From: Haloferax mucosum ATCC BAA-1512
Lineage (GTDB): Archaea; Halobacteriota; Halobacteria; Halobacteriales; Haloferacaceae
Direction of reading: 5' to 3'
Length of the DNA: 64,000 nucleotides
Assembly: GCF_000337815.1 (NCBI RefSeq)
Contig: NZ_AOLN01000011.1
Coordinates: forward strand, 496,001 to 560,000
Shown here: piece by piece, positions 1-64,000 of the stretch
Numbering within the stretch: position 1 is the first letter of the stretch
Layout of the letters: every line of letters begins with the position of its first letter
Made by a program: the position numbers and the translations under genes
Notes under the pieces: generated by a model
What the model saw: the letters and a program-made list of their open reading frames with translations, nothing else
What the model was told of the DNA's origin: nothing
Databases searched by the model: none

Positions 1-384
1 GACGAGACGCGCCAGCACACAGAAGATATCACGGCGCAAATCGAGGGTATCCAGTCGCGGACCGACGAGGCGGTCACCGCCGCAACCGAGTCGAACGACC
101 GCATCGAACACGCCGACGAGAGTATCACGGAGATGTTGGAAGCGTTCGAAGAGATCGCCTCGTCAATCGACACGGCCGCCGACGGCGTCGCCGAGGTGTC
201 GCGTGCGACCGACGAGCAAGCCGAGGCGGTCGAAGAGTTGACGGCGACCATCGAGGACGTGCGGGACCGGACGGTCGATACCGAGGACGCGGCCGATAGC
301 ATCGTGTCTGCCACCGACGAGAGCACGCAGGCGCTTTCCACGCTCGCCACGGAAGTCGAAGAGCTGACCGGAAACGACATCTGA
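1..384 (+). CDS. C-terminal part of a methyl-accepting chemotaxis transducer (5' end outside window)
   Basis: An open frame enters from base 1 and stops at 384, giving about 127 residues. The sequence is Ala/Glu/Asp/Thr-rich with a heptad pattern (for example ATDEQAEAVEELTATIEDV), as in the C-terminal methylation helices and tail of haloarchaeal Htr transducers. These pass signals to CheA/CheW at the flagellar motor. The sensory domain, any membrane segments and the signalling hairpin tip are outside the window, so the ligand and membrane topology cannot be judged. Confidence 0.85.
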   Translation, partial: DETRQHTEDITAQIEGIQSRTDEAVTAATESNDRIEHADESITEMLEAFEEIASSIDTAADGVAEVSRATDEQAEAVEELTATIEDVRDRTVDTEDAADSIVSATDESTQALSTLATEVEELTGNDI

Positions 385-506
385 GGCGGCCAAGAGCGCG
401 TTCTCTATTCGGTCGAGATGGGGTTTTTGCGAGCAGATGCGTCAGCGTCCTCCGCGGCATCGACAGATGCGGCACCTGTAAGGGACGCCCGTCCGAACCA
501 CGGGCC

Positions 507-782
507 ATGAGCGACGACGACACCACGCAACTCTGGTTGGTGGAACGTTCCTACGACGACCGGGACCTCATCATACTCACGTACGCGACGACTGACGGCG
601 CGTACGAACTTCGCAAGGAGTTGGCCGCGGCCGTCATGCACCAGCGACGGATGGTCACGACCGCCGCCATCGACGCACCGGCGTCGGACCTCGAACCGGT
701 CACGGACGACGACCTGCGCGAGCGATACGCCGCCGAAGCGACGAAGATGGCCGACTCGCACGACCCAGACGACGAAGTGTAA
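507..782 (+). CDS. Conserved haloarchaeal hypothetical protein, 91 aa
   Basis: The ATG at 507 opens a 91-residue soluble acidic protein. It has a beta-rich N-terminal half (TQLWLVERSYDDRDLIILTY) and a helical C-terminal half ending in a charged tail. Composition and third-position GC match real genes around it. No catalytic motif, signal peptide or membrane segment is visible. It stands alone between the transducer and the ABC operon. I do not recognise the function. Confidence 0.7.
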   Translation: MSDDDTTQLWLVERSYDDRDLIILTYATTDGAYELRKELAAAVMHQRRMVTTAAIDAPASDLEPVTDDDLRERYAAEATKMADSHDPDDEV

Positions 783-923
783 GCGTCGAACTGCGCGGTT
801 CCTTCGAGGGTTGATTCCCGACCGACCCGGCGAGAAACCGGCAGACGTAACGGGTTCGAAGATGAGTCTCGCCTCGTCAATTTCGGGGGTGATGTTATCG
901 CCGCTGATTTCTGCACCTAAAAC

Positions 924-929
924 ACTTTA
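924..929 (+). promoter_or_regulatory. TATA box of the ABC transporter operon
   Basis: The sequence ACTTTA is centred about 27 bases before the ATG at 954, the usual spacing for a haloarchaeal leaderless transcript. It supports the start chosen for the ATPase gene. Confidence 0.5.
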
Positions 930-953
930 AGCCAGTACGACGCAGGCCCGCCC

Positions 954-1931
954 ATGGCCGCCATCGAACTGAACGGGGTGACGAAACGGTTCGAGGACGA
1001 CGATGGAGTGTTCGAGACACTCCAGTTGTCTTCGACCCCCAGCGTCACCGCCGTCAACGACCTCTCGTTTTCCGTCGCGGAGGGAGAGGTATTCGGGTTC
1101 CTCGGCCCTAACGGAGCCGGTAAATCGACGACGATAAACATGCTTCTCGACTTCGTGCGTCCGACAGAAGGCACGATTCGCGTGCTCGGACACGACGCGC
1201 AAGCCGAGAGTGTGGCCGTTCGCCGACGTACCGGTGTCCTCCCAGAAGGGTACGACGTGTACGACCGGCTCACAGGCCGCGAACACGTCGAGTTCGCCAT
1301 CCAGTCGAAGGAAGCCGACGACGACCCCGACGAACTGCTCTCCCGGGTCGGTCTCGACCCCGAAGACGCCGGTCGCCGTGCGGGCGGCTACTCGAAAGGG
1401 ATGACACAACGGCTCGCACTCGCCATGGCGCTCGCCGGAAGCCCCGATCTGCTCATCCTCGACGAACCGTCGTCGGGACTCGACCCGGCCGGTGCGCGAG
1501 AGATGCGCGAAATCGTCCGTGCGGAGGCCGAACGCGGTGCGACGGTGTTCTTCTCCAGCCACGTACTCGGACAGGTCGAAGCGGTCTGTGACCGCGTCGG
1601 TATCATGCGCAACGGCGAACTCATCGCCGAAGACAGCATCAGAGGACTCCGGAGTCGAATCGGGACCGACTCCGTCCTCCGTCTCGACGTGGACGGCAAC
1701 GCGGACCTCGCCGCCGTTCGGAACGTCGAGGGTGTCTCTTCGGTCGATGCCGACGGCGAGCGACTCGCCGTCTCGTGTACCGACGACGCAAAGACCAGCG
1801 TCATTGAGGCTATCGAAGCCAGTGGCGCGACCGTGGCCGACTTCGAGACTGACACGGCGTCGCTGGAAGACATCTTCATCGCGTACACCGAAGGCGGTAA
1901 GACCACCGAGGAAACGGAGGTGTCCGCATGA
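954..1931 (+). CDS. ABC-2 type transporter, ATP-binding protein
   Basis: This 325-residue cytoplasmic ATPase should power an exporter formed with the next gene. Visible motifs are Walker A GPNGAGKST (residues 51-59), the signature region YSKGMTQRLALAMAL (about 146), Walker B LLILDEPSSGLDP (about 164-176) and a C-terminal extension typical of NatA/CcmA-like export ATPases. Odd: about 18 acidic residues lie between the first strand (LNGVTKRFE) and VTAVNDLSFSV, where most relatives have only a short turn. The stop overlaps the permease start by four bases (ATGA). The substrate cannot be told from sequence. Confidence 0.93.
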   Translation: MAAIELNGVTKRFEDDDGVFETLQLSSTPSVTAVNDLSFSVAEGEVFGFLGPNGAGKSTTINMLLDFVRPTEGTIRVLGHDAQAESVAVRRRTGVLPEGYDVYDRLTGREHVEFAIQSKEADDDPDELLSRVGLDPEDAGRRAGGYSKGMTQRLALAMALAGSPDLLILDEPSSGLDPAGAREMREIVRAEAERGATVFFSSHVLGQVEAVCDRVGIMRNGELIAEDSIRGLRSRIGTDSVLRLDVDGNADLAAVRNVEGVSSVDADGERLAVSCTDDAKTSVIEAIEASGATVADFETDTASLEDIFIAYTEGGKTTEETEVSA

Positions 1932-2851
1932 CGGTCGAATCGGTCGCTCGCAAGGACTTCCGTGACGCCCTTCGCTCTCGGTGGCTCATCGGTCTGACGC
2001 TGTTTTTCGCCCTGCTCATCGGCGGTTCGACGGCGTTGTTCTACGGCGTCCTGTTGAAAGGCGCTGGAGCGAACTCCGAGACGCTGTTCGGTCTCACTAC
2101 CGCACCGGGTGGGCTGTTCAGCTTCTCGTACGCGGGTATGCTCGGGTTCGTCCTCGCGCTTATCGCACTCGTGACGGCCCACGGTTCGCTCATCGACGAG
2201 CGCGAGTCCGGCACTATCAAGCTCCTGCTCTCGCTTCCGAACTCCCGGCGCGACGTCGTGTTCGGAAAGCTCGTCGGCCGGACGCTCGTCGTCCTCGTCT
2301 CGATGCTCGTCGGGTTCGTCATCGCCATGTTTGCGATGTTGTTCCTTGGCGGGCAGGTCATGTTCGCCTCGTACGCCGGGCAGGTCGCCCTCTCGGGGCT
2401 TCTCGCCACCTCCTTCGTCTCTATCGGTATCTGGCTCTCTGCGACCTCGACGTCGCAACGACAGGCGTTGTTCGGAACCTTCGGGCTGTACTTCATCTTT
2501 GCCGTCCTCTGGTCTACGGTGGCGACTGGCGTCCCGCGGGTCGTCAACTGGGCCATGGACCAGCTCGGTCTCGGTACACTGAGCATGACGCAAGTCATCG
2601 AGATGCGCCTGTTCATCAAGTACCTGAATCCGCTTCGGGCCTACGAGACGCTGGTCGCAGAGCTGTACGGTCCGGCCGTGGCGGCTCGCCTGTTCAAGGC
2701 CAGTCTCGGCGAGCGGCTGACTATCAAAGGAGTGTTCGAGGAGTCGCTTCCGTTCTACTTCAACGGCTGGTTCATTCTCGCAATCCTGCTCGCGTGGATC
2801 GTCGTCCCACCGATTCTCGGCTATCTGTCGTTCCGCAAAGCAGACCTCTGA
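1928..2851 (+). CDS. ABC-2 type transporter, permease protein
   Basis: This 307-residue integral membrane protein has about six hydrophobic segments. The first follows a short cytoplasmic lead (RKDFRDALRSRWLIGLTLFF) and the last is near residues 280-300. The cytoplasmic loop GTIKLLLSLPNSRRDVVFGK is characteristic of the ABC-2/NatB permease family, which contacts the ATPase there. It overlaps the ATPase gene by four bases, so the two are translationally coupled and form one exporter. The substrate is unknown. Confidence 0.92.
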   Translation: MTVESVARKDFRDALRSRWLIGLTLFFALLIGGSTALFYGVLLKGAGANSETLFGLTTAPGGLFSFSYAGMLGFVLALIALVTAHGSLIDERESGTIKLLLSLPNSRRDVVFGKLVGRTLVVLVSMLVGFVIAMFAMLFLGGQVMFASYAGQVALSGLLATSFVSIGIWLSATSTSQRQALFGTFGLYFIFAVLWSTVATGVPRVVNWAMDQLGLGTLSMTQVIEMRLFIKYLNPLRAYETLVAELYGPAVAARLFKASLGERLTIKGVFEESLPFYFNGWFILAILLAWIVVPPILGYLSFRKADL

Positions 2852-2911
2852 GGCGGCTTTCGCCAACCTTCGACGCAATGCTTTCTTGTCGTACTTCGTC
2901 GTGAGTCGTCG

Positions 2912-5152
<2,241 letters not shown>

Positions 5153-5285
5153 TTACAACCGAAATAACAATCAAAAATACATATTTCTATGCTACTGTTC
5201 TGCCGCGAACGCGTGCGTGGGACGACAATTGGCATCCTTTGCGGAGACCCGCGACCCTTATCACGCGAGAGCGTGAGGTCGAACC

Positions 5286-6473
5286 ATGGCAGAGGACTTC
5301 CTCCTCTTGAACCCCGGTCCGGTACCGGTCACCGACGAAGTGCTCGACTCGATGTCCGAGCCGATGGTGTCTCACCGGTCGGCCGACTTCGAAGCGGTGT
5401 ACGAGCGTGCACAGGACGCTCTGGATTACATTTTCACCAATTCGACGCGCTCCGGAGCGTCTACCGCCGAGGAGGGAACGTCTCTTGTCTTCAACGGAAC
5501 CGCGACGATGGGTATGGAGGCCGCCGTCGCCAACCTCGTCGGCAACGGCGGCAACGTCGTGTCGCTTGTCAACGGCAAGTTCGGCCGCCGATTCGCCCGC
5601 ATCGCGGACCGCTACGCCGACGTGACCCGCGTCGAAGTCGAGTGGGGCGAGTCTATCCCGCTCGACGCCGTCGAAGCGGCCATCACCGACGACACCGACG
5701 TGGTCACGATGGTCCACAACGAGACCTCGACGGGACTTTTGAATCCCGCCGAGGCGGTCGGCGAGGTCGCCGCGGCACACGACGCGACGTTCGTCGTTGA
5801 CGGCGTCACGTCCATCGGCGGCGACGAGTTCAAAATCGACGACTGGAACGTCGATATCGCCATCACTGACTCCCAGAAAGCGCTCGCCGCGCCGCCGGGC
5901 GTCAGCGCGATGTACGTCACAGAGCGCGTGAAAGACCGAATCGACGGTGAGACCGCGCCGTTCTACGAGGACCTCGATTGGCACCTCCGGAAGGCCGAAC
6001 AGCACCAGACGCCCTTTACGAGTGCTGTCCCGCTCTTCCGAGCGCTCGCCGTCGCGGTCGAAGACATCGTCGAAGAGACGATGTCTGCCCGAATCGAGCG
6101 TCACCGCCGACAGTCTGCCGCCTTCCGCGCCGGATTCGAGGCGATGGGTCTCGAACTCTTTGCGAACGCCGACGGCGAGACCGAACTGTCGAACACGCTT
6201 ACCGCCGTCTCGCTCCCCGAAGCGGTCTACGGAGACGACTCGGACGCGTTCTTCGACGGCGTGACCGCTCGAAACGTCAGCATCTCCGGCGGGCAGGCAC
6301 ACCTCGGCGGGCAAATCTTCCGCGTCTCCAACATGGGCGGTCTCGCCCCCGAACACATCGTTCGCGGGATTAGAACCGTCGGCGAGGCCATGGCAGACGC
6401 CGGTGTCGATGTGGATGTCGAAGCCGGTATCGAAGCCGCGGAAGCCGAACTCGCCGAAGAACAGACACGGTAA
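5286..6473 (+). CDS. Class V aminotransferase (serine-pyruvate / alanine-glyoxylate type)
   Basis: This is a 395-residue PLP enzyme of fold type I. Its N-terminus LLLNPGPVPVTDEVL is typical of the alanine-glyoxylate/serine-pyruvate subgroup. The PLP aspartate lies in VVDGVTSIGG and the Schiff-base lysine is K198 in ITDSQKALAAPPG. The likely reaction is transamination between alanine or serine and glyoxylate or a related oxoacid; exact substrates are not readable. A CTTATC element 25-30 bases upstream of the ATG at 5286 fits a leaderless promoter. The gene is monocistronic. Confidence 0.9.
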   Translation: MAEDFLLLNPGPVPVTDEVLDSMSEPMVSHRSADFEAVYERAQDALDYIFTNSTRSGASTAEEGTSLVFNGTATMGMEAAVANLVGNGGNVVSLVNGKFGRRFARIADRYADVTRVEVEWGESIPLDAVEAAITDDTDVVTMVHNETSTGLLNPAEAVGEVAAAHDATFVVDGVTSIGGDEFKIDDWNVDIAITDSQKALAAPPGVSAMYVTERVKDRIDGETAPFYEDLDWHLRKAEQHQTPFTSAVPLFRALAVAVEDIVEETMSARIERHRRQSAAFRAGFEAMGLELFANADGETELSNTLTAVSLPEAVYGDDSDAFFDGVTARNVSISGGQAHLGGQIFRVSNMGGLAPEHIVRGIRTVGEAMADAGVDVDVEAGIEAAEAELAEEQTR

Positions 6474-6647
6474 GTACGCTGTCGGCGACGGAAAGCGACT
6501 TTCGCATATTCTTTCGGATGCGACGTTCCGTACTGCGGAGTCTGTACCCTGTGCGGTGTCTCTATCGAGCGGCAATCAGCCGATGTCCGCACTGCTGAGT
6601 GGAAATCAGACGACAGTTTCTTACTGTTCAACTATTATCTGCTGTCA

Positions 6648-7178
6648 ATGCTTCCCGCGTTGAGACGAGACGGTCGAGGCGTATCCCAGGTGATTGGTAC
6701 TGTTGTGTTGGTGTCGGTCGTCGTCATTCTCGCTGCGACGGCATCGACGTTCGTATTCGGTGAGGCTTCGTCCGAGCCATCGCCAGCACCGATGATAGAA
6801 GTCTCGCACACGGTCGTTGACGACGGAGAAATAGTCGCTGTCACGCTCGAAGCAGGCGATGCCGTGAGGACCGACCATCTGTACGTTATGGGTTCAAAAA
6901 AACTGGATATCGGTGGGTCTCCCACGAGTAGTACGCCCGCGAACGACGCGTACGCCAGTCAGAGGGAGACGTTCACCGAAGCCAGCGGAGACAACGACCC
7001 GCAGGTCGGCATCGGACCGACGTGGGAGGCTGGCGAGACTGTGTATCTCGACCCTTCGGGAAGTACGGCGGCAGGAACGACAATCGGTATCTACTGGAAC
7101 ACCCAGCCGGTTCAAGGGGTCAACCCCGGCTCAGTCACTGGTGAAGACTCCTACAAACTGTTCGAGTTCACCGTCTGA
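6648..7178 (+). CDS. Type IV pilin-like protein (archaeal pilin N-terminal domain)
   Basis: This 176-residue secreted protein starts with a basic leader MLPALRRDGRG, then VSQVIGTVVLVSVVVILAA. That is the class III signal motif of haloarchaeal pilins, with predicted PibD cleavage after Gly11. The usual VSPVIG is VSQVIG here. The hydrophobic stretch would form the core of a pilus or anchor a pseudopilin. The remainder is a beta-rich, Ser/Thr/Gly-rich extracellular domain. It is monocistronic with an AT-rich upstream. Its likely processing enzyme is encoded at 15574. Confidence 0.88.
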   Translation: MLPALRRDGRGVSQVIGTVVLVSVVVILAATASTFVFGEASSEPSPAPMIEVSHTVVDDGEIVAVTLEAGDAVRTDHLYVMGSKKLDIGGSPTSSTPANDAYASQRETFTEASGDNDPQVGIGPTWEAGETVYLDPSGSTAAGTTIGIYWNTQPVQGVNPGSVTGEDSYKLFEFTV

Positions 7179-7213
7179 GCCTGTAGGGGACCGAATCGAC
7201 CGAGTACCGACGG

Positions 7214-8566
7214 TTACCGTCGGTTGACGACCATCTCGACGGTACCCTCAGGGCGGAGGGTAATCGAGGGGTCGAATTCGAGTTCGTGGGTCGGGTCGAC
7301 GGTCCACGACTGCGCGATGGTGGCGAGCGCGAGGCGCGCTTCGAGGAGCGCGAACCGGTCACCGATACAACGGCGCGGGCCGCCGCCGAACGGGAAGTAC
7401 GCGAACTTCGGCAGGTCGCGTTTGAACTCTTTCGTCCACCGACTCGGGCGGAAGTCGAGTGGGTCGTCGTAGAACCGGGGGTCGCGGTGGATGACCCACT
7501 GCTGGGCCGAGACCGTCTGTCCGGGTTCGATATCGTAGCCGCCGACGGTGTCGGGTTCGGCGGCCTCGCGGACGAGTTCCCAGACGGGCGGGTAGATACG
7601 CATCCCCTCGGTGACGACCTGTTCGGTGTAGGTCATGTCGTCGAGCTCCGTGAACGACGGGCTGTCGCCGTCGAGGACGCTGTCGAGTTCGTCGCGGAGG
7701 GTGTCGGCCTGCTCGGGGTTGTTCCCGAGGAGGTGAAGCGTGTAGGTGAGCGCGAGCGCCGTCGTCTCGTGCCCGGCGAGCAGGATGGTGACCAGTTCGT
7801 CACGAATCTGCTCGTCCGGAAGCGGGTTGCCGTCGTCGTCGCGGAAGGTCAACAGGAGCGAGACGATGTCGTTCGACTCGGGGTCGAGTTCGCCCGCTCT
7901 GTGGTCTTCGACGATGCCGCCGACGACGTCGGTGAGGTCTTCGAGCGCCTGTTTGTACCGACGGTTGCGCGGGGTCGGAACCCACTGCGGTACGTCAACG
8001 GGGCGGCGAAGCGAGGTGGACGAGTAGTCCATGACGGTTTCGAGCGCATCGCCGACGGCTGACTCTTCGTCGCGGATGTCCACGTCGAAGAGGGTCTTGG
8101 CGGCGATTTCGACCGTCAGGCTCATCATGTCCTCGTGGATGTCACGCGTTTCTCCGTCTTCCCACGACGCGAGCATCCGTTCTGTGTACTCGACCATCAC
8201 GTCACTGTACCGTTCGAGCATCTGCGGGAGGAACGACGGTTGCATCAGGTGGCGCTGTTGCCGCCAGAACTCGCCTTCGCTCGTGAGCAGGCCGTCTCCG
8301 AGCACCGTCCCGAGCGAATCCTGAAAGAGTTCGCCCTTGATGTACCGCTGGTTCTCCTGTACGAGGACGTGTTCGACGAGTTCGGGGTCGCTCAGCTGAT
8401 AGAACGACATCCCACCGATGTCGTACTCGGCGACTGGGCCGTACTCGCGTGCGACCTCGGTGATAAACGAAAGCGGGTCGTCCGCGTACTGGAGCGTGTT
8501 GTGTACCACCGGCACGCCCGAAGGGCCCGGCGGTTGTTCACGGTGTTGTTGCGGTGCTTCTGACAT
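7214..8566 (-). CDS. Cytochrome P450 (haloarchaeal, CYP174-like by general resemblance)
   Basis: This 450-residue soluble haem monooxygenase has the I-helix oxygen-activation motif AGHETTALALTYTL, the K-helix ExxR (EGMR), and the haem loop FPFGGGPRRCIGDRF with proximal Cys about 400. Start: an upstream in-frame ATG at 8614 lies only a few bases from the TATA box at 8621-8630, before the expected transcript start, so the ATG at 8566 is preferred. The HTH_10 regulator gene ends 66 bases upstream on the same strand and may control it. No redox partner is adjacent; the ferredoxin at 14988 is a possible donor. The substrate is unknown. Confidence 0.95.
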   Translation of the reverse strand: MSEAPQQHREQPPGPSGVPVVHNTLQYADDPLSFITEVAREYGPVAEYDIGGMSFYQLSDPELVEHVLVQENQRYIKGELFQDSLGTVLGDGLLTSEGEFWRQQRHLMQPSFLPQMLERYSDVMVEYTERMLASWEDGETRDIHEDMMSLTVEIAAKTLFDVDIRDEESAVGDALETVMDYSSTSLRRPVDVPQWVPTPRNRRYKQALEDLTDVVGGIVEDHRAGELDPESNDIVSLLLTFRDDDGNPLPDEQIRDELVTILLAGHETTALALTYTLHLLGNNPEQADTLRDELDSVLDGDSPSFTELDDMTYTEQVVTEGMRIYPPVWELVREAAEPDTVGGYDIEPGQTVSAQQWVIHRDPRFYDDPLDFRPSRWTKEFKRDLPKFAYFPFGGGPRRCIGDRFALLEARLALATIAQSWTVDPTHELEFDPSITLRPEGTVEMVVNRR

Positions 8567-8620
8567 ACATAGAGGTACGGGGTAGTCCCCGATGGCCTTA
8601 CTGCCGATGCCCATCGGCCC

Positions 8621-8630
8621 TTTATATAGT
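8621..8630 (-). promoter_or_regulatory. TATA box for the cytochrome P450 gene
   Basis: On the minus strand this reads ACTATATAAA, placed directly after the stop codon of the regulator gene. The expected transcript start is about 8600, leaving a leader of about 35 bases before the ATG at 8566. So the P450 has its own promoter rather than depending only on read-through. Confidence 0.6.
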
Positions 8631-8632
8631 GG

Positions 8633-9286
8633 CTATCCAAGCCGGGTCAGGACTCTCGACTCGACCTTCCGGAGATGTTCGGAGACGGTGCTCTGTGAGC
8701 AGTCGAGTTCGGTTGCGAGTTCTTCGATAGAAATCTGCCGCGGGATGTCGTAATAGCCGCTTTCGACCGCTGTTTCGAGGACTTCGCGCTGGCGACTCGT
8801 GAGTTCCGAGCGGACGCCGTTCCGCACGGGTTCGTAGTCGGACAACCCTTCGACACAGAAGGCGTCGGTGAGCGAATCCGGTAGCGAGGAGACGGCACCT
8901 CTCAGTTGCGCGTGGTTCCCGAGGACGTTGACGACGACGCCGTCGCGGGTGAGTCGAATCGGCGTGTCGAGCAGTAGGTCGTGTTCGTCCACGAGTTCGA
9001 GCAACTGCCGGACCCCGTCGTCGGGGACAAGGTGGACGTGACACACCGCGCCGCCGTCGGACGAAATACCGACGTCGAAATCGACGATATCCGGGTGCTC
9101 AGCCAGCCGCGACTCGATGTTCGGTGGCACGTCTTCGAGAATACAAAGCTCGACCACCGTCCCGTCGGAGCGAAGCCGAAGGTCGCGCAACTCGCCGCGC
9201 GGCCACTGGCCATCGACGGTAAAGAGGTCGTAGGGGCTCCCGAACGGGTTTTCGTCGGCGTCGAAGTGAGCCCTGAGACACTTCAT
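8633..9286 (-). CDS. HTH_10 (bacterio-opsin activator type) transcription regulator
   Basis: This 217-residue DNA-binding regulator has an N-terminal beta-rich sensor-like half. The C-terminal HTH_10 domain spans about residues 162-217: LTSRQREVLETAVESGYYD, then ISIEELATELDCSQSTVSEH. The C-terminal tail TRLG is short. The ATG at 9286 is preferred over an upstream TTG because an AT-rich promoter-like stretch (9315-9350) lies just before it. It is divergent from metY and upstream of the P450, either of which it could regulate. Confidence 0.88.
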   Translation of the reverse strand: MKCLRAHFDADENPFGSPYDLFTVDGQWPRGELRDLRLRSDGTVVELCILEDVPPNIESRLAEHPDIVDFDVGISSDGGAVCHVHLVPDDGVRQLLELVDEHDLLLDTPIRLTRDGVVVNVLGNHAQLRGAVSSLPDSLTDAFCVEGLSDYEPVRNGVRSELTSRQREVLETAVESGYYDIPRQISIEELATELDCSQSTVSEHLRKVESRVLTRLG

Positions 9287-9461
9287 GCGTGTACTCGTCC
9301 CCGCGGGCGTATGCAATTTACTTTCCGAAGTAGACAATACGGCGATTAAACTCTCTTAATGTGGATGATTTTTGGACACATCCAATCAGAGTGTCAATAT
9401 GTTAGATACGCCTCCGAACCGGCTGGCTCCGGACACGGGCAACGATTGCCGTAACTGACGG

Positions 9462-9468
9462 TTATTCA
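9462..9468 (+). promoter_or_regulatory. TATA box of the metY-metX operon
   Basis: TTATTCA lies about 27-33 bases upstream of the ATG at 9495, consistent with a leaderless mRNA. Upstream, within the divergent intergenic region, GACAC (9375-9379) and GTGTC (9391-9395) form a short inverted repeat that could bind a regulator. Confidence 0.45.
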
Positions 9469-9494
9469 TCTGTACAGTATTATGCACCTCATAC

Positions 9495-10814
9495 ATGAAC
9501 CGAGGCTTCCGCACTCGCGGTCTCCACGCCGGTCAGGACCCCGACTCGGCGACAGGGGCCCGCGCCCCGCCACTCTACCAGACCACGTCGTACGTCTTCG
9601 AGGACGCCGACCACGCCGCGGACCTCTACGCGCTTGAGGCCGACGGCGACGTGTACTCGCGCATCTCGAACCCGACGACTCGTATTCTTGAACGCCGACT
9701 CGCCGCCCTCGAATCGGGTGTCGATGCGGTCGCCACCGCCTCGGGGATGGCCGCAATCGACGCCATCACGACCGTTCTCTGCTCCGTCGGCGACAACGTC
9801 GTTCTCTCCGAGGACATGTACGGCGGCACCGCCTCGTACTTCTCGAAGACCACGCCGCGTCGGGGTATCGAAGCCCGAACCGTCGAGACTCTCGACATCG
9901 ACGCGTACGAGGAGGCCATCGACGAGGATACGGCCTTCGTCCACGTCGAGACGGTGGCGAACCCATCGCTCAAAACCCCCGATTTCGAAGCCATCGCCGA
10001 CGTCGCTCACGATAATCGCGCGCCGCTCGTCGTGGACAACACGTTCGCAACACCCGCGCTCTGCCGCCCCATCGAACACGGCGCGGACATCGTCTGGGAG
10101 TCCACGACGAAGTGGCTCCACGGCTCCGGAACGACCATCGGCGGCGTCGTCGTTGACGGCGGTACCTTCCCGTGGGACGCGGCCGACTACGACGAACTTT
10201 CCGGGGTGAACCCGGCGTTCGGCGTCGATTTCGTCGAGCGGTTCGGCGAGCGCGCCTTCGCCGAGACCGTCCGCCAGCGAGCGGTTCGAAGTACCGGCAG
10301 TTGCCAATCGCCCTTCGACGCGTGGCAGACGCTCCAAGGCGTCGAAACGCTCGCGCTCAGAATGAATGCTCACTGCGAGAACGCCCGTCGCGTCGCCGCG
10401 TTCCTCCGCGAGCGCGAGGGTGTCGCGTGGGTCACCTACCCCGGCTTCGAGACCCACGAGACCCACGACCTCGCGTCGCGGTATCTGGAAGGTGGGTACG
10501 CGGGGATGCTCACGTTCGGTCTCGACGGCGCGGACGACGAGGCCGCCTACGGGGCCGCAAAGACGGTCTGCGAGTCGGTGGAACTCGTGAGTTTCCTCGC
10601 CAATATCGGCGACGCGAAGACGGTCCTCATCCACCCGGCATCGACGACCCACGCCCAACTCTCACTTGACGAACAGCGCGCCGCGGGCGTCGAACCCGAC
10701 ATGCTTCGGCTTTCTGTCGGCATCGAAAATGCCGACGACATCATCGCCGACCTCGACCACGCCATCGAGCGCGCGCTGAGTCGGCAGTCGTCGAACCGGG
10801 GTACAGCGCCATGA
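9495..10814 (+). CDS. metY: O-acetylhomoserine sulfhydrylase / aminocarboxypropyltransferase (first paralog)
   Basis: A 439-residue Cys/Met-metabolism PLP enzyme that should make homocysteine from O-acetylhomoserine and sulfide. It shows the family opening [20 protein letters not shown], the active-site Tyr in VYSRISNPT, the PLP aspartate in VVDNTFATP and the lysine K206 in [10 protein letters not shown]. The C-terminus keeps the [10 protein letters not shown] loop. It overlaps metX by four bases (ATGA), so acceptor synthesis and sulfhydrylation are coupled. A second, closely similar copy lies at 12184. Acyl-donor specificity rests on the neighbouring MetX. Confidence 0.93.
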
Positions 10815-12058
10815 GTCGCACCCGAACCCCTGTCGGTAGACAGGTCGAATCCGGCGTTATCGACCTCGGTGACCACCAGTTCGAGTCGGGCAAGCGCATT
10901 CCTAACCTCGAAGTCGCGTACGAAGCCTACGGCGAGTTCACGGGTCAAAACGCCGTGCTCGTCTGTCACGGTCTCACCGGGAGCCAGCACGTCGCTGGCT
11001 ACGGCGACGAATCGGGCGTCTCCGGGCAAGCACGCGCGTGGTGGTCCGACATCGTCGGGCCGGGGAAAGCCATCGACACGAACGAGTACTACGTCGTCTG
11101 CGTGAACGTTCCGGGGTCGTGTTACGGCACCAGCGGTCCGGCGAGCGAGGGACCCGACGGAGAGCCGTGGGGAACCGATTTCCCGCCCGTCACGGTCGCG
11201 GACTGGACGCGCGCCCAGCGCCGCCTGCTCGACTCGCTCGGCGTCGGCCGTCTTCACGCCGTCGTCGGCGGGTCTGTCGGCGGCATGAACGCCCTCGATT
11301 GGGCCGTGCGGTATCCCGACGACGTCGCTCGCCTCGTCGTCGTCGCGTCGGCCGCCCGCCTCGACCCGCAGTGTCTCGGTCTCGACGCCGTCGCCCGGCG
11401 CGCCATCACGACCGACCCGAACTGGAACGGCGGCGACTACTACGGCGACGACCACCCAAATCCCGAACAGGGTCTCGGTCTCGCCCGGCAACTCGGTCAC
11501 CTGATGTACCTCTCGAAGGACTCGATGGACAGAAAGTTCGGTCGGCGGTCTGCGGGGCGTGGGGGTCGCGGCGACGCCTACCCCGCGGACCCGGCGGCGG
11601 TGTTCTTCCCCTACCGCGAGGTGGAGTCGTACCTCGACTATCAGGCTGAGAAGTTCACCGACCGGTTCGACGCCAACTCGTACCTGTATCTCACGCGCGC
11701 GATGGACGACTTCGACCTCGCCGAGGGCTACGAGTCGGACGCGGCCGCACTCGCCGCCTTCGAGGGTGAGGCGCTTTTGGTCTCTTTCACCGGCGACTGG
11801 CACTTTACGACCGACCAGTCGGAGTCGCTGGCGGGCGCGTTCCGTCGTGTCGGCATCCCGGTCGCCCACCACGTCGTCGAGTCCGACCACGGCCACGACG
11901 CCTTCCTCGTCGAACCCGAGAAGGTCGGCCCGCCGCTGGCGGACTTCGTCGCCGAAGGCGTCGCCGGCCGGGCCGTAACGGACACGGCGACCGACGGCGG
12001 CGAACCCGACACCGACACCGATTTCGCACCGGTTCACTCGTCGCTTTTCAGTCGGTAG
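10811..12058 (+). CDS. metX: Homoserine O-acetyltransferase MetX
   Basis: A 415-residue alpha/beta-hydrolase-fold enzyme that acetylates homoserine from acetyl-CoA. The nucleophile elbow is [13 protein letters not shown] with Ser155. The catalytic Asp is in the FTGDWHF region and the His in [11 protein letters not shown]. Other MetX signatures are [18 protein letters not shown] and [12 protein letters not shown]. An internal acidic/Gly-rich loop ([11 protein letters not shown]) looks like a haloarchaeal insertion. It is translationally coupled to metY. Succinyl specificity is possible, as MetX members vary. Confidence 0.94.
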
Positions 12059-12183
12059 CGCCGATTCGGCGGGGTTCAGCGGTGTTGCGGTCCGTCCAGC
12101 GACGCATGCGAATCAATTGCAGACACCGGCGGGAATTGCACGCGACACCGCGATTTAGGCCCGTCGCCGCCGACAGTCGAGAT

Positions 12184-13479
12184 ATGACCGACGATACCAC
12201 GCCCGGATTCCACACGCGGAGTCTGCACGCCGGACAAGACCCCGACCCCGAAACCGGCGCTCGCGCACCGCCGCTCTACCAGACCACGTCGTACGTCTTC
12301 GACGACGCCGCCGACGCCGCGGCGCAGTTCGCCCTCGAAAAACCAGGTCACATCTACTCTCGACTGATGAATCCGACGGTCGGGATGTTACAGGAGCGTC
12401 TCGCCTCGCTCGAAGGCGGCGTGGGCGCGGTCGCCACCGCCTCGGGGATGGCCGCGTTCGACCTCGTGAACTTTCTTCTCGCCTCCGCCGGCGACAACAT
12501 CGTCTCTGCCTCGTCGCTCTACGGCGGCACCTACACGTATCTCACGCACACCGTCGAGCGCCGCGGGGTCACGACCCGCTTCGTGGACACGCTCGACGTG
12601 GACGCGTACGAGGAGGCAATCGACGAGGACACGGCCTTCGTCCACCTCGAAACGATCGGCAATCCGGCGCTCGTGACGCCAGACATCGAAGCGATTGCCG
12701 ACATCGCCCACGACCACGGGACGCCGCTCGTCGTGGACAACACGTTCGCAACGCCCTACCTGTGTAACCCCATCGAACACGGCGCGGACATCGTCTGGGA
12801 GTCCACGACGAAGTGGATTCACGGGGCTGGCACGACCATCGGCGGAGTGCTCGTCGATGGTGGCTCCTTCCCGTGGAGCGAGTACGCCGACGACTACCCC
12901 GAAATCGCCAAACCGAATCCGGCGTACCACGGCGTCAACTTCGCGGAGACGTTCGGCGATGCGGGGTTCACATACGCATCAATCGCCCGTGGTCTACGCG
13001 ACCTCGGCAACTCCCAGTCACCCTTCGACGCGTGGCAGACGCTCGAAAAGCTCGAATCGCTCCCGCTTCGGATGCGCGCACACTGTGAGAACGCACAGGT
13101 CGTCGCCGAATTCCTCGCGGACCACGAGAAGGTGTCGTGGGTGAACTATCCCGGTCTCGAATCCCACGAGACCCACGAGCTGGCCTCGGAGTACCTTTCG
13201 AGTGGGTACGGCGGGATGATTACCTTCGGTCTCGCCGACGGCTACGAGGCCGCAAAAGGCACTGTCAACAACGTCGAACTCGCGTCGCTTCTCGCCAACG
13301 TCGGCGACGCGAAGACGCTCGTCATCCACCCGGCATCGACGACACACCAGCAACTCACCGAAGACGAGCAGGCCGCCGCGGGCGTCACCCCCGACATGGT
13401 CCGTCTCTCGGTCGGCATCGAGAACGTTGACGACATCGTCGCAGACCTCGACCAAGCAATCCGAACCGCGTCGAACTGA
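12184..13479 (+). CDS. metY: O-acetylhomoserine sulfhydrylase / aminocarboxypropyltransferase (second paralog)
   Basis: A 431-residue paralog of the enzyme at 9495 with the same motifs: [28 protein letters not shown] and lysine in STTKWIHGAGTTIGG. The start is ATG 12184; the upstream extension to 12082 has no family resemblance. The 125-base gap from metX could hold a separate promoter. It carries WSEYADDYPEIAKPNPAY, typical of MetY, whereas the first copy is shorter there and has diverged. A 49-base stretch (12768-12816) is identical to the first copy, suggesting gene conversion. Confidence 0.93.
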   Translation: MTDDTTPGFHTRSLHAGQDPDPETGARAPPLYQTTSYVFDDAADAAAQFALEKPGHIYSRLMNPTVGMLQERLASLEGGVGAVATASGMAAFDLVNFLLASAGDNIVSASSLYGGTYTYLTHTVERRGVTTRFVDTLDVDAYEEAIDEDTAFVHLETIGNPALVTPDIEAIADIAHDHGTPLVVDNTFATPYLCNPIEHGADIVWESTTKWIHGAGTTIGGVLVDGGSFPWSEYADDYPEIAKPNPAYHGVNFAETFGDAGFTYASIARGLRDLGNSQSPFDAWQTLEKLESLPLRMRAHCENAQVVAEFLADHEKVSWVNYPGLESHETHELASEYLSSGYGGMITFGLADGYEAAKGTVNNVELASLLANVGDAKTLVIHPASTTHQQLTEDEQAAAGVTPDMVRLSVGIENVDDIVADLDQAIRTASN

Positions 13480-13661
13480 TAGCGACTCGACGGGCTGATG
13501 AAATTCGACTGGCTGTCGAATCAGACTGTCGGGAATCGACCGCACTGCCGCGTCGGATGTCCGGAAACAGTCACGCTGTCGCATCAGGTTGACGGGAACC
13601 CGACACACCGTCTCACCGGCCGACCGCCGTCCCTTTTGTGGTTGGACCGTTAGGTGACTGC

Positions 13662-14837
13662 GTGGTAGAAGTACTCCTCTTCGTCGGACTGCTGGTGGCA
13701 GTGTTCGTCGGATTCAACATCGGCGGGTCGTCTACGGGAGTCGCCTTCGGCCCGGCGGTCGGAAGCAACGTGCTCGGAAAACTCGCCGCGGCGGCGTTGA
13801 TGACCGGGTTCGCGCTCCTCGGGGGCTGGACCATCGGCCGCGAAGTCGTCGCCAAGATGGGCGGCGAAATCGTCCCACAGAGCGAGTTCACGCTGACAGC
13901 GAGCGTCGCTGTCCTCTTTTTCGTCGGCCTGGCGCTTCTCGTCTCCAACACCTTCGGTGTCCCCGCCTCCACGTCGATGACGGCGGTCGGGGCAATCGCC
14001 GGTCTCGGCCTCGCCCGCGGGTCGCTCAACTCTGGCGTGATGCTCGAAATCATCTCGTGGTGGATTGTCGCCCCCGTCATCGCCTTCTGGATTTGCGCCG
14101 TCATCGGTCGCTACGTCTACCCCTACCTCGACGCATGGCTCAAACTCGATCAGAGTCCAGGCCCGCTCGTGGAACTCGACCGCGACCGGTTGGTTCCGTC
14201 GTTCACACTTGGTCCAAACACGACTGTACGCGAGTTCGCCAGTACCGTTCTCGTCGTCCTCGTCGCCTGTTACATGGCGTTTTCGGCGGGCGCGTCCAAC
14301 GTCGCCAACGCCGTCGCGCCGCTCGTCGGCAACGGCTCGATTGGGATGAACGCCGGTATCCTCCTGGCCGCCGGCGCAATCGGTCTCGGCGCGTTCACCA
14401 TCGCCCGCCGGACGCTCGATACCGTCGGAAACGACCTCACGCAACTTCCTATCCTCGCCGCGCTCATCGTCGAGACCGTGAGTGCGTCGCTCATCTCGTT
14501 TCTCTCCGCAATCGGCATCCCAGCGAGTCTCGCGGTGAGCGCCACCATGTGCATCGTCGGACTCGGGTGGGGCCGTGCCACCCGAACCGTCACGCTCGGC
14601 GAGGCGCTCAGTGGTGGTGAAGCACCGAAAGTGTCGGTCAACGCCCTCGCCGCAGAACGCGAAGATGAGGTGCCGAAGATGGGCGAAGAGGCACCCGACG
14701 AACTCTCCGCACAGGACTTGTTCGACCCCGGAACGACGGGTCGCGTCATCTTCTTTTGGATGCTCACGCCGTCGCTCTCAGCGATTGCTTCGTACGCGCT
14801 GTTTTCTTCGGGTGTTCTCACTTCAGGTGTCGTTTAG
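13662..14837 (+). CDS. PiT-family inorganic phosphate permease
   Basis: A 391-residue membrane transporter of the PiT family, importing phosphate with a cation. Both family repeats are visible: GFNIGGSSTGVAFGPAVGSN with VSNTFGVPASTSMT in the N-terminal half, and AFSAGASNVANAVAPLVGNG in the C-terminal half. About ten membrane segments are split by an acidic cytoplasmic loop (about residues 315-360). GTG 13662 is preferred because family members begin with a short VEVLLFVGLL-like first helix; GTG 13638 is possible. Confidence 0.9.
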   Translation: MVEVLLFVGLLVAVFVGFNIGGSSTGVAFGPAVGSNVLGKLAAAALMTGFALLGGWTIGREVVAKMGGEIVPQSEFTLTASVAVLFFVGLALLVSNTFGVPASTSMTAVGAIAGLGLARGSLNSGVMLEIISWWIVAPVIAFWICAVIGRYVYPYLDAWLKLDQSPGPLVELDRDRLVPSFTLGPNTTVREFASTVLVVLVACYMAFSAGASNVANAVAPLVGNGSIGMNAGILLAAGAIGLGAFTIARRTLDTVGNDLTQLPILAALIVETVSASLISFLSAIGIPASLAVSATMCIVGLGWGRATRTVTLGEALSGGEAPKVSVNALAAEREDEVPKMGEEAPDELSAQDLFDPGTTGRVIFFWMLTPSLSAIASYALFSSGVLTSGVV

Positions 14838-14987
14838 ACGCTATATTTCTCCCCTTTCACACCCGAATTCAATTACTGCTTGACATGTTGTGTGTTACCC
14901 GTTATCTGTGATAGAAGCCGCCATGTGGCCCAAATTCGGCGCACGGAACAGCAAAGTCTAATGGGGTGGCCTCCGAATCGCTTGTTG

Positions 14988-15377
14988 ATGCCCACGGTAA
15001 CCTACCTCAACTACGAAGTTCTTGATGACCAAGGCTGGGACCTCGACGACGACGACCTCTTCAACAAGGCCGCTGACGCCGGTCTCGACGCCGAAGATTA
15101 CGGTGAGATGGAGGTCAACCAGGGCGAATACATCCTGGAAGCCGCCGAGGCGCAGGGCTACGACTGGCCCTTCAGCTGCCGCGCAGGTGCCTGTGCGAAC
15201 TGTGCAGCCATCGTCAAGGAAGGCGACATCGAGATGGACATGCAGCAGATCCTCTCCGACGAGGAAGTCAACGACAAGGACGTCCGTCTCACCTGTATCG
15301 GTTCGCCTACTGCGGACGAGGTCAAGATCGTCTACAACGCGAAGCACCTCGACTACCTGCAGAACCGCGTCATCTAA
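14988..15377 (+). CDS. fdx: Halophilic [2Fe-2S] ferredoxin
   Basis: A 129-residue acidic plant-type ferredoxin, the standard length for haloarchaea. Cluster ligands are Cys64, Cys69, Cys72 and Cys103 (CRAGACANC and LTCIG). The haloarchaeal acidic insertion (about residues 10-45) is present. It carries electrons for 2-oxoacid:ferredoxin oxidoreductases and other redox enzymes and may serve the P450 at 7214. The ATG at 14988 gives the family N-terminus [19 protein letters not shown]. Monocistronic. Confidence 0.97.
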
Positions 15378-15384
15378 GGCGCTA

Positions 15385-15400
15385 ACTCAGCATTTTCTTT
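15385..15400 (+). terminator. T-rich terminator after the ferredoxin gene
   Basis: The run ATTTTCTTTT follows the stop at 15377 by about 15 bases. T-rich tracts on the sense strand are the usual termination signal in haloarchaea. No strong hairpin precedes it. Confidence 0.4.
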
Positions 15401-15573
15401 TGACGCCGCGTCGGTGAGCAACAGTACCGTCACGAATCGGCGGTGATTTGCCCCTACAGTCGTCTCGGTATCGCACTTCGAACCCGCGTTGTTTTAATTG
15501 CTCCCCGGCACAGCCAGTTTCAGGTTTGATACCCGTCCCGAACACCTAACTCCTCTCCCCTCCGTCTGCCGGT

Positions 15574-16644
15574 ATGTTCGGTATCGGTACGCTCCCTGAC
15601 CTCTTGCGACTGGTCGTCATCCCGGTTCTCGCGTGGACCGCGTGGCGCGACATTCGCACGCGGCGCGTCCCCAACCTCGTCTGGTATCCGCTTGCGGCCT
15701 TGGGACTCGGCTTGCTCGCGTGGGAACTGCTGGGCCACTTCCCGGCCGAGACGGTCTTCGACCGACTCTATCTCATCCGCGTCGGCGTGAGCGTCTTCTT
15801 CGTCGTCCCGCTTTCGTACCTGTTTTGGCGACTCGGTGGCTTCGGAGGTGCCGACGCGAAGGCTCTCATCGTCTTTGCAATTCTCCTTCCGACGTTCCCG
15901 AGTTACGAACTCGTCGGCGTCGGCTTTCCACTCGCAGAGCCGACGCGACTCGGTGTCTTCTCGATGACCATCCTCACGAACACCGTCATCGTCGGTCTCG
16001 CCTATCCGCTGTTGCTCGCCGCTCGCAACCTCGCCGACGGCGAGTTCGAGTTTCCGCTTTCGTTCGTCGGCCGCCGAGTCTCCGTCTCGTCCCTTTCGAC
16101 CGCCCACGGCCGACTGTTCGAATCGCCCGACGGCATCACCAGAAGTGGACTCGACCTCGACGCACTTCGGATGTATCTCCGCTGGCGCGGTCTGACGCTT
16201 TCGGACGTCCGAGCGAATCCGGCGTCGCTCCGTGACCCAGAAAGCATCGGCGAGACGTTCGACCCGACCGACGGTGCGGTCCACCGCGCGACGACTGACG
16301 GGGGAACTCCCGAAGGCGAGAACACTGCGGCTGAATCGGCAGACGGGACCGACCACCACCCCGAAGCGTCCGAACTCACTCACGACGCCGATGACGACTC
16401 CGGTGTTGCTCCCGACTCCGACGACCCATGGGGTGCCGAAGCGTTCCTCGACGAAATCGAGGGGTCCGCCTACGGGACGACGCCGGACAAACTGCGCGGC
16501 GGTCTCGAACTCGTCTCGACGCGCAACTCGGTCTGGATTTCGCCTGGCATCCCGTTTATCGTCCCGATGTTCGTCGGTCTCGTCGTCGCGTTCGTCTACG
16601 GTGACATCCTCTTCGGTGCCCTCCGCGCGCTCGGAATCGTCTGA
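15574..16644 (+). CDS. pibD: Prepilin / preflagellin signal peptidase PibD (A24 aspartic protease)
   Basis: A 356-residue membrane aspartic protease that removes class III signal peptides from pilins and archaellins. The catalytic aspartates are D26 (WRDIRTRRVPN) and D94 in the GxGD-type motif GGFGGADAK. About four membrane helices lie in the first 160 residues, followed by a large acidic cytoplasmic insert (about 240-300) and a final hydrophobic helix at the C-terminus, as in haloarchaeal PibD. The pilin at 6648 is a likely substrate. Monocistronic. Confidence 0.94.
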   Translation: MFGIGTLPDLLRLVVIPVLAWTAWRDIRTRRVPNLVWYPLAALGLGLLAWELLGHFPAETVFDRLYLIRVGVSVFFVVPLSYLFWRLGGFGGADAKALIVFAILLPTFPSYELVGVGFPLAEPTRLGVFSMTILTNTVIVGLAYPLLLAARNLADGEFEFPLSFVGRRVSVSSLSTAHGRLFESPDGITRSGLDLDALRMYLRWRGLTLSDVRANPASLRDPESIGETFDPTDGAVHRATTDGGTPEGENTAAESADGTDHHPEASELTHDADDDSGVAPDSDDPWGAEAFLDEIEGSAYGTTPDKLRGGLELVSTRNSVWISPGIPFIVPMFVGLVVAFVYGDILFGALRALGIV

Positions 16645-16706
16645 TTTCTGACGACTGACGACGCACAAGAGATATCCTTCGTGAATCCGTGGCACGAAGC
16701 AGAGCC

Positions 16707-17072
16707 ATGACGGTCGATGTCGATTTCGGCGAAGACGGACTCGTTCCTGCCGTGGCGCAGGACGCGGATTCCGGGGCGGTGCTGATGTTGGCTTACGTCT
16801 CGCCCGAAGCCCTCGAACGGACCATCGAGACGGGGCGAGCGCACTACTACTCACGAAGCCGCGACGAACTCTGGGAAAAGGGTGCTTCGAGCGGCCACAC
16901 ACAGGACATTCGAGAAATTCGTGTCGATTGCGACGCCGACACTCTTCTTTATCTCGTCGAACAGAACGTCGGCGCGTGCCACACCGGCCACCGGTCGTGT
17001 TTCTACCGGACGGTCGAAGGCGAGAACGTCGGCGAGCGCGTCTTCGACCCCGCCGACGTCTACGACGACTGA
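16707..17072 (+). CDS. hisI: Phosphoribosyl-AMP cyclohydrolase HisI
   Basis: A 121-residue enzyme opening the adenine ring of phosphoribosyl-AMP, the third step of histidine synthesis. Zinc/magnesium ligands lie in [14 protein letters not shown] and [27 protein letters not shown] is the classic signature. The ATG at 16707 gives the normal N-terminus; an upstream GTG would add six residues. There is no fused HisE domain. hisA and hisB lie separately in this window, showing dispersed his genes. The next small gene starts 24 bases downstream and may be co-transcribed. Confidence 0.96.
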
Positions 17073-17096
17073 ACAGATGAACACGAGAGTAGAACG

Positions 17097-17342
17097 ATGG
17101 TGAATGCGGTCTTCGTAGTGGCGACGGCCGTCGGTCTCGGGTGCTTCGTTTTCGGTGCCCGACTGCTCAAAAGCGGTGCGGCCGCCCGACGCGTCGCTCG
17201 CTCCGACGACCCCGAGTTCGTCCTCGACCCGACTCGGGAGGACCCCCCGGACGACGATATTGACGCCACCGACCTCGAACGCGGCTTCATGCTTCTCGTC
17301 TTCGGCGGGTTGGCGCTGGTCTTCGCGGCGATTAGCCTGTGA
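17097..17342 (+). CDS. Small membrane protein, 81 aa, two predicted helices
   Basis: An N-terminal hydrophobic helix (residues 3-22), a charged acidic loop rich in Asp/Pro and a C-terminal helix (about 63-80). It begins 24 bases after hisI and could be co-transcribed with it. Its last 11 bases overlap the convergent acetyltransferase gene. No family recognised. Confidence 0.65.
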   Translation: MVNAVFVVATAVGLGCFVFGARLLKSGAAARRVARSDDPEFVLDPTREDPPDDDIDATDLERGFMLLVFGGLALVFAAISL

Positions 17343-17904
17343 GCGGGCGCGCCATGACGACCACCGGATACATTTCGCCTCCGACCTCGGATTCGTCTCG
17401 GTAAAGCGTCTCGAACCCCTGCGAGCGGTAGAACCCGATTGCGGCCTCGTTTTCTGCGAACGCTTCGAGGACGAGACGGTCGTACCCGTCGGGAACCGCG
17501 GCGGCAACGTCAGCCAGCAGTGCCGACCCGATACCCTCACCCCACCGCGACGGTTCGACGTAGAGAAGCCACAATCCGGCGTCGTCGTCGCCGACGAACG
17601 ACTTGGTCTCGTCGTCGTTCCATCGAGTCGCGGCGAACCCGACGACCTCGTCGGTTTCCCCTTGGGTTTCGACTGCGACGACGTGCCGCCCCGATTCGGT
17701 CTCGTTGAGCGTATTGGCGTAGTCCAGTCGGTCCCGAAGCCGTGTCTCGTCGGGCGGCGTGCTCCGGTCGGGAAGTGCCTCGGGCGGCAGAATGTGGTCG
17801 TACGCTTTGACCCAACACCGGGCGTTCACCCGCCAGACGCCTCGTATCTCTGCGCGTGACGCTGGCGGCCTGATATCGATAGTCACGAGGCTGTCGGCGT
17901 CCAT
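17332..17904 (-). CDS. GNAT-family N-acetyltransferase
   Basis: A 190-residue acetyl-CoA-dependent acyltransferase. Motif A is visible as LLYVEPSRWGEGIGSALLAD, with the Q/RxxGxG/A acyl-CoA loop represented by RWGEGIG. It is followed by motif B LEAFAENEAAIGFYRSQGFE. The ATG at 17904 gives a compact domain. The substrate is not predictable. It is convergent with the small membrane gene (11-base overlap), and the sugar mutase gene ends 39 bases upstream on the same strand. Confidence 0.9.
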   Translation of the reverse strand: MDADSLVTIDIRPPASRAEIRGVWRVNARCWVKAYDHILPPEALPDRSTPPDETRLRDRLDYANTLNETESGRHVVAVETQGETDEVVGFAATRWNDDETKSFVGDDDAGLWLLYVEPSRWGEGIGSALLADVAAAVPDGYDRLVLEAFAENEAAIGFYRSQGFETLYRDESEVGGEMYPVVVMARPLTG

Positions 17905-17943
17905 ACGGCAACGTCTCGCTCCTGACCAAAAGTCGTTACTCGC

Positions 17944-19308
17944 CTATAGGTCTTTGACGGCGGCCCGGAGCGCGTCCGCGGCGTCTTCGGCGAGTTCGGT
18001 CGCACGCGTTTCGCTTCGTCCTTCGGCGTAGACGCGAACCTTCGGTTCGGTCCCCGAGGGGCGAACGAGCACCCACGCGTCGCCGTAGTCGAGTCGGTAG
18101 CCGTCGGTCGTGTTCGGCGTCGCATCGGCCGACTGGGCGTACTCGTCGGCGGCGTTCAGCATCGCCGTCAACTCGGCTTCTTCGGTGTATCCGAGGTTGA
18201 TGCGGACGTTGTAGTAGCCCTGATACGGGGCGACGATTTCGCTCGCGGGGCGCTCGGCGACGAGTTCGAGGAACTTCGCCGCGATGTACGCGCCGTCGCG
18301 GACGAGACGGTAGTTCGGGAAGAAGACGCCGCCGTTGCCCTCGCCGGCGACGGGGACAGTCTCGCCTTCGCGCCAGAGTTCGCGGATGCGGGTGATGAGA
18401 TTCGTCGCGCCGATGGGCGTGAGTTCGAGGTCGGCACCGACCTCGTCACACACGTCTACGAGTCGCTGAGAGACGTTTACCGCGGAGACGGTCACGTCGC
18501 CGGGTTCGAGGGCGGCGGCCGCGAGCGCCGCGAGCGACGCTTCGCCGGAGATGCTATCGCCGTGTTCGTCAACGAAGACGGCCCGGTCGGCGTCGCCGTC
18601 GTGAGCGATTCCGACGTCGGCGTCGGTCGCGCGGACGAGTCGTTCGAGGTCGCGCAGGTTCTCGGGGACGGGTTCCGACTGGCGACCGGGGAAGTGGCCG
18701 TCGGGTTGGGCGTTGACAGTCCGAACCTCACAGCCGAGTTCGCGGAGGAAATCGGGCGTGACGAGCGACCCGGCACCGTGACCGGGGTCGAGCGCGACGG
18801 TGAGATTCGCGTCCGCAATTGCCTCGCGGTCGATACTGGCGAGGAGTTCCTCGCGGTAGTCGTCGTTGACGGTTTCGACGGTTCGGGTAGCGCCGACGCC
18901 GTCCCACGCGGCCACGTCGAACTCCTCGGCGAGGATGTGGTCTTCGATGCGCTCTAACTCTTCGACGGCGAGTTCGACGCCGTCGTCGCCGACGAGTTTG
19001 ACGCCGTTGAACTCCGGCGGGTTGTGCGACGCCGTGATGACGACGCCCGGAACGCGCTGGTTTTCGCAGTACTTGACGGCGGCGGGCGTCGGCACGACGC
19101 CGAGGTCGTCCACATCGACGCCGACGCTGGCGAGACCGGACATGGCGGCGTTGACGAACATCTCTCCCGTGGTTCGCGTGTCTCGTGCGATGGCAACGCG
19201 GTCAGCGTTCCAGACCGTGCCAGCGGCCTTCGCAACGCGAAGAACGAACTCCGGGGTGAGGCTCTCACCCACCACGCCCCGCGTTCCGCTGGAACCGAAG
19301 AGTTTCAT
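17944..19308 (-). CDS. glmM: Phosphoglucosamine / phosphohexomutase (GlmM-like)
   Basis: A 454-residue alpha-D-phosphohexomutase. It shows the N-terminal GSSGTRGVVGE, the phosphoserine loop TASHNPPEFNGVK, the metal-binding DGDADRAV, the sugar-binding GEGNGGVFFP and the phosphate-binding RPSGTEPKVRVYAEG at the C-terminus. It interconverts hexose 6-phosphate and 1-phosphate; glucosamine is likely from the GlmM-like layout, but mannose or glucose is possible. It would supply nucleotide-sugar precursors for S-layer or lipid glycosylation. Confidence 0.9.
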   Translation of the reverse strand: MKLFGSSGTRGVVGESLTPEFVLRVAKAAGTVWNADRVAIARDTRTTGEMFVNAAMSGLASVGVDVDDLGVVPTPAAVKYCENQRVPGVVITASHNPPEFNGVKLVGDDGVELAVEELERIEDHILAEEFDVAAWDGVGATRTVETVNDDYREELLASIDREAIADANLTVALDPGHGAGSLVTPDFLRELGCEVRTVNAQPDGHFPGRQSEPVPENLRDLERLVRATDADVGIAHDGDADRAVFVDEHGDSISGEASLAALAAAALEPGDVTVSAVNVSQRLVDVCDEVGADLELTPIGATNLITRIRELWREGETVPVAGEGNGGVFFPNYRLVRDGAYIAAKFLELVAERPASEIVAPYQGYYNVRINLGYTEEAELTAMLNAADEYAQSADATPNTTDGYRLDYGDAWVLVRPSGTEPKVRVYAEGRSETRATELAEDAADALRAAVKDL

Positions 19309-19509
19309 TGAGTGTGTCTGTATCCCGGCGAGACAAAGCCGTTCCGAACTATTGACTCTCGGTTACCCGAGCACTGAGATTCGCTGACAGATAGCCGGCC
19401 GCTCGCGCGTCTCGAATTTCGCGTCGTCACGCCGGCCACTTCGTCTCGTGGCGAAGCGACAGTCTCCGCATTCGGTGCGTTTAGGCACGTCGCTCGCCCA
19501 CACTGGCGT

Positions 19510-20226
19510 ATGTTCCCGGAGTTCGAAGTCGTCCCCGCGGTCGATATGCAAGACGGCGAAGTCGTCCAACTCGTCCAAGGCGAACGCGGCACGGAAACGA
19601 CGTACGGCGACCCGGTCGAGGCCGCTCGCCGTTGGGTCGATGCCGGCGCGGAAACTCTCCATCTCGTTGACCTCGACGGCGCGTTCGAAGGCGACCGAAA
19701 GAACGCTCCGGCGGTCGATGCAGTCCTCGACGCGGTCGAAGTTCCGGTCCAACTCGGTGGCGGCATCCGCACCGCGGCGGGTGCCCGCGACCTCCTCGAC
19801 CGAGGGGTTGACCGCGTCATCCTCGGCACTGCCGCCGTCGAAACCCCCGATATCGTCGCCGAACTCGCCGCCGACTACCCCGACGGCGTGATGGTCAGTC
19901 TCGACGCGAAAGACGGCGAAGTCGTCGTCTCCGGATGGACCGAGGGGACCGGTCTCGACCCCGCCGAGGCCGCCGCCCGCTACGAGGACCTCGGAGCCGC
20001 CGCGATACTCTTTACCGACGTGGACGTGGAGGGCCGACTCGAAGGCGTCCACCTCGATACGACCTCTCGCGTCGTCGATGCGGTCGATATTCCTGTCGTC
20101 GCCTCCGGCGGCGTCGCTTCGCTGGAAGACGTTCGGGCGCTCCGAGACGCCGGGGCGGCCGCGACTGTCGTCGGCACCGCGCTCTACGAGGGTCGGTTTA
20201 CGCTCGAAGAAGCGAGAGACGTGTAG
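19510..20226 (+). CDS. hisA: HisA: ProFAR isomerase of histidine synthesis
   Basis: A 238-residue TIM barrel. The catalytic Asp is at VVPAVDMQDGEVVQLVQG near the N-terminus, with the second acid in TDVDVEGRLEGV. The phosphate sites are QLGGGIRT and ASGGVASLEDV. It isomerises ProFAR to PRFAR, the fourth step of histidine synthesis. Monocistronic; hisI and hisB are 2-3 kb away on the same strand. Confidence 0.96.
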   Translation: MFPEFEVVPAVDMQDGEVVQLVQGERGTETTYGDPVEAARRWVDAGAETLHLVDLDGAFEGDRKNAPAVDAVLDAVEVPVQLGGGIRTAAGARDLLDRGVDRVILGTAAVETPDIVAELAADYPDGVMVSLDAKDGEVVVSGWTEGTGLDPAEAAARYEDLGAAAILFTDVDVEGRLEGVHLDTTSRVVDAVDIPVVASGGVASLEDVRALRDAGAAATVVGTALYEGRFTLEEARDV

Positions 20227-20328
20227 GATTGCGGAGCACGGACCAGTTTGAGGCAACTGGAGACAACCCGAACCCTGCCGTCACGGCCGAGTCGCCGCAG
20301 ACGGTTGTCCACCCGCCTCTAATCGCCC

Positions 20329-20520
20329 TCAGAACCGAACGTAGCGCTCGACGAGTCTGCCGAGGCTGTCAACCGTTCCGTAGACGCCGACCGCGACGAA
20401 CAACACCCCGATTGCCGTCGTTTCGGGGCGAGACGTACTGAGAAACGGCCCGCTGAGGAGGAGCATACTGAGCGTCACCACGTCGCGCTTCGGACTCGCT
20501 ACCGGCCCACGTCGCGTCAT
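20329..20520 (-). CDS. Small membrane protein, 63 aa
   Basis: A basic N-terminus (MTRRGPVASPKRD) followed by two hydrophobic stretches (about residues 14-28 and 34-48) and a basic C-terminus ending RLVERYVRF. It lies directly downstream of another tiny membrane ORF (20578) on the same strand. No recognised family. Confidence 0.55.
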   Translation of the reverse strand: MTRRGPVASPKRDVVTLSMLLLSGPFLSTSRPETTAIGVLFVAVGVYGTVDSLGRLVERYVRF

Positions 20521-20577
20521 CGGCGACGACCTCTCAGTCGGTGTCTCTTGTCTCGCATCGTGACTGAACCCGCTTTC

Positions 20578-20736
20578 CTATCGTCTGTCCCGTTCCCCTC
20601 CGTCGATAACCGCCGCACTGACTGCCAACAACACGAGCACGACCCCAAGCGCGATGGCAACTCCCGAGCGGGCAGTGAGCAGTAGCCCCCCAACGCAGAT
20701 GGTGTAGCCAACCACCAGCGCTCCCTTGCGCTGCAT
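20578..20736 (-). CDS. Very small membrane protein, 52 aa
   Basis: The ATG at 20736 opens MQRKGALVVGYTICVGGLLL, then a break TARSG, a second hydrophobic helix VAIALGVVLVLLAVSAAVI and the charged tail DGGERDRR. This is a typical two-helix hairpin with a positive-inside start. It lies 57 bases upstream of the 63-residue membrane gene, so the two may form one transcript. Function unknown. Confidence 0.5.
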   Translation of the reverse strand: MQRKGALVVGYTICVGGLLLTARSGVAIALGVVLVLLAVSAAVIDGGERDRR

Positions 20737-21095
20737 GTACGACCCTTCTCATCCGAAGGTATGAACTTCCGGCAGACGAGCGTCTGACGATGGATTATTC
20801 ATTGATATGCTCAATTTATAATACTGTTTCTCGGATATACATTGTGTATTCACTCGGCTGAGACGACATCATGGTAGTCGTAACAGCTCCAGTAAGCGGT
20901 GAATATCATGGTTACACTGCGATTATTCGGGCTACGAGGTCCGTAACTAAGCTACTGTCTGTGATGCAGTACGTGCTGGCAGTGCTGGGGCTACCTATAG
21001 TTGCGTTTGCAACCGGGGACACGGCCAATCGAACGACAGCGTTCGGCCGAGTGTACACTGACGCGCAAACACTACTATCCCTCACCGGAACACCC
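20737..21095. other. AT-rich intergenic region, 359 bases
   Basis: This is the upstream region of both the small membrane genes (minus) and the winged-helix gene (plus). It is clearly AT-richer than its surroundings, especially 20795-20860. The frame of the downstream regulator stays open back to ATG 20871, but the extension uses codons unlike the neighbouring genes and resembles no known N-terminus, so I treat it as non-coding. No repeat or RNA gene is evident. Confidence 0.5.
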
Positions 21096-21710
21096 ATGAG
21101 TGAATCTAAACCAATCGACGGGAGCGTGGGCCGGACTGGCTCGACCGTGGCTGGTGAGTCGGCCGCCGAACCGACGCGCGACGACGTATTCGAGGCGCTG
21201 AGCAACCGCAGGCGGCGGTACGCCTTGCACTACCTGAAGCAACTCGACGCGGACGGTCCCGTCGAACTCTCAGCGGTTTCGGCACAAGTCGCGGCCTGGG
21301 AACGGGGCACTGACCCCCAACAACTGTCCTATGACGACCGAAAGAACGTCCACACGGCGTTGTACCAGTTTCACGCGCCGAAGATGGACGAATTAGGACT
21401 CATCAACTACGATACGTGCCGAGGCACGGTCGAACTCACAGACGCCGGCCGAGAACTCGACGTGTATCTGCAGACGGCGACCGGAACCGACGCGCCGTGG
21501 AGCGTCTACTTTCTTTTCCTCTCGCTCGGGACGACCACGCTCGTCGGCGCTGTCTGGCTCGGTTTCTATCCGTTTTCGCTCGTCTCCGGGGTGGCGTGGG
21601 CCGAGCTCGTCGCCGTCTCGTTTCTCGTCTCGTCGGCGGTGTTCGCCTACCACGACCGGTATTCGGTCAGCGTCAACACTGCGGGACCGCCGCCGGAGAT
21701 AGACGACTAA
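21096..21710 (+). CDS. Winged-helix domain protein with C-terminal membrane segments (DUF7344-like)
   Basis: A 204-residue protein. The N-terminal 30 residues are flexible. Then comes a haloarchaeal ArsR-like winged helix starting [20 protein letters not shown] and ending [20 protein letters not shown] (about residues 30-135). Two hydrophobic helices follow (about 147-170 and 176-195). It probably acts as a membrane-anchored transcription regulator; this arrangement is common in haloarchaea. ATG 21096 is preferred; a hydrophobic upstream extension from 20871 is possible but unlike relatives. Confidence 0.78.
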
Positions 21711-21802
21711 TCGCTTTTGTACCGGCGACGGGCCGTCGGGTCGGCGAGCCTGTCGACGTGCCGCGTTCCCCGCCGCATCGCCGAAACTGGCCACGACGAG
21801 AA

Positions 21803-21810
21803 TTCATATA
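21803..21810 (+). promoter_or_regulatory. TATA box of hisB
   Basis: TTCATATA lies 25-32 bases before the ATG at 21835, the ideal spacing for a leaderless haloarchaeal gene. Confidence 0.6.
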
Positions 21811-21834
21811 TGGGCGGCTCCCTTCGAACGCGAC

Positions 21835-22428
21835 ATGAGCGACGCCGACCGAACCGCGGCCGTCTCCCGGGAGACCGCCGAGACGACAATCGACGTGACA
21901 CTCGCCATCGATGGCGACGGCGACGCGGTCGTCGATACCGGCATCGGCTTTTTCGACCACATGCTGGAAGCCTTCGCCAAACACGGCCTGTTCGACCTGA
22001 CCGTCCAGTGCGACGGCGACCTCCACATCGACGACCACCACACCGTCGAAGACGTGGCTATCGTCGTCGGTGAGGCCTTCACGGAGGCGCTCGGCGACAA
22101 ACGCGGTATCGTCCGCTACGCCGACCGAAAAGTCCCGCTCGACGAGGCTGTCGCCTCGGTCGTCGTTGACGTGTCCGGACGACCGTTTTTCGAGTTCTCC
22201 GGCGAGTTCTCACAGCCCTTCGTCGGCGAGTTCACGAGCGTCATGGCCGAACACTTCGCCATGTCGCTGGCGATGAACGCCGGACTCACGCTCCACGCCG
22301 GCGTCGAAGGCGAAAACGCCCACCACGAGGTCGAAGCGCTGTTCAAAGCCCTCGCGCGCGCCCTCGACGATGCGACGCGAGTTGACCCGCGGCGTTCCGA
22401 CACGCCGAGTACGAAAGGCAAACTCTAG
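21835..22428 (+). CDS. hisB: Imidazoleglycerol-phosphate dehydratase HisB
   Basis: A 197-residue monofunctional dehydratase, the sixth step of histidine synthesis. Metal-binding motifs are present twice, as in all IGPDs: [13 protein letters not shown] with [11 protein letters not shown], and later [20 protein letters not shown]. There is no fused phosphatase domain. Monocistronic with its own promoter. Confidence 0.97.
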
Positions 22429-22488
22429 GCCGAGAATCGCCTCGCCCCTGCCTCTCTTTTCTTCCCCGCTTCTCTCCTCCCCCTCGCT

Positions 22489-23262
22489 TCAGGGGCGACG
22501 AAGCATGCCGCCGTCATCGACGAGCAGGTCCCGTTCGATGGCGTAGTCGAAGATGTCCGCAACTTCGTCGTCGTCGAGGTCGTACGCGCCCGACGCTAAC
22601 GACTCGATTTCCGCCCGTTCGACGGGGAACTCACGGTTCTGTAGGATGCGAATGACTTTGCGGAACTTCGGTGGTTCGGGCCGCATGTCGCTGTCTCCGG
22701 ACTTCTCTTCGTCCGCCGATTCCGTCTCTGACGCGTCAGACGCTCCCGTCTGGTCGGCTTCGACACCCGGAGTCGTCTCGGAGTCGTTTTCGCTCGTTTC
22801 GTCGGCTTCCACGCTGGTCGCCGAGTGACCCGCGTCACCGAGCGGGTCCGGCGAGTCACCCTCGGTGGGTTCACCGGTGGTCGGTTCGTCGCCGCTTGGT
22901 TCGGTCTCGACCGATTCACCACCTGTTTTGTCGTCCTGCCCGTCGGTCGATTCGTCGGGCGTCGGCGCGGGGTCAACGGATTCCACGTCGACAGACGCCG
23001 CGTTGCCGACTGACTCACCTCCGGCTCTCGTCGGCGTCGTGGATGCACCCGTCTCTGCTGGCGCGTCGTCGGGGATGTCCACGTCCGCACCGACGCCGAG
23101 TCGAGACAAAAGCGGCGCAATCACGTCGGTAAGCGTCTCTTGGCAGTGTTCACAGAGGATGACGCGGCGCTGGTCGTCGGCAGGAGTCAACTCCGGCGGC
23201 AGTACCTCGAAGACACCCACCGCGTCGGTCCCACAGAAGTCGCACGTACGTAACTCGCGCAT
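22489..23262 (-). CDS. Zinc-finger protein with long acidic linker, haloarchaeal, 257 aa
   Basis: The N-terminus (MRELRTCDFCGTDAVGVFEV) carries CxxC followed by CEHC at about residue 37, a probable treble-clef or zinc-ribbon module. About 110 residues of Asp/Glu/Ser/Thr/Gly low-complexity linker follow. The C-terminal 65 residues form a compact helical domain (PPKFRKVIRILQNREFPVER, ending VDDGGMLRRP). The frame extends upstream to 23973 but family-like sequence begins at ATG 23262. Function unknown; a nucleic-acid or protein-binding role is an inference. Confidence 0.8.
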   Translation of the reverse strand: MRELRTCDFCGTDAVGVFEVLPPELTPADDQRRVILCEHCQETLTDVIAPLLSRLGVGADVDIPDDAPAETGASTTPTRAGGESVGNAASVDVESVDPAPTPDESTDGQDDKTGGESVETEPSGDEPTTGEPTEGDSPDPLGDAGHSATSVEADETSENDSETTPGVEADQTGASDASETESADEEKSGDSDMRPEPPKFRKVIRILQNREFPVERAEIESLASGAYDLDDDEVADIFDYAIERDLLVDDGGMLRRP

Positions 23263-23412
23263 GCACGACGGGTGTTCGCGCCGACGGTTAAACCCATCTC
23301 CGGGAGTCGGCCGTGTTCCGAACCCGGCACGTGTCTGGCGGTTCTCGGCCCTCGGTTCGAAGCGGCCGACGTACCACTTAATGTGGCTGACCGCAAACCC
23401 CCGACCTAACGA

Positions 23413-23916
23413 ATGTTCGACGAGATTATGGAGAAGTTCGAGGGCAGTCCGAGCCAGCAGGCTGTCATTCGACTCCTTTTGGAACGCGGTTTTTCCGTCA
23501 ACGACGAGGGCAGAGTCGTCTCCGGCGGCATCGAGATACCGAACACCGGTATCGCAAGAGAGGCCGACGTGGACCGGCGAGTCGTCGATTCGACCACCGA
23601 CGCCATCCTCGCCGACGAAGACCTCCGCCAAATCTTCCAGAACATCTCGGCGATTCCGAGTCTGATGGACCTCGCGCCGGTGCTCAACCTCTCCGTGCTC
23701 ACCGTCGAGGTCGCCGACGCCGACGAACCCGGTATCGTCGCAACCGTCACCTCGAAACTGGCCGACGCGGACATCTCCATCCGGCAGACGATTAGCGAGG
23801 ACCCCGAGTTCACCGACGACCCGAAACTCTACATCATCACCGACGAACCGGTTCCGGGCGACCTGCTCAACGAGCTTTCGAGTCTCGATTTCGTCCGCCG
23901 AATCACTATCGCCTGA
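23413..23916 (+). CDS. Regulator with winged-helix-like N-terminus and ACT domain
   Basis: A 167-residue cytoplasmic protein. The N-terminal helical part SPSQQAVIRLLLERGFSVND resembles a winged helix. The C-terminal ACT domain (LSVLTVEVADADEPGIVATV, about residues 95-165) normally binds a small molecule, often an amino acid. It is divergent from the zinc-finger gene with 150 bases between. It could sense an amino acid and regulate transcription, given the many biosynthetic genes nearby, but no target is shown. Confidence 0.85.
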   Translation: MFDEIMEKFEGSPSQQAVIRLLLERGFSVNDEGRVVSGGIEIPNTGIAREADVDRRVVDSTTDAILADEDLRQIFQNISAIPSLMDLAPVLNLSVLTVEVADADEPGIVATVTSKLADADISIRQTISEDPEFTDDPKLYIITDEPVPGDLLNELSSLDFVRRITIA

Positions 23917-24030
23917 CTCAGGAATTATTCGAATAGATAAACGAATCACGACAATCGAACCTCGAACGAACAACCATTACTCATTTTAATGAACAAATTG
24001 CTCCACATCGTGTTCTAAACTGGACAGTAC

Positions 24031-24037
24031 TTATGTA
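24031..24037 (+). promoter_or_regulatory. TATA box of the 38-residue zinc-ribbon gene
   Basis: TTATGTA lies 23-29 bases before the ATG at 24060. It is the main non-coding evidence that the tiny ORF is a real leaderless gene. Confidence 0.5.
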
Positions 24038-24059
24038 GTTCAATGAGGTATGTTATGTC

Positions 24060-24176
24060 ATGACTCGAACCCGTGCGTGTATGTGCTGTGGGGCGACGAT
24101 TTCGGACGTTCGACACCTGTGCGGTGTCTGTATTCAGAACGGCTGTACGTCGTACGCCAACACTTGCGGACAGTAG
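24060..24176 (+). CDS. Zinc-ribbon micro-protein, 38 aa
   Basis: The ORF encodes 38 residues with seven cysteines. C7 and C10 form a CxxCG knuckle (CMCCG) and C21 and C24 a second CxxC (CGVC); C9, C29 and C36 are extra. Two knuckles 11 residues apart are the architecture of haloarchaeal zinc-finger micro-proteins. A TATA-like element sits at leaderless spacing. It lies between an ACT regulator and the IMPACT gene, same strand. Partners are unknown. Confidence 0.6.
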   Translation: MTRTRACMCCGATISDVRHLCGVCIQNGCTSYANTCGQ

Positions 24177-24261
24177 TTCGGGTTTCTCGGTCCTCTCGTA
24201 GCGGGCGCACGGCCCGCACGGGAAGGAATGTTTTTGCATGCCGCGACGCCAATTCGAAGTC

Positions 24262-24894
24262 ATGACTGACGCCTATCGAACCGTCGCGGAACGGGCCGAA
24301 GCCCGTTTCGAGGTCAACGGCTCGGAGTTCATCGGATACATCTCCCCCGCCGAGACGGTCGAGGAGGCGGAAGCGTTCGTCGCCGACATCGAAGCGCGAC
24401 ACCCCGACGCGACACACAACGTCCCCGCGTATCGAGTCCCCGCCGGCAGTGGCTCTTCTGCGGTCCCCGGCGATGGGAACGTCATGCTCCGGGAGTACCA
24501 GAGCGACGACGGTGAGCCGACCGGTTCGTCGGGAAAACCCGCGTTGAACGTCCTCGTCCAACAGGACATTCGCAACGTCGCCGCGGTCGTAACCCGATAT
24601 TACGGCGGCACTAACCTCGGCGTCGGTGGACTCGCCCGAGCGTACTCCCGCGCCGTCAAGGAGGCCCTCGACGCGGCGGGTGTCGTAACGGAGATTCCCC
24701 ACGAGCGATTCACCGCGACCGTCGAGTACGACGATTCCGGCGACGTGCGCGGAATCCTCGAATCGACCGGCGTCGAGTTCGACGCCGATTACGACCAGCG
24801 CGTCTCCTTTTCGGTTCGCGTCCCCGTCGAAGACGGACCCGGTCTCCGCGACAGACTGCGGAGCGCGACGAGCGGTCGAGTCGAACTGGAGTGA
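24262..24894 (+). CDS. IMPACT / YigZ family protein
   Basis: A 210-residue protein with the IMPACT signature: GEPTGSSGKPALNVL followed by RYYGGTNLGVGGLARAYSRA. A C-terminal ferredoxin-like domain covers about residues 140-205. Relatives bind nucleic acids or translation factors, and in eukaryotes IMPACT inhibits GCN2; the archaeal role is not established. ATG 24262 is preferred to 24238 because the family N-terminus (TDAYRTVAERAEARFEVNGS) starts there. Confidence 0.93.
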   Translation: MTDAYRTVAERAEARFEVNGSEFIGYISPAETVEEAEAFVADIEARHPDATHNVPAYRVPAGSGSSAVPGDGNVMLREYQSDDGEPTGSSGKPALNVLVQQDIRNVAAVVTRYYGGTNLGVGGLARAYSRAVKEALDAAGVVTEIPHERFTATVEYDDSGDVRGILESTGVEFDADYDQRVSFSVRVPVEDGPGLRDRLRSATSGRVELE

Positions 24895-24976
24895 CGACAC
24901 GACGCCGAGACCAGCGTCCGTAGACTGATTCCCACACGGTGGCCGACGAGTCGTCGGCGTCACCGCCGTCAGAACA

Positions 24977-25003
24977 CGTTTTTCGACACGAAACGAAGGG
25001 GTT
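24977..25003 (+). repeat. Imperfect 27-base direct repeat, copy 1
   Basis: Matches 25114-25140 at 24 of 27 positions by eye. Each copy holds a TTTTCG...CGAAA dyad followed by a shared GAAGGGGTT. It follows the IMPACT gene and provides a T-run on the plus strand, so it may act as a terminator. Confidence 0.55.
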
Positions 25004-25035
25004 CGGCGAGTTCATGGCTCGCCCCACCGAACCCC
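24998..25035. repeat. Inverted repeat forming a two-part hairpin
   Basis: The outer arms GGGGTTCGG (24998-25006) and CCGAACCCC (25027-25035) are perfectly complementary. The inner arms CGAG (25007-25010) and CTCG (25018-25021) extend the stem, leaving a 7-base loop and a 5-base bulge. It is a strong RNA structure between convergent genes; a terminator or mRNA 3'-end stabiliser is the simplest reading. Confidence 0.6.
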
Positions 25036-25113
25036 GTGTAACCCTCTCTCACAATAGGTAACGGGGGTGCAGTTCGGGACGTTCAACTCGAACACAATCG
25101 GATTCGAGTCGGG

Positions 25114-25140
25114 CGCTTTTCGACCCGAAAAGAAGGGGTT
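25114..25140 (+). repeat. Imperfect 27-base direct repeat, copy 2
   Basis: Contains the perfect dyad CTTTTCG (25116-25122) and CGAAAAG (25126-25132) around a 3-base loop. It lies just beyond the 3' end of the minus-strand gene at 25166. In that direction it ends T-rich, so it may terminate that gene. Confidence 0.55.
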
Positions 25141-25165
25141 GTCCCGTCTGTCCGTCGGCCGCGCT

Positions 25166-25369
25166 TCAATCGACGATTATCTCGGAGTCGGACGACGCCG
25201 ACGACGACGCTTTCGGCGACATCTGTTCTTCGTATCTCGTTATCCAGTCGGCGAAGCACGTCGGGCAAAGCCGTTGGTCGTCAACTGCCGAGCCATCGAC
25301 TTGCAGGCGGACCGCCCGGGCGAGCGCATCTTCGACCGCGCGCCCACACCCGTCGCACGGGTCGCTCAT
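25166..25369 (-). CDS. Small zinc-finger protein, 67 aa
   Basis: Two knuckles are visible: CDGC at residues 5-8 and CPTC at about 35-38, separated by a hydrophobic stretch (ALARAVRLQVDG). A helix ITRYEEQM and a Ser/Asp-rich tail follow. It is longer than the 38-residue gene at 24060 but has the same general two-CxxC design. It is followed by a terminator-like dyad. Function unknown. Confidence 0.75.
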   Translation of the reverse strand: MSDPCDGCGRAVEDALARAVRLQVDGSAVDDQRLCPTCFADWITRYEEQMSPKASSSASSDSEIIVD

Positions 25370-25496
25370 GGTCGAGTCCCTCCAGTGACGCGAATATCGT
25401 CCATGGTTCGGAGGTGCGCGGGTGGTAACTTAGTCGTTACCCGAACACGAGTCGCACAGATGCGAACGGCGAGTACAGAGAGGAAAGAGACGCGGA

Positions 25497-26177
25497 TTAC
25501 GTCGTACGGAACGCGCGGTCGCCGGCGTCGCCGAGACCGGGGACGATGTAGCCGTTGTCGTCGAGGTAATCGTCGATGGAGACCGTCAGCAGGTCAACGT
25601 CGGGGAATTCGCCGTCAACGCGGAGCAGTCCGTCGGGAGCCGAGACGGCAGACAGAACGAACAGTTTTTCGGGGTCGACGTCGGCGTTTTCGAGGATGTG
25701 GTCGAGAACGGCACACATCGTCGAACCCGTGGCGAGCATCGGGTCGGCCACGATGACGGTGTCTTTCTCGGTGATTTCGGGAAGCTTCACGTAGTCGATG
25801 GTGATGGGAAAGCCGCCTTGGTCGTCCATCCCGGCTTCTTCGTCGCGGCCGGCAGAGATGACGCCCTGCTTCGCGCGCGGGAACGCCTTGAGTAGTCCTT
25901 CGACGAACGGCGTCGCGGCGCGGAGCACGTTGATGATAACCACGTCGTCGAGACCCTTCACGTGCTCACCGGTCGTCTCAGCGAGCGGCGTCTGAATACT
26001 GACGTACTCGGTTTCCATCGCGCCGTCGATAATCTCGTAGCCACAGATACGGCCGAGTTTGACGAGGCCCTTCCGGAATGCGACCTGCGTCGTTTCCACG
26101 TCCCGAAGGCGTGAGAGCGTGTCCTTCGCCAGCGCATGCGTGATGAGGTACGCATCGTCTCGGTCTTCGATTGGCAT
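25497..26177 (-). CDS. upp: Uracil phosphoribosyltransferase
   Basis: A 226-residue salvage enzyme that makes UMP from uracil and PRPP. The PRPP-binding motif is [17 protein letters not shown], and the uracil-binding C-terminus is [20 protein letters not shown]. The hood region shows [15 protein letters not shown]. The ATG at 26177 gives the family N-terminus [20 protein letters not shown]. Monocistronic. Confidence 0.97.
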
Positions 26178-26281
26178 CTTACCGAATATGCGGACTCCCG
26201 AAGGACATAAATGCGGCTATCGGCCGCCAGCGGTCCCCTGCGGGTAGTTCACGAATAGAATAGTCTACTCGTCGAACCGCC

Positions 26282-26482
26282 TCACTTGGTTACGAGGTAT
26301 GTAACCGCCGTCAACACCAGCGCCGCCGACGCGACGTTGACGACCGAAAACGCCGCGAGGTCGAGAGACGAGAGTCCGTAGACGACGATCGACGCGAAGA
26401 CGGTCGAGAGACCGAGGTTCATGACGAACAGCACTCGCGGGTCGCCGTCGCCCCACTCGATTTCGCCCGTACCGTCACTCAT
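26282..26482 (-). CDS. Small membrane protein, 66 aa, downstream of the CobW gene
   Basis: An acidic N-terminus (MSDGTGEIEWGDGDPRV) is followed by two hydrophobic helices (about residues 18-36 and 43-64). Its start overlaps the end of the CobW gene by eight bases, so it is probably translated from the same mRNA. A role with the GTPase is suggested only by this coupling. Confidence 0.65.
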   Translation of the reverse strand: MSDGTGEIEWGDGDPRVLFVMNLGLSTVFASIVVYGLSSLDLAAFSVVNVASAALVLTAVTYLVTK

Positions 26483-27761
26483 CTCCCGCCCCTCCGCCCA
26501 TCGCCGTCAGTCGCTCTTTCCGCCCCGGTTCGGCGAGTCTGCGCTCTTTTCCGGCCTCGGTCGGGTAACGGGTGTCCGCTACTGACGCCCCCGGTTCGAG
26601 CAACTGCTCGTCGAGCGCCTCCGCGAGACCTGCCTCGTCGATGTCGCGGCCGATGAACACGAGTTCGGTTCGTCTGTCGCCGTACGTGTCGTGCCAGTCG
26701 AGTTCGGGGTGGTTCCGGCGGTACGCGTCCTGTTCGAACGATGGACGCGTCGCAATCCACGGCCCAGCGGCGGTGACGGTCGCCGAGGGTCCGGCCTGAC
26801 TGTATGTGTAGTGGACGCTTTCGGTCCCCGCGAGCCACAGCGAGCCTTTGGCGCGAACGACCGAGTCGGGGAGGGAACCGAGCACCGCGGCCGCACCGTC
26901 GGGGTCGAGAGGTGCCCGTCGTCGGTAGACGAACGAGGTGATGCCGTAGGTCGCTTCGGCGTGTGAGGTATTGTGGCCGTGACCGTGGCGATGGCTGTCG
27001 TCGCCGTCGCCGTGGCCATCGTCGCCGTCACTGACACGAGAGTCGCCCTCGTTCCCATCGAGAACGGTCCGCCACCCAACCGGCGCATCGGGGTCGTGGA
27101 GCGAAGCAAGCAGTCTCTTCGTGGCGACGTTGCCGTAGGCCGTCTCCGCTATTTCGACGTCGGGGCGGAGCGCTTCGACGACCTCGCGGACCGCCCCCAG
27201 TTCGGCGTCGGCGACGAGGTCGCGTTTGTTGAGAACGACGATGTCGGCGCTTTCGACCTGTTCGACCAAGAGATCGGAAAGCGGGCGAACCCCGCCGTCG
27301 CTTTCCTCGGCGACGGTTCGTTCCGGGTCGCCACCGACGAAGGTGTCCGCGAAGAGACGCACGTCCACGACGGTCACGAGACCGGCGACCTCGTATCTCG
27401 CGGCCGCCCGCGACGTGACGAACAGTCGCGCGACCGGGCCGGGTTCCGAGACGCCGGACGCCTCGACGACGAGGTGGTCGAACGACCGCTCTCGTGCGAG
27501 TCTGACGACGGCGGTTTCGAGGTCGTCCTGCAACTCACAGCAGATACACCCGTTCGAGAGTTCGGTCACGCCGTTTCCGACCGAGAGGTCGGACTCCGAC
27601 GCGACCAACTCCGCATCGACGTTGACAGCACCCATATCGTTGACGAGCACGGCGATGTCGCGGTCACCCGCGTTCGTCAACAGGTGGTTCAGAAGCGTCG
27701 TCTTCCCCGCGCCGAGGCTCCCGCCGAGTACTGTCACCGGAATCGCCTCGTGCGGATTCAT
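26475..27761 (-). CDS. CobW/COG0523 family G3E GTPase with His-rich metal site
   Basis: A 428-residue P-loop GTPase, probably a metallochaperone. Walker A is GSLGAGKTTLL (residues 14-24), the metal motif GCICC is at 71-75, Walker B-like VEASGVSEPGP follows and the guanine site is LNKRDL. A His/Asp-rich loop (DGHGDGDDSHRHGHGH, about 265-285) separates the GTPase from the C-terminal CobW domain, as in zinc chaperones. ATG 27761 is chosen over an upstream frame to 27896 because MNPHEAIPVTVLGG is the family start. It overlaps the small membrane gene. Confidence 0.92.
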   Translation of the reverse strand: MNPHEAIPVTVLGGSLGAGKTTLLNHLLTNAGDRDIAVLVNDMGAVNVDAELVASESDLSVGNGVTELSNGCICCELQDDLETAVVRLARERSFDHLVVEASGVSEPGPVARLFVTSRAAARYEVAGLVTVVDVRLFADTFVGGDPERTVAEESDGGVRPLSDLLVEQVESADIVVLNKRDLVADAELGAVREVVEALRPDVEIAETAYGNVATKRLLASLHDPDAPVGWRTVLDGNEGDSRVSDGDDGHGDGDDSHRHGHGHNTSHAEATYGITSFVYRRRAPLDPDGAAAVLGSLPDSVVRAKGSLWLAGTESVHYTYSQAGPSATVTAAGPWIATRPSFEQDAYRRNHPELDWHDTYGDRRTELVFIGRDIDEAGLAEALDEQLLEPGASVADTRYPTEAGKERRLAEPGRKERLTAMGGGAGDE

Positions 27762-27861
27762 TGACTGCCTTTCCGCGGCCTCGCTTATGAACGCGCGGGA
27801 ACCGACGTGATTGTTCGTGAACGACACGTTTTTGTCCCGGAACGGAAGAGTATGTAAACTG

Positions 27862-28158
27862 ATGGCACTTGTCGAACGAATCGCATCGTTCCGCAAACTC
27901 GCCGCGGAGTGGCTACGCGGTCTCTACCACGGGATGATTTCTCACCCCGCCTACGAGAAAATCGAAAAACAGGCCGAAGACCACGAAGACGCGTTCATGC
28001 TCGCGTGTTTTCCCGACGCCTTCGGCATCCCGTCGCCCGTTTCGTATTACACTGCCGAACTGCTTCCGTTTCTCGAAGACGAGTTCGAGGCGTGGGAGCG
28101 TCGGATGTGGGACCGCGGGTCGCTCCTCGAACGCAAGGGCCACCAGTACCACTTCTAA
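27862..28158 (+). CDS. Conserved haloarchaeal protein, 98 aa, upstream of a Get3/ArsA-like ATPase
   Basis: Helical, soluble and aromatic-rich: MALVERIASFRKLAAEWLRG, then SHPAYEKIEKQAEDHEDAFM and a C-terminus ending ERKGHQYHF. It starts at ATG 27862, preferred over an upstream frame because it gives a coherent amphipathic helix. The stop is 54 bases before the ATPase gene on the same strand, so co-transcription is likely. I do not recognise the family. Confidence 0.72.
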   Translation: MALVERIASFRKLAAEWLRGLYHGMISHPAYEKIEKQAEDHEDAFMLACFPDAFGIPSPVSYYTAELLPFLEDEFEAWERRMWDRGSLLERKGHQYHF

Positions 28159-28212
28159 CATGCGCGCGAACTACGTTCGACATGCACACGACCACCTCTA
28201 ACCTCCCTCACG

Positions 28213-29181
28213 ATGCGTAAATTCGTCTTCTTCGGCGGGAAGGGCGGCGTCGGCAAGACGACGCTATCCAGCGCCTACGCCGTCAAGTGCGCCCGCGCCG
28301 GAATTCGGACGCTCCTCGTCTCGACCGACCCGGCACACAGCACCCGCGACGTGTTCGACCAGCAGTTCACTGATTCCCCGTCGTCCGTCGAAGGTGAGAC
28401 GAATCTCGACGCAATGGAGATTGACCCCGAGACGGAGGTTCGTGACCACCTCATGGAGACGAAGCGGGCGATGGGTGACCAAGTGAGTCCGGCGATGGTC
28501 AACGAAATCGACCGCCAGATAGAGATGGCTCACCAAACGCCCGGTGCTCACGAGTCGGCGCTGTTCGACCGTTTTATCGACGTGATGCGCTCGGCCGACG
28601 ACTACGACCGCGTCGTCTTCGACACGTCGCCTACGGGCGGGACGCTCCGATTGCTCTCGCTTCCGGGCCATCTCGACGGCTGGATTCAACGACTCCTCCA
28701 CAAGCGAAAACAGTCCGTCAAACTGTTCGAGCGCGCGGCAATCGGGAACAACGAACCGCGGCGGATGATGGACGGCGACCCGATTATCGCCCGACTCGAA
28801 CAGCGACGCGACGCGTTCGCGTTCGCCAAGGAGACGCTCCAAGCGAACGCCGCCTTCTTCCTCGTCGTCAACCCCGACGAACTCTCGATTCGGGAGACGA
28901 AACGCGCCGTCGAAGAACTCGACTCCTACGGACTCGACGTTCGAGGGCTTGCGGTCAACCGCCTCACGCCCGAACCCGACCCAGACGAGGAGGGTCGGGG
29001 TGCGACATTCCTCCGAAACCGTGTCGAGACCGAACAGGCGAGACTCCGCGAACTCCGCGACACCCTCGAACCACCGCTCGTCGCGGCCATCGAGACGCGC
29101 GTCGCCGAAATCAAAGGCGACTTTCTCGGCGACGTTGCCGACGAACTCGACGTCGAACTCGGCGTACAGACGCCGGTCTGA
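28213..29181 (+). CDS. ArsA/Get3-like anion-transport or tail-anchored-protein ATPase
   Basis: A 322-residue SIMIBI-class ATPase. It has the deviant P-loop GGKGGVGKTTLSSAYA (residues 9-24), switch I with STDPAHSTRDVF, switch II FDTSPTGGTLRLLSLP, and the A-loop region VVNPDELSIRETKRAV. There is a single ATPase domain. The zinc CxxC of eukaryotic Get3 is absent; no cysteine pair is visible. Without an arsB or ars operon nearby, a membrane-protein-targeting role is as likely as arsenite handling. Confidence 0.9.
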   Translation: MRKFVFFGGKGGVGKTTLSSAYAVKCARAGIRTLLVSTDPAHSTRDVFDQQFTDSPSSVEGETNLDAMEIDPETEVRDHLMETKRAMGDQVSPAMVNEIDRQIEMAHQTPGAHESALFDRFIDVMRSADDYDRVVFDTSPTGGTLRLLSLPGHLDGWIQRLLHKRKQSVKLFERAAIGNNEPRRMMDGDPIIARLEQRRDAFAFAKETLQANAAFFLVVNPDELSIRETKRAVEELDSYGLDVRGLAVNRLTPEPDPDEEGRGATFLRNRVETEQARLRELRDTLEPPLVAAIETRVAEIKGDFLGDVADELDVELGVQTPV

Positions 29182-29312
29182 CACGCTCCCGTTGTTCTCG
29201 GCCGTCTTTCCGTCCCGTCGCCGTCCGGAGGTCCTGTTTTCGAATGGAACATTCACATCTATCGTTACAATTAAGACGACTATTCGTGAGTCTGACATAG
29301 GTCACCAATACC

Positions 29313-31133
29313 ATGGTACAAGTAATCTGGCTGGTCGTCACGGTACTCACGTTGTTTACCGTCGGGTACTTCGGCTACTCGCGGTATCTCGCGCAGTTCG
29401 TCGAACTTGACGACGACCGAGAGACACCAGCGCACAAATACGAGGATGGACAGGAGTACGTTCCGGCGAAAAAGCCGGTCTTACTGGGGCATCACTATTC
29501 GAGTATCGCGGGCGGCGCGCCCATCGTCGGCCCGATTACGGCGGGTGTCGTGTGGGGCTGGGCCCCCGCGTTGGCGTGGATTGCCATCGGGAATCCGCTT
29601 CTCGGGAGCGTCCACGACTTCGTATCGCTGTCGAGCAGTCTGCGACACGACGGGAAGTCCATCGGCTACATCATCGGCGAGTACGTCGGCGAGCGCGGCA
29701 AGAACATGCTTCTTTGGTTCGCGTTCCTCACTATCGTCCTCGTCGTCGCGGTGTTCGCGCTCGTCGTGGCTATCGTGTTTAACGCCTACCCCGAGGCGGC
29801 CACCGCGAGTCTGGTCTACATCGTTCTCGCGGTGCTGTTCGGCATGTATCTCTACCAACTGAACCTGCCGTTCCTGCCGGGGACCGTCGCCTTCGTCACG
29901 GCGATGTTTATCGGCGTGTACGCGGGCATTCAGTTCCCGATTGCGCTGTTCGAACCGGCGGCTCGCGCCCCGGCCGATACGTTCGTCCTGTTTTCGGGGT
30001 CCGGTGCGTGGCTCCCGGGCGCGAGTTCGTTCAACGGAAACACCGCGGCGTGGGTCCCGGTTATTCTCATCTACGGCGCGGTTGCGAGTGCGCTTCCCGT
30101 GTGGGTTCTCCTGCAACCCCGCGACTACCTCTCGTCGTTCCTGCTTTACGCCGGTGTCGGTGGGTCGCTCGTGGCTATCATCGTCGGCACGTTCGTCACG
30201 ACCCCAACCCAACCGCTCGTGACGAATCTCGACCCGTTCTACGGCTTTATCGGTCGCTCCGGCGCGCCGTTGTTCCCGCTTTTGTTCATCACCATCGCCT
30301 GCGGGACCATCAGCGGTTTCCACTCGCTCGTCTCGTCGGGCACGACCTCGAAGCAACTGAACAAGGAGTCCGACGCGCGGGCCATCGGTTACGGCGGCAT
30401 GCTCGGCGAGGGACTGCTCGCCACCGTCGCGCTCGCCGCGGTCGCTATCGTTGCACCCGACGTCGGCGGCGGAATCGGTCTGGCACTGCCGACGTTCGCG
30501 GCCGGTGGCGGCGTCATCCTGTCGAGTTTCGGGATTCCGACGAGCTTCGGTGGGCCATTCATGGCGCTCGTGTTGGTGAGCTTCCTTCTCACCTCGACCG
30601 ACACGGCGGTTCGTCTCGGTCGCTACATGATGGAAGAAATCGTCGGCACGCCCGAGACGCCCGTCGAGGAGTTTGCGACGAACCGCTACGGCAACGCGTT
30701 CGTCCAATCCCTTCCGGCGTACATCCTCATCACGAGCGGGTCGTGGTTGACGCTCTGGCAACTGTTCGGCGGCGCGAACCAACTGCTCGCCGCGCTGGCG
30801 CTCTTGACGACGACGGTCTGGCTGGCTAACTGGGACGATTCGAAGCAACTCATCAGCACCGGCGCGCCGATGGCGCTCATGACGATTATCACGTCGCTCG
30901 GACTGTTGTGGATCGCGTTCCACGACAACCTCTACGCGAAGTTCATGAATCCGTCGTGGATGGAACAGGCGGGGACGTTCGCAATGGTCTCGGCGGTCGT
31001 CCAAATCGTCCTCGCGCTCGTGTTGATTTACTTGGCCTTGTCGCTGGTCAAACTCGGCTACGAGAACATCAGCGACGCTCGTGGGTCGCGTGGCGGCGGT
31101 GGTGGCGGTCGTCCGCAACCGAGCGACGACTGA
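29313..31133 (+). CDS. cstA: CstA-family peptide/pyruvate transporter (carbon starvation protein)
   Basis: A 606-residue polytopic membrane protein with about 16 hydrophobic segments. CstA signatures include HHYSSIAGGAPIVGPITAGV near residue 55, VHDFVSLSSSLRHDGKSIG and, in the C-terminal half, GTTSKQLNKESDARAIGYGG. It ends in a Gly-rich cytoplasmic tail. Bacterial relatives take up peptides or pyruvate under carbon limitation; the substrate here is unproven. An AT-rich promoter-like stretch is at about 29265-29275. Monocistronic. Confidence 0.93.
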   Translation: MVQVIWLVVTVLTLFTVGYFGYSRYLAQFVELDDDRETPAHKYEDGQEYVPAKKPVLLGHHYSSIAGGAPIVGPITAGVVWGWAPALAWIAIGNPLLGSVHDFVSLSSSLRHDGKSIGYIIGEYVGERGKNMLLWFAFLTIVLVVAVFALVVAIVFNAYPEAATASLVYIVLAVLFGMYLYQLNLPFLPGTVAFVTAMFIGVYAGIQFPIALFEPAARAPADTFVLFSGSGAWLPGASSFNGNTAAWVPVILIYGAVASALPVWVLLQPRDYLSSFLLYAGVGGSLVAIIVGTFVTTPTQPLVTNLDPFYGFIGRSGAPLFPLLFITIACGTISGFHSLVSSGTTSKQLNKESDARAIGYGGMLGEGLLATVALAAVAIVAPDVGGGIGLALPTFAAGGGVILSSFGIPTSFGGPFMALVLVSFLLTSTDTAVRLGRYMMEEIVGTPETPVEEFATNRYGNAFVQSLPAYILITSGSWLTLWQLFGGANQLLAALALLTTTVWLANWDDSKQLISTGAPMALMTIITSLGLLWIAFHDNLYAKFMNPSWMEQAGTFAMVSAVVQIVLALVLIYLALSLVKLGYENISDARGSRGGGGGGRPQPSDD

Positions 31134-31145
31134 GACGCCCGCAGG

Positions 31146-31802
31146 TCACCGTTTTCGAAATCGCTCGGCGAGTCGTCGAAACAGCCCCCCAGAGGCGACC
31201 GGCGACGCCGCCGACCAGAGCGTAAAGGCGGCGACTGAATCCGCGTTTTGGCTCGCAATCGCGTCCTCGTCGTCGGGCGCGACGACCGCGACGTTCACTT
31301 CGTAGTGACCGTGGTAACCGAACTTGATGAGCGTCCGGTCCGAAAAGTCGGAAACGAACTTGCGGACGGACTCGGGCACCGCGTCGGCGACGAGCACGAA
31401 CGTGAAATCCGTCCCGAAATGTTCTTCGCTCGGTTCGACCCACTCGTCGGCGAGCGCGTGGCCGACTTCGACCAGTCGCTCCAATTCGGTAATCGTCGGG
31501 GTTTCGACGCGACGGGCGAACATGTACTCTCTCGCGTGGTGATTGGCGTAGTTGACAGACCGGTGTAGGAACTGCTTTTGGCTCTCCATCCGCATCGACG
31601 CAAAGAGGTCGAATCGCTCGTCACGAACCGTGTAGTCCCGTTCGAGGTCGTAATTGAATACGAGGTTATCGGCGACGCGGTCGATGTACTCGTCGTCCCA
31701 TTCGGGGCGCTCTACGGGGCTGTCGGCGCGGCTCTGTCCCGCCCGCCCCTGCGAGTCGGCGCGGTCCTGTTCTGTCCGCTCTCGTGAGTCGGCGTCGGTC
31801 AT
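31146..31802 (-). CDS. Conserved haloarchaeal hypothetical protein, 218 aa
   Basis: The first 30 residues are low-complexity (Arg/Asp/Ser/Gln repeats). A soluble domain follows, with EYIDRVADNLVFNYDLERDY, HRSVNYANHHAREYMFARRV and GTDFTFVLVADAVPES. No membrane segment is seen. The ATG at 31802 overlaps the stop of the cupin gene by four bases, so both proteins come from one transcript. Family not recognised with certainty; no catalytic motif identified. Confidence 0.75.
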   Translation of the reverse strand: MTDADSRERTEQDRADSQGRAGQSRADSPVERPEWDDEYIDRVADNLVFNYDLERDYTVRDERFDLFASMRMESQKQFLHRSVNYANHHAREYMFARRVETPTITELERLVEVGHALADEWVEPSEEHFGTDFTFVLVADAVPESVRKFVSDFSDRTLIKFGYHGHYEVNVAVVAPDDEDAIASQNADSVAAFTLWSAASPVASGGLFRRLAERFRKR

Positions 31803-32179
31803 TCTTCGTCCGGTTCGTATCGCTCGGCATCGCCGGACACCGCAGGAGACCCGAGCGCGAGAAGTTCGACCGGCTCGCTCGCGTCTTCGGGGTTGTACGC
31901 GCGATGCGGACTCTCCGGGTCGGCGACGAACAATCCGTCGGTCGGAACCTCGAACGTCCCGTCGAGCGTCTCGACGAAGAGCGTCCCCGAGAGGACGTAA
32001 AACGCCTCTTCCTGTTCGGTGTGATAGTGATACGTGAGCGGTACCTGCTCGCCAGGGACCGCCCGGAAGCGGTTGAGCGCGACGGTCTCCAGTCCGGCCT
32101 CGCTCCCGACGCGCCGGAGTTCGCACGGCCGGTCCGACACCGGCTCGACGGTCTCCGTGTCAACGACTCGGTATCCCAT
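31799..32179 (-). CDS. Cupin-domain protein
   Basis: A 126-residue double-stranded beta-helix protein. Cupin motif 1 is YHYHTEQEEAFYVLSG with two His and a Glu as metal ligands; motif 2 is ADPESPHRAYN. Its role could be a small metal-dependent enzyme or a sugar/ligand binder. ATG 32179 is preferred to a start at 32194. It is coupled to the following 218-residue gene by a four-base overlap. Confidence 0.85.
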   Translation of the reverse strand: MGYRVVDTETVEPVSDRPCELRRVGSEAGLETVALNRFRAVPGEQVPLTYHYHTEQEEAFYVLSGTLFVETLDGTFEVPTDGLFVADPESPHRAYNPEDASEPVELLALGSPAVSGDAERYEPDEE

Positions 32180-32266
32180 GACACGGTGCAACACGTTCGA
32201 GCGTATAAGCCCACCGCGACCGGCTTGAACCCATCTTTTATTCGTGGTGGTTTCGAAGCGTGTCGC

Positions 32267-32476
32267 ATGACCGACCCGCCCCGCGAACCGTGCGGCCGGT
32301 GTGCGATGACGACCGTCGTCGATGCGACCGGAACCGAGAGGACAGACCCGTTCGAAGGGGAGCGAATCGAACTCGCCGCCTCGTCGTTGCGCGCAGTCTC
32401 GCCCGCGGCGTGGGTCGCGGGACTTTCGGCACGCCTCGACGCCGTCGCCGAGCGCGTTATTTACGGCGAGCGATAG
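32267..32476 (+). CDS. Small protein with one CxxC motif, 69 aa
   Basis: Begins MTDPPREPCGRCAMTTVVDA; the remainder is helical (ELAASSLRAVSPAAWVAGLS). One CxxC could bind metal in a dimer or be redox-active. It lies between the divergent cupin gene and the next plus-strand gene, with a T-rich promoter-like element (CTTTTATTC, about 32234-32242) 25-30 bases upstream of ATG 32267. Function unknown. Confidence 0.6.
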   Translation: MTDPPREPCGRCAMTTVVDATGTERTDPFEGERIELAASSLRAVSPAAWVAGLSARLDAVAERVIYGER

Positions 32477-32536
32477 TGTCGAAAATCGAGTTCCTCGCAG
32501 AGTTTATACTGTCTGGCACGTAGTTTGGGCAACGAT

Positions 32537-33229
32537 ATGGAAGAGAGCATCTCCGGGTTCAAATGCCGCGGTACCTGGGACGAGGTCGTCGAACACGGGG
32601 AGCGAATCACCCGTGCGCTCCGCGACGCCGACGTCGGGGGCGACGATTTCGATGACTGGGACGAGTGGCGACCCAAATCGCACGAACGCCTCTCCAAGGA
32701 CGTGAGCGAGAAGACGTCACAACAGGCGAGCGTCGGCGAAGGCGAAGGTGAGAAGGCCGGGAAGACGCCCAACGACGACCTCAAAACCGCCGGTGAGAAA
32801 CTCTCGCGGTCGTACGAGAAAGTCGAAGCAGGCGACGACGAGGGAGCGGTCGAATCGTGGCAAGACTCCATCAACTACGTCGCCCGCGCCGCCGACTCCG
32901 CCGGACGGAAAGCCCTCCGGAAAGTCGAAGACACCGTGTATCGGAACGTCATGACCCAGTTGGCTCCCTACTATTTCGACAACGAACTCGTCAGCGCCAA
33001 CATCCAGAAGGTCGGCCGCGGCACGGCGGACGAGGAGTTCGTCTTCGAGGTGAACGTCAACGACGACGAGCTGAAATCGGAGGTTTCGGAGACGCTCCGC
33101 GGCTTCGAAAACGAAATCGACCGCTGGCACATCGACACGCCAAAAGAGACGGAAGTCGCGGAAGCGGTTGAAGGCGTGGAAGTCCCGGTCACAGACGACG
33201 AACAGCGCTCGAAGTCCACGACGAACTGA
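32537..33229 (+). CDS. Conserved haloarchaeal protein, 230 aa (DUF5828-like, from memory)
   Basis: A soluble acidic protein starting MEESISGFKCRGTWDEVVEH. The N-terminal domain covers about 60 residues. A charged linker (GEGEGEKAGKTPNDD) follows, then a helical region with SYEKVEAGDDEGAVESWQDS and a C-terminal domain with LAPYYFDNELVSANIQKVGR. ATG 32537 is chosen over an upstream TTG. The AT-rich stretch GTTTATACT (about 32500) suits a leaderless or short-leader promoter. No function can be read. Confidence 0.8.
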   Translation: MEESISGFKCRGTWDEVVEHGERITRALRDADVGGDDFDDWDEWRPKSHERLSKDVSEKTSQQASVGEGEGEKAGKTPNDDLKTAGEKLSRSYEKVEAGDDEGAVESWQDSINYVARAADSAGRKALRKVEDTVYRNVMTQLAPYYFDNELVSANIQKVGRGTADEEFVFEVNVNDDELKSEVSETLRGFENEIDRWHIDTPKETEVAEAVEGVEVPVTDDEQRSKSTTN

Positions 33230-33338
33230 TTCTCGCGGGCGATTCGTGCTCACTTCGGTTTCGGTGCGCTCTGACGCTCGCAGTGCACATGTGTCCTCTA
33301 CCGACAATACTGATACGACTCGACCGAGATGTAGGACT

Positions 33339-33584
33339 ATGCCCGAGCCACTCCGAGTCGAGTCCGGAGAGTTGACCGCAGACGAAATCCTCGACGCGCT
33401 CCGCGAGGGACGCCGTATCATCGTCCGCGCGGAGATGCTCGGTGGTATCCACGAAGTCACGCTCAGACACGACGGTACGACCTTTTACTGTGACACCCCG
33501 ACGACGCTCCACAAACACGAAGACGAAGCGGGAATGCGGACCTGCGTGACGAAGATGGGCTACGCGAAAGACGACACCGAATAA
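33339..33584 (+). CDS. Conserved haloarchaeal small protein, 81 aa
   Basis: Sequence MPEPLRVESGELTADEILDA followed by a beta-rich core (RRIIVRAEMLGGIHEVTLRH, then TTFYCDTPTTLHKH). It has two cysteines and no CxxC pair. Start at ATG 33339; the longer frame upstream has no coding character. Monocistronic, about 110 bases after the DUF5828-like gene. Function unknown. Confidence 0.75.
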   Translation: MPEPLRVESGELTADEILDALREGRRIIVRAEMLGGIHEVTLRHDGTTFYCDTPTTLHKHEDEAGMRTCVTKMGYAKDDTE

Positions 33585-33676
33585 CCGACTGCACCGCGTC
33601 TACCCCGTCGGGCCTCCGCGAGTTTCACGACGGAATGTCGGTCCCACGACAGCGGTTGTGTTTCCGGCAGGTGAGG

Positions 33677-33683
33677 CTTTAAT
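33677..33683 (+). promoter_or_regulatory. TATA box of the winged-helix regulator at 33708
   Basis: CTTTAAT is 25-31 bases before ATG 33708 and 19-25 before ATG 33702. The spacing mildly favours 33708 as the leaderless start. Confidence 0.45.
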
Positions 33684-33707
33684 TCGACGCACGGCGAACA
33701 GATGTGC

Positions 33708-34076
33708 ATGACCGATGCACCGGACATGGACGAGTTGATGGACACCGACGACCCGGATTTCGGGCACGTCCTCGCCTGCGTCTTCGGAATCCAGAGCCAC
33801 GAGAGCCGGACGTATCTTGCGCTTCTCGACAATCCCGGAAGCACCGTCGCCGAACTCGCGGAGGTCCTCGACCGCGACCGAAGCAACGTCAATCGCTCGC
33901 TGACGACGCTTTTAGATAAGGGGCTGGCGGAACGAAAACGCCGCCTACTCGACCCCGGTGGCTACGTCTACCAGTACACGGCGACGCCGCTCCCGGAGGC
34001 AAAAGAGATGATGCACACCGCACTCGACGAGTGGGCCGAGGACGTACACGCCCGCATCGACAACTTCGGCGAGTAA
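33708..34076 (+). CDS. TrmB/MarR-like winged-helix transcription regulator
   Basis: A 122-residue DNA-binding protein. The helix-turn-helix is NPGSTVAELAEVLDRDRSNV, followed by the recognition helix and wing NRSLTTLLDKGLAERKRRLL. A C-terminal helix with KEMMHTALDEWAEDVHARID probably dimerises. The start could also be ATG 33702. It lies upstream of thrC by about 100 bases on the same strand, but there is no evidence that it controls it. Confidence 0.87.
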   Translation: MTDAPDMDELMDTDDPDFGHVLACVFGIQSHESRTYLALLDNPGSTVAELAEVLDRDRSNVNRSLTTLLDKGLAERKRRLLDPGGYVYQYTATPLPEAKEMMHTALDEWAEDVHARIDNFGE

Positions 34077-34174
34077 GACTACAGAATCACCACACTCGGG
34101 TGTCAGTTTCGCTCGGCCGGCAGGTGCCGCCCGAACCCACCCGTTTTTGTCCCTCTGGTGCCACCGCCCGAGCA

Positions 34175-35434
34175 ATGAGCCTCGAACTCACGGCACCTGT
34201 TCCCGAGGAGCCATCTGTCGCCGAAGACGGCACCTGGCTCGAATGTATCGAGTGCGGCGCGCAGTTCGCGCCCTTCGAGGACATTCGATACACCTGCGAC
34301 GACTGCGACGGTCTCCTCGAAGTCCGTTATTCATCCCCGCCGACGTGGGACGACTTCGAGGGCCGCGGCGTCTGGCGATACAACGCCGCACTTCCCTTCG
34401 AAGAAGGCGTCTCGCTCCCCGAGGGCGCGACGCCCCTACACGAGGTCCCGCGTCTCGAATCCGACATCGGCGTCGAGACGCTTCGCATCAAACACGAGGG
34501 GATGAACCCAACCGGGTCGTTCAAAGATCGCGGGATGACCGTCGGTGTCCGCGTCGCCAAAGAACTCGGCGTGGACCGACTCGCCTGCGCCTCGACCGGC
34601 AACACCTCGGCCGCACTCGCCGCCTACGGCGCTCGCGGCGGGATGGAGACGCTCGTGCTTCTCCCTGCCGGAAAGGTCGCCGCCGGTAAGATTGCACAAG
34701 CCTCCCTGCACGACGCGCGCATCCTCGAAGTTGACGGCAACTTCGACTCCTGTCTCGACATCGTCCAAGACCTCGCCGCCCGCGGCGAGGCGTACCTGCT
34801 CAACTCACTCAACCCCTTCCGTCTCGAAGGCCAGAAGACCATCGGTCTCGAAATTCTCGAAGCGTTCTCCGATGACTACGGCACCTACCCGGACCGCATC
34901 GTCCTCCCCGTCGGCAACGCGGGCAACACGTCGGCGCTCTACAAGGCGTTCCGCGAACTCGTGCAGTCGGGCGCGCTCGACCCCGAGGACGTGCCGAAAC
35001 TCACCGGCGTTCAGGCAGAGGGTGCCGCGCCGATGGTCGAAGCCATCGAACACGACTGGGACGAGACCAAGCGGTGGGACGAAGTCGAGACGAAGGCAAC
35101 CGCCATTCGCATCGGTAACCCGGTCAACGCGCCGAAAGCGCTCCCCGGTATCCGCGAGACGGGCGGCACCGCCGTCGCCGTCTCCGACGAAGCAATCACC
35201 GAGGCACAGCGCGACCTCGCGGCTGAAGGCGTCGGCGTCGAACCCGCGTCCGCCGCGTCCGTCGCTGGTCTTCGAAAACTCCGCGAATCGGGTACCATCG
35301 ACGCCGACGAACGAGTCGTCTGTCTCACGACGGGGCACCTGTTGAAGGACCCCGACGCCGCGTTCGAAGCGGGCGACGACCCAGAACCCGTTCCGAACGA
35401 CACCGAAGCAGTGCTGGAACACCTCGCGGAGTGA
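34175..35434 (+). CDS. thrC: Threonine synthase
   Basis: A 419-residue PLP enzyme that converts O-phosphohomoserine to threonine. The N-terminal zinc ribbon has Cys24, Cys27, Cys41 and Cys44 (CIEC, CDDC). The PLP lysine is K117 in NPTGSFKDRG and the phosphate loop is VGNAGNTSALYKAF. ATG 34175 gives the family N-terminus; an upstream frame from 34031 overlaps the regulator gene and is rejected. Monocistronic. Confidence 0.95.
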   Translation: MSLELTAPVPEEPSVAEDGTWLECIECGAQFAPFEDIRYTCDDCDGLLEVRYSSPPTWDDFEGRGVWRYNAALPFEEGVSLPEGATPLHEVPRLESDIGVETLRIKHEGMNPTGSFKDRGMTVGVRVAKELGVDRLACASTGNTSAALAAYGARGGMETLVLLPAGKVAAGKIAQASLHDARILEVDGNFDSCLDIVQDLAARGEAYLLNSLNPFRLEGQKTIGLEILEAFSDDYGTYPDRIVLPVGNAGNTSALYKAFRELVQSGALDPEDVPKLTGVQAEGAAPMVEAIEHDWDETKRWDEVETKATAIRIGNPVNAPKALPGIRETGGTAVAVSDEAITEAQRDLAAEGVGVEPASAASVAGLRKLRESGTIDADERVVCLTTGHLLKDPDAAFEAGDDPEPVPNDTEAVLEHLAE

Positions 35435-35499
35435 CGCGGTAACCACATCCCGTTTTCTCGGCACCTATTTACACGCCGAGAGAATGTTCGAAATACGAC

Positions 35500-35718
35500 A
35501 TGGGTGACTGGCGCAAGCCGCTCCGAGACGACGCGGCCGCCGGCTTCGCGGTGGCGTCTGGAATCTGTCTTTCGACCGCAATCTACGGGGTGATCACGTA
35601 TCTCGCTCGCCCCGGTGCGACTTTCGGCGATGTCTATGCGCTGTTGTTTCTCGCGTTCCCGGGATTCGTGCTGGGGTTGCGTGCGTTCGGTCTGCTGTCG
35701 TCGCAACGAAACGGCTGA
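35500..35718 (+). CDS. Small membrane protein, 72 aa
   Basis: A soluble basic start MGDWRKPLRDDAAA precedes two hydrophobic helices (about residues 14-34 and 45-66). It ends SSQRNG. It is 65 bases after thrC on the same strand and could be its own leaderless gene. Family not recognised. Confidence 0.65.
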   Translation: MGDWRKPLRDDAAAGFAVASGICLSTAIYGVITYLARPGATFGDVYALLFLAFPGFVLGLRAFGLLSSQRNG

Positions 35719-35845
35719 AACAGCCTGCTGGCCACCATCACGGCTCGACCCAGACGCTTTCTACCCCGCATCGAAGACATAGCTGACGCGCGTCAGGGAT
35801 CCGTCTGACGCATCCTTTTGATTCTGTGGTACTATGTGGCACACG

Positions 35846-36271
35846 ATGTCCCTCAGTAGCATGCCGACCGGGACCGTCAGCCGGGACGGGGCCGGGTCGA
35901 GAACGTACCCGCCGGACGACTCCGGGCGCAGTTCGGGAACTACAGCCGCGTCACCTCCTCCGGAAAACCGGGTCAGTTCGACCCCGGACGAGACCGCGCT
36001 CCAACGCGAGAACGACGCGCTCCGTCGGGCGAACGCACAACTCAAGGCGGAACTTGCCGCCGCCGACGAGGACCGTCAGGAAATCATCGACCGATACGAA
36101 CAGCTCTTAGCCGAGAGTCGGCGTCGAACCCACCCGCAACGCGGTCGGCACTCGGCGAGCGGGTCGTCGAACCGACGGCCGTCAAACCGAGCCGATGGGC
36201 CGATAGCCACTGTTCGGGCCGCCGTCGGCCGCGCGGTGGCGAGCGTGGCGTCGTCGCTCGGGTTCCGCTGA
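35846..36271 (+). CDS. Haloarchaeal protein with short coiled coil, 141 aa
   Basis: A disordered Ser/Gly/Pro-rich N-terminus (about residues 1-48), a coiled coil ETALQRENDALRRANAQLKA continuing to EEDRQEI-like heptads, then a basic Arg/Ser-rich tail with a short Ala/Val amphipathic helix (TVRAAVGRAVASVASSLGF). The CCTTTTGATT element about 25 bases upstream favours ATG 35846 over ATG 35834. It is convergent with serA, 10 bases apart. It may associate with membrane or nucleic acid, but this is inference. Confidence 0.6.
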   Translation: MSLSSMPTGTVSRDGAGSRTYPPDDSGRSSGTTAASPPPENRVSSTPDETALQRENDALRRANAQLKAELAAADEDRQEIIDRYEQLLAESRRRTHPQRGRHSASGSSNRRPSNRADGPIATVRAAVGRAVASVASSLGFR

Positions 36272-36281
36272 TTGCGGCTGT

Positions 36282-37859
36282 TTAGAGCGTGATGGCGTCC
36301 ACGTCGATGATTCGGTCGTCGTCGAGGAGCTTTTGCTGGACGTCCGCCGGCACCTCGTCGTCGAGGTTGTAGACGGTCAGTGCCTCGCCGCCCGCTTTGG
36401 AGCGGCGGGCGTTGAACATCCCGGCGATGTTGACGTCGTGTTCGCCGAGGATAGTCCCGATAAAGCCGATGACGCCCGGCTTGTCGTAGTTTCGGGCGAC
36501 GAGCATGTGACCGTGGGGAATGGCGTCGAGACGGTAGCCGTTGATGCGGACGATACGCGGGTCGTCGCCGGCGAAGAGCGTCCCGGAGATGGTCATCTCC
36601 TCGTCGCCGTTGCGGACCGTCACCGTCACGAGACTCTGGAAGTCTTCCGACTGGCGGGACTTCGACTCGATGACCTCGATACCGCGTTCTTTCGCAATCT
36701 TCGGGGCGTTGACGGCGTTGACCTGCCATTCGAGCGGCGTGAAGACGCCCTTCAGCGCCGAGGCGGTGACGAGTTCGACGTTTTCGGCGGCTATCTCTCC
36801 GTTGTAGGTCACTTCGATTTCGCCGAGGCGACCGTCGAGGAGTTGGCCCGCAATCTTGCCCGCGGTTTCGGCGAGACCGATGTAGGGCCGGATGCGCGGG
36901 AAGGCGCTCTCATCGACGGAGGGCGCGTTGAGCGCGTTCATCACGGGTTCCTCGCGGAACGCGGCGACGATTTGGTCGGCCGTCGAGACGGCGACGTTCT
37001 CTTGTGCCGCCGAGGTGGACGCACCGAGGTGTGGCGTGACGACCACGTTATCGACCGAGAGCAACGGGTTGTCGGGTGAAACGGGTTCGTCGGCGAACAC
37101 GTCAACTGCGGCCCCGTCGATGACGCCGGATTCGACGGCCGCCGCGAGGGCCGCTTCGTCCACGACGCCGCCGCGGGCGCAGTTGACGAGGTAGCCGCTT
37201 CCCATGGTTTCGAGTTCGTCGGCTGAGATGAGACCCTCCGTCTCGGGCGTCAGCGGCGTGTGAACCGTCAAGAAGTCGGCACGGGCGAGACACTGGTCGA
37301 ACTCGACGAGTTCCGCGCCGAGTTGTTCTGCGCGTTCCTCGCCGATGTAGGGGTCGTACGCGACGATGTCCATCCCGAGTGAGGCGAACTTCTTTGCGAC
37401 CTCTTGACCGACGCGGCCGAGACCGACGACACCGAGGGTCTTGCCGTTGACCTCGTTGCCGAGGTAGTCGGATTTCGCCCACTCGCCGTCTTTCAGACGG
37501 GTGTGTGCCTGCGGAATCGAGCGCGCGGCGGCAAAGCCCATGGCGACCGTGTGTTCGGCGGCGGCGCGAACGTTCCCTTCGGGCGCGTTGGCGACGATGA
37601 CGCCGTGTTCGGTCGCGGCCTCGATGTCGATGTTGTCAACGCCGATTCCGGCGCGGCCGACGATAACGAGGTCAGATGCCGCTTCGAACACGTCTTCGGA
37701 GACCTGTGTTCCGGAGCGGACGATGAGTCCGTGCACGCCAGAGACGGCTTCGAGAAGCGCGTCGCCTTCGACATCGTATGCGGTCTCTACCTCGTAACCG
37801 GCTTCGCGTAACCGGTCCAGACCCGCGTCGGCAATCGGGTCCGTGACGAGTACCTTCAT
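36282..37859 (-). CDS. serA: D-3-phosphoglycerate dehydrogenase SerA
   Basis: A 525-residue enzyme for the first step of serine synthesis. It has the NAD-binding site GVVGLGRVGQEVAKKFASLG, the catalytic Arg in NCARGGVVDE, the Glu in DVFADEPV and the His in PHLGAST. These are followed by an allosteric substrate-binding domain and a C-terminal ACT domain (about 450-525) that usually senses serine. ATG 37859 gives the canonical N-terminus (MKVLVTDPIADAGLDRL). A TATA-like CTCTTAA and an inverted repeat lie just upstream. serB is about 800 bases away, divergent. Confidence 0.96.
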   Translation of the reverse strand: MKVLVTDPIADAGLDRLREAGYEVETAYDVEGDALLEAVSGVHGLIVRSGTQVSEDVFEAASDLVIVGRAGIGVDNIDIEAATEHGVIVANAPEGNVRAAAEHTVAMGFAAARSIPQAHTRLKDGEWAKSDYLGNEVNGKTLGVVGLGRVGQEVAKKFASLGMDIVAYDPYIGEERAEQLGAELVEFDQCLARADFLTVHTPLTPETEGLISADELETMGSGYLVNCARGGVVDEAALAAAVESGVIDGAAVDVFADEPVSPDNPLLSVDNVVVTPHLGASTSAAQENVAVSTADQIVAAFREEPVMNALNAPSVDESAFPRIRPYIGLAETAGKIAGQLLDGRLGEIEVTYNGEIAAENVELVTASALKGVFTPLEWQVNAVNAPKIAKERGIEVIESKSRQSEDFQSLVTVTVRNGDEEMTISGTLFAGDDPRIVRINGYRLDAIPHGHMLVARNYDKPGVIGFIGTILGEHDVNIAGMFNARRSKAGGEALTVYNLDDEVPADVQQKLLDDDRIIDVDAITL

Positions 37860-37892
37860 GCGGATAGGCACAGACTCACAGGGGTTAAGAGT

Positions 37893-37917
37893 TGTCACAA
37901 CGGCTGATTTCGTGACA
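37893..37917. promoter_or_regulatory. Inverted repeat upstream of the serA TATA box
   Basis: TGTCAC (37893-37898) and GTGACA (37912-37917) are complementary half-sites 19 bases apart start to start. They lie directly upstream of the TATA-like CTCTTAAC (minus strand, about 37884-37891). The position suits an operator or activator site for serA. Confidence 0.4.
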
Positions 37918-38024
37918 TTGTAAATGTCTCGCACACGCTTTGAATCTACTAGTGGTTCGTTCCGCCGGCGTTTCTACCCGCGTTCGCACTAGTATTATTA
38001 ACAAACCTGTGGTGGAGTAAACAA

Positions 38025-38480
38025 ATGAGCTTGCGCCCCGACCATTCGCCGATGACCGAGTTGGCTGTCGGCCCGTCGCTTCCCGATGCCGGGTCCGTCC
38101 CTATCACCGGGCCGCCGAGAGTAACCTCCGGTACGTCTCCAGTCCGGACGACCTCACCGGTATCGGCATCCACCTGACAGAGGCGCTCAGAGAACACTAC
38201 GAGGCGAGTCGGCTGGCGCGGGCCGGTCTCCACGTCCTCTTGACGCTCGTCATGTACGCCGACTTGAAACCTGTTTCAGTTCCTTCACGTCATCACCGGT
38301 CGTATCTCGGCGACTGGGTTTTCGGGCGTCTTCACGCTCGACACCGGCTTCGTCAAGGACCGCGAACTGGCGCTTTTGAAACAGCCCTTCGACGGGATTG
38401 TCGAGACCCGCGAGACGGACGGCGACCCCGAATACAGGGTCCGCGGACTCTCCTCGTTGTCGCCGAAGTCGTCGGTTAGG
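38025..38480 (+). pseudogene. Remnant of a RecA/KaiC-like haloarchaeal protein (DUF7504-type)
   Basis: Three conserved pieces survive in shifting frames. Near 38076-38117, SLPDAGSVPITGPP resembles the segment before a P-loop. From 38115 comes AAESNLRYVSSPDDLTGIGI and, to about 38275, VLLTLVMYADLKPV. After a frameshift near 38277 come QFLHVITGRISATGFSGVFT and LKQPFDGIVETRETDGDPEY through VRGL. The Walker A lysine and the middle of the protein are missing. By memory the order matches DUF7504-type proteins. It is not translatable as one product. Confidence 0.7.
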
Positions 38481-38637
38481 TCGGCTTCTACCTCGCGGAG
38501 TGTCTCGTGTTCGGCGTCGTGCGAGTCGTCCATACTGCATGTCAATTACGCAACTGGTATGTGGGTGCGCGGTCGGGTCGGCCGCAGATAACTGCCGACG
38601 CGGAAGGTTTGAAACCCCGCGAGGACGACGGGCACGT

Positions 38638-39288
38638 ATGCGAATCATTGCCTTTGACTTCGACGGCACGCTTTCGGATTCGGAGATGACTGTCCTTCTC
38701 GGCGAACGAAACGGCACCGCCGACGAGATGGCCGACATCACCGAGCGAGCGATGAACGACGAGATCAGCTACGCGGAGAGTCTGCGGTCGCGCGCCCGCC
38801 TGCTCGAAGGACTCGAAGAAGAACTCGCCGAGGAGGCTTACGACGAGGTCGAACTCCGGCCCGGCGCGGCCGCCCTCATCGAACGCCTCCGCGACTACGG
38901 CCACCACGTCGCCATCTTCACCGGCGGGTTCCGCCGCGGCGTCGAGCGCGCACTCGAAAAAGAGGACGTCGAAGTAGACGATATCGTTTCGAACAGTCTC
39001 CCTGTAAAGGGCGGCCGACTCACCGGTGACGTGGAGGGGCCGCTCATCGAGGGCACGAAAGACACCGCTCTCGAAAACCACGCCGCCGAACACGACGTTC
39101 CGATGGACCGAACCGTCGCAGTCGGCGACGGCGCGAACGACCTCCCGATGCTCGAAGTCGCCGGTCTCTCGGTCGGCTTCGCTCCGAAGGACGCCGTTCG
39201 TCCGGCCTGTGACGTCGTCGTCTCCTCGATGAACCGTCTCGGCAAGGTGTTCGAGGACGACAACATCCTCGAAGCCGACGAAGCGTGA
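38638..39288 (+). CDS. serB: Phosphoserine phosphatase SerB (HAD family)
   Basis: A 216-residue HAD phosphatase. Motif I is FDFDGTLSDSE (nucleophile D7, acid D9), motif II IFTGGFRRGVERAL, motif III Lys in EGTKDTAL and motif IV VGDGANDLPMLEVAGLSVGF. This motif IV is characteristic of SerB. It removes phosphate from phosphoserine in the last step of serine synthesis. serA is nearby in divergent orientation. Start at ATG 38638; the upstream frame overlaps the pseudogene. Confidence 0.93.
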   Translation: MRIIAFDFDGTLSDSEMTVLLGERNGTADEMADITERAMNDEISYAESLRSRARLLEGLEEELAEEAYDEVELRPGAAALIERLRDYGHHVAIFTGGFRRGVERALEKEDVEVDDIVSNSLPVKGGRLTGDVEGPLIEGTKDTALENHAAEHDVPMDRTVAVGDGANDLPMLEVAGLSVGFAPKDAVRPACDVVVSSMNRLGKVFEDDNILEADEA

Positions 39289-39340
39289 CTACTGAGGGTT
39301 GCTAACACTTATCATGTGGGGCATCGTATCGGAAGTTATG

Positions 39341-39529
39341 TCAATTAGTGACGTTGACACACCCGAGATATGGGTAGCGGGGTTCGCCTTCGTCGTTCTC
39401 GCTGTCGCCGCCCAACTCGAAGGTGTCGTCCTCGTTAATATCCAAACGATGGGCGTCGATCAGTCGATTCCCGCCGCCGTGGCAGTGGTGGGGACGATGT
39501 TGGGACTGTGGTGGCTCGATAACGAATGA
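39341..39529 (+). CDS. Small membrane protein, 62 aa
   Basis: Starts MSISDVDTPEIWVAGFAFVV; two hydrophobic helices (about residues 12-30 and 39-58) and an acidic end LDNE. ATG 39341 lies about 30 bases after an ACTTATCA element, so it fits a leaderless start better than ATG 39314. The stop overlaps the ATG of a decayed regulator remnant (ATGA at 39526), suggesting an ancestral two-gene unit. Confidence 0.55.
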   Translation, partial: SISDVDTPEIWVAGFAFVVLAVAAQLEGVVLVNIQTMGVDQSIPAAVAVVGTMLGLWWLDNE

Positions 39530-39649
39530 GCGACGCCGACTGAGCGGGACGACCCCTCGCTGGAACTGGCGTTCAAACTCGCCGCGCGCTTCGAGTGTCG
39601 CGTCAAGGACCTTTTCGACCCGGAACTCGACGCCGATTCGACCGCGTAA
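39530..39649 (+). pseudogene. C-terminal remnant of a Cro/CI (XRE) family regulator
   Basis: From about 39542 the frame ending TAA 39647-39649 reads ERDDPSLELAFKLAARFECR and then VKDLFDPE. This is the C-terminal signature of small archaeal XRE regulators, which is normally preceded by TVSxIERGRYxPSLELA. The helix-turn-helix itself is absent. An ATG at 39526 overlapping the previous stop now runs into TGA after five codons. So the gene appears to have lost its N-terminal domain by deletion. Confidence 0.6.
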
Positions 39650-39670
39650 AAAAGCCGCCTTTTTGCTGAA

Positions 39671-41098
39671 TTACCGGTTCAGCGTGTGAATCGCCTGCCC
39701 GAGCGCGTTTTCTGCGGCCTCCATGACCGCTTCGGCGAGCGTCGGGTGGGTGTGGATGGTCGCCGCGACGTCTTCGAGTCGCGCGCCCATCTCGATAGCG
39801 AGCGCGAGTTCGGCGATGAGTTCGGACGCTTCGGGACCGACGATTTGCGCCCCGAGGATGAATCCGGAGTCCTCGTCGGCGACGATGCGGACGAAGCCTT
39901 CGGCGTGGCCCGTGGTGAGCGCGCGGCCGGACGCACCGAACGGCATCTGACCGATTGCGGGCGTGAAGCCGGCCTCTTCGGCCTCTTCTTCCGTCATTCC
40001 GACCGTGCCGATTTCGGGGTCGGTGAAGACGGCGGCCGGAACGGCTTGACTGTCGAAGGCGACCGGTTCGCCGGCGATGTGCTCGGCCGCAACGACGCCC
40101 TCTTGGGAGGCGACGTGGGCGAGCATCGGCGTGTCGGCGACGATGTCGCCAATCGCGTAGATGTGGTCTACGTCGGTCCGGCGGAAGTCATCGACCTCGA
40201 TGAACCCGCGTTCGTCGGCTTCGATACCGGCGTTTTCGAGTTCCATCGTGTCCGTGACGGGCGAGCGGCCGACGGCGACGAGCACCTTGTCGGCGTAGTA
40301 CTCGCTTTCTTCGCCGTCTTCGGTCTCGGTGGTGACGACGATACCGTCGTCGTCCTCGCGCCAGCCGCTTGCACCTTCGCCGAAGTGCATGTCAATACCG
40401 AGGAGTTCGGCGCGCTTGCGGACGACGCGGGCCACGTCGGACTCGTAGGTCGGGAGGATGTCGTCGAGCATCTCGACGACGGTGACGTTGGAGCCGAGTT
40501 TGGCGAACGTCGTCGAAAGTTCCATTCCGATGTAGCCGCCGCCGACGACGACGAGGTCGTCCGGGACGGTCTCGGCCGCGAGGGCGTCGCGCGACGACCA
40601 GACCTGCTCGTTTGCGAAGTCGAAACCGGGAATCTGGATGACGCGCGAGCCGGTTGCGATGATACAGTGTTCGAACTCGATGGTCTCCGAACCCTGTCCT
40701 TCGCCGCCGTGTGCGATGCGGACCGCGTTTTTGTCTTTGAAGCGGGCGGTTCCCTCGACGAGGTTGACGCCGTTCGCCTTACAGAGCTTTTCGACGCCGC
40801 CGGTGAGTTGGTCTACGACGCCGTCCTTCCAGTCGCGCAGCTGCGACATATCGACGACGGGGTCTGCATGGATACCCATCTCCTCGGCGTGACCCGCCTC
40901 GTGAGCGAGATCTGCGCTCGTGATGAGCGCCTTCGAGGGGATACAGCCGTAGTTCAGGCAGGTACCACCGAAGGCGTCCTTCTCGACGAGCGTCGTGTCG
41001 AGGCCCTGCTGTGCGGCGCGAATCGCGGCGACGTAGCCGCCCGGTCCGGCACCGATGACGAGCACGTCGGTTCCGGTCGCAATGTCTCCGACGACCAT
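39671..41098 (-). CDS. lpdA: Dihydrolipoyl dehydrogenase (E3)
   Basis: A 475-residue FAD/NAD disulfide reductase that reoxidises the dihydrolipoyl group of E2. FAD site GAGPGGYVAAIRAAQ, redox disulfide GGTCLNYGCIPSKA, NAD site VVGGGYIGMELS and C-terminal active His-Glu in HTHPTLAEAVME. It is last in the E1 alpha-E1 beta-E2-E3 operon and overlaps E2 by one base. Confidence 0.97.
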   Translation of the reverse strand: MVVGDIATGTDVLVIGAGPGGYVAAIRAAQQGLDTTLVEKDAFGGTCLNYGCIPSKALITSADLAHEAGHAEEMGIHADPVVDMSQLRDWKDGVVDQLTGGVEKLCKANGVNLVEGTARFKDKNAVRIAHGGEGQGSETIEFEHCIIATGSRVIQIPGFDFANEQVWSSRDALAAETVPDDLVVVGGGYIGMELSTTFAKLGSNVTVVEMLDDILPTYESDVARVVRKRAELLGIDMHFGEGASGWREDDDGIVVTTETEDGEESEYYADKVLVAVGRSPVTDTMELENAGIEADERGFIEVDDFRRTDVDHIYAIGDIVADTPMLAHVASQEGVVAAEHIAGEPVAFDSQAVPAAVFTDPEIGTVGMTEEEAEEAGFTPAIGQMPFGASGRALTTGHAEGFVRIVADEDSGFILGAQIVGPEASELIAELALAIEMGARLEDVAATIHTHPTLAEAVMEAAENALGQAIHTLNR

Positions 41099-42627
41099 TA
41101 TTCGAGCACCAACAGCTTGGGGTCTTCGAGCAGTTCCTTCACGCGGTTCGTGAAGCGAGCGCCCTGTGCGCCGTCAACGATGCGGTGGTCGAACGACAGC
41201 GAGAGCGTGAGCACTTTTCGCGGCACGATTTCACCGTCAACCACGCGCGGCTTGTCTTTGATGGCTCCGAGCGCCAGAATCGCCACTTCGGGGTAGTTGA
41301 TGATGGGTGTCGCGTACTCGCCACCGATACCGCCGATGTTGGTGATGGTGAAGGTACCACCGCGCATCTCTGCGGGCGAAATCTTGCGGTCGCGGGCCTT
41401 CTGGACCTTCTCGTTCATCTCGTCGGCGAGTTGGAGCATGCCCTTGCGGTCGGCGTCGTGGACGACTGGGACCATAAGACCAGCGTCCGTCGCGGCGGCA
41501 ACGCCGATGTTGTACTCGTCGCGGAGCACGATTTCCTCGTTCTCCTCGTCGAGTTGCGAGTTCATGTACGGGAAGTCCTTCAGCGCCGCGATGACCGCCT
41601 TCATCACGAACGGCATGTAGGTAAGCTTCGTCTCCTGTTCTTCGGCGACGGGTTTGAGTTGCGAGCGCAGTTCGACGAGTTCCGTCACGTCAACCTCGTC
41701 GTGGTGCGTGACGTGCGGTGCAGTGTACTTCGACTGCTCCATCTGGTTGCCGATAGCCTTGCGGACGCCCTTGTAGGGGACGCGCTCGCCGGCGGCGGGA
41801 CCGGTGTCTGCACTCGTCGTCTCGGCGGACGCGGTGCCCGCATCGGCCTCGGCGGAGACGGCGTTTGCGTCTGCGGCCTGTGCCTGTTGCTGGGCTTCTG
41901 CGTACTCGGAGACGGCTTCGGGCGTGACGAACGCGTCGCCGTCGCGCATCTCGCTTGCGGGGATGGCGTCGAGGTCAACGCCCTTCTCTTCGGCCAGCGC
42001 ACGGGTCGCGGGCGCGGCGAGCGTCTTGTCGCGGTCGGCGCTTTCGGCCACCGCCGCGGTTCCCTCGTCGCGCTTTGCCGTCGCGGACTTTCCGTTTATC
42101 TCGACGTTGCGCGGGCGGTCTTCGCCAGCGTCCTCGGACGCGGATGCCTCGGCGGACTCGGCGGCCGACCGAACGTCACCTTCGGTGACGCGGCCGCTCG
42201 GACCGCTTCCATCGACGGACGCGAGATCAACGTCGAGTTCGCGGGCGAGGCGTCGGACGCTCGGCGAGGCGAACACGCGCCCGCCGGAGTCGGCCTTAGC
42301 CTCGGTCTCGTCGCCTTCGTCGGCGGACGAGTCGGTCGGTGTTTCGGTCTCGGGGTCGGCCGCTTCGGCTTCGGCTTCGGCTTCGCCACCGACCTGGATG
42401 GTGATGATGACGTTGCCGACGGGGACGACTTCGCCTTCTTCGGCGAGCAGTTCCTTGACCGTCCCGTTGAACGGCGAGGGAACATCGACGAGCGCCTTGT
42501 CGGTCTCGACCTCTGCGAGTACCTGATCTTCGGTTACTTCGTCGCCGGGTGCGACGTGCCACGTTACGAGTTCGCCTTCTGCGACGCCTTCACCGACGTC
42601 GGGGAGTTTGAATTCCTCAAGTGCCAT
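41098..42627 (-). CDS. Dihydrolipoamide acyltransferase E2 of a 2-oxoacid dehydrogenase complex
   Basis: A 509-residue core subunit. The lipoyl domain carries lipoyl-lysine K44 in VETDKALVDVPS. An acidic linker leads to a subunit-binding domain (ASPSVRRLARELDVDLASVD, about 117-150). A second motif of the same type (LAAPATRALAEEKGVDLDAI, about 205-240) follows. After another Ala/Glu linker comes the catalytic domain with SLSFDHRIVDGAQG near the C-terminus. The acyl substrate (pyruvate-, branched-chain- or other oxoacid-derived) cannot be told. Confidence 0.95.
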   Translation of the reverse strand: MALEEFKLPDVGEGVAEGELVTWHVAPGDEVTEDQVLAEVETDKALVDVPSPFNGTVKELLAEEGEVVPVGNVIITIQVGGEAEAEAEAADPETETPTDSSADEGDETEAKADSGGRVFASPSVRRLARELDVDLASVDGSGPSGRVTEGDVRSAAESAEASASEDAGEDRPRNVEINGKSATAKRDEGTAAVAESADRDKTLAAPATRALAEEKGVDLDAIPASEMRDGDAFVTPEAVSEYAEAQQQAQAADANAVSAEADAGTASAETTSADTGPAAGERVPYKGVRKAIGNQMEQSKYTAPHVTHHDEVDVTELVELRSQLKPVAEEQETKLTYMPFVMKAVIAALKDFPYMNSQLDEENEEIVLRDEYNIGVAAATDAGLMVPVVHDADRKGMLQLADEMNEKVQKARDRKISPAEMRGGTFTITNIGGIGGEYATPIINYPEVAILALGAIKDKPRVVDGEIVPRKVLTLSLSFDHRIVDGAQGARFTNRVKELLEDPKLLVLE

Positions 42628-42632
42628 TGTTT

Positions 42633-43616
42633 TCAGAAGTCCACCGCCTCACGAATACCTTCTTCGACGCGGGCGACAGACGGGAGGTAGTAGTCCTCCA
42701 GTGCGTACAGTGGGTACGGCACGTCGTAGCCCGCGACGCGCTTTACAGGCGCTTCTTGGTAGAGGAGCGCCTCCTCTTGAATCGTCGCCGTGATTTCGGC
42801 ACCGAAGCCGCCGTTCTTGGGGGCCTCGTGGACGACGACCGCGCGACCCGTCTTCTTGAACGACTCGACGACGGTCTCGCGGTCGAGCGGCGAGATGGTT
42901 CGAATGTCGACGACCTCGGCGTCGATACCCTCTTCTTCGAGGTTCTCGACGGCTTCGAGCGTCGGGCGCGTCATCGCGCCGTAGGTGAACACCGACACGT
43001 CCGTCCCCTCGCGGCGAACGGCGGCCTCGCCGATTGGCACGGTGTAATCTTCTTCGGGAACCTCGCCGCGGAACGCGCGGTAGATGAGTTTCGGTTCGAG
43101 GAAGATGACCGGGTCGGGGTCACGAATCGCGGAGATGAGAAGTCCCTTCGTGTCGTACGGCGTCGAGGGGATGACGACCTTCAGGCCCGCCTCGTGCGCG
43201 TAGAACATCTCCTTGGATTCGGAGTGGGACTCCGGGGCGCGGATGCCGCCGCCGTAGGGTGCGCGGAGCACCATCGGGAGGGTGTACCGCCCGCGAGTGC
43301 GGGTGCGGAACCGCGACATGTGGCTGACGATTTGGTCGTAGCCGGGGTACATGAAGCCCGAGAACTGGATTTCGGGAACCGGCTTTAGGCCCATCGCGGC
43401 CATGCCGACGGCCGTGCCGACGATGCCGGACTCGGCGAGCGGGGTGTCGATGACGCGGTCGTCACCGAACTCGTCCCAGAGGCCTTCGGTCGCGCGGAAG
43501 ACACCGCCGTTTTTGCCGACGTCTTCGCCCATGACCAACACCTCGTCGTCGAGGTTCATTTCGGTGTAGAGACCGTCCCGTACCGCTTGTACGATAGTGA
43601 GATTCTGCTCGCTCAT
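42633..43616 (-). CDS. 2-oxoacid dehydrogenase E1 component, beta subunit
   Basis: A 327-residue transketolase-fold subunit that forms the thiamine diphosphate site with E1 alpha. Visible features are MGEDVGKNGGVFRATEGL with the ThDP-activating acid region, FGDDRVIDTPLAESGIVGTA and the C-terminal transketolase domain GRAVVVHEAPKNGGFG. It overlaps E1 alpha by four bases and is followed by E2 after five bases, so translation is tightly linked. Confidence 0.95.
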   Translation of the reverse strand: MSEQNLTIVQAVRDGLYTEMNLDDEVLVMGEDVGKNGGVFRATEGLWDEFGDDRVIDTPLAESGIVGTAVGMAAMGLKPVPEIQFSGFMYPGYDQIVSHMSRFRTRTRGRYTLPMVLRAPYGGGIRAPESHSESKEMFYAHEAGLKVVIPSTPYDTKGLLISAIRDPDPVIFLEPKLIYRAFRGEVPEEDYTVPIGEAAVRREGTDVSVFTYGAMTRPTLEAVENLEEEGIDAEVVDIRTISPLDRETVVESFKKTGRAVVVHEAPKNGGFGAEITATIQEEALLYQEAPVKRVAGYDVPYPLYALEDYYLPSVARVEEGIREAVDF

Positions 43617-44719
43617 TCTCTGAGGAATCCTTCGTCGCCGACCTTCTCACGGAGCGCTTCGAACTCTTCGCGCTGGGCGCGAATCTCCGGGGTCTGTTCG
43701 GCGTAGGCGTATTCGAACATCTCGGTGGGGTCCGGACGCGGGTCGGACTCGGCCGCTTCGATGGCGTCTGCGACCGTCTCTTCGATGTCCGTCTGGATTG
43801 CGTCGTATTTCTCGTCGTCGAGACGCCCCGTCTCGCGGAGGAACGTCTCCATCCGCGGGATGGGGTCTTTCGCCTTCCATCGCTCGACTTCCTCGTCGTC
43901 GCGGTAGACGGTCGGGTCGTCGGCGGTGGTGTGTGCGCCGAAGCGGTACTGGACCGCTTCGATGAGGGTCGGGCGCGTCTCGCCCTCGCCTGGGTTCTTT
44001 GCTTTCTCCAGTGCCGCCTCGGTCACGGAGTAGACCGCAAGCGGGTCCATCCCGTCTACCTGCACGCCGTCCATGCCGTAGGCCGTCGCCTTCTGTGCGA
44101 TCGTTTCCGCGGCGGTCTGTCGCTCGCGGGGGACGGAAATCGCCCACTGGTTGTTGTTACAGAAGAAGACGTTCGGTGTGTCGAAGACGCCCGCGAAGTT
44201 CAGCGCTTCGTGGAAATCGCCTTCAGAGGTCGCACCGTCACCGAAGTAACAGAGAACACCTGTGTCGGTCTCTCCACGGAGTTTGTTCGCCCACGCGGCA
44301 CCCGTCGCGTGCGGAATCTGCGAGGCGATGGGCACGGCCGGCGGCAGAATGTTCGCACCCTCCGGCATCTCGTTTCCTTTCTCGTGGCCCATCCAGTAGA
44401 GAAGCGTCTGTTTCAGCGGCAGGCCGCGAATCATCGCCGCGCCGTGTTCGCGGTAGCTCGGAACCATCCAGTCGTCGTCTTCGAGCGCGGTTGCACTGCC
44501 GATTTGTGCGCCTTCCTGCCCCGACAGCGGCGGATACGTTCCCATCCGTCCCTGTCGTTGGAGACTCACCGCCCGCGTGTCGAAGTGCCGGGCGAGACGC
44601 ATGTTACGGTACATCTCGACCAGTGTTTCGTCGTCGATGTCAGGAACCTCGCCGACGACGGCTCCGTTCTCGTCGAGTACTTGTACCTGGTCCTGTGGGT
44701 CACGTTGAAGCACGCTCAC
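43613..44719 (-). CDS. 2-oxoacid dehydrogenase E1 component, alpha subunit
   Basis: A 368-residue ThDP-dependent subunit that decarboxylates a 2-oxoacid. The ThDP motif is CYFGDGATSEGDFHEALNFA through FFCNNNQWAISVPR. Start: GTG 44719, with an AGGAGG Shine-Dalgarno (44728-44733) at 8 bases spacing and a TATA box at 44777-44786. This is unusual in a genome where most genes look leaderless. A seven-codon ORF ends over the GTG. No further family-like sequence lies upstream. The complex may use pyruvate or another oxoacid. Confidence 0.94.
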   Translation of the reverse strand: MSVLQRDPQDQVQVLDENGAVVGEVPDIDDETLVEMYRNMRLARHFDTRAVSLQRQGRMGTYPPLSGQEGAQIGSATALEDDDWMVPSYREHGAAMIRGLPLKQTLLYWMGHEKGNEMPEGANILPPAVPIASQIPHATGAAWANKLRGETDTGVLCYFGDGATSEGDFHEALNFAGVFDTPNVFFCNNNQWAISVPRERQTAAETIAQKATAYGMDGVQVDGMDPLAVYSVTEAALEKAKNPGEGETRPTLIEAVQYRFGAHTTADDPTVYRDDEEVERWKAKDPIPRMETFLRETGRLDDEKYDAIQTDIEETVADAIEAAESDPRPDPTEMFEYAYAEQTPEIRAQREEFEALREKVGDEGFLRE

Positions 44720-44739
44720 GGGAGAACCCTCCTGTTCAT
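44716..44739 (-). promoter_or_regulatory. Leader mini-cistron coupled to E1 alpha
   Basis: ATG at 44739 opens MNRRVLP then TGA (44718-44716), which overlaps the GTG start of E1 alpha as GTGA. The SD-like AGGAGG is inside this mini-ORF. Ribosomes ending here could restart at the GTG, so the mini-ORF may set expression of the operon. It is seen in sequence; the function is inferred. Confidence 0.45.
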
Positions 44740-44776
44740 GGCAAAATCGACTCCCGCCGCCGTTATATTGTTTTCG

Positions 44777-44786
44777 TATATAATTT
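44777..44786 (-). promoter_or_regulatory. TATA box of the E1 alpha operon
   Basis: On the minus strand the sequence reads AAATTATATA. It predicts a transcript start near 44755 and a leader of about 35 bases that contains the Shine-Dalgarno and mini-cistron. Confidence 0.55.
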
Positions 44787-45025
44787 ACTTTGACTCGGAA
44801 TACCTCCACACATGCCGTGCTATGTAAACCCACACGGGACAAAATTGGACATTTTCGCTCCTAAACGATTCTTCCTGATGGTCATTAGTGTGAACCCACA
44901 CATCACCGAGAAATAATCGGAAATATCGACAACGTTGCAAAACGCGGTCGAGGTTGACGCCAGTGCGCCTTCGAATCGTAACCGAGTGGTTCGCTAGCTA
45001 CCGTCACTCGGCTGTCGATGTTAGC

Positions 45026-45079
45026 TCGACTGCCGTCTTTCAGTTCTCTGGTTCGACTGCCGTCTTTCGGTTCTCTGGT
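45026..45079. repeat. Tandem duplication of a 27-base unit
   Basis: Units 45026-45052 and 45053-45079 differ at one position. They lie between lipA and E1 alpha, about 50 bases past the lipA stop on the minus strand. Twenty-seven bases keeps frame, so a spurious minus-strand ORF shows a nine-residue repeat (RTREPKDGS / RTRELKDGS), but no gene is supported. The rest of 44787-45128 is non-coding, with an AT-rich patch near 44830-44940. Confidence 0.7.
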
Positions 45080-45128
45080 CCGACGGCGTTCCAGTGTTGT
45101 TGGTGGTGCGGTGTTGATTCTCTGGTCG

Positions 45129-46064
45129 TTACTGACCCGCCGCCGCACGCGCAGTCTGTCGCGCTTCTTCGACGCTCGTCCCCTCGCGGAGGAGTGCATC
45201 GACGAACAGTTCACCGGCTTTGTACGACGACCTGACCATCGGGCCGGACGCGCAGTAGAGGAAGCCGAGTTCCTCCTCGGCGACTTCTCGCCATGTGTCG
45301 AACGCGTCCGGGTGGACGTACTCGAACACGTCGAGGTGACTCCGCGACGGTTGGAGGTACTGGCCGAACGTCACGATGTCCACGTCGGCCTCGCGGAGGT
45401 CCGAGAGCGTCTGGTACACCTCGTGAGCGTACTCGCCGAGACCGAGCATAATCGAGGTTTTCGTGTGAATGTCGGACTCGTCTGTCACTTGCTGGAGCAC
45501 CGACAGAGATTGTTTGTAACCCGCGCGACGGTCGCGGACCGGCCACTGGAGTCGTTCGACCGTCTCGATATTGTGAGCGATGACGTCGGGACCGGCATCG
45601 ATTATCTTTCGGACGTGTTCTGGCTCGCCTTGGAAGTCTGGAATCAACACTTCGACGAGGATGCCCGGGTCGCGGCGTTTGATCTCTCGAATCGTCTCCG
45701 CGAAGTGGCCCGCACCTTGGTCCGGCAGGTCGTCGCGGTCCACAGAGGTCAACACGACGTAATCGAGGCCGATTTCGGCGACTGCGTCTGCGACGTTCGC
45801 CGGTTCGTCTGGGTCGAGCGGCTCCATGCCGCCCGTCGTCACGTCACAGAAGTTGCAACCGCGCGAGCATCGGTCGCCCATCAGCATGAACGTCGCCGTC
45901 CCCGGCCCGTTTTCACCGCTCCAACACTCGCCGAGGTTCGGGCAGTTGGCCTCCTCACAGACGGTGTGGAGGTCGCGGTCCCGGAGCGTGGATTTGATAT
46001 CGGTGAAACGCCGGCCGGATGGCGGTCGCATCTTCAACCAGTCTGGCTTCCGCCGCGTGCGCAT
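45129..46064 (-). CDS. lipA: Lipoyl synthase LipA
   Basis: A 311-residue radical SAM enzyme that inserts two sulfurs into octanoyl groups on E2 or related proteins. The auxiliary cluster Cys36, Cys41 and Cys47 (CEEANCPNLGEC) and radical SAM Cys66, Cys70 and Cys73 (CSRGCNFC) are all visible. The terminal Ser-rich motif is represented by SGPMVRSSYKAGELF. It lies upstream of the 2-oxoacid dehydrogenase operon on the same strand, with a 409-base gap and separate promoter. This linkage matches its role in making the E2 cofactor. Confidence 0.96.
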   Translation of the reverse strand: MRTRRKPDWLKMRPPSGRRFTDIKSTLRDRDLHTVCEEANCPNLGECWSGENGPGTATFMLMGDRCSRGCNFCDVTTGGMEPLDPDEPANVADAVAEIGLDYVVLTSVDRDDLPDQGAGHFAETIREIKRRDPGILVEVLIPDFQGEPEHVRKIIDAGPDVIAHNIETVERLQWPVRDRRAGYKQSLSVLQQVTDESDIHTKTSIMLGLGEYAHEVYQTLSDLREADVDIVTFGQYLQPSRSHLDVFEYVHPDAFDTWREVAEEELGFLYCASGPMVRSSYKAGELFVDALLREGTSVEEARQTARAAAGQ

Positions 46065-46338
46065 GGTCAGTCAGTTTCGGGGCAACCGGGAAAAAACGTG
46101 AGGGTAAGCGTAGCGTCAGCCTCCCGACAGTGAAACGTCGTGGACCGAGCACCCGACCGCAACGGCGGCACACGAAATCGACGGCCTGCGACGGGTTGCC
46201 CCGTGTTATCACTGCTTGTCAAAAATCGGTCAAACGGACACTATAATCACGAAAAAGAAAACGTATGGTTCGAATATATCATCTCTTTCCATCATCGTGC
46301 ATGTACAACCGTGCAAGATGTATCATGAAACTGAAAAA

Positions 46339-46345
46339 CTTATAC
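46339..46345 (+). promoter_or_regulatory. TATA box of the 35-residue micro-protein gene
   Basis: CTTATAC lies 24-30 bases before ATG 46369, correct for a leaderless transcript. Confidence 0.5.
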
Positions 46346-46368
46346 GCGAGTAAAGATTTAGAACAGGT

Positions 46369-46476
46369 ATGAACTGGAAACACCGCCGCGACCTGTCGAA
46401 GGTCGAATCGAAGAAGAAAGAGGCCACCGCGGGAACGAACTGGTCGTTCATCGCCGCGCTCGCCGTCGCCGCGTAA
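46369..46476 (+). CDS. Micro-protein, 35 aa, basic N-terminus and hydrophobic C-terminus
   Basis: MNWKHRRDLSKVESKKKEAT continues as AGTNWSFIAALAVAA. The N-terminal half is strongly basic and helical, the C-terminal half hydrophobic. It could be a small membrane-associated peptide. Support comes from the well-placed TATA box and haloarchaeal GC-ending codons after an AT-rich intergenic region. It is followed 175 bases later by the helicase gene. Function unknown. Confidence 0.5.
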   Translation: MNWKHRRDLSKVESKKKEATAGTNWSFIAALAVAA

Positions 46477-46650
46477 GCCGCTTTCCCACCGCTTTCGGTC
46501 CCACTCGCCCCGGCTCTCTTTTGTACTTTTCACCCAGTGAGCGACCGCGTTGGATGGAGAAACGCCTTTCCCCCCGGACGACTCGGCTTCGTGTATGACG
46601 CTCGTCTTCGCCTCGCTTCCGGCATCGACACACACCCGGGGGTGCGCTTC

Positions 46651-48990
46651 GTGAAAGTCTCCGAGGCGGTCCCCGAGTTCGCCGATGCGTTCGGATTCGA
46701 GGAGTTCAACAGGATGCAACGGGAGGCTCTGTCCGCCATCCTCGACACCGACCACAACGTCGTCGCCTCCGCGCCCACCGCCAGCGGGAAGACGGCGCTC
46801 GCCGAACTCGCCATCTGCCGGACGCTCCGTGACGAGGGGACGGCGCTTTTTATCGCACCGTTGCGCGCGCTGACGACCGAGAAGGAGTCCGAGTGGGAGC
46901 GCTTCGAAGACCTCGGCTACTCGGTCTACGTCGTCACCGGCGAACGTGATTTGAACCCGCGTCGCGCCGCGCGCGCCGACATCCTCGTCATGACGCCCGA
47001 AAAGACCGACTCGGCGACTCGCAAACACGATTCCGCGCGGTACTCCTTTATCGAGGATGTCGATTGCGTCGTCATCGACGAGGTCCACCTGCTCGATTCG
47101 GAGACCCGCGGCGGCGTCCTCGAAGTGACCGTTTCGCGGATGCGACGCATCTGTGACCCTCGAATCGTCGCGCTCTCTGCGACCATGCCGAACATCGACG
47201 ACGTGGCCGCGTGGCTCGACGCGCCCGACGAGACGACCTTCGAGTTCGGCGACGACTACCGTCCCGTGGACCTCCACGCGGGGGTCAAAACCTACACCCA
47301 CGGCGAGAACTCCTTCGCCGACAAGTACCGCCGACTCTACCGGGCGTTCGACCTCGCGGAGCCGCATATCCGCGACGGCGGCCAGTCACTCGTCTTCGTC
47401 TCCTCGCGGCAGGACGCGGTTCGCGCCGCCGCCAAAGCCCGCGACGAACTCGCCAAACGCGACGTTCCAATCGGTGCCCGCGGAGACTACGACTTCCACA
47501 ACGAGACCAAAGAACTGAGCAACGACTCGCTTCGGAAGGGCGTCCTCGACGGCGTCGGATTCCACCACGCAGGTCTCGCCCGCGACGACCGCGAAGCCGT
47601 CGAGGAGTGGTTCAAAGAGGGCAAGATTCAGCTTCTCTTTTCCACCTCGACGCTCGCGTGGGGCGTGAACCTCCCCGCCCGCTGTGTCGTCATCCGCGAT
47701 ACGAAACACCACGACCCGCTCGAAGGCGAGGTCGATATCTCGCCGCTCGACATCCTCCAGATGCTCGGACGGGCGGGTCGCCCCGGCTACGACGACGTCG
47801 GCTACGGTTGGGTCGTCTGCGACCACGCAGACCAGAACAAGTATCGCCGCCTGCTCCGCGAGGGCAAGGAAATCGAATCACGACTCGCCGAAGACCTCGA
47901 TTCGCACCTCAACGCCGAGATTGCGATGGGGACCATCCGCGACCTCGACGACGTGCTGTCGTGGTTGGAGACGACGTTCTACTACCGCCGGGCGCAGTCG
48001 AACCCGGCGGCCTACGACTTCGAAGACCTCCGCGAGCGCGTCCGCGACGTGCTCGACCGACTGGTCTCTCGCGGCTTCGTCGAGATGGACGACGACCTCG
48101 CTATCGACGCGACCGCGCTGGGTCGGCTCACCTCGAAATACTACCTTCGATTGGGGACCGCAACCCGCTTTTCGACGCTCGCAAACCGCGACCGAATCTC
48201 CGCGGACGACATCCTCGAAACGGTCGCCGGTGCGGCAGACTTCCGGCAGGTGTCGGCCCGCCAGTCCGAGGTCGATGCCGTCGATTCCGTCCTGACCGGC
48301 GTCTCGACCGAACTCGAAGACGGCCCACGAAAGGTACTCGCCATTCTCCACGCCAGCATGGCGAACTCGACGCCGAGCGAACTCAGAAGCGACGCGTGGG
48401 TCATCAGACAGAACGCGCTTCGCTTGCTCTCTGCGCTCCGCGAGTTCCTCGACACCTTCGCTGACGCTCGCGCGGCCAACCTCGCAAAGCGCGTCGAAGC
48501 ACGCGTCGAACACGGTGTCAGTAGTGATGCCGCGGCGCTCACGGCGGTTGACGGTATCGGCCCCGGACGCGCCCGCAAACTTGCGACGGGAGGGATTTCT
48601 GCCCCGGCCGACGTGCTCGACGCCGGCGTGAAAGAACTCACTCGCGCGGGACTCTCGAAGGGTGTCGCCGAGCGCGTCATCAAGAGCGCGAAGAACCTTC
48701 CAGCACCCGAAATCGACTGGGGCGACTTCCCCGACTCGGTCGGCCGCGGCGAGAGCGACATGCACGACATCCGCGTCACGAACGGCGGCGGCGGCGGTTC
48801 TATCGGGGTTCGTGTCACCGTCAACGACGTCGAGATGTCGGCGAAAACGTGTTACCTCTCCGACGACGTGACCGTCCCTGTCGGCGTCTTCGGCGCAAAA
48901 GACGACCAACTGGAGTTCGTCGTGGAAGTGACGTTCCCCGACCTGCCACTGCTCCCGATTCGGGAGTCGCGGACGGTTCGGGTGACGTAG
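46651..48990 (+). CDS. Hel308-like superfamily 2 DNA helicase
   Basis: A 779-residue Ski2-class helicase with motif I APTASGKT (residues 41-48), DEVH box (VVIDEVHLL), motif III ALSATMPN, motif VI LQMLGRAGRPG and a ratchet/helix-hairpin-helix region with VDGIGPGRARKLA. C-terminal beta-rich domain about 700-779. Likely role is restart of blocked replication forks. Start: GTG 46651 gives the Hel308 N-terminus (KVSEAVPEFADAFGF); GTG 46642 is also possible. It lacks the usual Hel308 winged-helix labels that I could verify by eye, so the exact subfamily is inferred. Confidence 0.9.
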   Translation: MKVSEAVPEFADAFGFEEFNRMQREALSAILDTDHNVVASAPTASGKTALAELAICRTLRDEGTALFIAPLRALTTEKESEWERFEDLGYSVYVVTGERDLNPRRAARADILVMTPEKTDSATRKHDSARYSFIEDVDCVVIDEVHLLDSETRGGVLEVTVSRMRRICDPRIVALSATMPNIDDVAAWLDAPDETTFEFGDDYRPVDLHAGVKTYTHGENSFADKYRRLYRAFDLAEPHIRDGGQSLVFVSSRQDAVRAAAKARDELAKRDVPIGARGDYDFHNETKELSNDSLRKGVLDGVGFHHAGLARDDREAVEEWFKEGKIQLLFSTSTLAWGVNLPARCVVIRDTKHHDPLEGEVDISPLDILQMLGRAGRPGYDDVGYGWVVCDHADQNKYRRLLREGKEIESRLAEDLDSHLNAEIAMGTIRDLDDVLSWLETTFYYRRAQSNPAAYDFEDLRERVRDVLDRLVSRGFVEMDDDLAIDATALGRLTSKYYLRLGTATRFSTLANRDRISADDILETVAGAADFRQVSARQSEVDAVDSVLTGVSTELEDGPRKVLAILHASMANSTPSELRSDAWVIRQNALRLLSALREFLDTFADARAANLAKRVEARVEHGVSSDAAALTAVDGIGPGRARKLATGGISAPADVLDAGVKELTRAGLSKGVAERVIKSAKNLPAPEIDWGDFPDSVGRGESDMHDIRVTNGGGGGSIGVRVTVNDVEMSAKTCYLSDDVTVPVGVFGAKDDQLEFVVEVTFPDLPLLPIRESRTVRVT

Positions 48991-49120
48991 GTCTTAGAGC
49001 GTCAGTCCGATTCTACCTTTAGTGAATGACGCTTCTAGCCTGCGCTTTCGAACCAGTGATTTATCCGCTCTGTCGGTTGGTATGGGGAAGAATTATATCT
49101 ATCAAGTCCGAAGTAAAAGC

Positions 49121-49405
49121 TGTACCAACACACAGGGCGGTGGGTGTTTATCCTACCGCGCTTCTACTCGTCTTTTACCAGTCGGTCTGTTCGGCTCTCA
49201 CCTTACAATCCGGGAAGTGTACAATTCTTTATATATTGTGGATTCACAGATAGTTAGCACGAATGAAATCGAAATTTTGCGTTCCGTAGTGGCCTTCAGA
49301 CACATTCTGTCTGCTCAACTACAGGAACATATTTTTATGCCTGAGTACCGTATTGTCTAGTGGGTGACTAATCGTGGTTGCCCACCGACCATGTGTGTTG
49401 GTACA
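49121..49405. mobile_element. MITE-like element with imperfect inverted terminal repeats
   Basis: The left end TGTACCAACACACAGGGCGG and the reverse complement of the right end share 14 perfect terminal bases (49121-49134 with 49392-49405). After one inserted base, 9 of the next 10 also match (to 49144 and 49381). The element starts TG and ends CA. The interior is AT-rich and non-coding. No clear target-site duplication flanks it, so age or identity is uncertain. Confidence 0.5.
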
Positions 49406-49528
49406 CTCATGGGACTGAAGTTCATTGCAGTGACGCTGACCATCGCGGTTAGACTGATGCAACTGCGGAACTTGGACTAATGTCCTCGACCCGGCAATCG
49501 CAAGAGACCCGGTAATTGGCAAGTAGCT

Positions 49529-49545
49529 GGGGGCAACTTGCCCCC
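49529..49545. repeat. Perfect palindrome of 17 bases
   Basis: GGGGGCAA (49529-49536) and TTGCCCCC (49538-49545) surround a single base. It is GC-rich within an AT-rich region and could be a protein site or form a short hairpin. Confidence 0.5.
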
Positions 49546-49597
49546 TGCTCAAAAGAGTGTGCCTGCATCTCGGAAATGGTCGGCAACGAAGTGACGA

Positions 49598-49627
49598 CAG
49601 CCCCGATCTTTCGTCGGTTCGGGGCTG
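49598..49627. terminator. GC-rich hairpin downstream of the HAD gene
   Basis: CAGCCCCGA (49598-49606) and TCGGGGCTG (49619-49627) form a perfect nine-pair stem with a 12-base loop. On the plus strand it is followed by ATTTT. It lies 29 bases beyond the 3' end of the minus-strand HAD gene. It may end transcription from either side. Confidence 0.5.
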
Positions 49628-49655
49628 ATTTTCACCGAGTGCGTCTCTACTCGGT

Positions 49656-50309
49656 TCACTCGTCCTCGCCGAGCAACGCCGCCCGCAACTCCTCCGGCCC
49701 GTCTACGATTTCATCCGCCAGCGACAGGTCCAACGCCGCGTTGTGGTCGATGCGGTAGGCGATGGTGTACGCACCCGACCGCACGGCCGATTCGATGCCG
49801 TTTATCGAGTCCTCGACGACGACGCAGTCTTCGGGTGCGACGCCGAGTTCTGCGGCGGCGTGCTCGTAGATGTGGGGTTCCGGCTTTCCGGGCTTGTCGA
49901 TGTCGTCGGCGGAGAGCACGAGGTCGAGCGGGTCGAGGTCGAATCGCTCGCGGACGGTCGAAATCCAGGCCTGTGGAGCCGAAGAAACGATAGCGACCAC
50001 TTTTCCCGCCGTGCGGAGGTCCGAAAAGAGTGCTTCCGCACCGTCCATCAAGACGACGTTCTCGCCGTAGAGTTCCTCGGCGTTTTCGTGGTACGCCGCG
50101 ACGAACTCGTCTTTCGAGACGGTGGTTCCGTACGTCTCGTCGAGGTAGTCGTATATCTCGCGGAAGTTCATGCCCGTGATTTCCTCGTGGGCCGGGTCGC
50201 CGTCTTCGATGGCCTCGGCGAACACCCAGTCGTCCTCGAAAGCATGCCAGTACTGCTCCGAGTCAACCAACACGCCATCCATGTCGAACAGCACGACGCT
50301 CGCGTCCAT
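49656..50309 (-). CDS. HAD-superfamily hydrolase (beta-phosphoglucomutase-like subgroup)
   Basis: A 217-residue phosphatase or phosphomutase. Motif I is VLFDMDGVLVDSE (nucleophile D9, acid D11), motif II AIVSSAPQAW, motif III Lys in DDIDKPGKPEP and motif IV CVVVEDSINGIESAVRSG. The cap domain lies between motifs I and II, which gives subfamily I specificity. The likely substrate is a phosphorylated sugar or a toxic phospho-ester, not determinable. Start ATG 50309; monocistronic. Confidence 0.92.
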   Translation of the reverse strand: MDASVVLFDMDGVLVDSEQYWHAFEDDWVFAEAIEDGDPAHEEITGMNFREIYDYLDETYGTTVSKDEFVAAYHENAEELYGENVVLMDGAEALFSDLRTAGKVVAIVSSAPQAWISTVRERFDLDPLDLVLSADDIDKPGKPEPHIYEHAAAELGVAPEDCVVVEDSINGIESAVRSGAYTIAYRIDHNAALDLSLADEIVDGPEELRAALLGEDE

Positions 50310-50447
50310 GGTTTGCCCTCCACAGCGCCCGACCAAAGGCCTTCGTGCCGCGGCATGGCTCAGCCCACCCACCAACCCATCTATCCGCTTTCGTACGTCA
50401 ACCTTCGCGCGTAGGTTCAACTCGGAGTGCGGGACCACGTCCGACGC

Positions 50448-51179
50448 ATGGAATCCATCCGAATCTTCGCTGGCGATTGTACCGTCACGTTCGAAGGCAC
50501 CCGCGACCGGACTCAACGCGGCCGTGTCGTCGTCGTGGTCAAGCCGGACCGAACCGTGCTCGTCCACGACGTCTCCGGCTACCAACCCGTCGCGTGGCTC
50601 ACCCGCGCCGACTCGCTGACCGTCGAATCCGGACCGAGGTCGTTTGGTCTCGTCGCCCGCGCGGGCGAGCAAGTCCTCACCGTCGAATCGAACGACGTGA
50701 CCGGCCGTGCCGAGTACCCCGCCAGCGAGGCTGGCATTCCGGTCGGCGCACACCCCGAAACCGGTGAGCCGCTGGTTCGAACGAACGGTGCGGTCGTCGG
50801 TCTCGACTCGGGAACTGAGTTCCGCCTCCCAGCCGGTGCAATCGTCCTCGATTCGACGTGCGACGACTGCGGACTTCCCCTGATGCGCGTCGAGCGCGGG
50901 GCGGCCTTCGAGGTCTGTATCGACCGCCAGTGCGACCCGCTCGACGACCGCGTTCGAGACCGGTTCGACGGCGACTGGCACTGTCCAGACTGCGGGTCGC
51001 CGATGCGAATCATCCGGCGGAACGGCCGCCTCTTGGCCGGCTGTGACGCGTATCCTGAGTGCGAGACCGCGTTTTCGATTCCGGCGGGTGTGGTCGCGGC
51101 CGACTGCGACTGCGGACTCCCGATATTCGAGACGGGTCGCGGCCGGCGGTGTCTCGACTCGACCTGCGAACACAGCTAA
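50448..51179 (+). CDS. NucS N-terminal-like domain fused to topoisomerase-type zinc fingers
   Basis: A 243-residue protein. Residues 1-110 resemble the N-terminal domain of NucS/EndoMS (ESIRIFAGDCTVTFEGTRDR through VLVHDVSGYQPVAWLTR). After VVLDST-like linker residues come three Cys modules: CDDCGLPLMRVE, CPDCGSPMRIIRRNGRLLAG with CDAYPEC, and CDCGLPIFETGRG with a final Cys pair. These are like topoisomerase C4 fingers. The NucS nuclease domain with its catalytic Asp/Glu/Lys is absent. It is upstream of endA and trpS on the same strand, so it may bind DNA or RNA. Confidence 0.82.
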   Translation: MESIRIFAGDCTVTFEGTRDRTQRGRVVVVVKPDRTVLVHDVSGYQPVAWLTRADSLTVESGPRSFGLVARAGEQVLTVESNDVTGRAEYPASEAGIPVGAHPETGEPLVRTNGAVVGLDSGTEFRLPAGAIVLDSTCDDCGLPLMRVERGAAFEVCIDRQCDPLDDRVRDRFDGDWHCPDCGSPMRIIRRNGRLLAGCDAYPECETAFSIPAGVVAADCDCGLPIFETGRGRRCLDSTCEHS

Positions 51180-51248
51180 CCGAGACGTATTGGAACCTGC
51201 GCTGTCGGCATCGCAGTCCCTTTGTCGTCGGGACGCCCCGATTCGGGT

Positions 51249-52313
51249 ATGCAAGGACGCCTCGAAGACGGTGTCGTCCACCTCCCGGGCGACGCCCGAC
51301 AGCGGTTCCACGACTCGCGCGGATACGGGAGACCGACCGGCGGCAACGACCTCGACGTCGCGCCCGTCGAGGCCGCACACCTGCTCTCGCGCGGCGACAT
51401 CGACGGCGTGGACGGGATGGGCCTGCGCGAACTCCTCGCGCGCACTGGCACGACGCTCGGTTTCGTCGTCTACAAAGACCTCCGCGACCGCGGGTTCTAC
51501 CTCTCGCCCGCCCGCGACGACTGGCCCGGCGTCGCCGACGCCGAGGGCGCTGACTTCCTCGTCTACCCCCGCGGCAAGGGACCGTGGGATGGCGACGTCG
51601 AATATCGGATGCGAGTCGTCGGCGAGCGACAGCCGATTCCCGTCGATTCGCTCGGCGATGTCGCCGAGCAAAGCTCGGCGGCCCGCCGGACGGATTCCGG
51701 AGACGTGGTGCTCGCCATCGTTGACGAAGACGGCGACCTGACGTACTTCGACACCGGCGACTACGCTCCCGACGGGACCGCCTTCGAGGACTTCCCCACC
51801 GGTCTCGACGCCGAACTCCTCTCGGACCGCGCGCTCGTGTGGGATGGCGTGGACCGCCTCTATCAGGGCGGCTTTTTCGGTCAGCGCCTCTACGGCCGCA
51901 ACGCCGACAGCGGCCCGCTTCAACTGTCGCTTCTCGAAGCCGCGTATCTCGCCCGACAGGACGTGCTCGCCATCGACGAGGCCGACGTAATATCCTGCGG
52001 TCACGACGTCGAAGGTGAGCGATTCGACCGCAGGCTTGCGGTTTACGCCTCGCTCAGAGAGATGCAGACGGTTCCGAAAAGCGGCTTCAAGTTCGGGTCT
52101 GACTTCCGCGTCTACACCGACTTCGAGACGGTAGACGACCTCTCACACTCCGAGTTCCTCGTGCGCGTGGTCACGCCCGACCACACGTTCGTCCCGCGTG
52201 ACCTCTCGTTGGACGTTCGACTCGCTGGCGGTGTCCGCAAGCGAATGGTTTTTGCGCTGACCGATGCCAACGGAGAGATAGACTGGCTTTCGGTCAGTCG
52301 GCTCACGCCATGA
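51249..52313 (+). CDS. endA: tRNA-splicing endonuclease EndA
   Basis: A 354-residue two-repeat archaeal tRNA-intron lyase that cuts bulge-helix-bulge sites in pre-tRNA. Only the second repeat is catalytic, with Tyr in FRVYTDFE, His in LSHSEFLVRVV and Lys in GVRKRMVFAL. The first half is the structural repeat (VVYKDLRDRGFYLSPARDD). ATG 51249 removes nine upstream residues of non-family sequence. Its end overlaps trpS by four bases (ATGA), coupling the two tRNA-related genes. Confidence 0.95.
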   Translation: MQGRLEDGVVHLPGDARQRFHDSRGYGRPTGGNDLDVAPVEAAHLLSRGDIDGVDGMGLRELLARTGTTLGFVVYKDLRDRGFYLSPARDDWPGVADAEGADFLVYPRGKGPWDGDVEYRMRVVGERQPIPVDSLGDVAEQSSAARRTDSGDVVLAIVDEDGDLTYFDTGDYAPDGTAFEDFPTGLDAELLSDRALVWDGVDRLYQGGFFGQRLYGRNADSGPLQLSLLEAAYLARQDVLAIDEADVISCGHDVEGERFDRRLAVYASLREMQTVPKSGFKFGSDFRVYTDFETVDDLSHSEFLVRVVTPDHTFVPRDLSLDVRLAGGVRKRMVFALTDANGEIDWLSVSRLTP

Positions 52314-54058
52314 CACGAGACGAACCCGCGGAGCGAATCCGCACCGACGGAGGCACAGCACAGGGAGCAGACGAAGTCGCTCTCGACCCGTGGGGCTCGT
52401 CAACCATCGCCGACTACCGGAAGTTGTTCGAGGAGTTCGGCATCGAGGAGTTCGACGAAGTCCTCGACGAAGTGCCGAACCCCCACTATCTGATGCGCCG
52501 CGGCGTCATCTTCGGGCACCGCGACTACCGGCGCGTGTTGGAAGCGATGCGCGACGGCGACGACTTCGCCGTTCTCTCGGGGTTCATGCCTACCGGCGAC
52601 CCCCACATCGGCCACAAACTCGTCTTCGACGAAATCATCTGGCATCAACAGCAGGGCGGCGACGCGTACGGTCTCATCGCCGACATGGAGGCGCACTCCG
52701 CCCGCGGTATCGCGTGGGACGAAATCAACGAGCACAGCCGCGACTACCTGCTGTCGCTCATCGCGCTCGGATTCGACCCCGAAGAGGGCGAACTCTACCG
52801 GCAGTCGGACAACGACACGCTTCAGCGACTCGCCTTCGAACTCGGCGGCAAGGCCAACTTCTCCGAGTTCGAGTCCATCTACGGCTTCGACGGCGAGACG
52901 AACATCTCGCACATGCAGTCGGTCGTCACGCAGATGGCCGACATCCTCTACCCGCAGTTGGACGACCCCAAGCCGACGGTCATTCCGGTCGGTCCCGACC
53001 AAGACCCGCACGTTCGATTCGCTCGTGACCTCTCGACGCGGATGCGATTCTTTAAAGTAACCGAGGCGTACTCCAGTTACGAGGTCACTGATGATTTACG
53101 GCAGTGCCTCAAGTGGTTCTATCACGAAATTGAGCGTGCATTCGAGGGTGGGCTTGGAATGGAGTCGCCCATGGTCAAAGCAAACTGCAATAATGCGCAG
53201 GCTGAGGTAATCTTCCGAGGTCTTGAAAACTACCTCCTTAATCCGGGCTCTGTTTCGCCATCTGAAGTGGAGGTCGACATTGAACAGCTCGTTGAACTGG
53301 ATAATCATGACCACAGTGCAAACGAGTGGAAGCAGGTAACCGATGCCTTAGTTCCGTTTGATATCTCACCTCCTGAGACCCTCTCAGAAGCGGCATACAA
53401 CGCACTCCTGCGTCGATTCAACAGCTCAGGTCGTGAACCGCTCCGCCCCCGCGTTCGCTTCTTCGCCCGGCAGGCGACCGACGAGGCGTTCGAGGCGCTC
53501 ATCGAGGACATCGAGGGCGAAAAGCGGCGATACGACCAGCACATCGACGCGTTCGACCTCGACGTTGCAGAAGCCGAGGAACTCGCCCGGAAGGTCGAGG
53601 CCCGCCACGGCGGCTACGGCTTCATCCCGCCGTCGTCAATCTATCACCGCTTTATGACCGGCCTGACGGGCGGGAAGATGTCTTCGTCGATTCCGGCGAG
53701 CCACATCTCGCTTCTCGACGACCCCGAAGACGGCTACGACAAGGTCAAGTCAGCGACGACCGGCGGCCGCGACACTGCCGACGAACAGCGCGAACTCGGT
53801 GGCGAGGCCGACAAATGTCCCGTCTACGAACTCTACGCGTACCTCCTCACGGGCGACGACGACGAACTCGCCAAGGAAGTGTACGACGAGTGCGTCGGCG
53901 GCGAGCGCCTCTGCGGCGGGTGTAAAGAACAGGCCGCGACGCTGATGCGCGAGTTCCTCGAAGACCACCACGAAAAGCGCGACGAGGCGAAGGAAGTCCT
54001 CGATTCGCTCGACATCGACTTGGAGACGGAACGACGAGGGGTAGCCGCCGAGCATTAG
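52310..54058 (+). CDS. trpS: Tryptophanyl-tRNA synthetase with an anomalous internal block
   Basis: A 582-residue class I synthetase. HIGH-type motif TGDPHIGHKLVFDEI (about residue 95) and KMSKS-type GGKMSSSIPASHIS (about 460) are intact. Cys pairs (CVGGERLCGGC) are near the C-terminus. Bases about 53046-53440 differ sharply from the rest: 150 of 300 bases at 53101-53400 are G/C, against 42 of 60 at 53461-53520. TTA and AT-ending codons concentrate here. The frame is kept. Relatives from memory are shorter, near 500-540 residues. The gene starts within endA (ATGA). Confidence 0.92.
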   Translation: MTRDEPAERIRTDGGTAQGADEVALDPWGSSTIADYRKLFEEFGIEEFDEVLDEVPNPHYLMRRGVIFGHRDYRRVLEAMRDGDDFAVLSGFMPTGDPHIGHKLVFDEIIWHQQQGGDAYGLIADMEAHSARGIAWDEINEHSRDYLLSLIALGFDPEEGELYRQSDNDTLQRLAFELGGKANFSEFESIYGFDGETNISHMQSVVTQMADILYPQLDDPKPTVIPVGPDQDPHVRFARDLSTRMRFFKVTEAYSSYEVTDDLRQCLKWFYHEIERAFEGGLGMESPMVKANCNNAQAEVIFRGLENYLLNPGSVSPSEVEVDIEQLVELDNHDHSANEWKQVTDALVPFDISPPETLSEAAYNALLRRFNSSGREPLRPRVRFFARQATDEAFEALIEDIEGEKRRYDQHIDAFDLDVAEAEELARKVEARHGGYGFIPPSSIYHRFMTGLTGGKMSSSIPASHISLLDDPEDGYDKVKSATTGGRDTADEQRELGGEADKCPVYELYAYLLTGDDDELAKEVYDECVGGERLCGGCKEQAATLMREFLEDHHEKRDEAKEVLDSLDIDLETERRGVAAEH

Positions 54059-54160
54059 CGAGGCGGTTGCTCGTGAGGCGCGAAGGACGATACGGTGGTT
54101 TGTCGAGTGCGAGCGAGACAAACGCCGAGATTTTTGGTTTTCGGGGCGTCTGACGGTTGT

Positions 54161-55207
54161 CTACACCCGAACCGTCTTTCCGACGTCGTTCGCTCTCGCT
54201 TTCCCGTACAGGTACTCCGCCGCCGCCGCGTCGAGTACCGCGGAGCCGACACTCTCGACGAGTAGTATCTCGTCGTCCGACTGCCGGCCGATTTTCCCCT
54301 CGAACACGTCGGAAAGCGGCAGGAGGTCGGCCTCCGAAAGCCCGGATTCACGCACGTCGCCGACGGCCGCGACTGGTTCGGGCACGTCCGCGAAGACGCG
54401 GGCCGCGCGCTCGAACGTCGCGGGACCGACTTCCTGCATCTCGCCGGTGTAGGCACCGATGGCGATGACGAGCGTTCCGGGAGCGAGCCACTCAGCCGAA
54501 AAGACTGGTTCCGTACTGGTCGTCGCGGTGACGACGACGGTCGCGTCCGAAACGGCCGCTTTCGGCGACGTGACGGCTTCCGCGTCGAGACCCGCGTCTC
54601 GGAGGTCGGCGGCACACGTCTCGCGCGACTCACTCGGCGAGTAGATGCGGACGGATTCGACGTCGGCCGCGGCGGCGATGGCGCGGGCTTGCCACCGAGC
54701 CTGCGTTCCCGCGCCGAGAACGCCGAGTCGGACGGGACCGGTCGAGAGATGCGTCACGGACAACCCGCCGATACAGCCCGTTCGAGCGTTGGTAATGACC
54801 GTTCCGTCGAGAAACGAGAGCGGAAGGCCGGTTGCCGCGTCGTTGAGGACGACCTGCGCGTTCACGGGCGAAAGCCCGCGGTCGGGGTTTGCGGCGTGAA
54901 CCGAGGCGAGTTTCGTCGCGTACATCGCGCGACCGTGGATGTACGCCGGCATGGTCAGCGCCGTCCCGAGCGGTGGGCGAGTGTCGCGCTCTGGCGGTAG
55001 GTCGCCGGTATCGCCCGTCGTTTCCTCCGCGTCGTCTTCTCTCACCTCGCTGTCCGCGTCCATGTCGATGCCGACGGGGAAGTGCGCCCTCGGCGGTCGT
55101 TCGACCGCTCTGCGACCCTGTTTGACGAACGCCGCCTCGACCACCGGGAGCAACTCCGGAAGCGAGAGGACCTCGCGGACGGCGTCCGCCGAGAGAATCC
55201 GAACCAT
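54161..55207 (-). CDS. Ornithine cyclodeaminase / alanine dehydrogenase family (mu-crystallin)
   Basis: A 348-residue NAD(P)-dependent enzyme. The Rossmann glycine motif is LGVLGAGTQARWQARAIA, and the substrate arginine is in MYATKLASVHAANPDRG-type sequence near residues 95-115. An acidic insert (DADSEVREDDAEETTG, about residues 50-70) looks like a haloarchaeal elaboration. Members include ornithine cyclodeaminase and archaeal alanine dehydrogenase; I cannot separate them here. ATG 55207; convergent with trpS. Confidence 0.9.
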   Translation of the reverse strand: MVRILSADAVREVLSLPELLPVVEAAFVKQGRRAVERPPRAHFPVGIDMDADSEVREDDAEETTGDTGDLPPERDTRPPLGTALTMPAYIHGRAMYATKLASVHAANPDRGLSPVNAQVVLNDAATGLPLSFLDGTVITNARTGCIGGLSVTHLSTGPVRLGVLGAGTQARWQARAIAAAADVESVRIYSPSESRETCAADLRDAGLDAEAVTSPKAAVSDATVVVTATTSTEPVFSAEWLAPGTLVIAIGAYTGEMQEVGPATFERAARVFADVPEPVAAVGDVRESGLSEADLLPLSDVFEGKIGRQSDDEILLVESVGSAVLDAAAAEYLYGKARANDVGKTVRV

Positions 55208-55301
55208 ACGTCACCTACTCGGGGCTGTCTGGTGAACGTTTCGTGAATTGCTAGTGTGTCACATATAGGGTCATGACGATGAAGGGAGTTCAAAAACGAC
55301 T

Positions 55302-55421
55302 ATGCACGCTCTCATCGTCGGCGGCGGTATCGTCGGACTCGTATGCGAGAGAGACGTGTCGGCGCTCTCGCTCGACCGATTCGAATCGGGTGAGACGTTA
55401 CGAAAACAGAACGTGGCGTAG
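55302..55421 (+). pseudogene. Truncated FAD-dependent oxidoreductase remnant
   Basis: The ORF encodes 39 residues: MHALIVGGGIVGLVC is the Rossmann opening of an FAD monooxygenase. It runs directly into ERDVSALSLDRFESGETLRK, which looks like a C-terminal piece. The body of the enzyme (over 300 residues) is missing, so this looks like an internal deletion. It lies between divergent and convergent genes. Confidence 0.5.
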
Positions 55422-55435
55422 ACGAGCGTCGATGC

Positions 55436-55702
55436 TCACGCGCTCATGTTGACGACGGCTCGGAGTTCGCCGAGGACGCGAACCGGGTCGCCAACGTCGC
55501 GCGACGCGAGGACGCGATAGCGGTCATCGTCTTCGACGACTCGGTACGTCACCTCGCCGTCGTCGAACTCGTAGGCCGGATTCGACTGAACGAGAACGGC
55601 GTCAACGTCGTCTCTGTCGTCCGGGCGGTTCGGTGGTTTGACGATGAGGGCCGCCTCCTCGCCGAGGCAAATCGTAGACAGCATCGCGTCCAAATCTCGC
55701 AT
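55436..55702 (-). CDS. Conserved hypothetical protein, 88 aa
   Basis: A soluble acidic protein starting MRDLDAMLSTICLGEEAALI. Middle KPPNRPDDRDDVDAVLVQSN, then beta-rich VTYRVVEDDDRYRVLASRDV and a helical end. The ATG at 55702 is used. It is the only supported ORF in this gap besides the neighbouring oxidoreductase remnant. Function not recognised. Confidence 0.65.
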   Translation of the reverse strand: MRDLDAMLSTICLGEEAALIVKPPNRPDDRDDVDAVLVQSNPAYEFDDGEVTYRVVEDDDRYRVLASRDVGDPVRVLGELRAVVNMSA

Positions 55703-55840
55703 ACGTCTTCGTCGCCCGTGGGAGTGCTGCCGATATGAAGGTATCCTCTCAGTTCCGACGCGGGGTGCGACCCATGTGCAGTCTGCGGATTACGCCCCTT
55801 CGAGTGAAACTGTTATGCCACGTCGAACACGATATCGACT

Positions 55841-56410
55841 ATGGGTTCGACTCCCTCTCTCCCGTCTCCACAGTCGCTTCCTCACGGCGACGCTCCGCAT
55901 GTTGCGGCCGCGTACACGATGGCGGCTGCAGCATTCGTCGCCGCGTTCGTGTTCGTCCTCGGCGTGAGCGCACTCGCTGTCTTCGAGTCCGTTCAGGCCG
56001 CGTCGCAGCCGTGGGGTAGCTCGTTCTTCCTTTTATTTCCGCTTCTCGGGCTCGTCGCTACCGTCATCGTGACGCCCGTCGCGTTCGCAATCGGCATCTT
56101 CGTGTGGCGTTGGGTCGTCCCGACGGGCGCATCTGCCAGACGGGGCGGCCTCGGTGGCGTCGTGACCGTCCTCGGGACGTATCTCGGTGCGGCCCTCGTG
56201 GTGTCGGTGCTCGGTGCACTCGCGGTCTTCGCCGAGAACGTCCAGTCTGCGATGTTCTTCGACCAGTGGACGCTGGCCAGGCTCATCGGGGGACTGGAAG
56301 CGGGTGCGATTGCCGGTCCAGTCGCGCTCGTCTACGGACTCATACTGACGTGGTGGATTACCCTCCCTGTCGGATTCGTTGCAGGCTGGCGGCATCAGCG
56401 ACGGTCGTGA
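55841..56410 (+). CDS. Membrane protein of unknown function, 189 aa
   Basis: A Ser/Pro-rich N-terminus precedes four hydrophobic segments (about residues 25-48, 62-90, 103-127 and 150-180). It ends in the basic tail GWRHQRRS. It is upstream of the pheST leader, and the T-rich tract at 56531-56543 could be its terminator. No recognised family. Confidence 0.7.
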   Translation: MGSTPSLPSPQSLPHGDAPHVAAAYTMAAAAFVAAFVFVLGVSALAVFESVQAASQPWGSSFFLLFPLLGLVATVIVTPVAFAIGIFVWRWVVPTGASARRGGLGGVVTVLGTYLGAALVVSVLGALAVFAENVQSAMFFDQWTLARLIGGLEAGAIAGPVALVYGLILTWWITLPVGFVAGWRHQRRS

Positions 56411-56442
56411 CACTACGCCCCACGATTCCGGAATTGTTTTGA

Positions 56443-56553
56443 ATGAACACGTCATCCCCGAAGATAATGGCATCCGAACCTGTCTGTGATGGTGTCTGCG
56501 TCACTCACGAACCGACCACCGACGGGTTCGGCTTTTTCTTTCTGACCGCCTGA
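56443..56553 (+). promoter_or_regulatory. Candidate phenylalanine-rich leader peptide of pheST
   Basis: An ORF of 36 codons from ATG 56443, or 28 from ATG 56467 (MASEPVCDGVCVTHEP...), ends TTDGFGFFFLTA. Four Phe codons fall within five consecutive positions: TTC 56527, TTT 56533, TTC 56536 and TTT 56539. It lies 132 bases before pheS. A weak TATA-like TTGTTTT is at 56433-56440. E. coli pheST has a Phe-rich leader peptide too. The alternative is a simple T-rich terminator of the upstream gene. Confidence 0.4.
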
Positions 56554-56562
56554 GGTCGGCGG
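56546..56562. promoter_or_regulatory. Hairpin overlapping the leader ORF stop
   Basis: CCGCC (56546-56550) and GGCGG (56558-56562) pair around a 7-base loop that contains the TGA stop. GGTCGG (56554-56559) can instead pair with CCGACC at 56599-56604 or again at 56651-56656, so alternative structures are possible. Confidence 0.4.
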
Positions 56563-56617
56563 ACTCCACTCGGGTGTGACCGCGCCCGACGGACGAAACC
56601 GACCCCCTCCGGTCAGA

Positions 56618-56634
56618 CTCGCCGGCACGGCGAG
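56618..56634. promoter_or_regulatory. Strong hairpin in the pheS leader
   Basis: CTCGCCG (56618-56624) and CGGCGAG (56628-56634) pair perfectly with a 3-base loop. It lies 51 bases before the ATG of pheS. Confidence 0.5.
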
Positions 56635-56685
56635 GCTTCGAAACTGCTAACCGACCACCAGACGGCTAACGCCACAACGAACCAG

Positions 56686-58185
56686 ATGCGACTTCCGGAA
56701 TCACAGGTCGCGGTGTTGAACGCCGCGAGCGCCACGGACGAACAGACGATAGCACAGTTAGCGGAGGAGACGGACCTGAAGCCCGAAACGGTGACGGGTG
56801 CCGTCTTCGACCTCCGCGACGACGGTCTCGTCTCCGTCACGGAGACCGTCGAAGAAGACATCGAACTGACTGACGAGGGCGTCGAGTACGCCGACGACGG
56901 CCTCCCGGAGGTTCGACTCTACCGCGCCGCGCTCGACGTGGACGACGGCGAATCGGTCCCGATGGGACAGGTTATCGGCGCGTCGTCGCTCGGCGGTCCC
57001 CAAGTTGATATCGCGCTGTCGAACTTCGCGCGAAAGGGCTACGGCCGCATCGACTCGGGCGAACTCGCCCCCGACGCGGACGCCGACCCCGACAGTGACG
57101 AAGAAGCCGCCGCGCTCGCGGCGCTCGTCGCGGGCGACGAGGTCACCGCCGACGTGCTCGACCAACTCGAATCGCGGAACCTCGTCGTTCGCCACGAGCG
57201 AACTATCCGCGCGGTCACCCTCACGGACGAGGGCGTGACGGCGCTGATGGAGGGCGTCGAGGCGGCCGAAACGGTTGACCGACTCACGCCCGAGATGCTC
57301 ACCTCCGGTGAGTGGGAAGACGTCGAGTTCACCGAGTACAACGTCGAAGCCGACGCGCCCGGAGTTCGCGGCGGCAAGAAACACATCCTTCGGCAGACCG
57401 CAGACCGCGTGAAAGACGTGCTCGTCGGCATGGGCTTCGCGGAGATGGAAGGCCCGCACGCCGACGCGGACTTCTGGATAAACGACTGCCTGTTCATGCC
57501 GCAGGACCACCCGGCGCGAACCCACTGGGACCGTTTCGCCCTCGACGTACCGCCGATGGAAGACATCCCCGAGGACCTCATCGACCGCGTTCGCTCGGCC
57601 CACCTGAACGGTGTCGGCGACGACGGTGACGGCTATCACTCGCCGTGGAGTGAGGACTTCGCCCGCGCCGTCGCCCTGCGTGGCCACACTACGTCGCTGT
57701 CGATGCGCTACCTCTCCGGTCACGAAGTCGGCGAGTTAGAGCCACCGCAGCGGTACTTCTCGGTCGAAAAGGTCTACCGCAACGACACGCTGGACCCGAC
57801 GCACCTGCTCGAATTCTACCAGATCGAGGGCTGGGTGATGGCCGAAGACCTCTCGGTACGCGACCTGATGGGTACCTTCGAGGAGTTCTACTCGCATTTC
57901 GGCATCACGGACATCCAGTTCAAACCGCACTACAACCCCTACACGGAGCCGTCGTTCGAACTGTTCGGCCGACACCCCGAGACGGGCGAACTTATCGAAA
58001 TCGGCAACTCCGGGATGTTCCGCGAGGAAGTCCTCTCGCCGCTCGGCGTCGAGTGCGACGTGATGGCGTGGGGACTCGCGCTGGAGCGTCTGTTGATGCT
58101 CATGTACGGGTTCGACGATATCCGCGACGTCCACGGAACGATGTGTGACCTCGATCTGCTCCGCGAAACGGAGGTGCTCAAGTAA
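56686..58185 (+). CDS. pheS: Phenylalanyl-tRNA synthetase alpha subunit
   Basis: A 499-residue class II synthetase subunit. An N-terminal winged-helix region (residues 1-200, tRNA-binding) has repeated acidic haloarchaeal linkers. Catalytic motif 2 region includes YFSVEKVYRNDTLDPTHLLE and motif 3 is GVECDVMAWGLALERLLMLM. No TATA box is seen 25 bases before the ATG, so transcription likely starts further upstream. pheT starts within the stop codon (TAATG). Confidence 0.96.
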   Translation: MRLPESQVAVLNAASATDEQTIAQLAEETDLKPETVTGAVFDLRDDGLVSVTETVEEDIELTDEGVEYADDGLPEVRLYRAALDVDDGESVPMGQVIGASSLGGPQVDIALSNFARKGYGRIDSGELAPDADADPDSDEEAAALAALVAGDEVTADVLDQLESRNLVVRHERTIRAVTLTDEGVTALMEGVEAAETVDRLTPEMLTSGEWEDVEFTEYNVEADAPGVRGGKKHILRQTADRVKDVLVGMGFAEMEGPHADADFWINDCLFMPQDHPARTHWDRFALDVPPMEDIPEDLIDRVRSAHLNGVGDDGDGYHSPWSEDFARAVALRGHTTSLSMRYLSGHEVGELEPPQRYFSVEKVYRNDTLDPTHLLEFYQIEGWVMAEDLSVRDLMGTFEEFYSHFGITDIQFKPHYNPYTEPSFELFGRHPETGELIEIGNSGMFREEVLSPLGVECDVMAWGLALERLLMLMYGFDDIRDVHGTMCDLDLLRETEVLK

Positions 58186-59897
58186 TGCCTGTCGTAGACG
58201 TTCAACCAGACGAACTGCGCCGCCTGACCGGCCACGAAGACAAGTCCGACGAGGAGTTCAAAGACGACCTGTTCGCGCTCGGCCTCGAATTCGAGGGCGT
58301 GACCGACGACGGGGCGTTCCAACTGGAGTTCGGTCCTGACCGTCTCGACCGCCTCTCTGTCGAAGGCGTCGCTCGGTCGCTTCGTTACCAGTATGGCGAT
58401 GCCCGCGGCGTGGCCGTCCCGAAGACGAACGACTCCGATTGGACTATCGCCGTTGACGAGTCAGTCCCCGAAGAGAGACCCTACGTCACGGGTGCGGTCG
58501 TCCGCGGCGTTGACCTCGACGAGGCCGCGCTCGACTCGCTCATCCAACTGCAAGAGAAACTGCACGCGACGATGGGCCGAAAGCGCGCCAAAGGTGCCAT
58601 CGGCATCCACGACCTGACGATGCTGAAAGGCGAGGTGCTCTCGGAAGACGCCTCGGGGAACACCATCACCTACACCGGTATCGAACCCGACGGCGACACC
58701 TTCGTCGCGCTCGACTCCGACGAGGAACTCACGCCCGCCGAAGTGCTCGAACGACACGAGACGGGCCGGAAGTACGCCGACCTCGTAGGTGAGTACGAGC
58801 GGTTCCCTGCCATCTACGACGAAATCGGTCTCTTCTCGTTCCCGCCGGTCATCAACGGCCGCCGAACCGAAGTTTCGACCGACTCGCGCGAATTGTTCGT
58901 TGAACTGACCGGGACCGACCAGTGGACTATCGACCGGATGTGCAACATCATCTGCTACGCGCTGGCCGCCCGCGGGGCAACTATCGAGGATATCAAGGTG
59001 CAGTACGAAGGCGGCACCGTCGTCAAACCCGACTTCGAAGTCGAGACGAAACGCGTCAGTCACGACCGAATCGAGACGGTCCTCGGTGTCGAATTGGAAC
59101 TCGACGAGGTCATCGACCTGTTCGAGCGCTCCGGACTGGACGCGGATGCGGAACTAGGCGATGAGACCGTCTATGAGGTCTCTATCCCACCGTACCGCGT
59201 TGACGTGCTTCACCCACTCGACCTCGTTGACGACGTGGGCCGCGCCTACGGCTTCAACGAACTCGAACCGCGCTACCCCGACGTTGGCACGGTCGGCCAG
59301 CGCCACGAGCGTTCCCGACTGGAAGACGCCGCGCGAACATCGCTCGTCGGTCTCGGCTTCGAGGACCTGCTCAACTTCCACATGATATCCGAGGAAGAGA
59401 ACTACGAGCGCATGGATGTCGAACCCGGGACGGCGACGCTCGGCGGCGGCGACCCCGTCTCTATCACCGAACCGTACAGCGAAGACTACACTATGCTCCG
59501 CTCGTGGGTGCTCCCGTCGCTCACGATGGTTCTGGAGAATAACACCCACCGAGCGTACCCGCAGGACCTCGCGGAAATCGGCCACGTGGCCCACCGCGAC
59601 GACGACGAGAACACGCGCGTTTCTGAGGCTCGCCACGTCGCCGCCGTGCTCGCTCGTCACGACGCGACCTACGAAGACGCGAAAGGTCGGCTCGCGGCCC
59701 TCTGCCGCGACTTCGATGTCGAACTCGAGACGCCGCCGACAGACCACCCGTCGTTCATCTCCGGACGGACCGCCGCTGTCGTCATCGACGGTGAGGAAGT
59801 CGGTGTCGTCGGTGAACTGCATCCCAAAGTCATCGTCGAACACGATCTCGAACTACCGGTCGCGGCGTTCGAGTTCGACCTGTCGGCGCTCGCGTAA
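58185..59897 (+). CDS. pheT: Phenylalanyl-tRNA synthetase beta subunit
   Basis: A 570-residue archaeal-type beta subunit. It has the B3/B4-type editing-like region with FPPVINGRRTEVSTDSRELF, the B5 domain SHDRIETVLGVELELDEVID, and a class II-like inactive domain with FEDLLNFHMISEEENYERMD. The anticodon-binding domain of bacterial PheT is absent, normal for archaea. It overlaps pheS by one base, so both subunits are made in step. Confidence 0.95.
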   Translation: MPVVDVQPDELRRLTGHEDKSDEEFKDDLFALGLEFEGVTDDGAFQLEFGPDRLDRLSVEGVARSLRYQYGDARGVAVPKTNDSDWTIAVDESVPEERPYVTGAVVRGVDLDEAALDSLIQLQEKLHATMGRKRAKGAIGIHDLTMLKGEVLSEDASGNTITYTGIEPDGDTFVALDSDEELTPAEVLERHETGRKYADLVGEYERFPAIYDEIGLFSFPPVINGRRTEVSTDSRELFVELTGTDQWTIDRMCNIICYALAARGATIEDIKVQYEGGTVVKPDFEVETKRVSHDRIETVLGVELELDEVIDLFERSGLDADAELGDETVYEVSIPPYRVDVLHPLDLVDDVGRAYGFNELEPRYPDVGTVGQRHERSRLEDAARTSLVGLGFEDLLNFHMISEEENYERMDVEPGTATLGGGDPVSITEPYSEDYTMLRSWVLPSLTMVLENNTHRAYPQDLAEIGHVAHRDDDENTRVSEARHVAAVLARHDATYEDAKGRLAALCRDFDVELETPPTDHPSFISGRTAAVVIDGEEVGVVGELHPKVIVEHDLELPVAAFEFDLSALA

Positions 59898-60203
59898 GCG
59901 CGCTCTCGATTCGACTTTTTACGAGCGTCTCACCGCCGAGCGGTGAGCACTGCTGACCGAAAGCGAGACGACGAGAAACGCCACCGCGTGGCTCAGCAGT
60001 AGCACATGCGTGGCTGTTTGAACCCACTTTCCGGCCGGAGTCTCGGCGTCGCGCCCATCATCGCTCCGACAAATTCGGCGATGAACAGTCGTTCAGGACG
60101 TTAACAATAACTTGTGGTAATTTACAATTCTACGTCATTCCTTTTGTGCATTTAGTCAGAATACGATAGAAACTTTTAGGATGTAACTCGTTGCGGTTCT
60201 CGT
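59898..60203. other. 306-base intergenic region; possible decayed membrane-protein gene
   Basis: From 59919 to about 60090 on the minus strand, two overlapping frames give protein-like pieces. One has LFIAEFVGAMMGATPRL. The other, ending TAA at 59919, has KWVQTATHVLLLSHAVAFLV. They look like halves of one frame-shifted hydrophobic protein, but are too short to prove. The rest (60100-60200) is AT-rich promoter sequence for the next gene. Confidence 0.3.
60173..60178 (+). promoter_or_regulatory. TATA box for the cystathionine gamma-synthase/lyase gene
   Basis: CTTTTA is 26-31 bases before ATG 60204, which supports a leaderless start. Confidence 0.5.
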
Positions 60204-61409
60204 ATGAACGATTATGAATTACACCGTGAGACTCTCGCGGTGACCCACGGCGAACGCGGCCAGACACCTGCACCGGGCGTCGAGGACGTTACCATCCCGG
60301 TCCATCTCTCTTCGACGTACTCGATTCCCGACGTAGACCCCGATGCCGACCTCGAATCGCTCGACCCCGACGCGGGCGAGTATCTCTACTCTCGGCTCTC
60401 GAATCCGACGCGGAACGCTCTCGAACACCGACTCGCGGCGCTCGAAGGCGGTACACACGCGCTCGCGTTCGTCTCCGGGACAGCGGCTATCGCGGCGACC
60501 ATGACAGCGGTCGTCCACCCCGGGGACCACATCGTCGCGTTCGAAGACCTCTACGGTGGCACGAAGACGATGCTGAACCGCCTGTTCGCCGAGCGACTCG
60601 GCGTTGACGTGACGTTCGTCGATGCGACCGATACCGACGAAGTCGAAGCCGCGATGCGCGACGAGACGCGACTCGTCTGGATGGAGACGCCGTCGAATCC
60701 GCTCATGCACCTCTGTGACATCGAGGCGATTGCGGCTATCGCCGACGACTGGAACGCGGTTTTCGGCGTTGACAACACGTTCCTCAGTCCGTACTTCCAG
60801 AACCCGTTGTCGCTCGGTGCCGACGTGGTCGTCCACAGCACCACGAAATATCTCAACGGCCACTCTGATTCCATCGGTGGTGCCGTCGTCACCGACCGCG
60901 ACGACATCATGGACGAACTCGCGTTCCTCCAGCGCGTCGGCATGGGGTCGATGCTCTCGCCGTTCGACTCCTATCTGACGCTCCGCGGCATCAAGACGCT
61001 CCCGCTTCGGATGCGCCAACACGAGGAAAACGCGATGGAAATCGCGCGCTTCCTCGAATCACACGACGCCGTCACGCGCGTCCTCTACCCGGGTCTGGAG
61101 TCGCATCCGCAACACGACCTCGCCGCCCGCCAGCAGTCCGGATTTGGCGGCGTTCTCTCGTTCGAACTCGACACCGACCCCGACGGCACGGCCGCGTTCC
61201 TCGGACACCTCGACGAGTTCCCGCTCGCGGTCAGTCTCGGGGGCGTCGAAAGCCTCATCGAACACCCGGCGACGATGACGCACTCGCCGCTCTCGCAGGC
61301 CGACCGGGATACTCTCGGTATCTCGGATTCGTTCCTTCGGCTGTCCGTGGGTGTCGAACACGTTGACGACCTGCTTTCGGATCTCGACGAAGCGCTGGCG
61401 ACGGTCTGA
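60204..61409 (+). CDS. Cystathionine gamma-synthase / gamma-lyase family PLP enzyme
   Basis: A 401-residue Cys/Met-metabolism PLP enzyme, distinct from the two metY genes. It has the start ETLAVTHGERGQTPAPGVED, YSRLSNPTRNALEHRLAALE, VDNTFLSPYFQNP and the PLP lysine in HSTTKYLNGHSDSIGG. The C-terminus includes GGVESLIEHPATMTHSPL, which fits gamma-synthase or gamma-lyase and methionine gamma-lyase. It probably works in transsulfuration; direction not determinable. Monocistronic with its own promoter. Confidence 0.92.
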   Translation: MNDYELHRETLAVTHGERGQTPAPGVEDVTIPVHLSSTYSIPDVDPDADLESLDPDAGEYLYSRLSNPTRNALEHRLAALEGGTHALAFVSGTAAIAATMTAVVHPGDHIVAFEDLYGGTKTMLNRLFAERLGVDVTFVDATDTDEVEAAMRDETRLVWMETPSNPLMHLCDIEAIAAIADDWNAVFGVDNTFLSPYFQNPLSLGADVVVHSTTKYLNGHSDSIGGAVVTDRDDIMDELAFLQRVGMGSMLSPFDSYLTLRGIKTLPLRMRQHEENAMEIARFLESHDAVTRVLYPGLESHPQHDLAARQQSGFGGVLSFELDTDPDGTAAFLGHLDEFPLAVSLGGVESLIEHPATMTHSPLSQADRDTLGISDSFLRLSVGVEHVDDLLSDLDEALATV

Positions 61410-61510
61410 GAAGCCTCTTCCGTTTCACCGCTCGGTCGCTCGAAATCCGTCACGTCGGCCATCTAACCGAGGCGTTTAACAGTCCGCCCGGCAGTAGGTA
61501 CGGCAACGCA

Positions 61511-64000
61511 ATGCCGAGCGGAGAATACGACCCGGAAACCGTCGAGGCGAAGTGGCAAGAGAGGTGGGTTGACGAAGACCTGTACGCATACCCGGAGCGT
61601 GCGGTAGACCCCGACACTGTATTCTCTATCGACTCGCCGCCGCCGACGGTGTCCGGGAGTCTCCATTGGGGCCACGTCTACGGCTTCACCCTCCAGGATT
61701 TCGTCGCCCGGTTCAACCGGATGCGCGGCAAGGAGGTCTACTTCCCGTTCGGATACGACGACAACGGTATCGCGTCGGAGCTTCTGGCCGAGGATGAACT
61801 CGGTATCAAACACCAAGACTACGAGCGACGTGAGTTCCAGAATCTCTGCCGCGAAGTCACCTCGAAGTACGAAGCGGAGTTCACCGAGAAGATGCAGAAC
61901 CTCGGTATCTCCATCGACTGGGAACAGACGTACCAGACCATCTCACCTGAGGTCCAGCGCGTCTCCCAGCTTTCCTTTATCGACCTCTACGAGAAGGACC
62001 GCCAGTACCGCCAGCGAGCGCCGGCGATTTGGTGTCCCGAGTGTGAGACCGCGATTTCGCAGGTCGAGACCGAAGACGACGAACAGCACGCGCACTTCCA
62101 CGATATCGAGTTCGGCGTCGCCGACTCCGAGGAGTCGTTCGTCATCTCGACGACGCGCCCCGAACTCCTTCCTGCCTGTGTCGCCGTCTTCGTCCACCCC
62201 GACGACGACGAGAACGAACACCTCGTCGGACAGGAAGCCGAGGTGCCGCTTTTCGGTCAGACCGTCCCAATCCTCGAAGACGAGCGCGTTGACCTCGAAA
62301 CCGGGACCGGGCTCGTCATGTGCTGTACCTTCGGCGACCAGACCGACATCGAGTGGTATCAGGCCCACGACCTGCCGCTCCGCGTCGCTATCGACGAATC
62401 CGGTACGATGACTGACGTTGCGGGTGAGTACGCCGGACTGTCTGCGAACGAGGCGCGCGAGGCTATCGTACCCGACCTCGAAGACGTCGGCGCACTGCTC
62501 GAAAAGCGGGCCATCACGCACACGGTCAACGTCCACGAACGCTGTGGCACGAGCGTCGAGTTCCTCGTCAAAGACCAGTGGTACATCAAACTGCTCGACA
62601 AGCGCGAGGAGTACCTCGAAGCGGGTGAGCAGATGGACTGGTATCCCGAAAAGATGTTCACGCGGTACAAAAATTGGATCGAGGGACTCCAGTGGGACTG
62701 GGCCATCTCTCGCCAGCGCTCGTCGGGGATTCCGTTCCCGGTCTGGTACTGCGAGAACTGCGAACACGCCGTCGTCGCCGACCGCGCGGACCTGCCGGTT
62801 GACCCGCTTTCGGACGACCCGCCGGTCGATCGCTGTCCCGACTGCGGCCACGACGAGTTCGTCGCCGAAGACGACGTGTTCGACACGTGGGCGACCTCGT
62901 CGCTGACGCCCCTCATCAACGGTGGGTGGGACTGGAACCCCGAAACCGAGACGATGGAACTCGAACAGCCGGAACTCTACCCGTTCGACATGCGCCCGCA
63001 GGGCCACGACATCATCTCCTTTTGGCTGTTCCACACGGTCGTCAAATGCTACGAGCACACCGGCGAAGTTCCGTTCGACAGCGTGATGATAAACGGAATG
63101 GTCCTCGACGAGAACCGCGAGAAGATGTCGAAGTCCGTCGGCAACGTCGTCTCGCCCGACGAGGTCCTAGAGAAGTTCCCAGTCGATGCCGCTCGCTACT
63201 GGGCCGCCGGAAGCGCCGTCGGCGACGACCTGCCGTATCAAGAGAAAGGTCTTGTCGCGGGCGAGAAACTGATGCGAAAGCTCTGGAACGCCTCCAAACT
63301 CGTCGAGAGCCTCACCGAGGACGCGCCGGAATCGTTCGACCACGACGACCTGGAGGCCATCGACCGCTGGCTTCTCGCGTCGCTCGACCGCGAACTCGAA
63401 TTCGTCACCGAGAAACTGGAGACCCGTGAGTTCTCGAAGGCGCGCGACCGCCTCCGGAGTTTCTTCTGGCACACGTTCTGTGACGACTATCTCGAAATCG
63501 CAAAACAGCGGCTTCGAGAGGGCGACGACCCCGCGGCGGCCTACACGCTCCAGACCGCTCACAAGCGCTTCCTCGTCTGTTTCGCACCCATCCTCGCACA
63601 CGTTACCGAGGAACTGTGGCGCGACATGTACGACGAGTCGAGCGTTCACGACCAGTCGTGGCCCGACCCGCTCGGACTCGACGCCGACTTCGAGGCCGGC
63701 GAAACCGCGATGGCCGTCGTCGGCGCGCTCCGGAAATACAAAAGCGACGCACAACTCTCGATGAACGCGCCGCTCGGCGAGGTCGAAGTTTACGGGCACA
63801 TCTCTGGTCTCGAAGACGACATCAGCGGCGTGATGCACGTCGATTCGCTCACCTCGACCGACGAGGAGCCGCCTATCGAGTCCGTCATCTCGGGTATCGA
63901 CCTCGACTACTCCATCGTCGGCCCCGAGTACGGAAGCAAGGTTCCGGATATCGAGGCCGCACTCGCACAGGACGACTACGAACTCGTCGGCGACGAACTC
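61511..64000 (+). CDS. valS: Valyl-tRNA synthetase (first 830 codons; 3' end outside window)
   Basis: A class I synthetase. The HIGH-type motif is SGSLHWGHVYGF (about residue 50), and KMSKS is intact in REKMSKSVGNVVSPDEVLEK (about 535). The CP1 editing domain has STTRPELLPACVAVFVHPDD. Zinc-like pairs are CPEC (about 175) and CENC with CPDC. The anticodon-binding domain begins near residue 650. The frame is open to base 64000, so the C-terminus lies beyond. Monocistronic within the window. Confidence 0.96.
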   Translation, partial: MPSGEYDPETVEAKWQERWVDEDLYAYPERAVDPDTVFSIDSPPPTVSGSLHWGHVYGFTLQDFVARFNRMRGKEVYFPFGYDDNGIASELLAEDELGIKHQDYERREFQNLCREVTSKYEAEFTEKMQNLGISIDWEQTYQTISPEVQRVSQLSFIDLYEKDRQYRQRAPAIWCPECETAISQVETEDDEQHAHFHDIEFGVADSEESFVISTTRPELLPACVAVFVHPDDDENEHLVGQEAEVPLFGQTVPILEDERVDLETGTGLVMCCTFGDQTDIEWYQAHDLPLRVAIDESGTMTDVAGEYAGLSANEAREAIVPDLEDVGALLEKRAITHTVNVHERCGTSVEFLVKDQWYIKLLDKREEYLEAGEQMDWYPEKMFTRYKNWIEGLQWDWAISRQRSSGIPFPVWYCENCEHAVVADRADLPVDPLSDDPPVDRCPDCGHDEFVAEDDVFDTWATSSLTPLINGGWDWNPETETMELEQPELYPFDMRPQGHDIISFWLFHTVVKCYEHTGEVPFDSVMINGMVLDENREKMSKSVGNVVSPDEVLEKFPVDAARYWAAGSAVGDDLPYQEKGLVAGEKLMRKLWNASKLVESLTEDAPESFDHDDLEAIDRWLLASLDRELEFVTEKLETREFSKARDRLRSFFWHTFCDDYLEIAKQRLREGDDPAAAYTLQTAHKRFLVCFAPILAHVTEELWRDMYDESSVHDQSWPDPLGLDADFEAGETAMAVVGALRKYKSDAQLSMNAPLGEVEVYGHISGLEDDISGVMHVDSLTSTDEEPPIESVISGIDLDYSIVGPEYGSKVPDIEAALAQDDYELVGDEL

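Follow-up and report, generated by a model that had tools for sequence, protein, structure and literature searches.

The window analysed here is a stretch of 64,000 nucleotides from Haloferax mucosum ATCC BAA-1512, in which the genes for the two subunits of phenylalanine-tRNA ligase, pheS and pheT, lie downstream of a membrane-protein ORF that ends at 56410. The gap of 275 b between this ORF and pheS, which starts at 56686, holds a short reading frame rich in phenylalanine codons together with a promoter and two RNA helices. The features are as follows, in window positions:

56428 to 56440, forward strand: leader promoter P1, with a BRE-like CCGGAA (56428-56433) and the TATA box TTTT (56437-56440)
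56467 to 56553, forward strand: Phe leader ORF of 28 codons plus stop, encoding MASEPVCDGVCVTHEPTTDGFGFFFLTA
56474 to 56484, forward strand: 5' arm of helix SL1, CCGAACCTGTC, in codons 3-6, pairing with 56521-56531
56521 to 56531, forward strand: 3' arm of SL1, GACGGGTTCGG, ending 1 base before the three Phe codons (FFF)
56533 to 56541, forward strand: putative control codons TTT TTC TTT (Phe-Phe-Phe)
56554 to 56604, forward strand: hairpin SL2, directly after the leader stop, built as GGTCGG / CGGA-C / inner stem / C-GAAA / CCGACC
56639 to 56651, forward strand: pheS-proximal box CGAAACTGCTAAC (GGAACnGCTAACtG in other genera), 36-47 b before pheS, a candidate promoter-like or RNA element
56686 to 58185, forward strand: pheS, phenylalanine-tRNA ligase alpha subunit
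58185 to 59897, forward strand: pheT, beta subunit, overlapping the pheS stop

All 391 genomes of the class gave a match to pheS, and its counterpart in Haloferax volcanii is HVO_2948 (PMC4983044); pheT was identified by its place directly 3' of pheS. A first-pass annotation of the sequence had noted an ORF with an FGFFF run and its stop in this gap, and the ORF is indeed present. Its start had been placed at 56443, which is only 3 b after the TATA box and is wrong; the true ATG is at 56467. Relatives share the equivalent ATG, with a BRE-like element (GGAA/GCAAC) and then a TTTT TATA box ahead of it at near-constant spacing. Because the ATG sits about 27-30 b after the TATA box, the ORF is leaderless, and the spacing equals that of ordinary leaderless promoters, for example those of prephenate dehydratase genes. 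Among 862 short ORFs (10-60 aa) of the window, this leader alone has four or more Phe within six codons close to the C-terminus. The 80 related loci hold 5156 short ORFs, of which 34 have this feature, every one of them the Phe leader. A chance origin of the Phe-rich ORF is negligible.

The leader is widespread in haloarchaea. A DNA search matched the region in all 14 congeners that it returned and in five other genera. In nine of the congeners the similarity begins only at 56508, and the leader is intact beside unrelated upstream DNA, which makes it independent of the upstream gene. Across 80 named haloarchaeal pheS loci, 64 have an ORF of 23-48 codons that closes with a Phe run, in most cases GFGFFF followed by one to three residues, in genera including Haloferax, Halogeometricum, Halogranum, Halorubrum, Haladaptatus, Halorussus, Natronomonas, Natrinema, Natrialba and Halovivax. 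Two further leaders are broken or degenerate (loci L064 and L032). The remaining loci (e.g., Halohasta, Halonotius and some Natronomonas) have none, often because of a close neighbouring gene; about 15 of the 80 species are without an intact leader. At loci L064 and L093 the frame is apparently broken or the peptide has drifted (GFGFFF not in the frame of the ATG; FGFRPPKPAAFF) next to a retained SL2, which may be sequencing error or decay. One contig labelled Candidatus Pacearchaeota (L087) carries a haloarchaeal-type pheS (74% identical) with a Phe leader, and is probably mis-binned.

The alignment of pheS upstream regions that the first-pass annotation had proposed as a check came out in its favour: the reading frame and the FFF codons are kept across Halobacteria, and variation in the run is mainly TTT/TTC exchange at the third codon position. 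Of 230 Phe codons in leaders 63 are TTT, whereas the pheS genes of these species use TTT for 56 of 1222 (27% vs. 4.6%; Fisher 3.7e-23), with a similar excess at all three FFF codons. Runs of at least five T occur in leaders at a frequency of 0.60, and 0.51 is predicted from codon choice alone; since such runs are about as common as codon choice predicts, the excess seems to reflect which Phe codon is preferred and not a demand for a U-run, and this comparison does not support selection for a U-run terminator within FFF. Many archaeal transcripts end at U-rich tracts, and a rival explanation takes the run TTTTTCTTT as merely the terminator of the upstream gene and the ORF as a product of chance. 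But the third codon positions of FFF change from T to C, the ORF and its helices persist beside unrelated upstream DNA, and the chance of such an ORF is tiny. This explanation is extremely improbable, and we consider it refuted by the comparative data.

Two helices are conserved around the Phe codons. SL1 joins start-proximal codons to the bases just before FFF, and its arms were recognized by pairing, register, covariation and folding. The register is fixed: counted from the anchor, FFF ends after 13 bases in 54 of 65 leaders and one codon earlier in eight. Contiguous pairing averages 9.3 bp, compared with 6.0 in shuffled sequences and 7.5 with swapped arms. Double changes occur in seven of ten pairs, with a covariation score of 0.294, where shuffles give 0.147 and slid arms no more than 0.119 (alignment A1, without L063, L072 and L093), where the counts, like those for SL2, ignore phylogeny, and the arms were cut by hand at the register found by complementarity. 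Compensating pairs include GAACCC/GGGTTC and GAATCC/GGATTC, CTCGAACGC/GCGTTCGAG in Halorubrum and GTCGGACGC/GCGTCCGAC in Haloglomus, as well as three that replace the first Phe of GFG, namely GGACCC/GGGTCC (Ser), GACCCC/GGGGTC (Val) and GAGCCC/GGGCTC (Leu, L134). The FFF run mostly stays Phe while these SL1 changes swap the first Phe of GFG and are matched in codons 3-5. RNA pairing is thus what maintains the first Phe of GFG, whereas FFF is maintained as Phe codons.

SL2 follows the leader stop, its stem starting -2 to 9 b from it, with the consensus [..CGG]YGGAN[stem]NGAAA[CCG..]. Under a strict rule it was found in 54 of 65 loci and in 0.03% of shuffles (a few congeners are counted twice), and the few other leaders, read by eye, mostly have variants of the consensus. 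Changes on both sides are seen in 10 of 11 pairs, with a covariation score of 0.518 vs. 0.179 shuffled. GGA and GAAA are invariant in 41 distinct hairpins, an invariance that is partly selected, as the strict rule itself demanded YGGA and GAAA. Among the pheS loci surveyed SL2 was never found without a leader ORF; three hairpin loci missed by the strict ORF rule (L064, L072 and L096) have the ORF on reading, with the frame break in L064. A covariance model of SL2 (R1) gave one strong match per genome, and those checked are all at pheS; the genomes checked hold no strong match elsewhere, and the two weak matches that were read (L167 and L168) had no pheS. A search of low sensitivity in a 148-genome sample of the phylum found no SL2 outside Halobacteria. 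The YGGA/GAAA internal loop (56560-56563 and 56595-56598 in the window) is highly conserved in most SL2s and presumably forms tandem (three) sheared GA pairs; a protein-binding platform is possible. A k-turn was also considered for this loop and rejected, YGGA/GAAA being at odds with the k-turn consensus.

Competing pairings of GGTCGG with either of two CCGACC sites had been suggested for this region. GGTCGG (56554-56559) does pair with CCGACC at 56599-56604, as the covarying outer stem of SL2, but the two-way alternatives are not the conserved helices. A hairpin around the stop codon and the other CCGACC sites are there in Haloferax, and among the sequences read they were seen only in that genus. 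Likewise, a 7-bp hairpin at 56618-56634 is real but genus-level, and the 3' part alone folds no better than shuffles. Single-sequence folding is only mildly better than shuffles for the leader parts (z -1.5 to -1.8), and the case for the helices therefore rests on comparative evidence.

In the comparison of pheS upstream regions there was no conserved U-run after SL2 and before pheS, the only U-rich tract being FFF, which follows SL1. Nor did we find an E. coli-type intrinsic terminator (GC stem plus U-run) between the leader ORF and pheS, and a scan of the window against Rfam returned no match, T-box included. SL1 (56474-56531) and SL2 (56554-56604) share no bases, and no conserved alternative pairing was visible by eye. 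In place of a mutually exclusive terminator and antiterminator, the leader thus has two helices that would exclude each other only through ribosome occupancy. The core of the proposal, a Phe-codon leader peptide controlling pheST, is supported by the conserved frame, the FFF codons and a transcript that starts at the leader. Its wiring was only partly right: the conserved helices are SL1 and SL2, with no U-run terminator between the leader and pheS.

The transcript start comes from published data. Using dRNA-seq in H. volcanii, Babski et al. (2016) list in their Table 2 a pheS 5'-UTR of 150-250 nt that contains a 26-aa ORF of pI 5.9, and a 23-aa ORF before the tryptophan-tRNA ligase gene HVO_A0127 (PMC4983044). 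Rows 12 and 13 of that table, before HVO_2948 pheS (26 aa) and HVO_A0127 TrpRS (23 aa), are very probably the ORFs described here. For the Phe ORF the match rests on gene, length and pI and not on sequence: several Haloferax leaders are 26 aa long, with a pI of 5.94 in K variants and a mass of 2792-2850 vs. 2772 in the table (PMC4983044). The table places a start at the leader and gives no additional one at pheS, in line with the check that the first-pass annotation had proposed, and it is from this H. volcanii data set only that leader and pheS are known to share a transcript (PMC4983044).

This bears on the box that lies between SL2 and pheS. The box resembles a BRE plus a weak TATA, it is found both with and without a leader (GGAACnGCTAACtG), and may act as a weak second promoter or as an RNA element. 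If pheS were mainly transcribed from it, the leader would be a separate short transcript, acting by interference or not at all, and the presence of the box where the leader is absent speaks for this. The missing second start at pheS in the H. volcanii dRNA-seq table (PMC4983044) speaks against it, as does the constant company of SL2 and leader. The 14-mer of the box, moreover, is essentially confined to pheS (of 40 genomes sampled, 7 have a single copy, which in six cases stands at pheS), unlike a general promoter, and we regard transcription mainly from the box as unlikely.

A second leader of the same type precedes a tryptophan-tRNA ligase gene. The second trpS gene of the genome (G000 contig 4; L223/L247) is preceded by an ORF encoding MVSTSHANCWRWHVSREVDSIAV and ending there with a stop. 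Of about 33 trpS loci of this second type (L223/L247; L224-L226, L229, L230, L248-L276), 24 were called automatically as having a Trp leader and five more by eye, in several families. The peptides take forms such as MxSAPxWRWxxPGADSV, with the Trp run in ..CWRW.., and codons 2-6 pair with bases after WRW, so that the helix encloses WRW. Covariation was found in 8 of 12 pairs (0.347 vs. 0.193), with one of five measures (further pair types) not above shuffles. The Trp leader has no U-rich tract after its helix. In L247-L276 a variable GC-rich hairpin is followed by a conserved, terminator-like GCTC(A/C)CT(T)CGnTT(C)TC, which lies some 45-75 b ahead of trpS. The other TrpRS gene of the genome lies about 3 kb upstream of pheS (window about 52529-53998; G000:C11:548529-549998), and a scan of its relatives showed no Trp leader. 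Prephenate dehydratase genes (Phe biosynthesis) are leaderless and have no Phe leader in the loci read, cognate-rich leaders were not found in the trpE, hisS and tyrS loci scanned, and plasmid records gave no match.

The H. volcanii study lists the small ORF ahead of pheS as a possible separate small-protein gene (PMC4983044), in which case a functional small protein would stand before pheS merely through operon context. The peptide does not behave in this way: its middle is not conserved, its length ranges from 23 to 48 aa, its N-terminal and GFG residues track RNA pairing, and mainly FFF is kept as residues. In L254, in addition, the Trp peptide is cut off directly behind WRWRWQ, yet its helix persists. 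We therefore hold a small-protein function to be very unlikely.

Taken as a regulatory element, the leader is probably a cis-acting, ribosome-mediated Phe sensor in the 5' part of the pheST mRNA. Ribosome-position sensing of tRNA charging is the best explanation because two synthetase genes each have a leaderless ORF with cognate codons and a covarying helix that a ribosome could block. By its sequence, the short ORF in the 5' leader carries a cognate codon run, and the conserved folds SL1 and SL2 fall within the stretches that ribosomes would be expected to cover at FFF and at the stop, so placed that ribosome position may switch them. In footprint folding, placing the A site of the ribosome on FFF hides the 3' arm of SL1 and leaves SL2 free, and placing the ribosome at the stop hides the 5' arm of SL2 and lets SL1 re-form, a result that is partly true by construction. 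Transcription would begin at P1, and a ribosome would start directly on the leaderless ORF. With charged tRNA-Phe scarce, it would stall on FFF and block SL1 by covering its 3' arm, leaving the region after the stop free to form SL2; this would be the high-expression state. With charged tRNA-Phe plentiful, the ribosome would reach the stop and cover the 5' arm of SL2, and SL1 would fold again behind it; the start region of the leader itself would then be closed, and a stable hairpin would stand directly before the U-rich FFF. This would be the low-expression state, most likely because transcription would terminate early, helped by SL1 or by unprotected RNA. U-rich tracts can halt archaeal RNA polymerase, and unprotected RNA is a target of factor-dependent termination. 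That starvation would raise expression is suggested by this logic and by bacterial parallels.

The output of a Phe-sensing leader might instead be pheS translation or mRNA stability, without transcription termination. The absence of a terminator between leader and pheS would fit this, as would the highly conserved YGGA/GAAA loop of SL2, which is typical of a binding platform, and the distance of only about 44 b from SL2 to pheS in the shortest leaders. Against it, we saw no conserved pairing that involves the pheS start, and the predicted accessibility of that start is constant across ribosome states (0.58-0.60), so that simple occlusion of the pheS start is unsupported. We consider such an output possible but doubtful, and modestly favour transcription over both translation and stability.

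The proposed sensor resembles several bacterial systems. In E. coli, pheST is controlled by transcription attenuation through the pheM leader peptide; both leaders encode a Phe-rich peptide directly before pheST, and in both the signal is likely ribosome position on the Phe codons. In contrast to E. coli, the archaeal ORF is leaderless, SL1 is formed from the start codons of the ORF itself, the stop is followed by a hairpin with a YGGA/GAAA loop, and no intrinsic terminator was found before pheS. The bacterial trp, his, thr and leu leaders likewise have a short ORF with a cognate codon run whose translation decides between RNA folds, whereas in haloarchaea only two tRNA-synthetase genes were found to have such a leader, trpE and prephenate dehydratase being without one, and the fold logic would be another. 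T-box riboswitches also place tRNA-synthetase genes under the control of tRNA charging, but the haloarchaeal leader has no Rfam match and would sense by a translated ORF.

Leader-peptide attenuation is a textbook bacterial mechanism, and needs coupled transcription and translation. In the open-access literature we found no proposal of attenuation for archaea, such sensors being described there only in bacteria. The leader uORF is already in print as a small ORF; the section concerned gives uORF lengths, masses and start sites, and within that section Phe or Trp codons, RNA structure, conservation and control are not treated (PMC4983044). With somewhat less confidence than for the sensor itself, we think it likely that this is the first ribosome-mediated amino-acid attenuation in Archaea, with leaderless leaders at PheRS and a TrpRS gene conserved through Halobacteria, a switching helix made from the start codons of the leaders themselves and, in the case of pheS, a YGGA/GAAA hairpin that would read the arrival of the ribosome at the stop. 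The sensor reading would account for two published uORFs, and the leaders indicate that leaderless translation could serve sensing. A study of H. volcanii from 2021 stated that nearly nothing is known about transcription-translation coupling in archaea (PMC8576121). The two deeply conserved synthetase leaders would offer a ready reporter for such coupling and for ribosome-dependent control in archaea.
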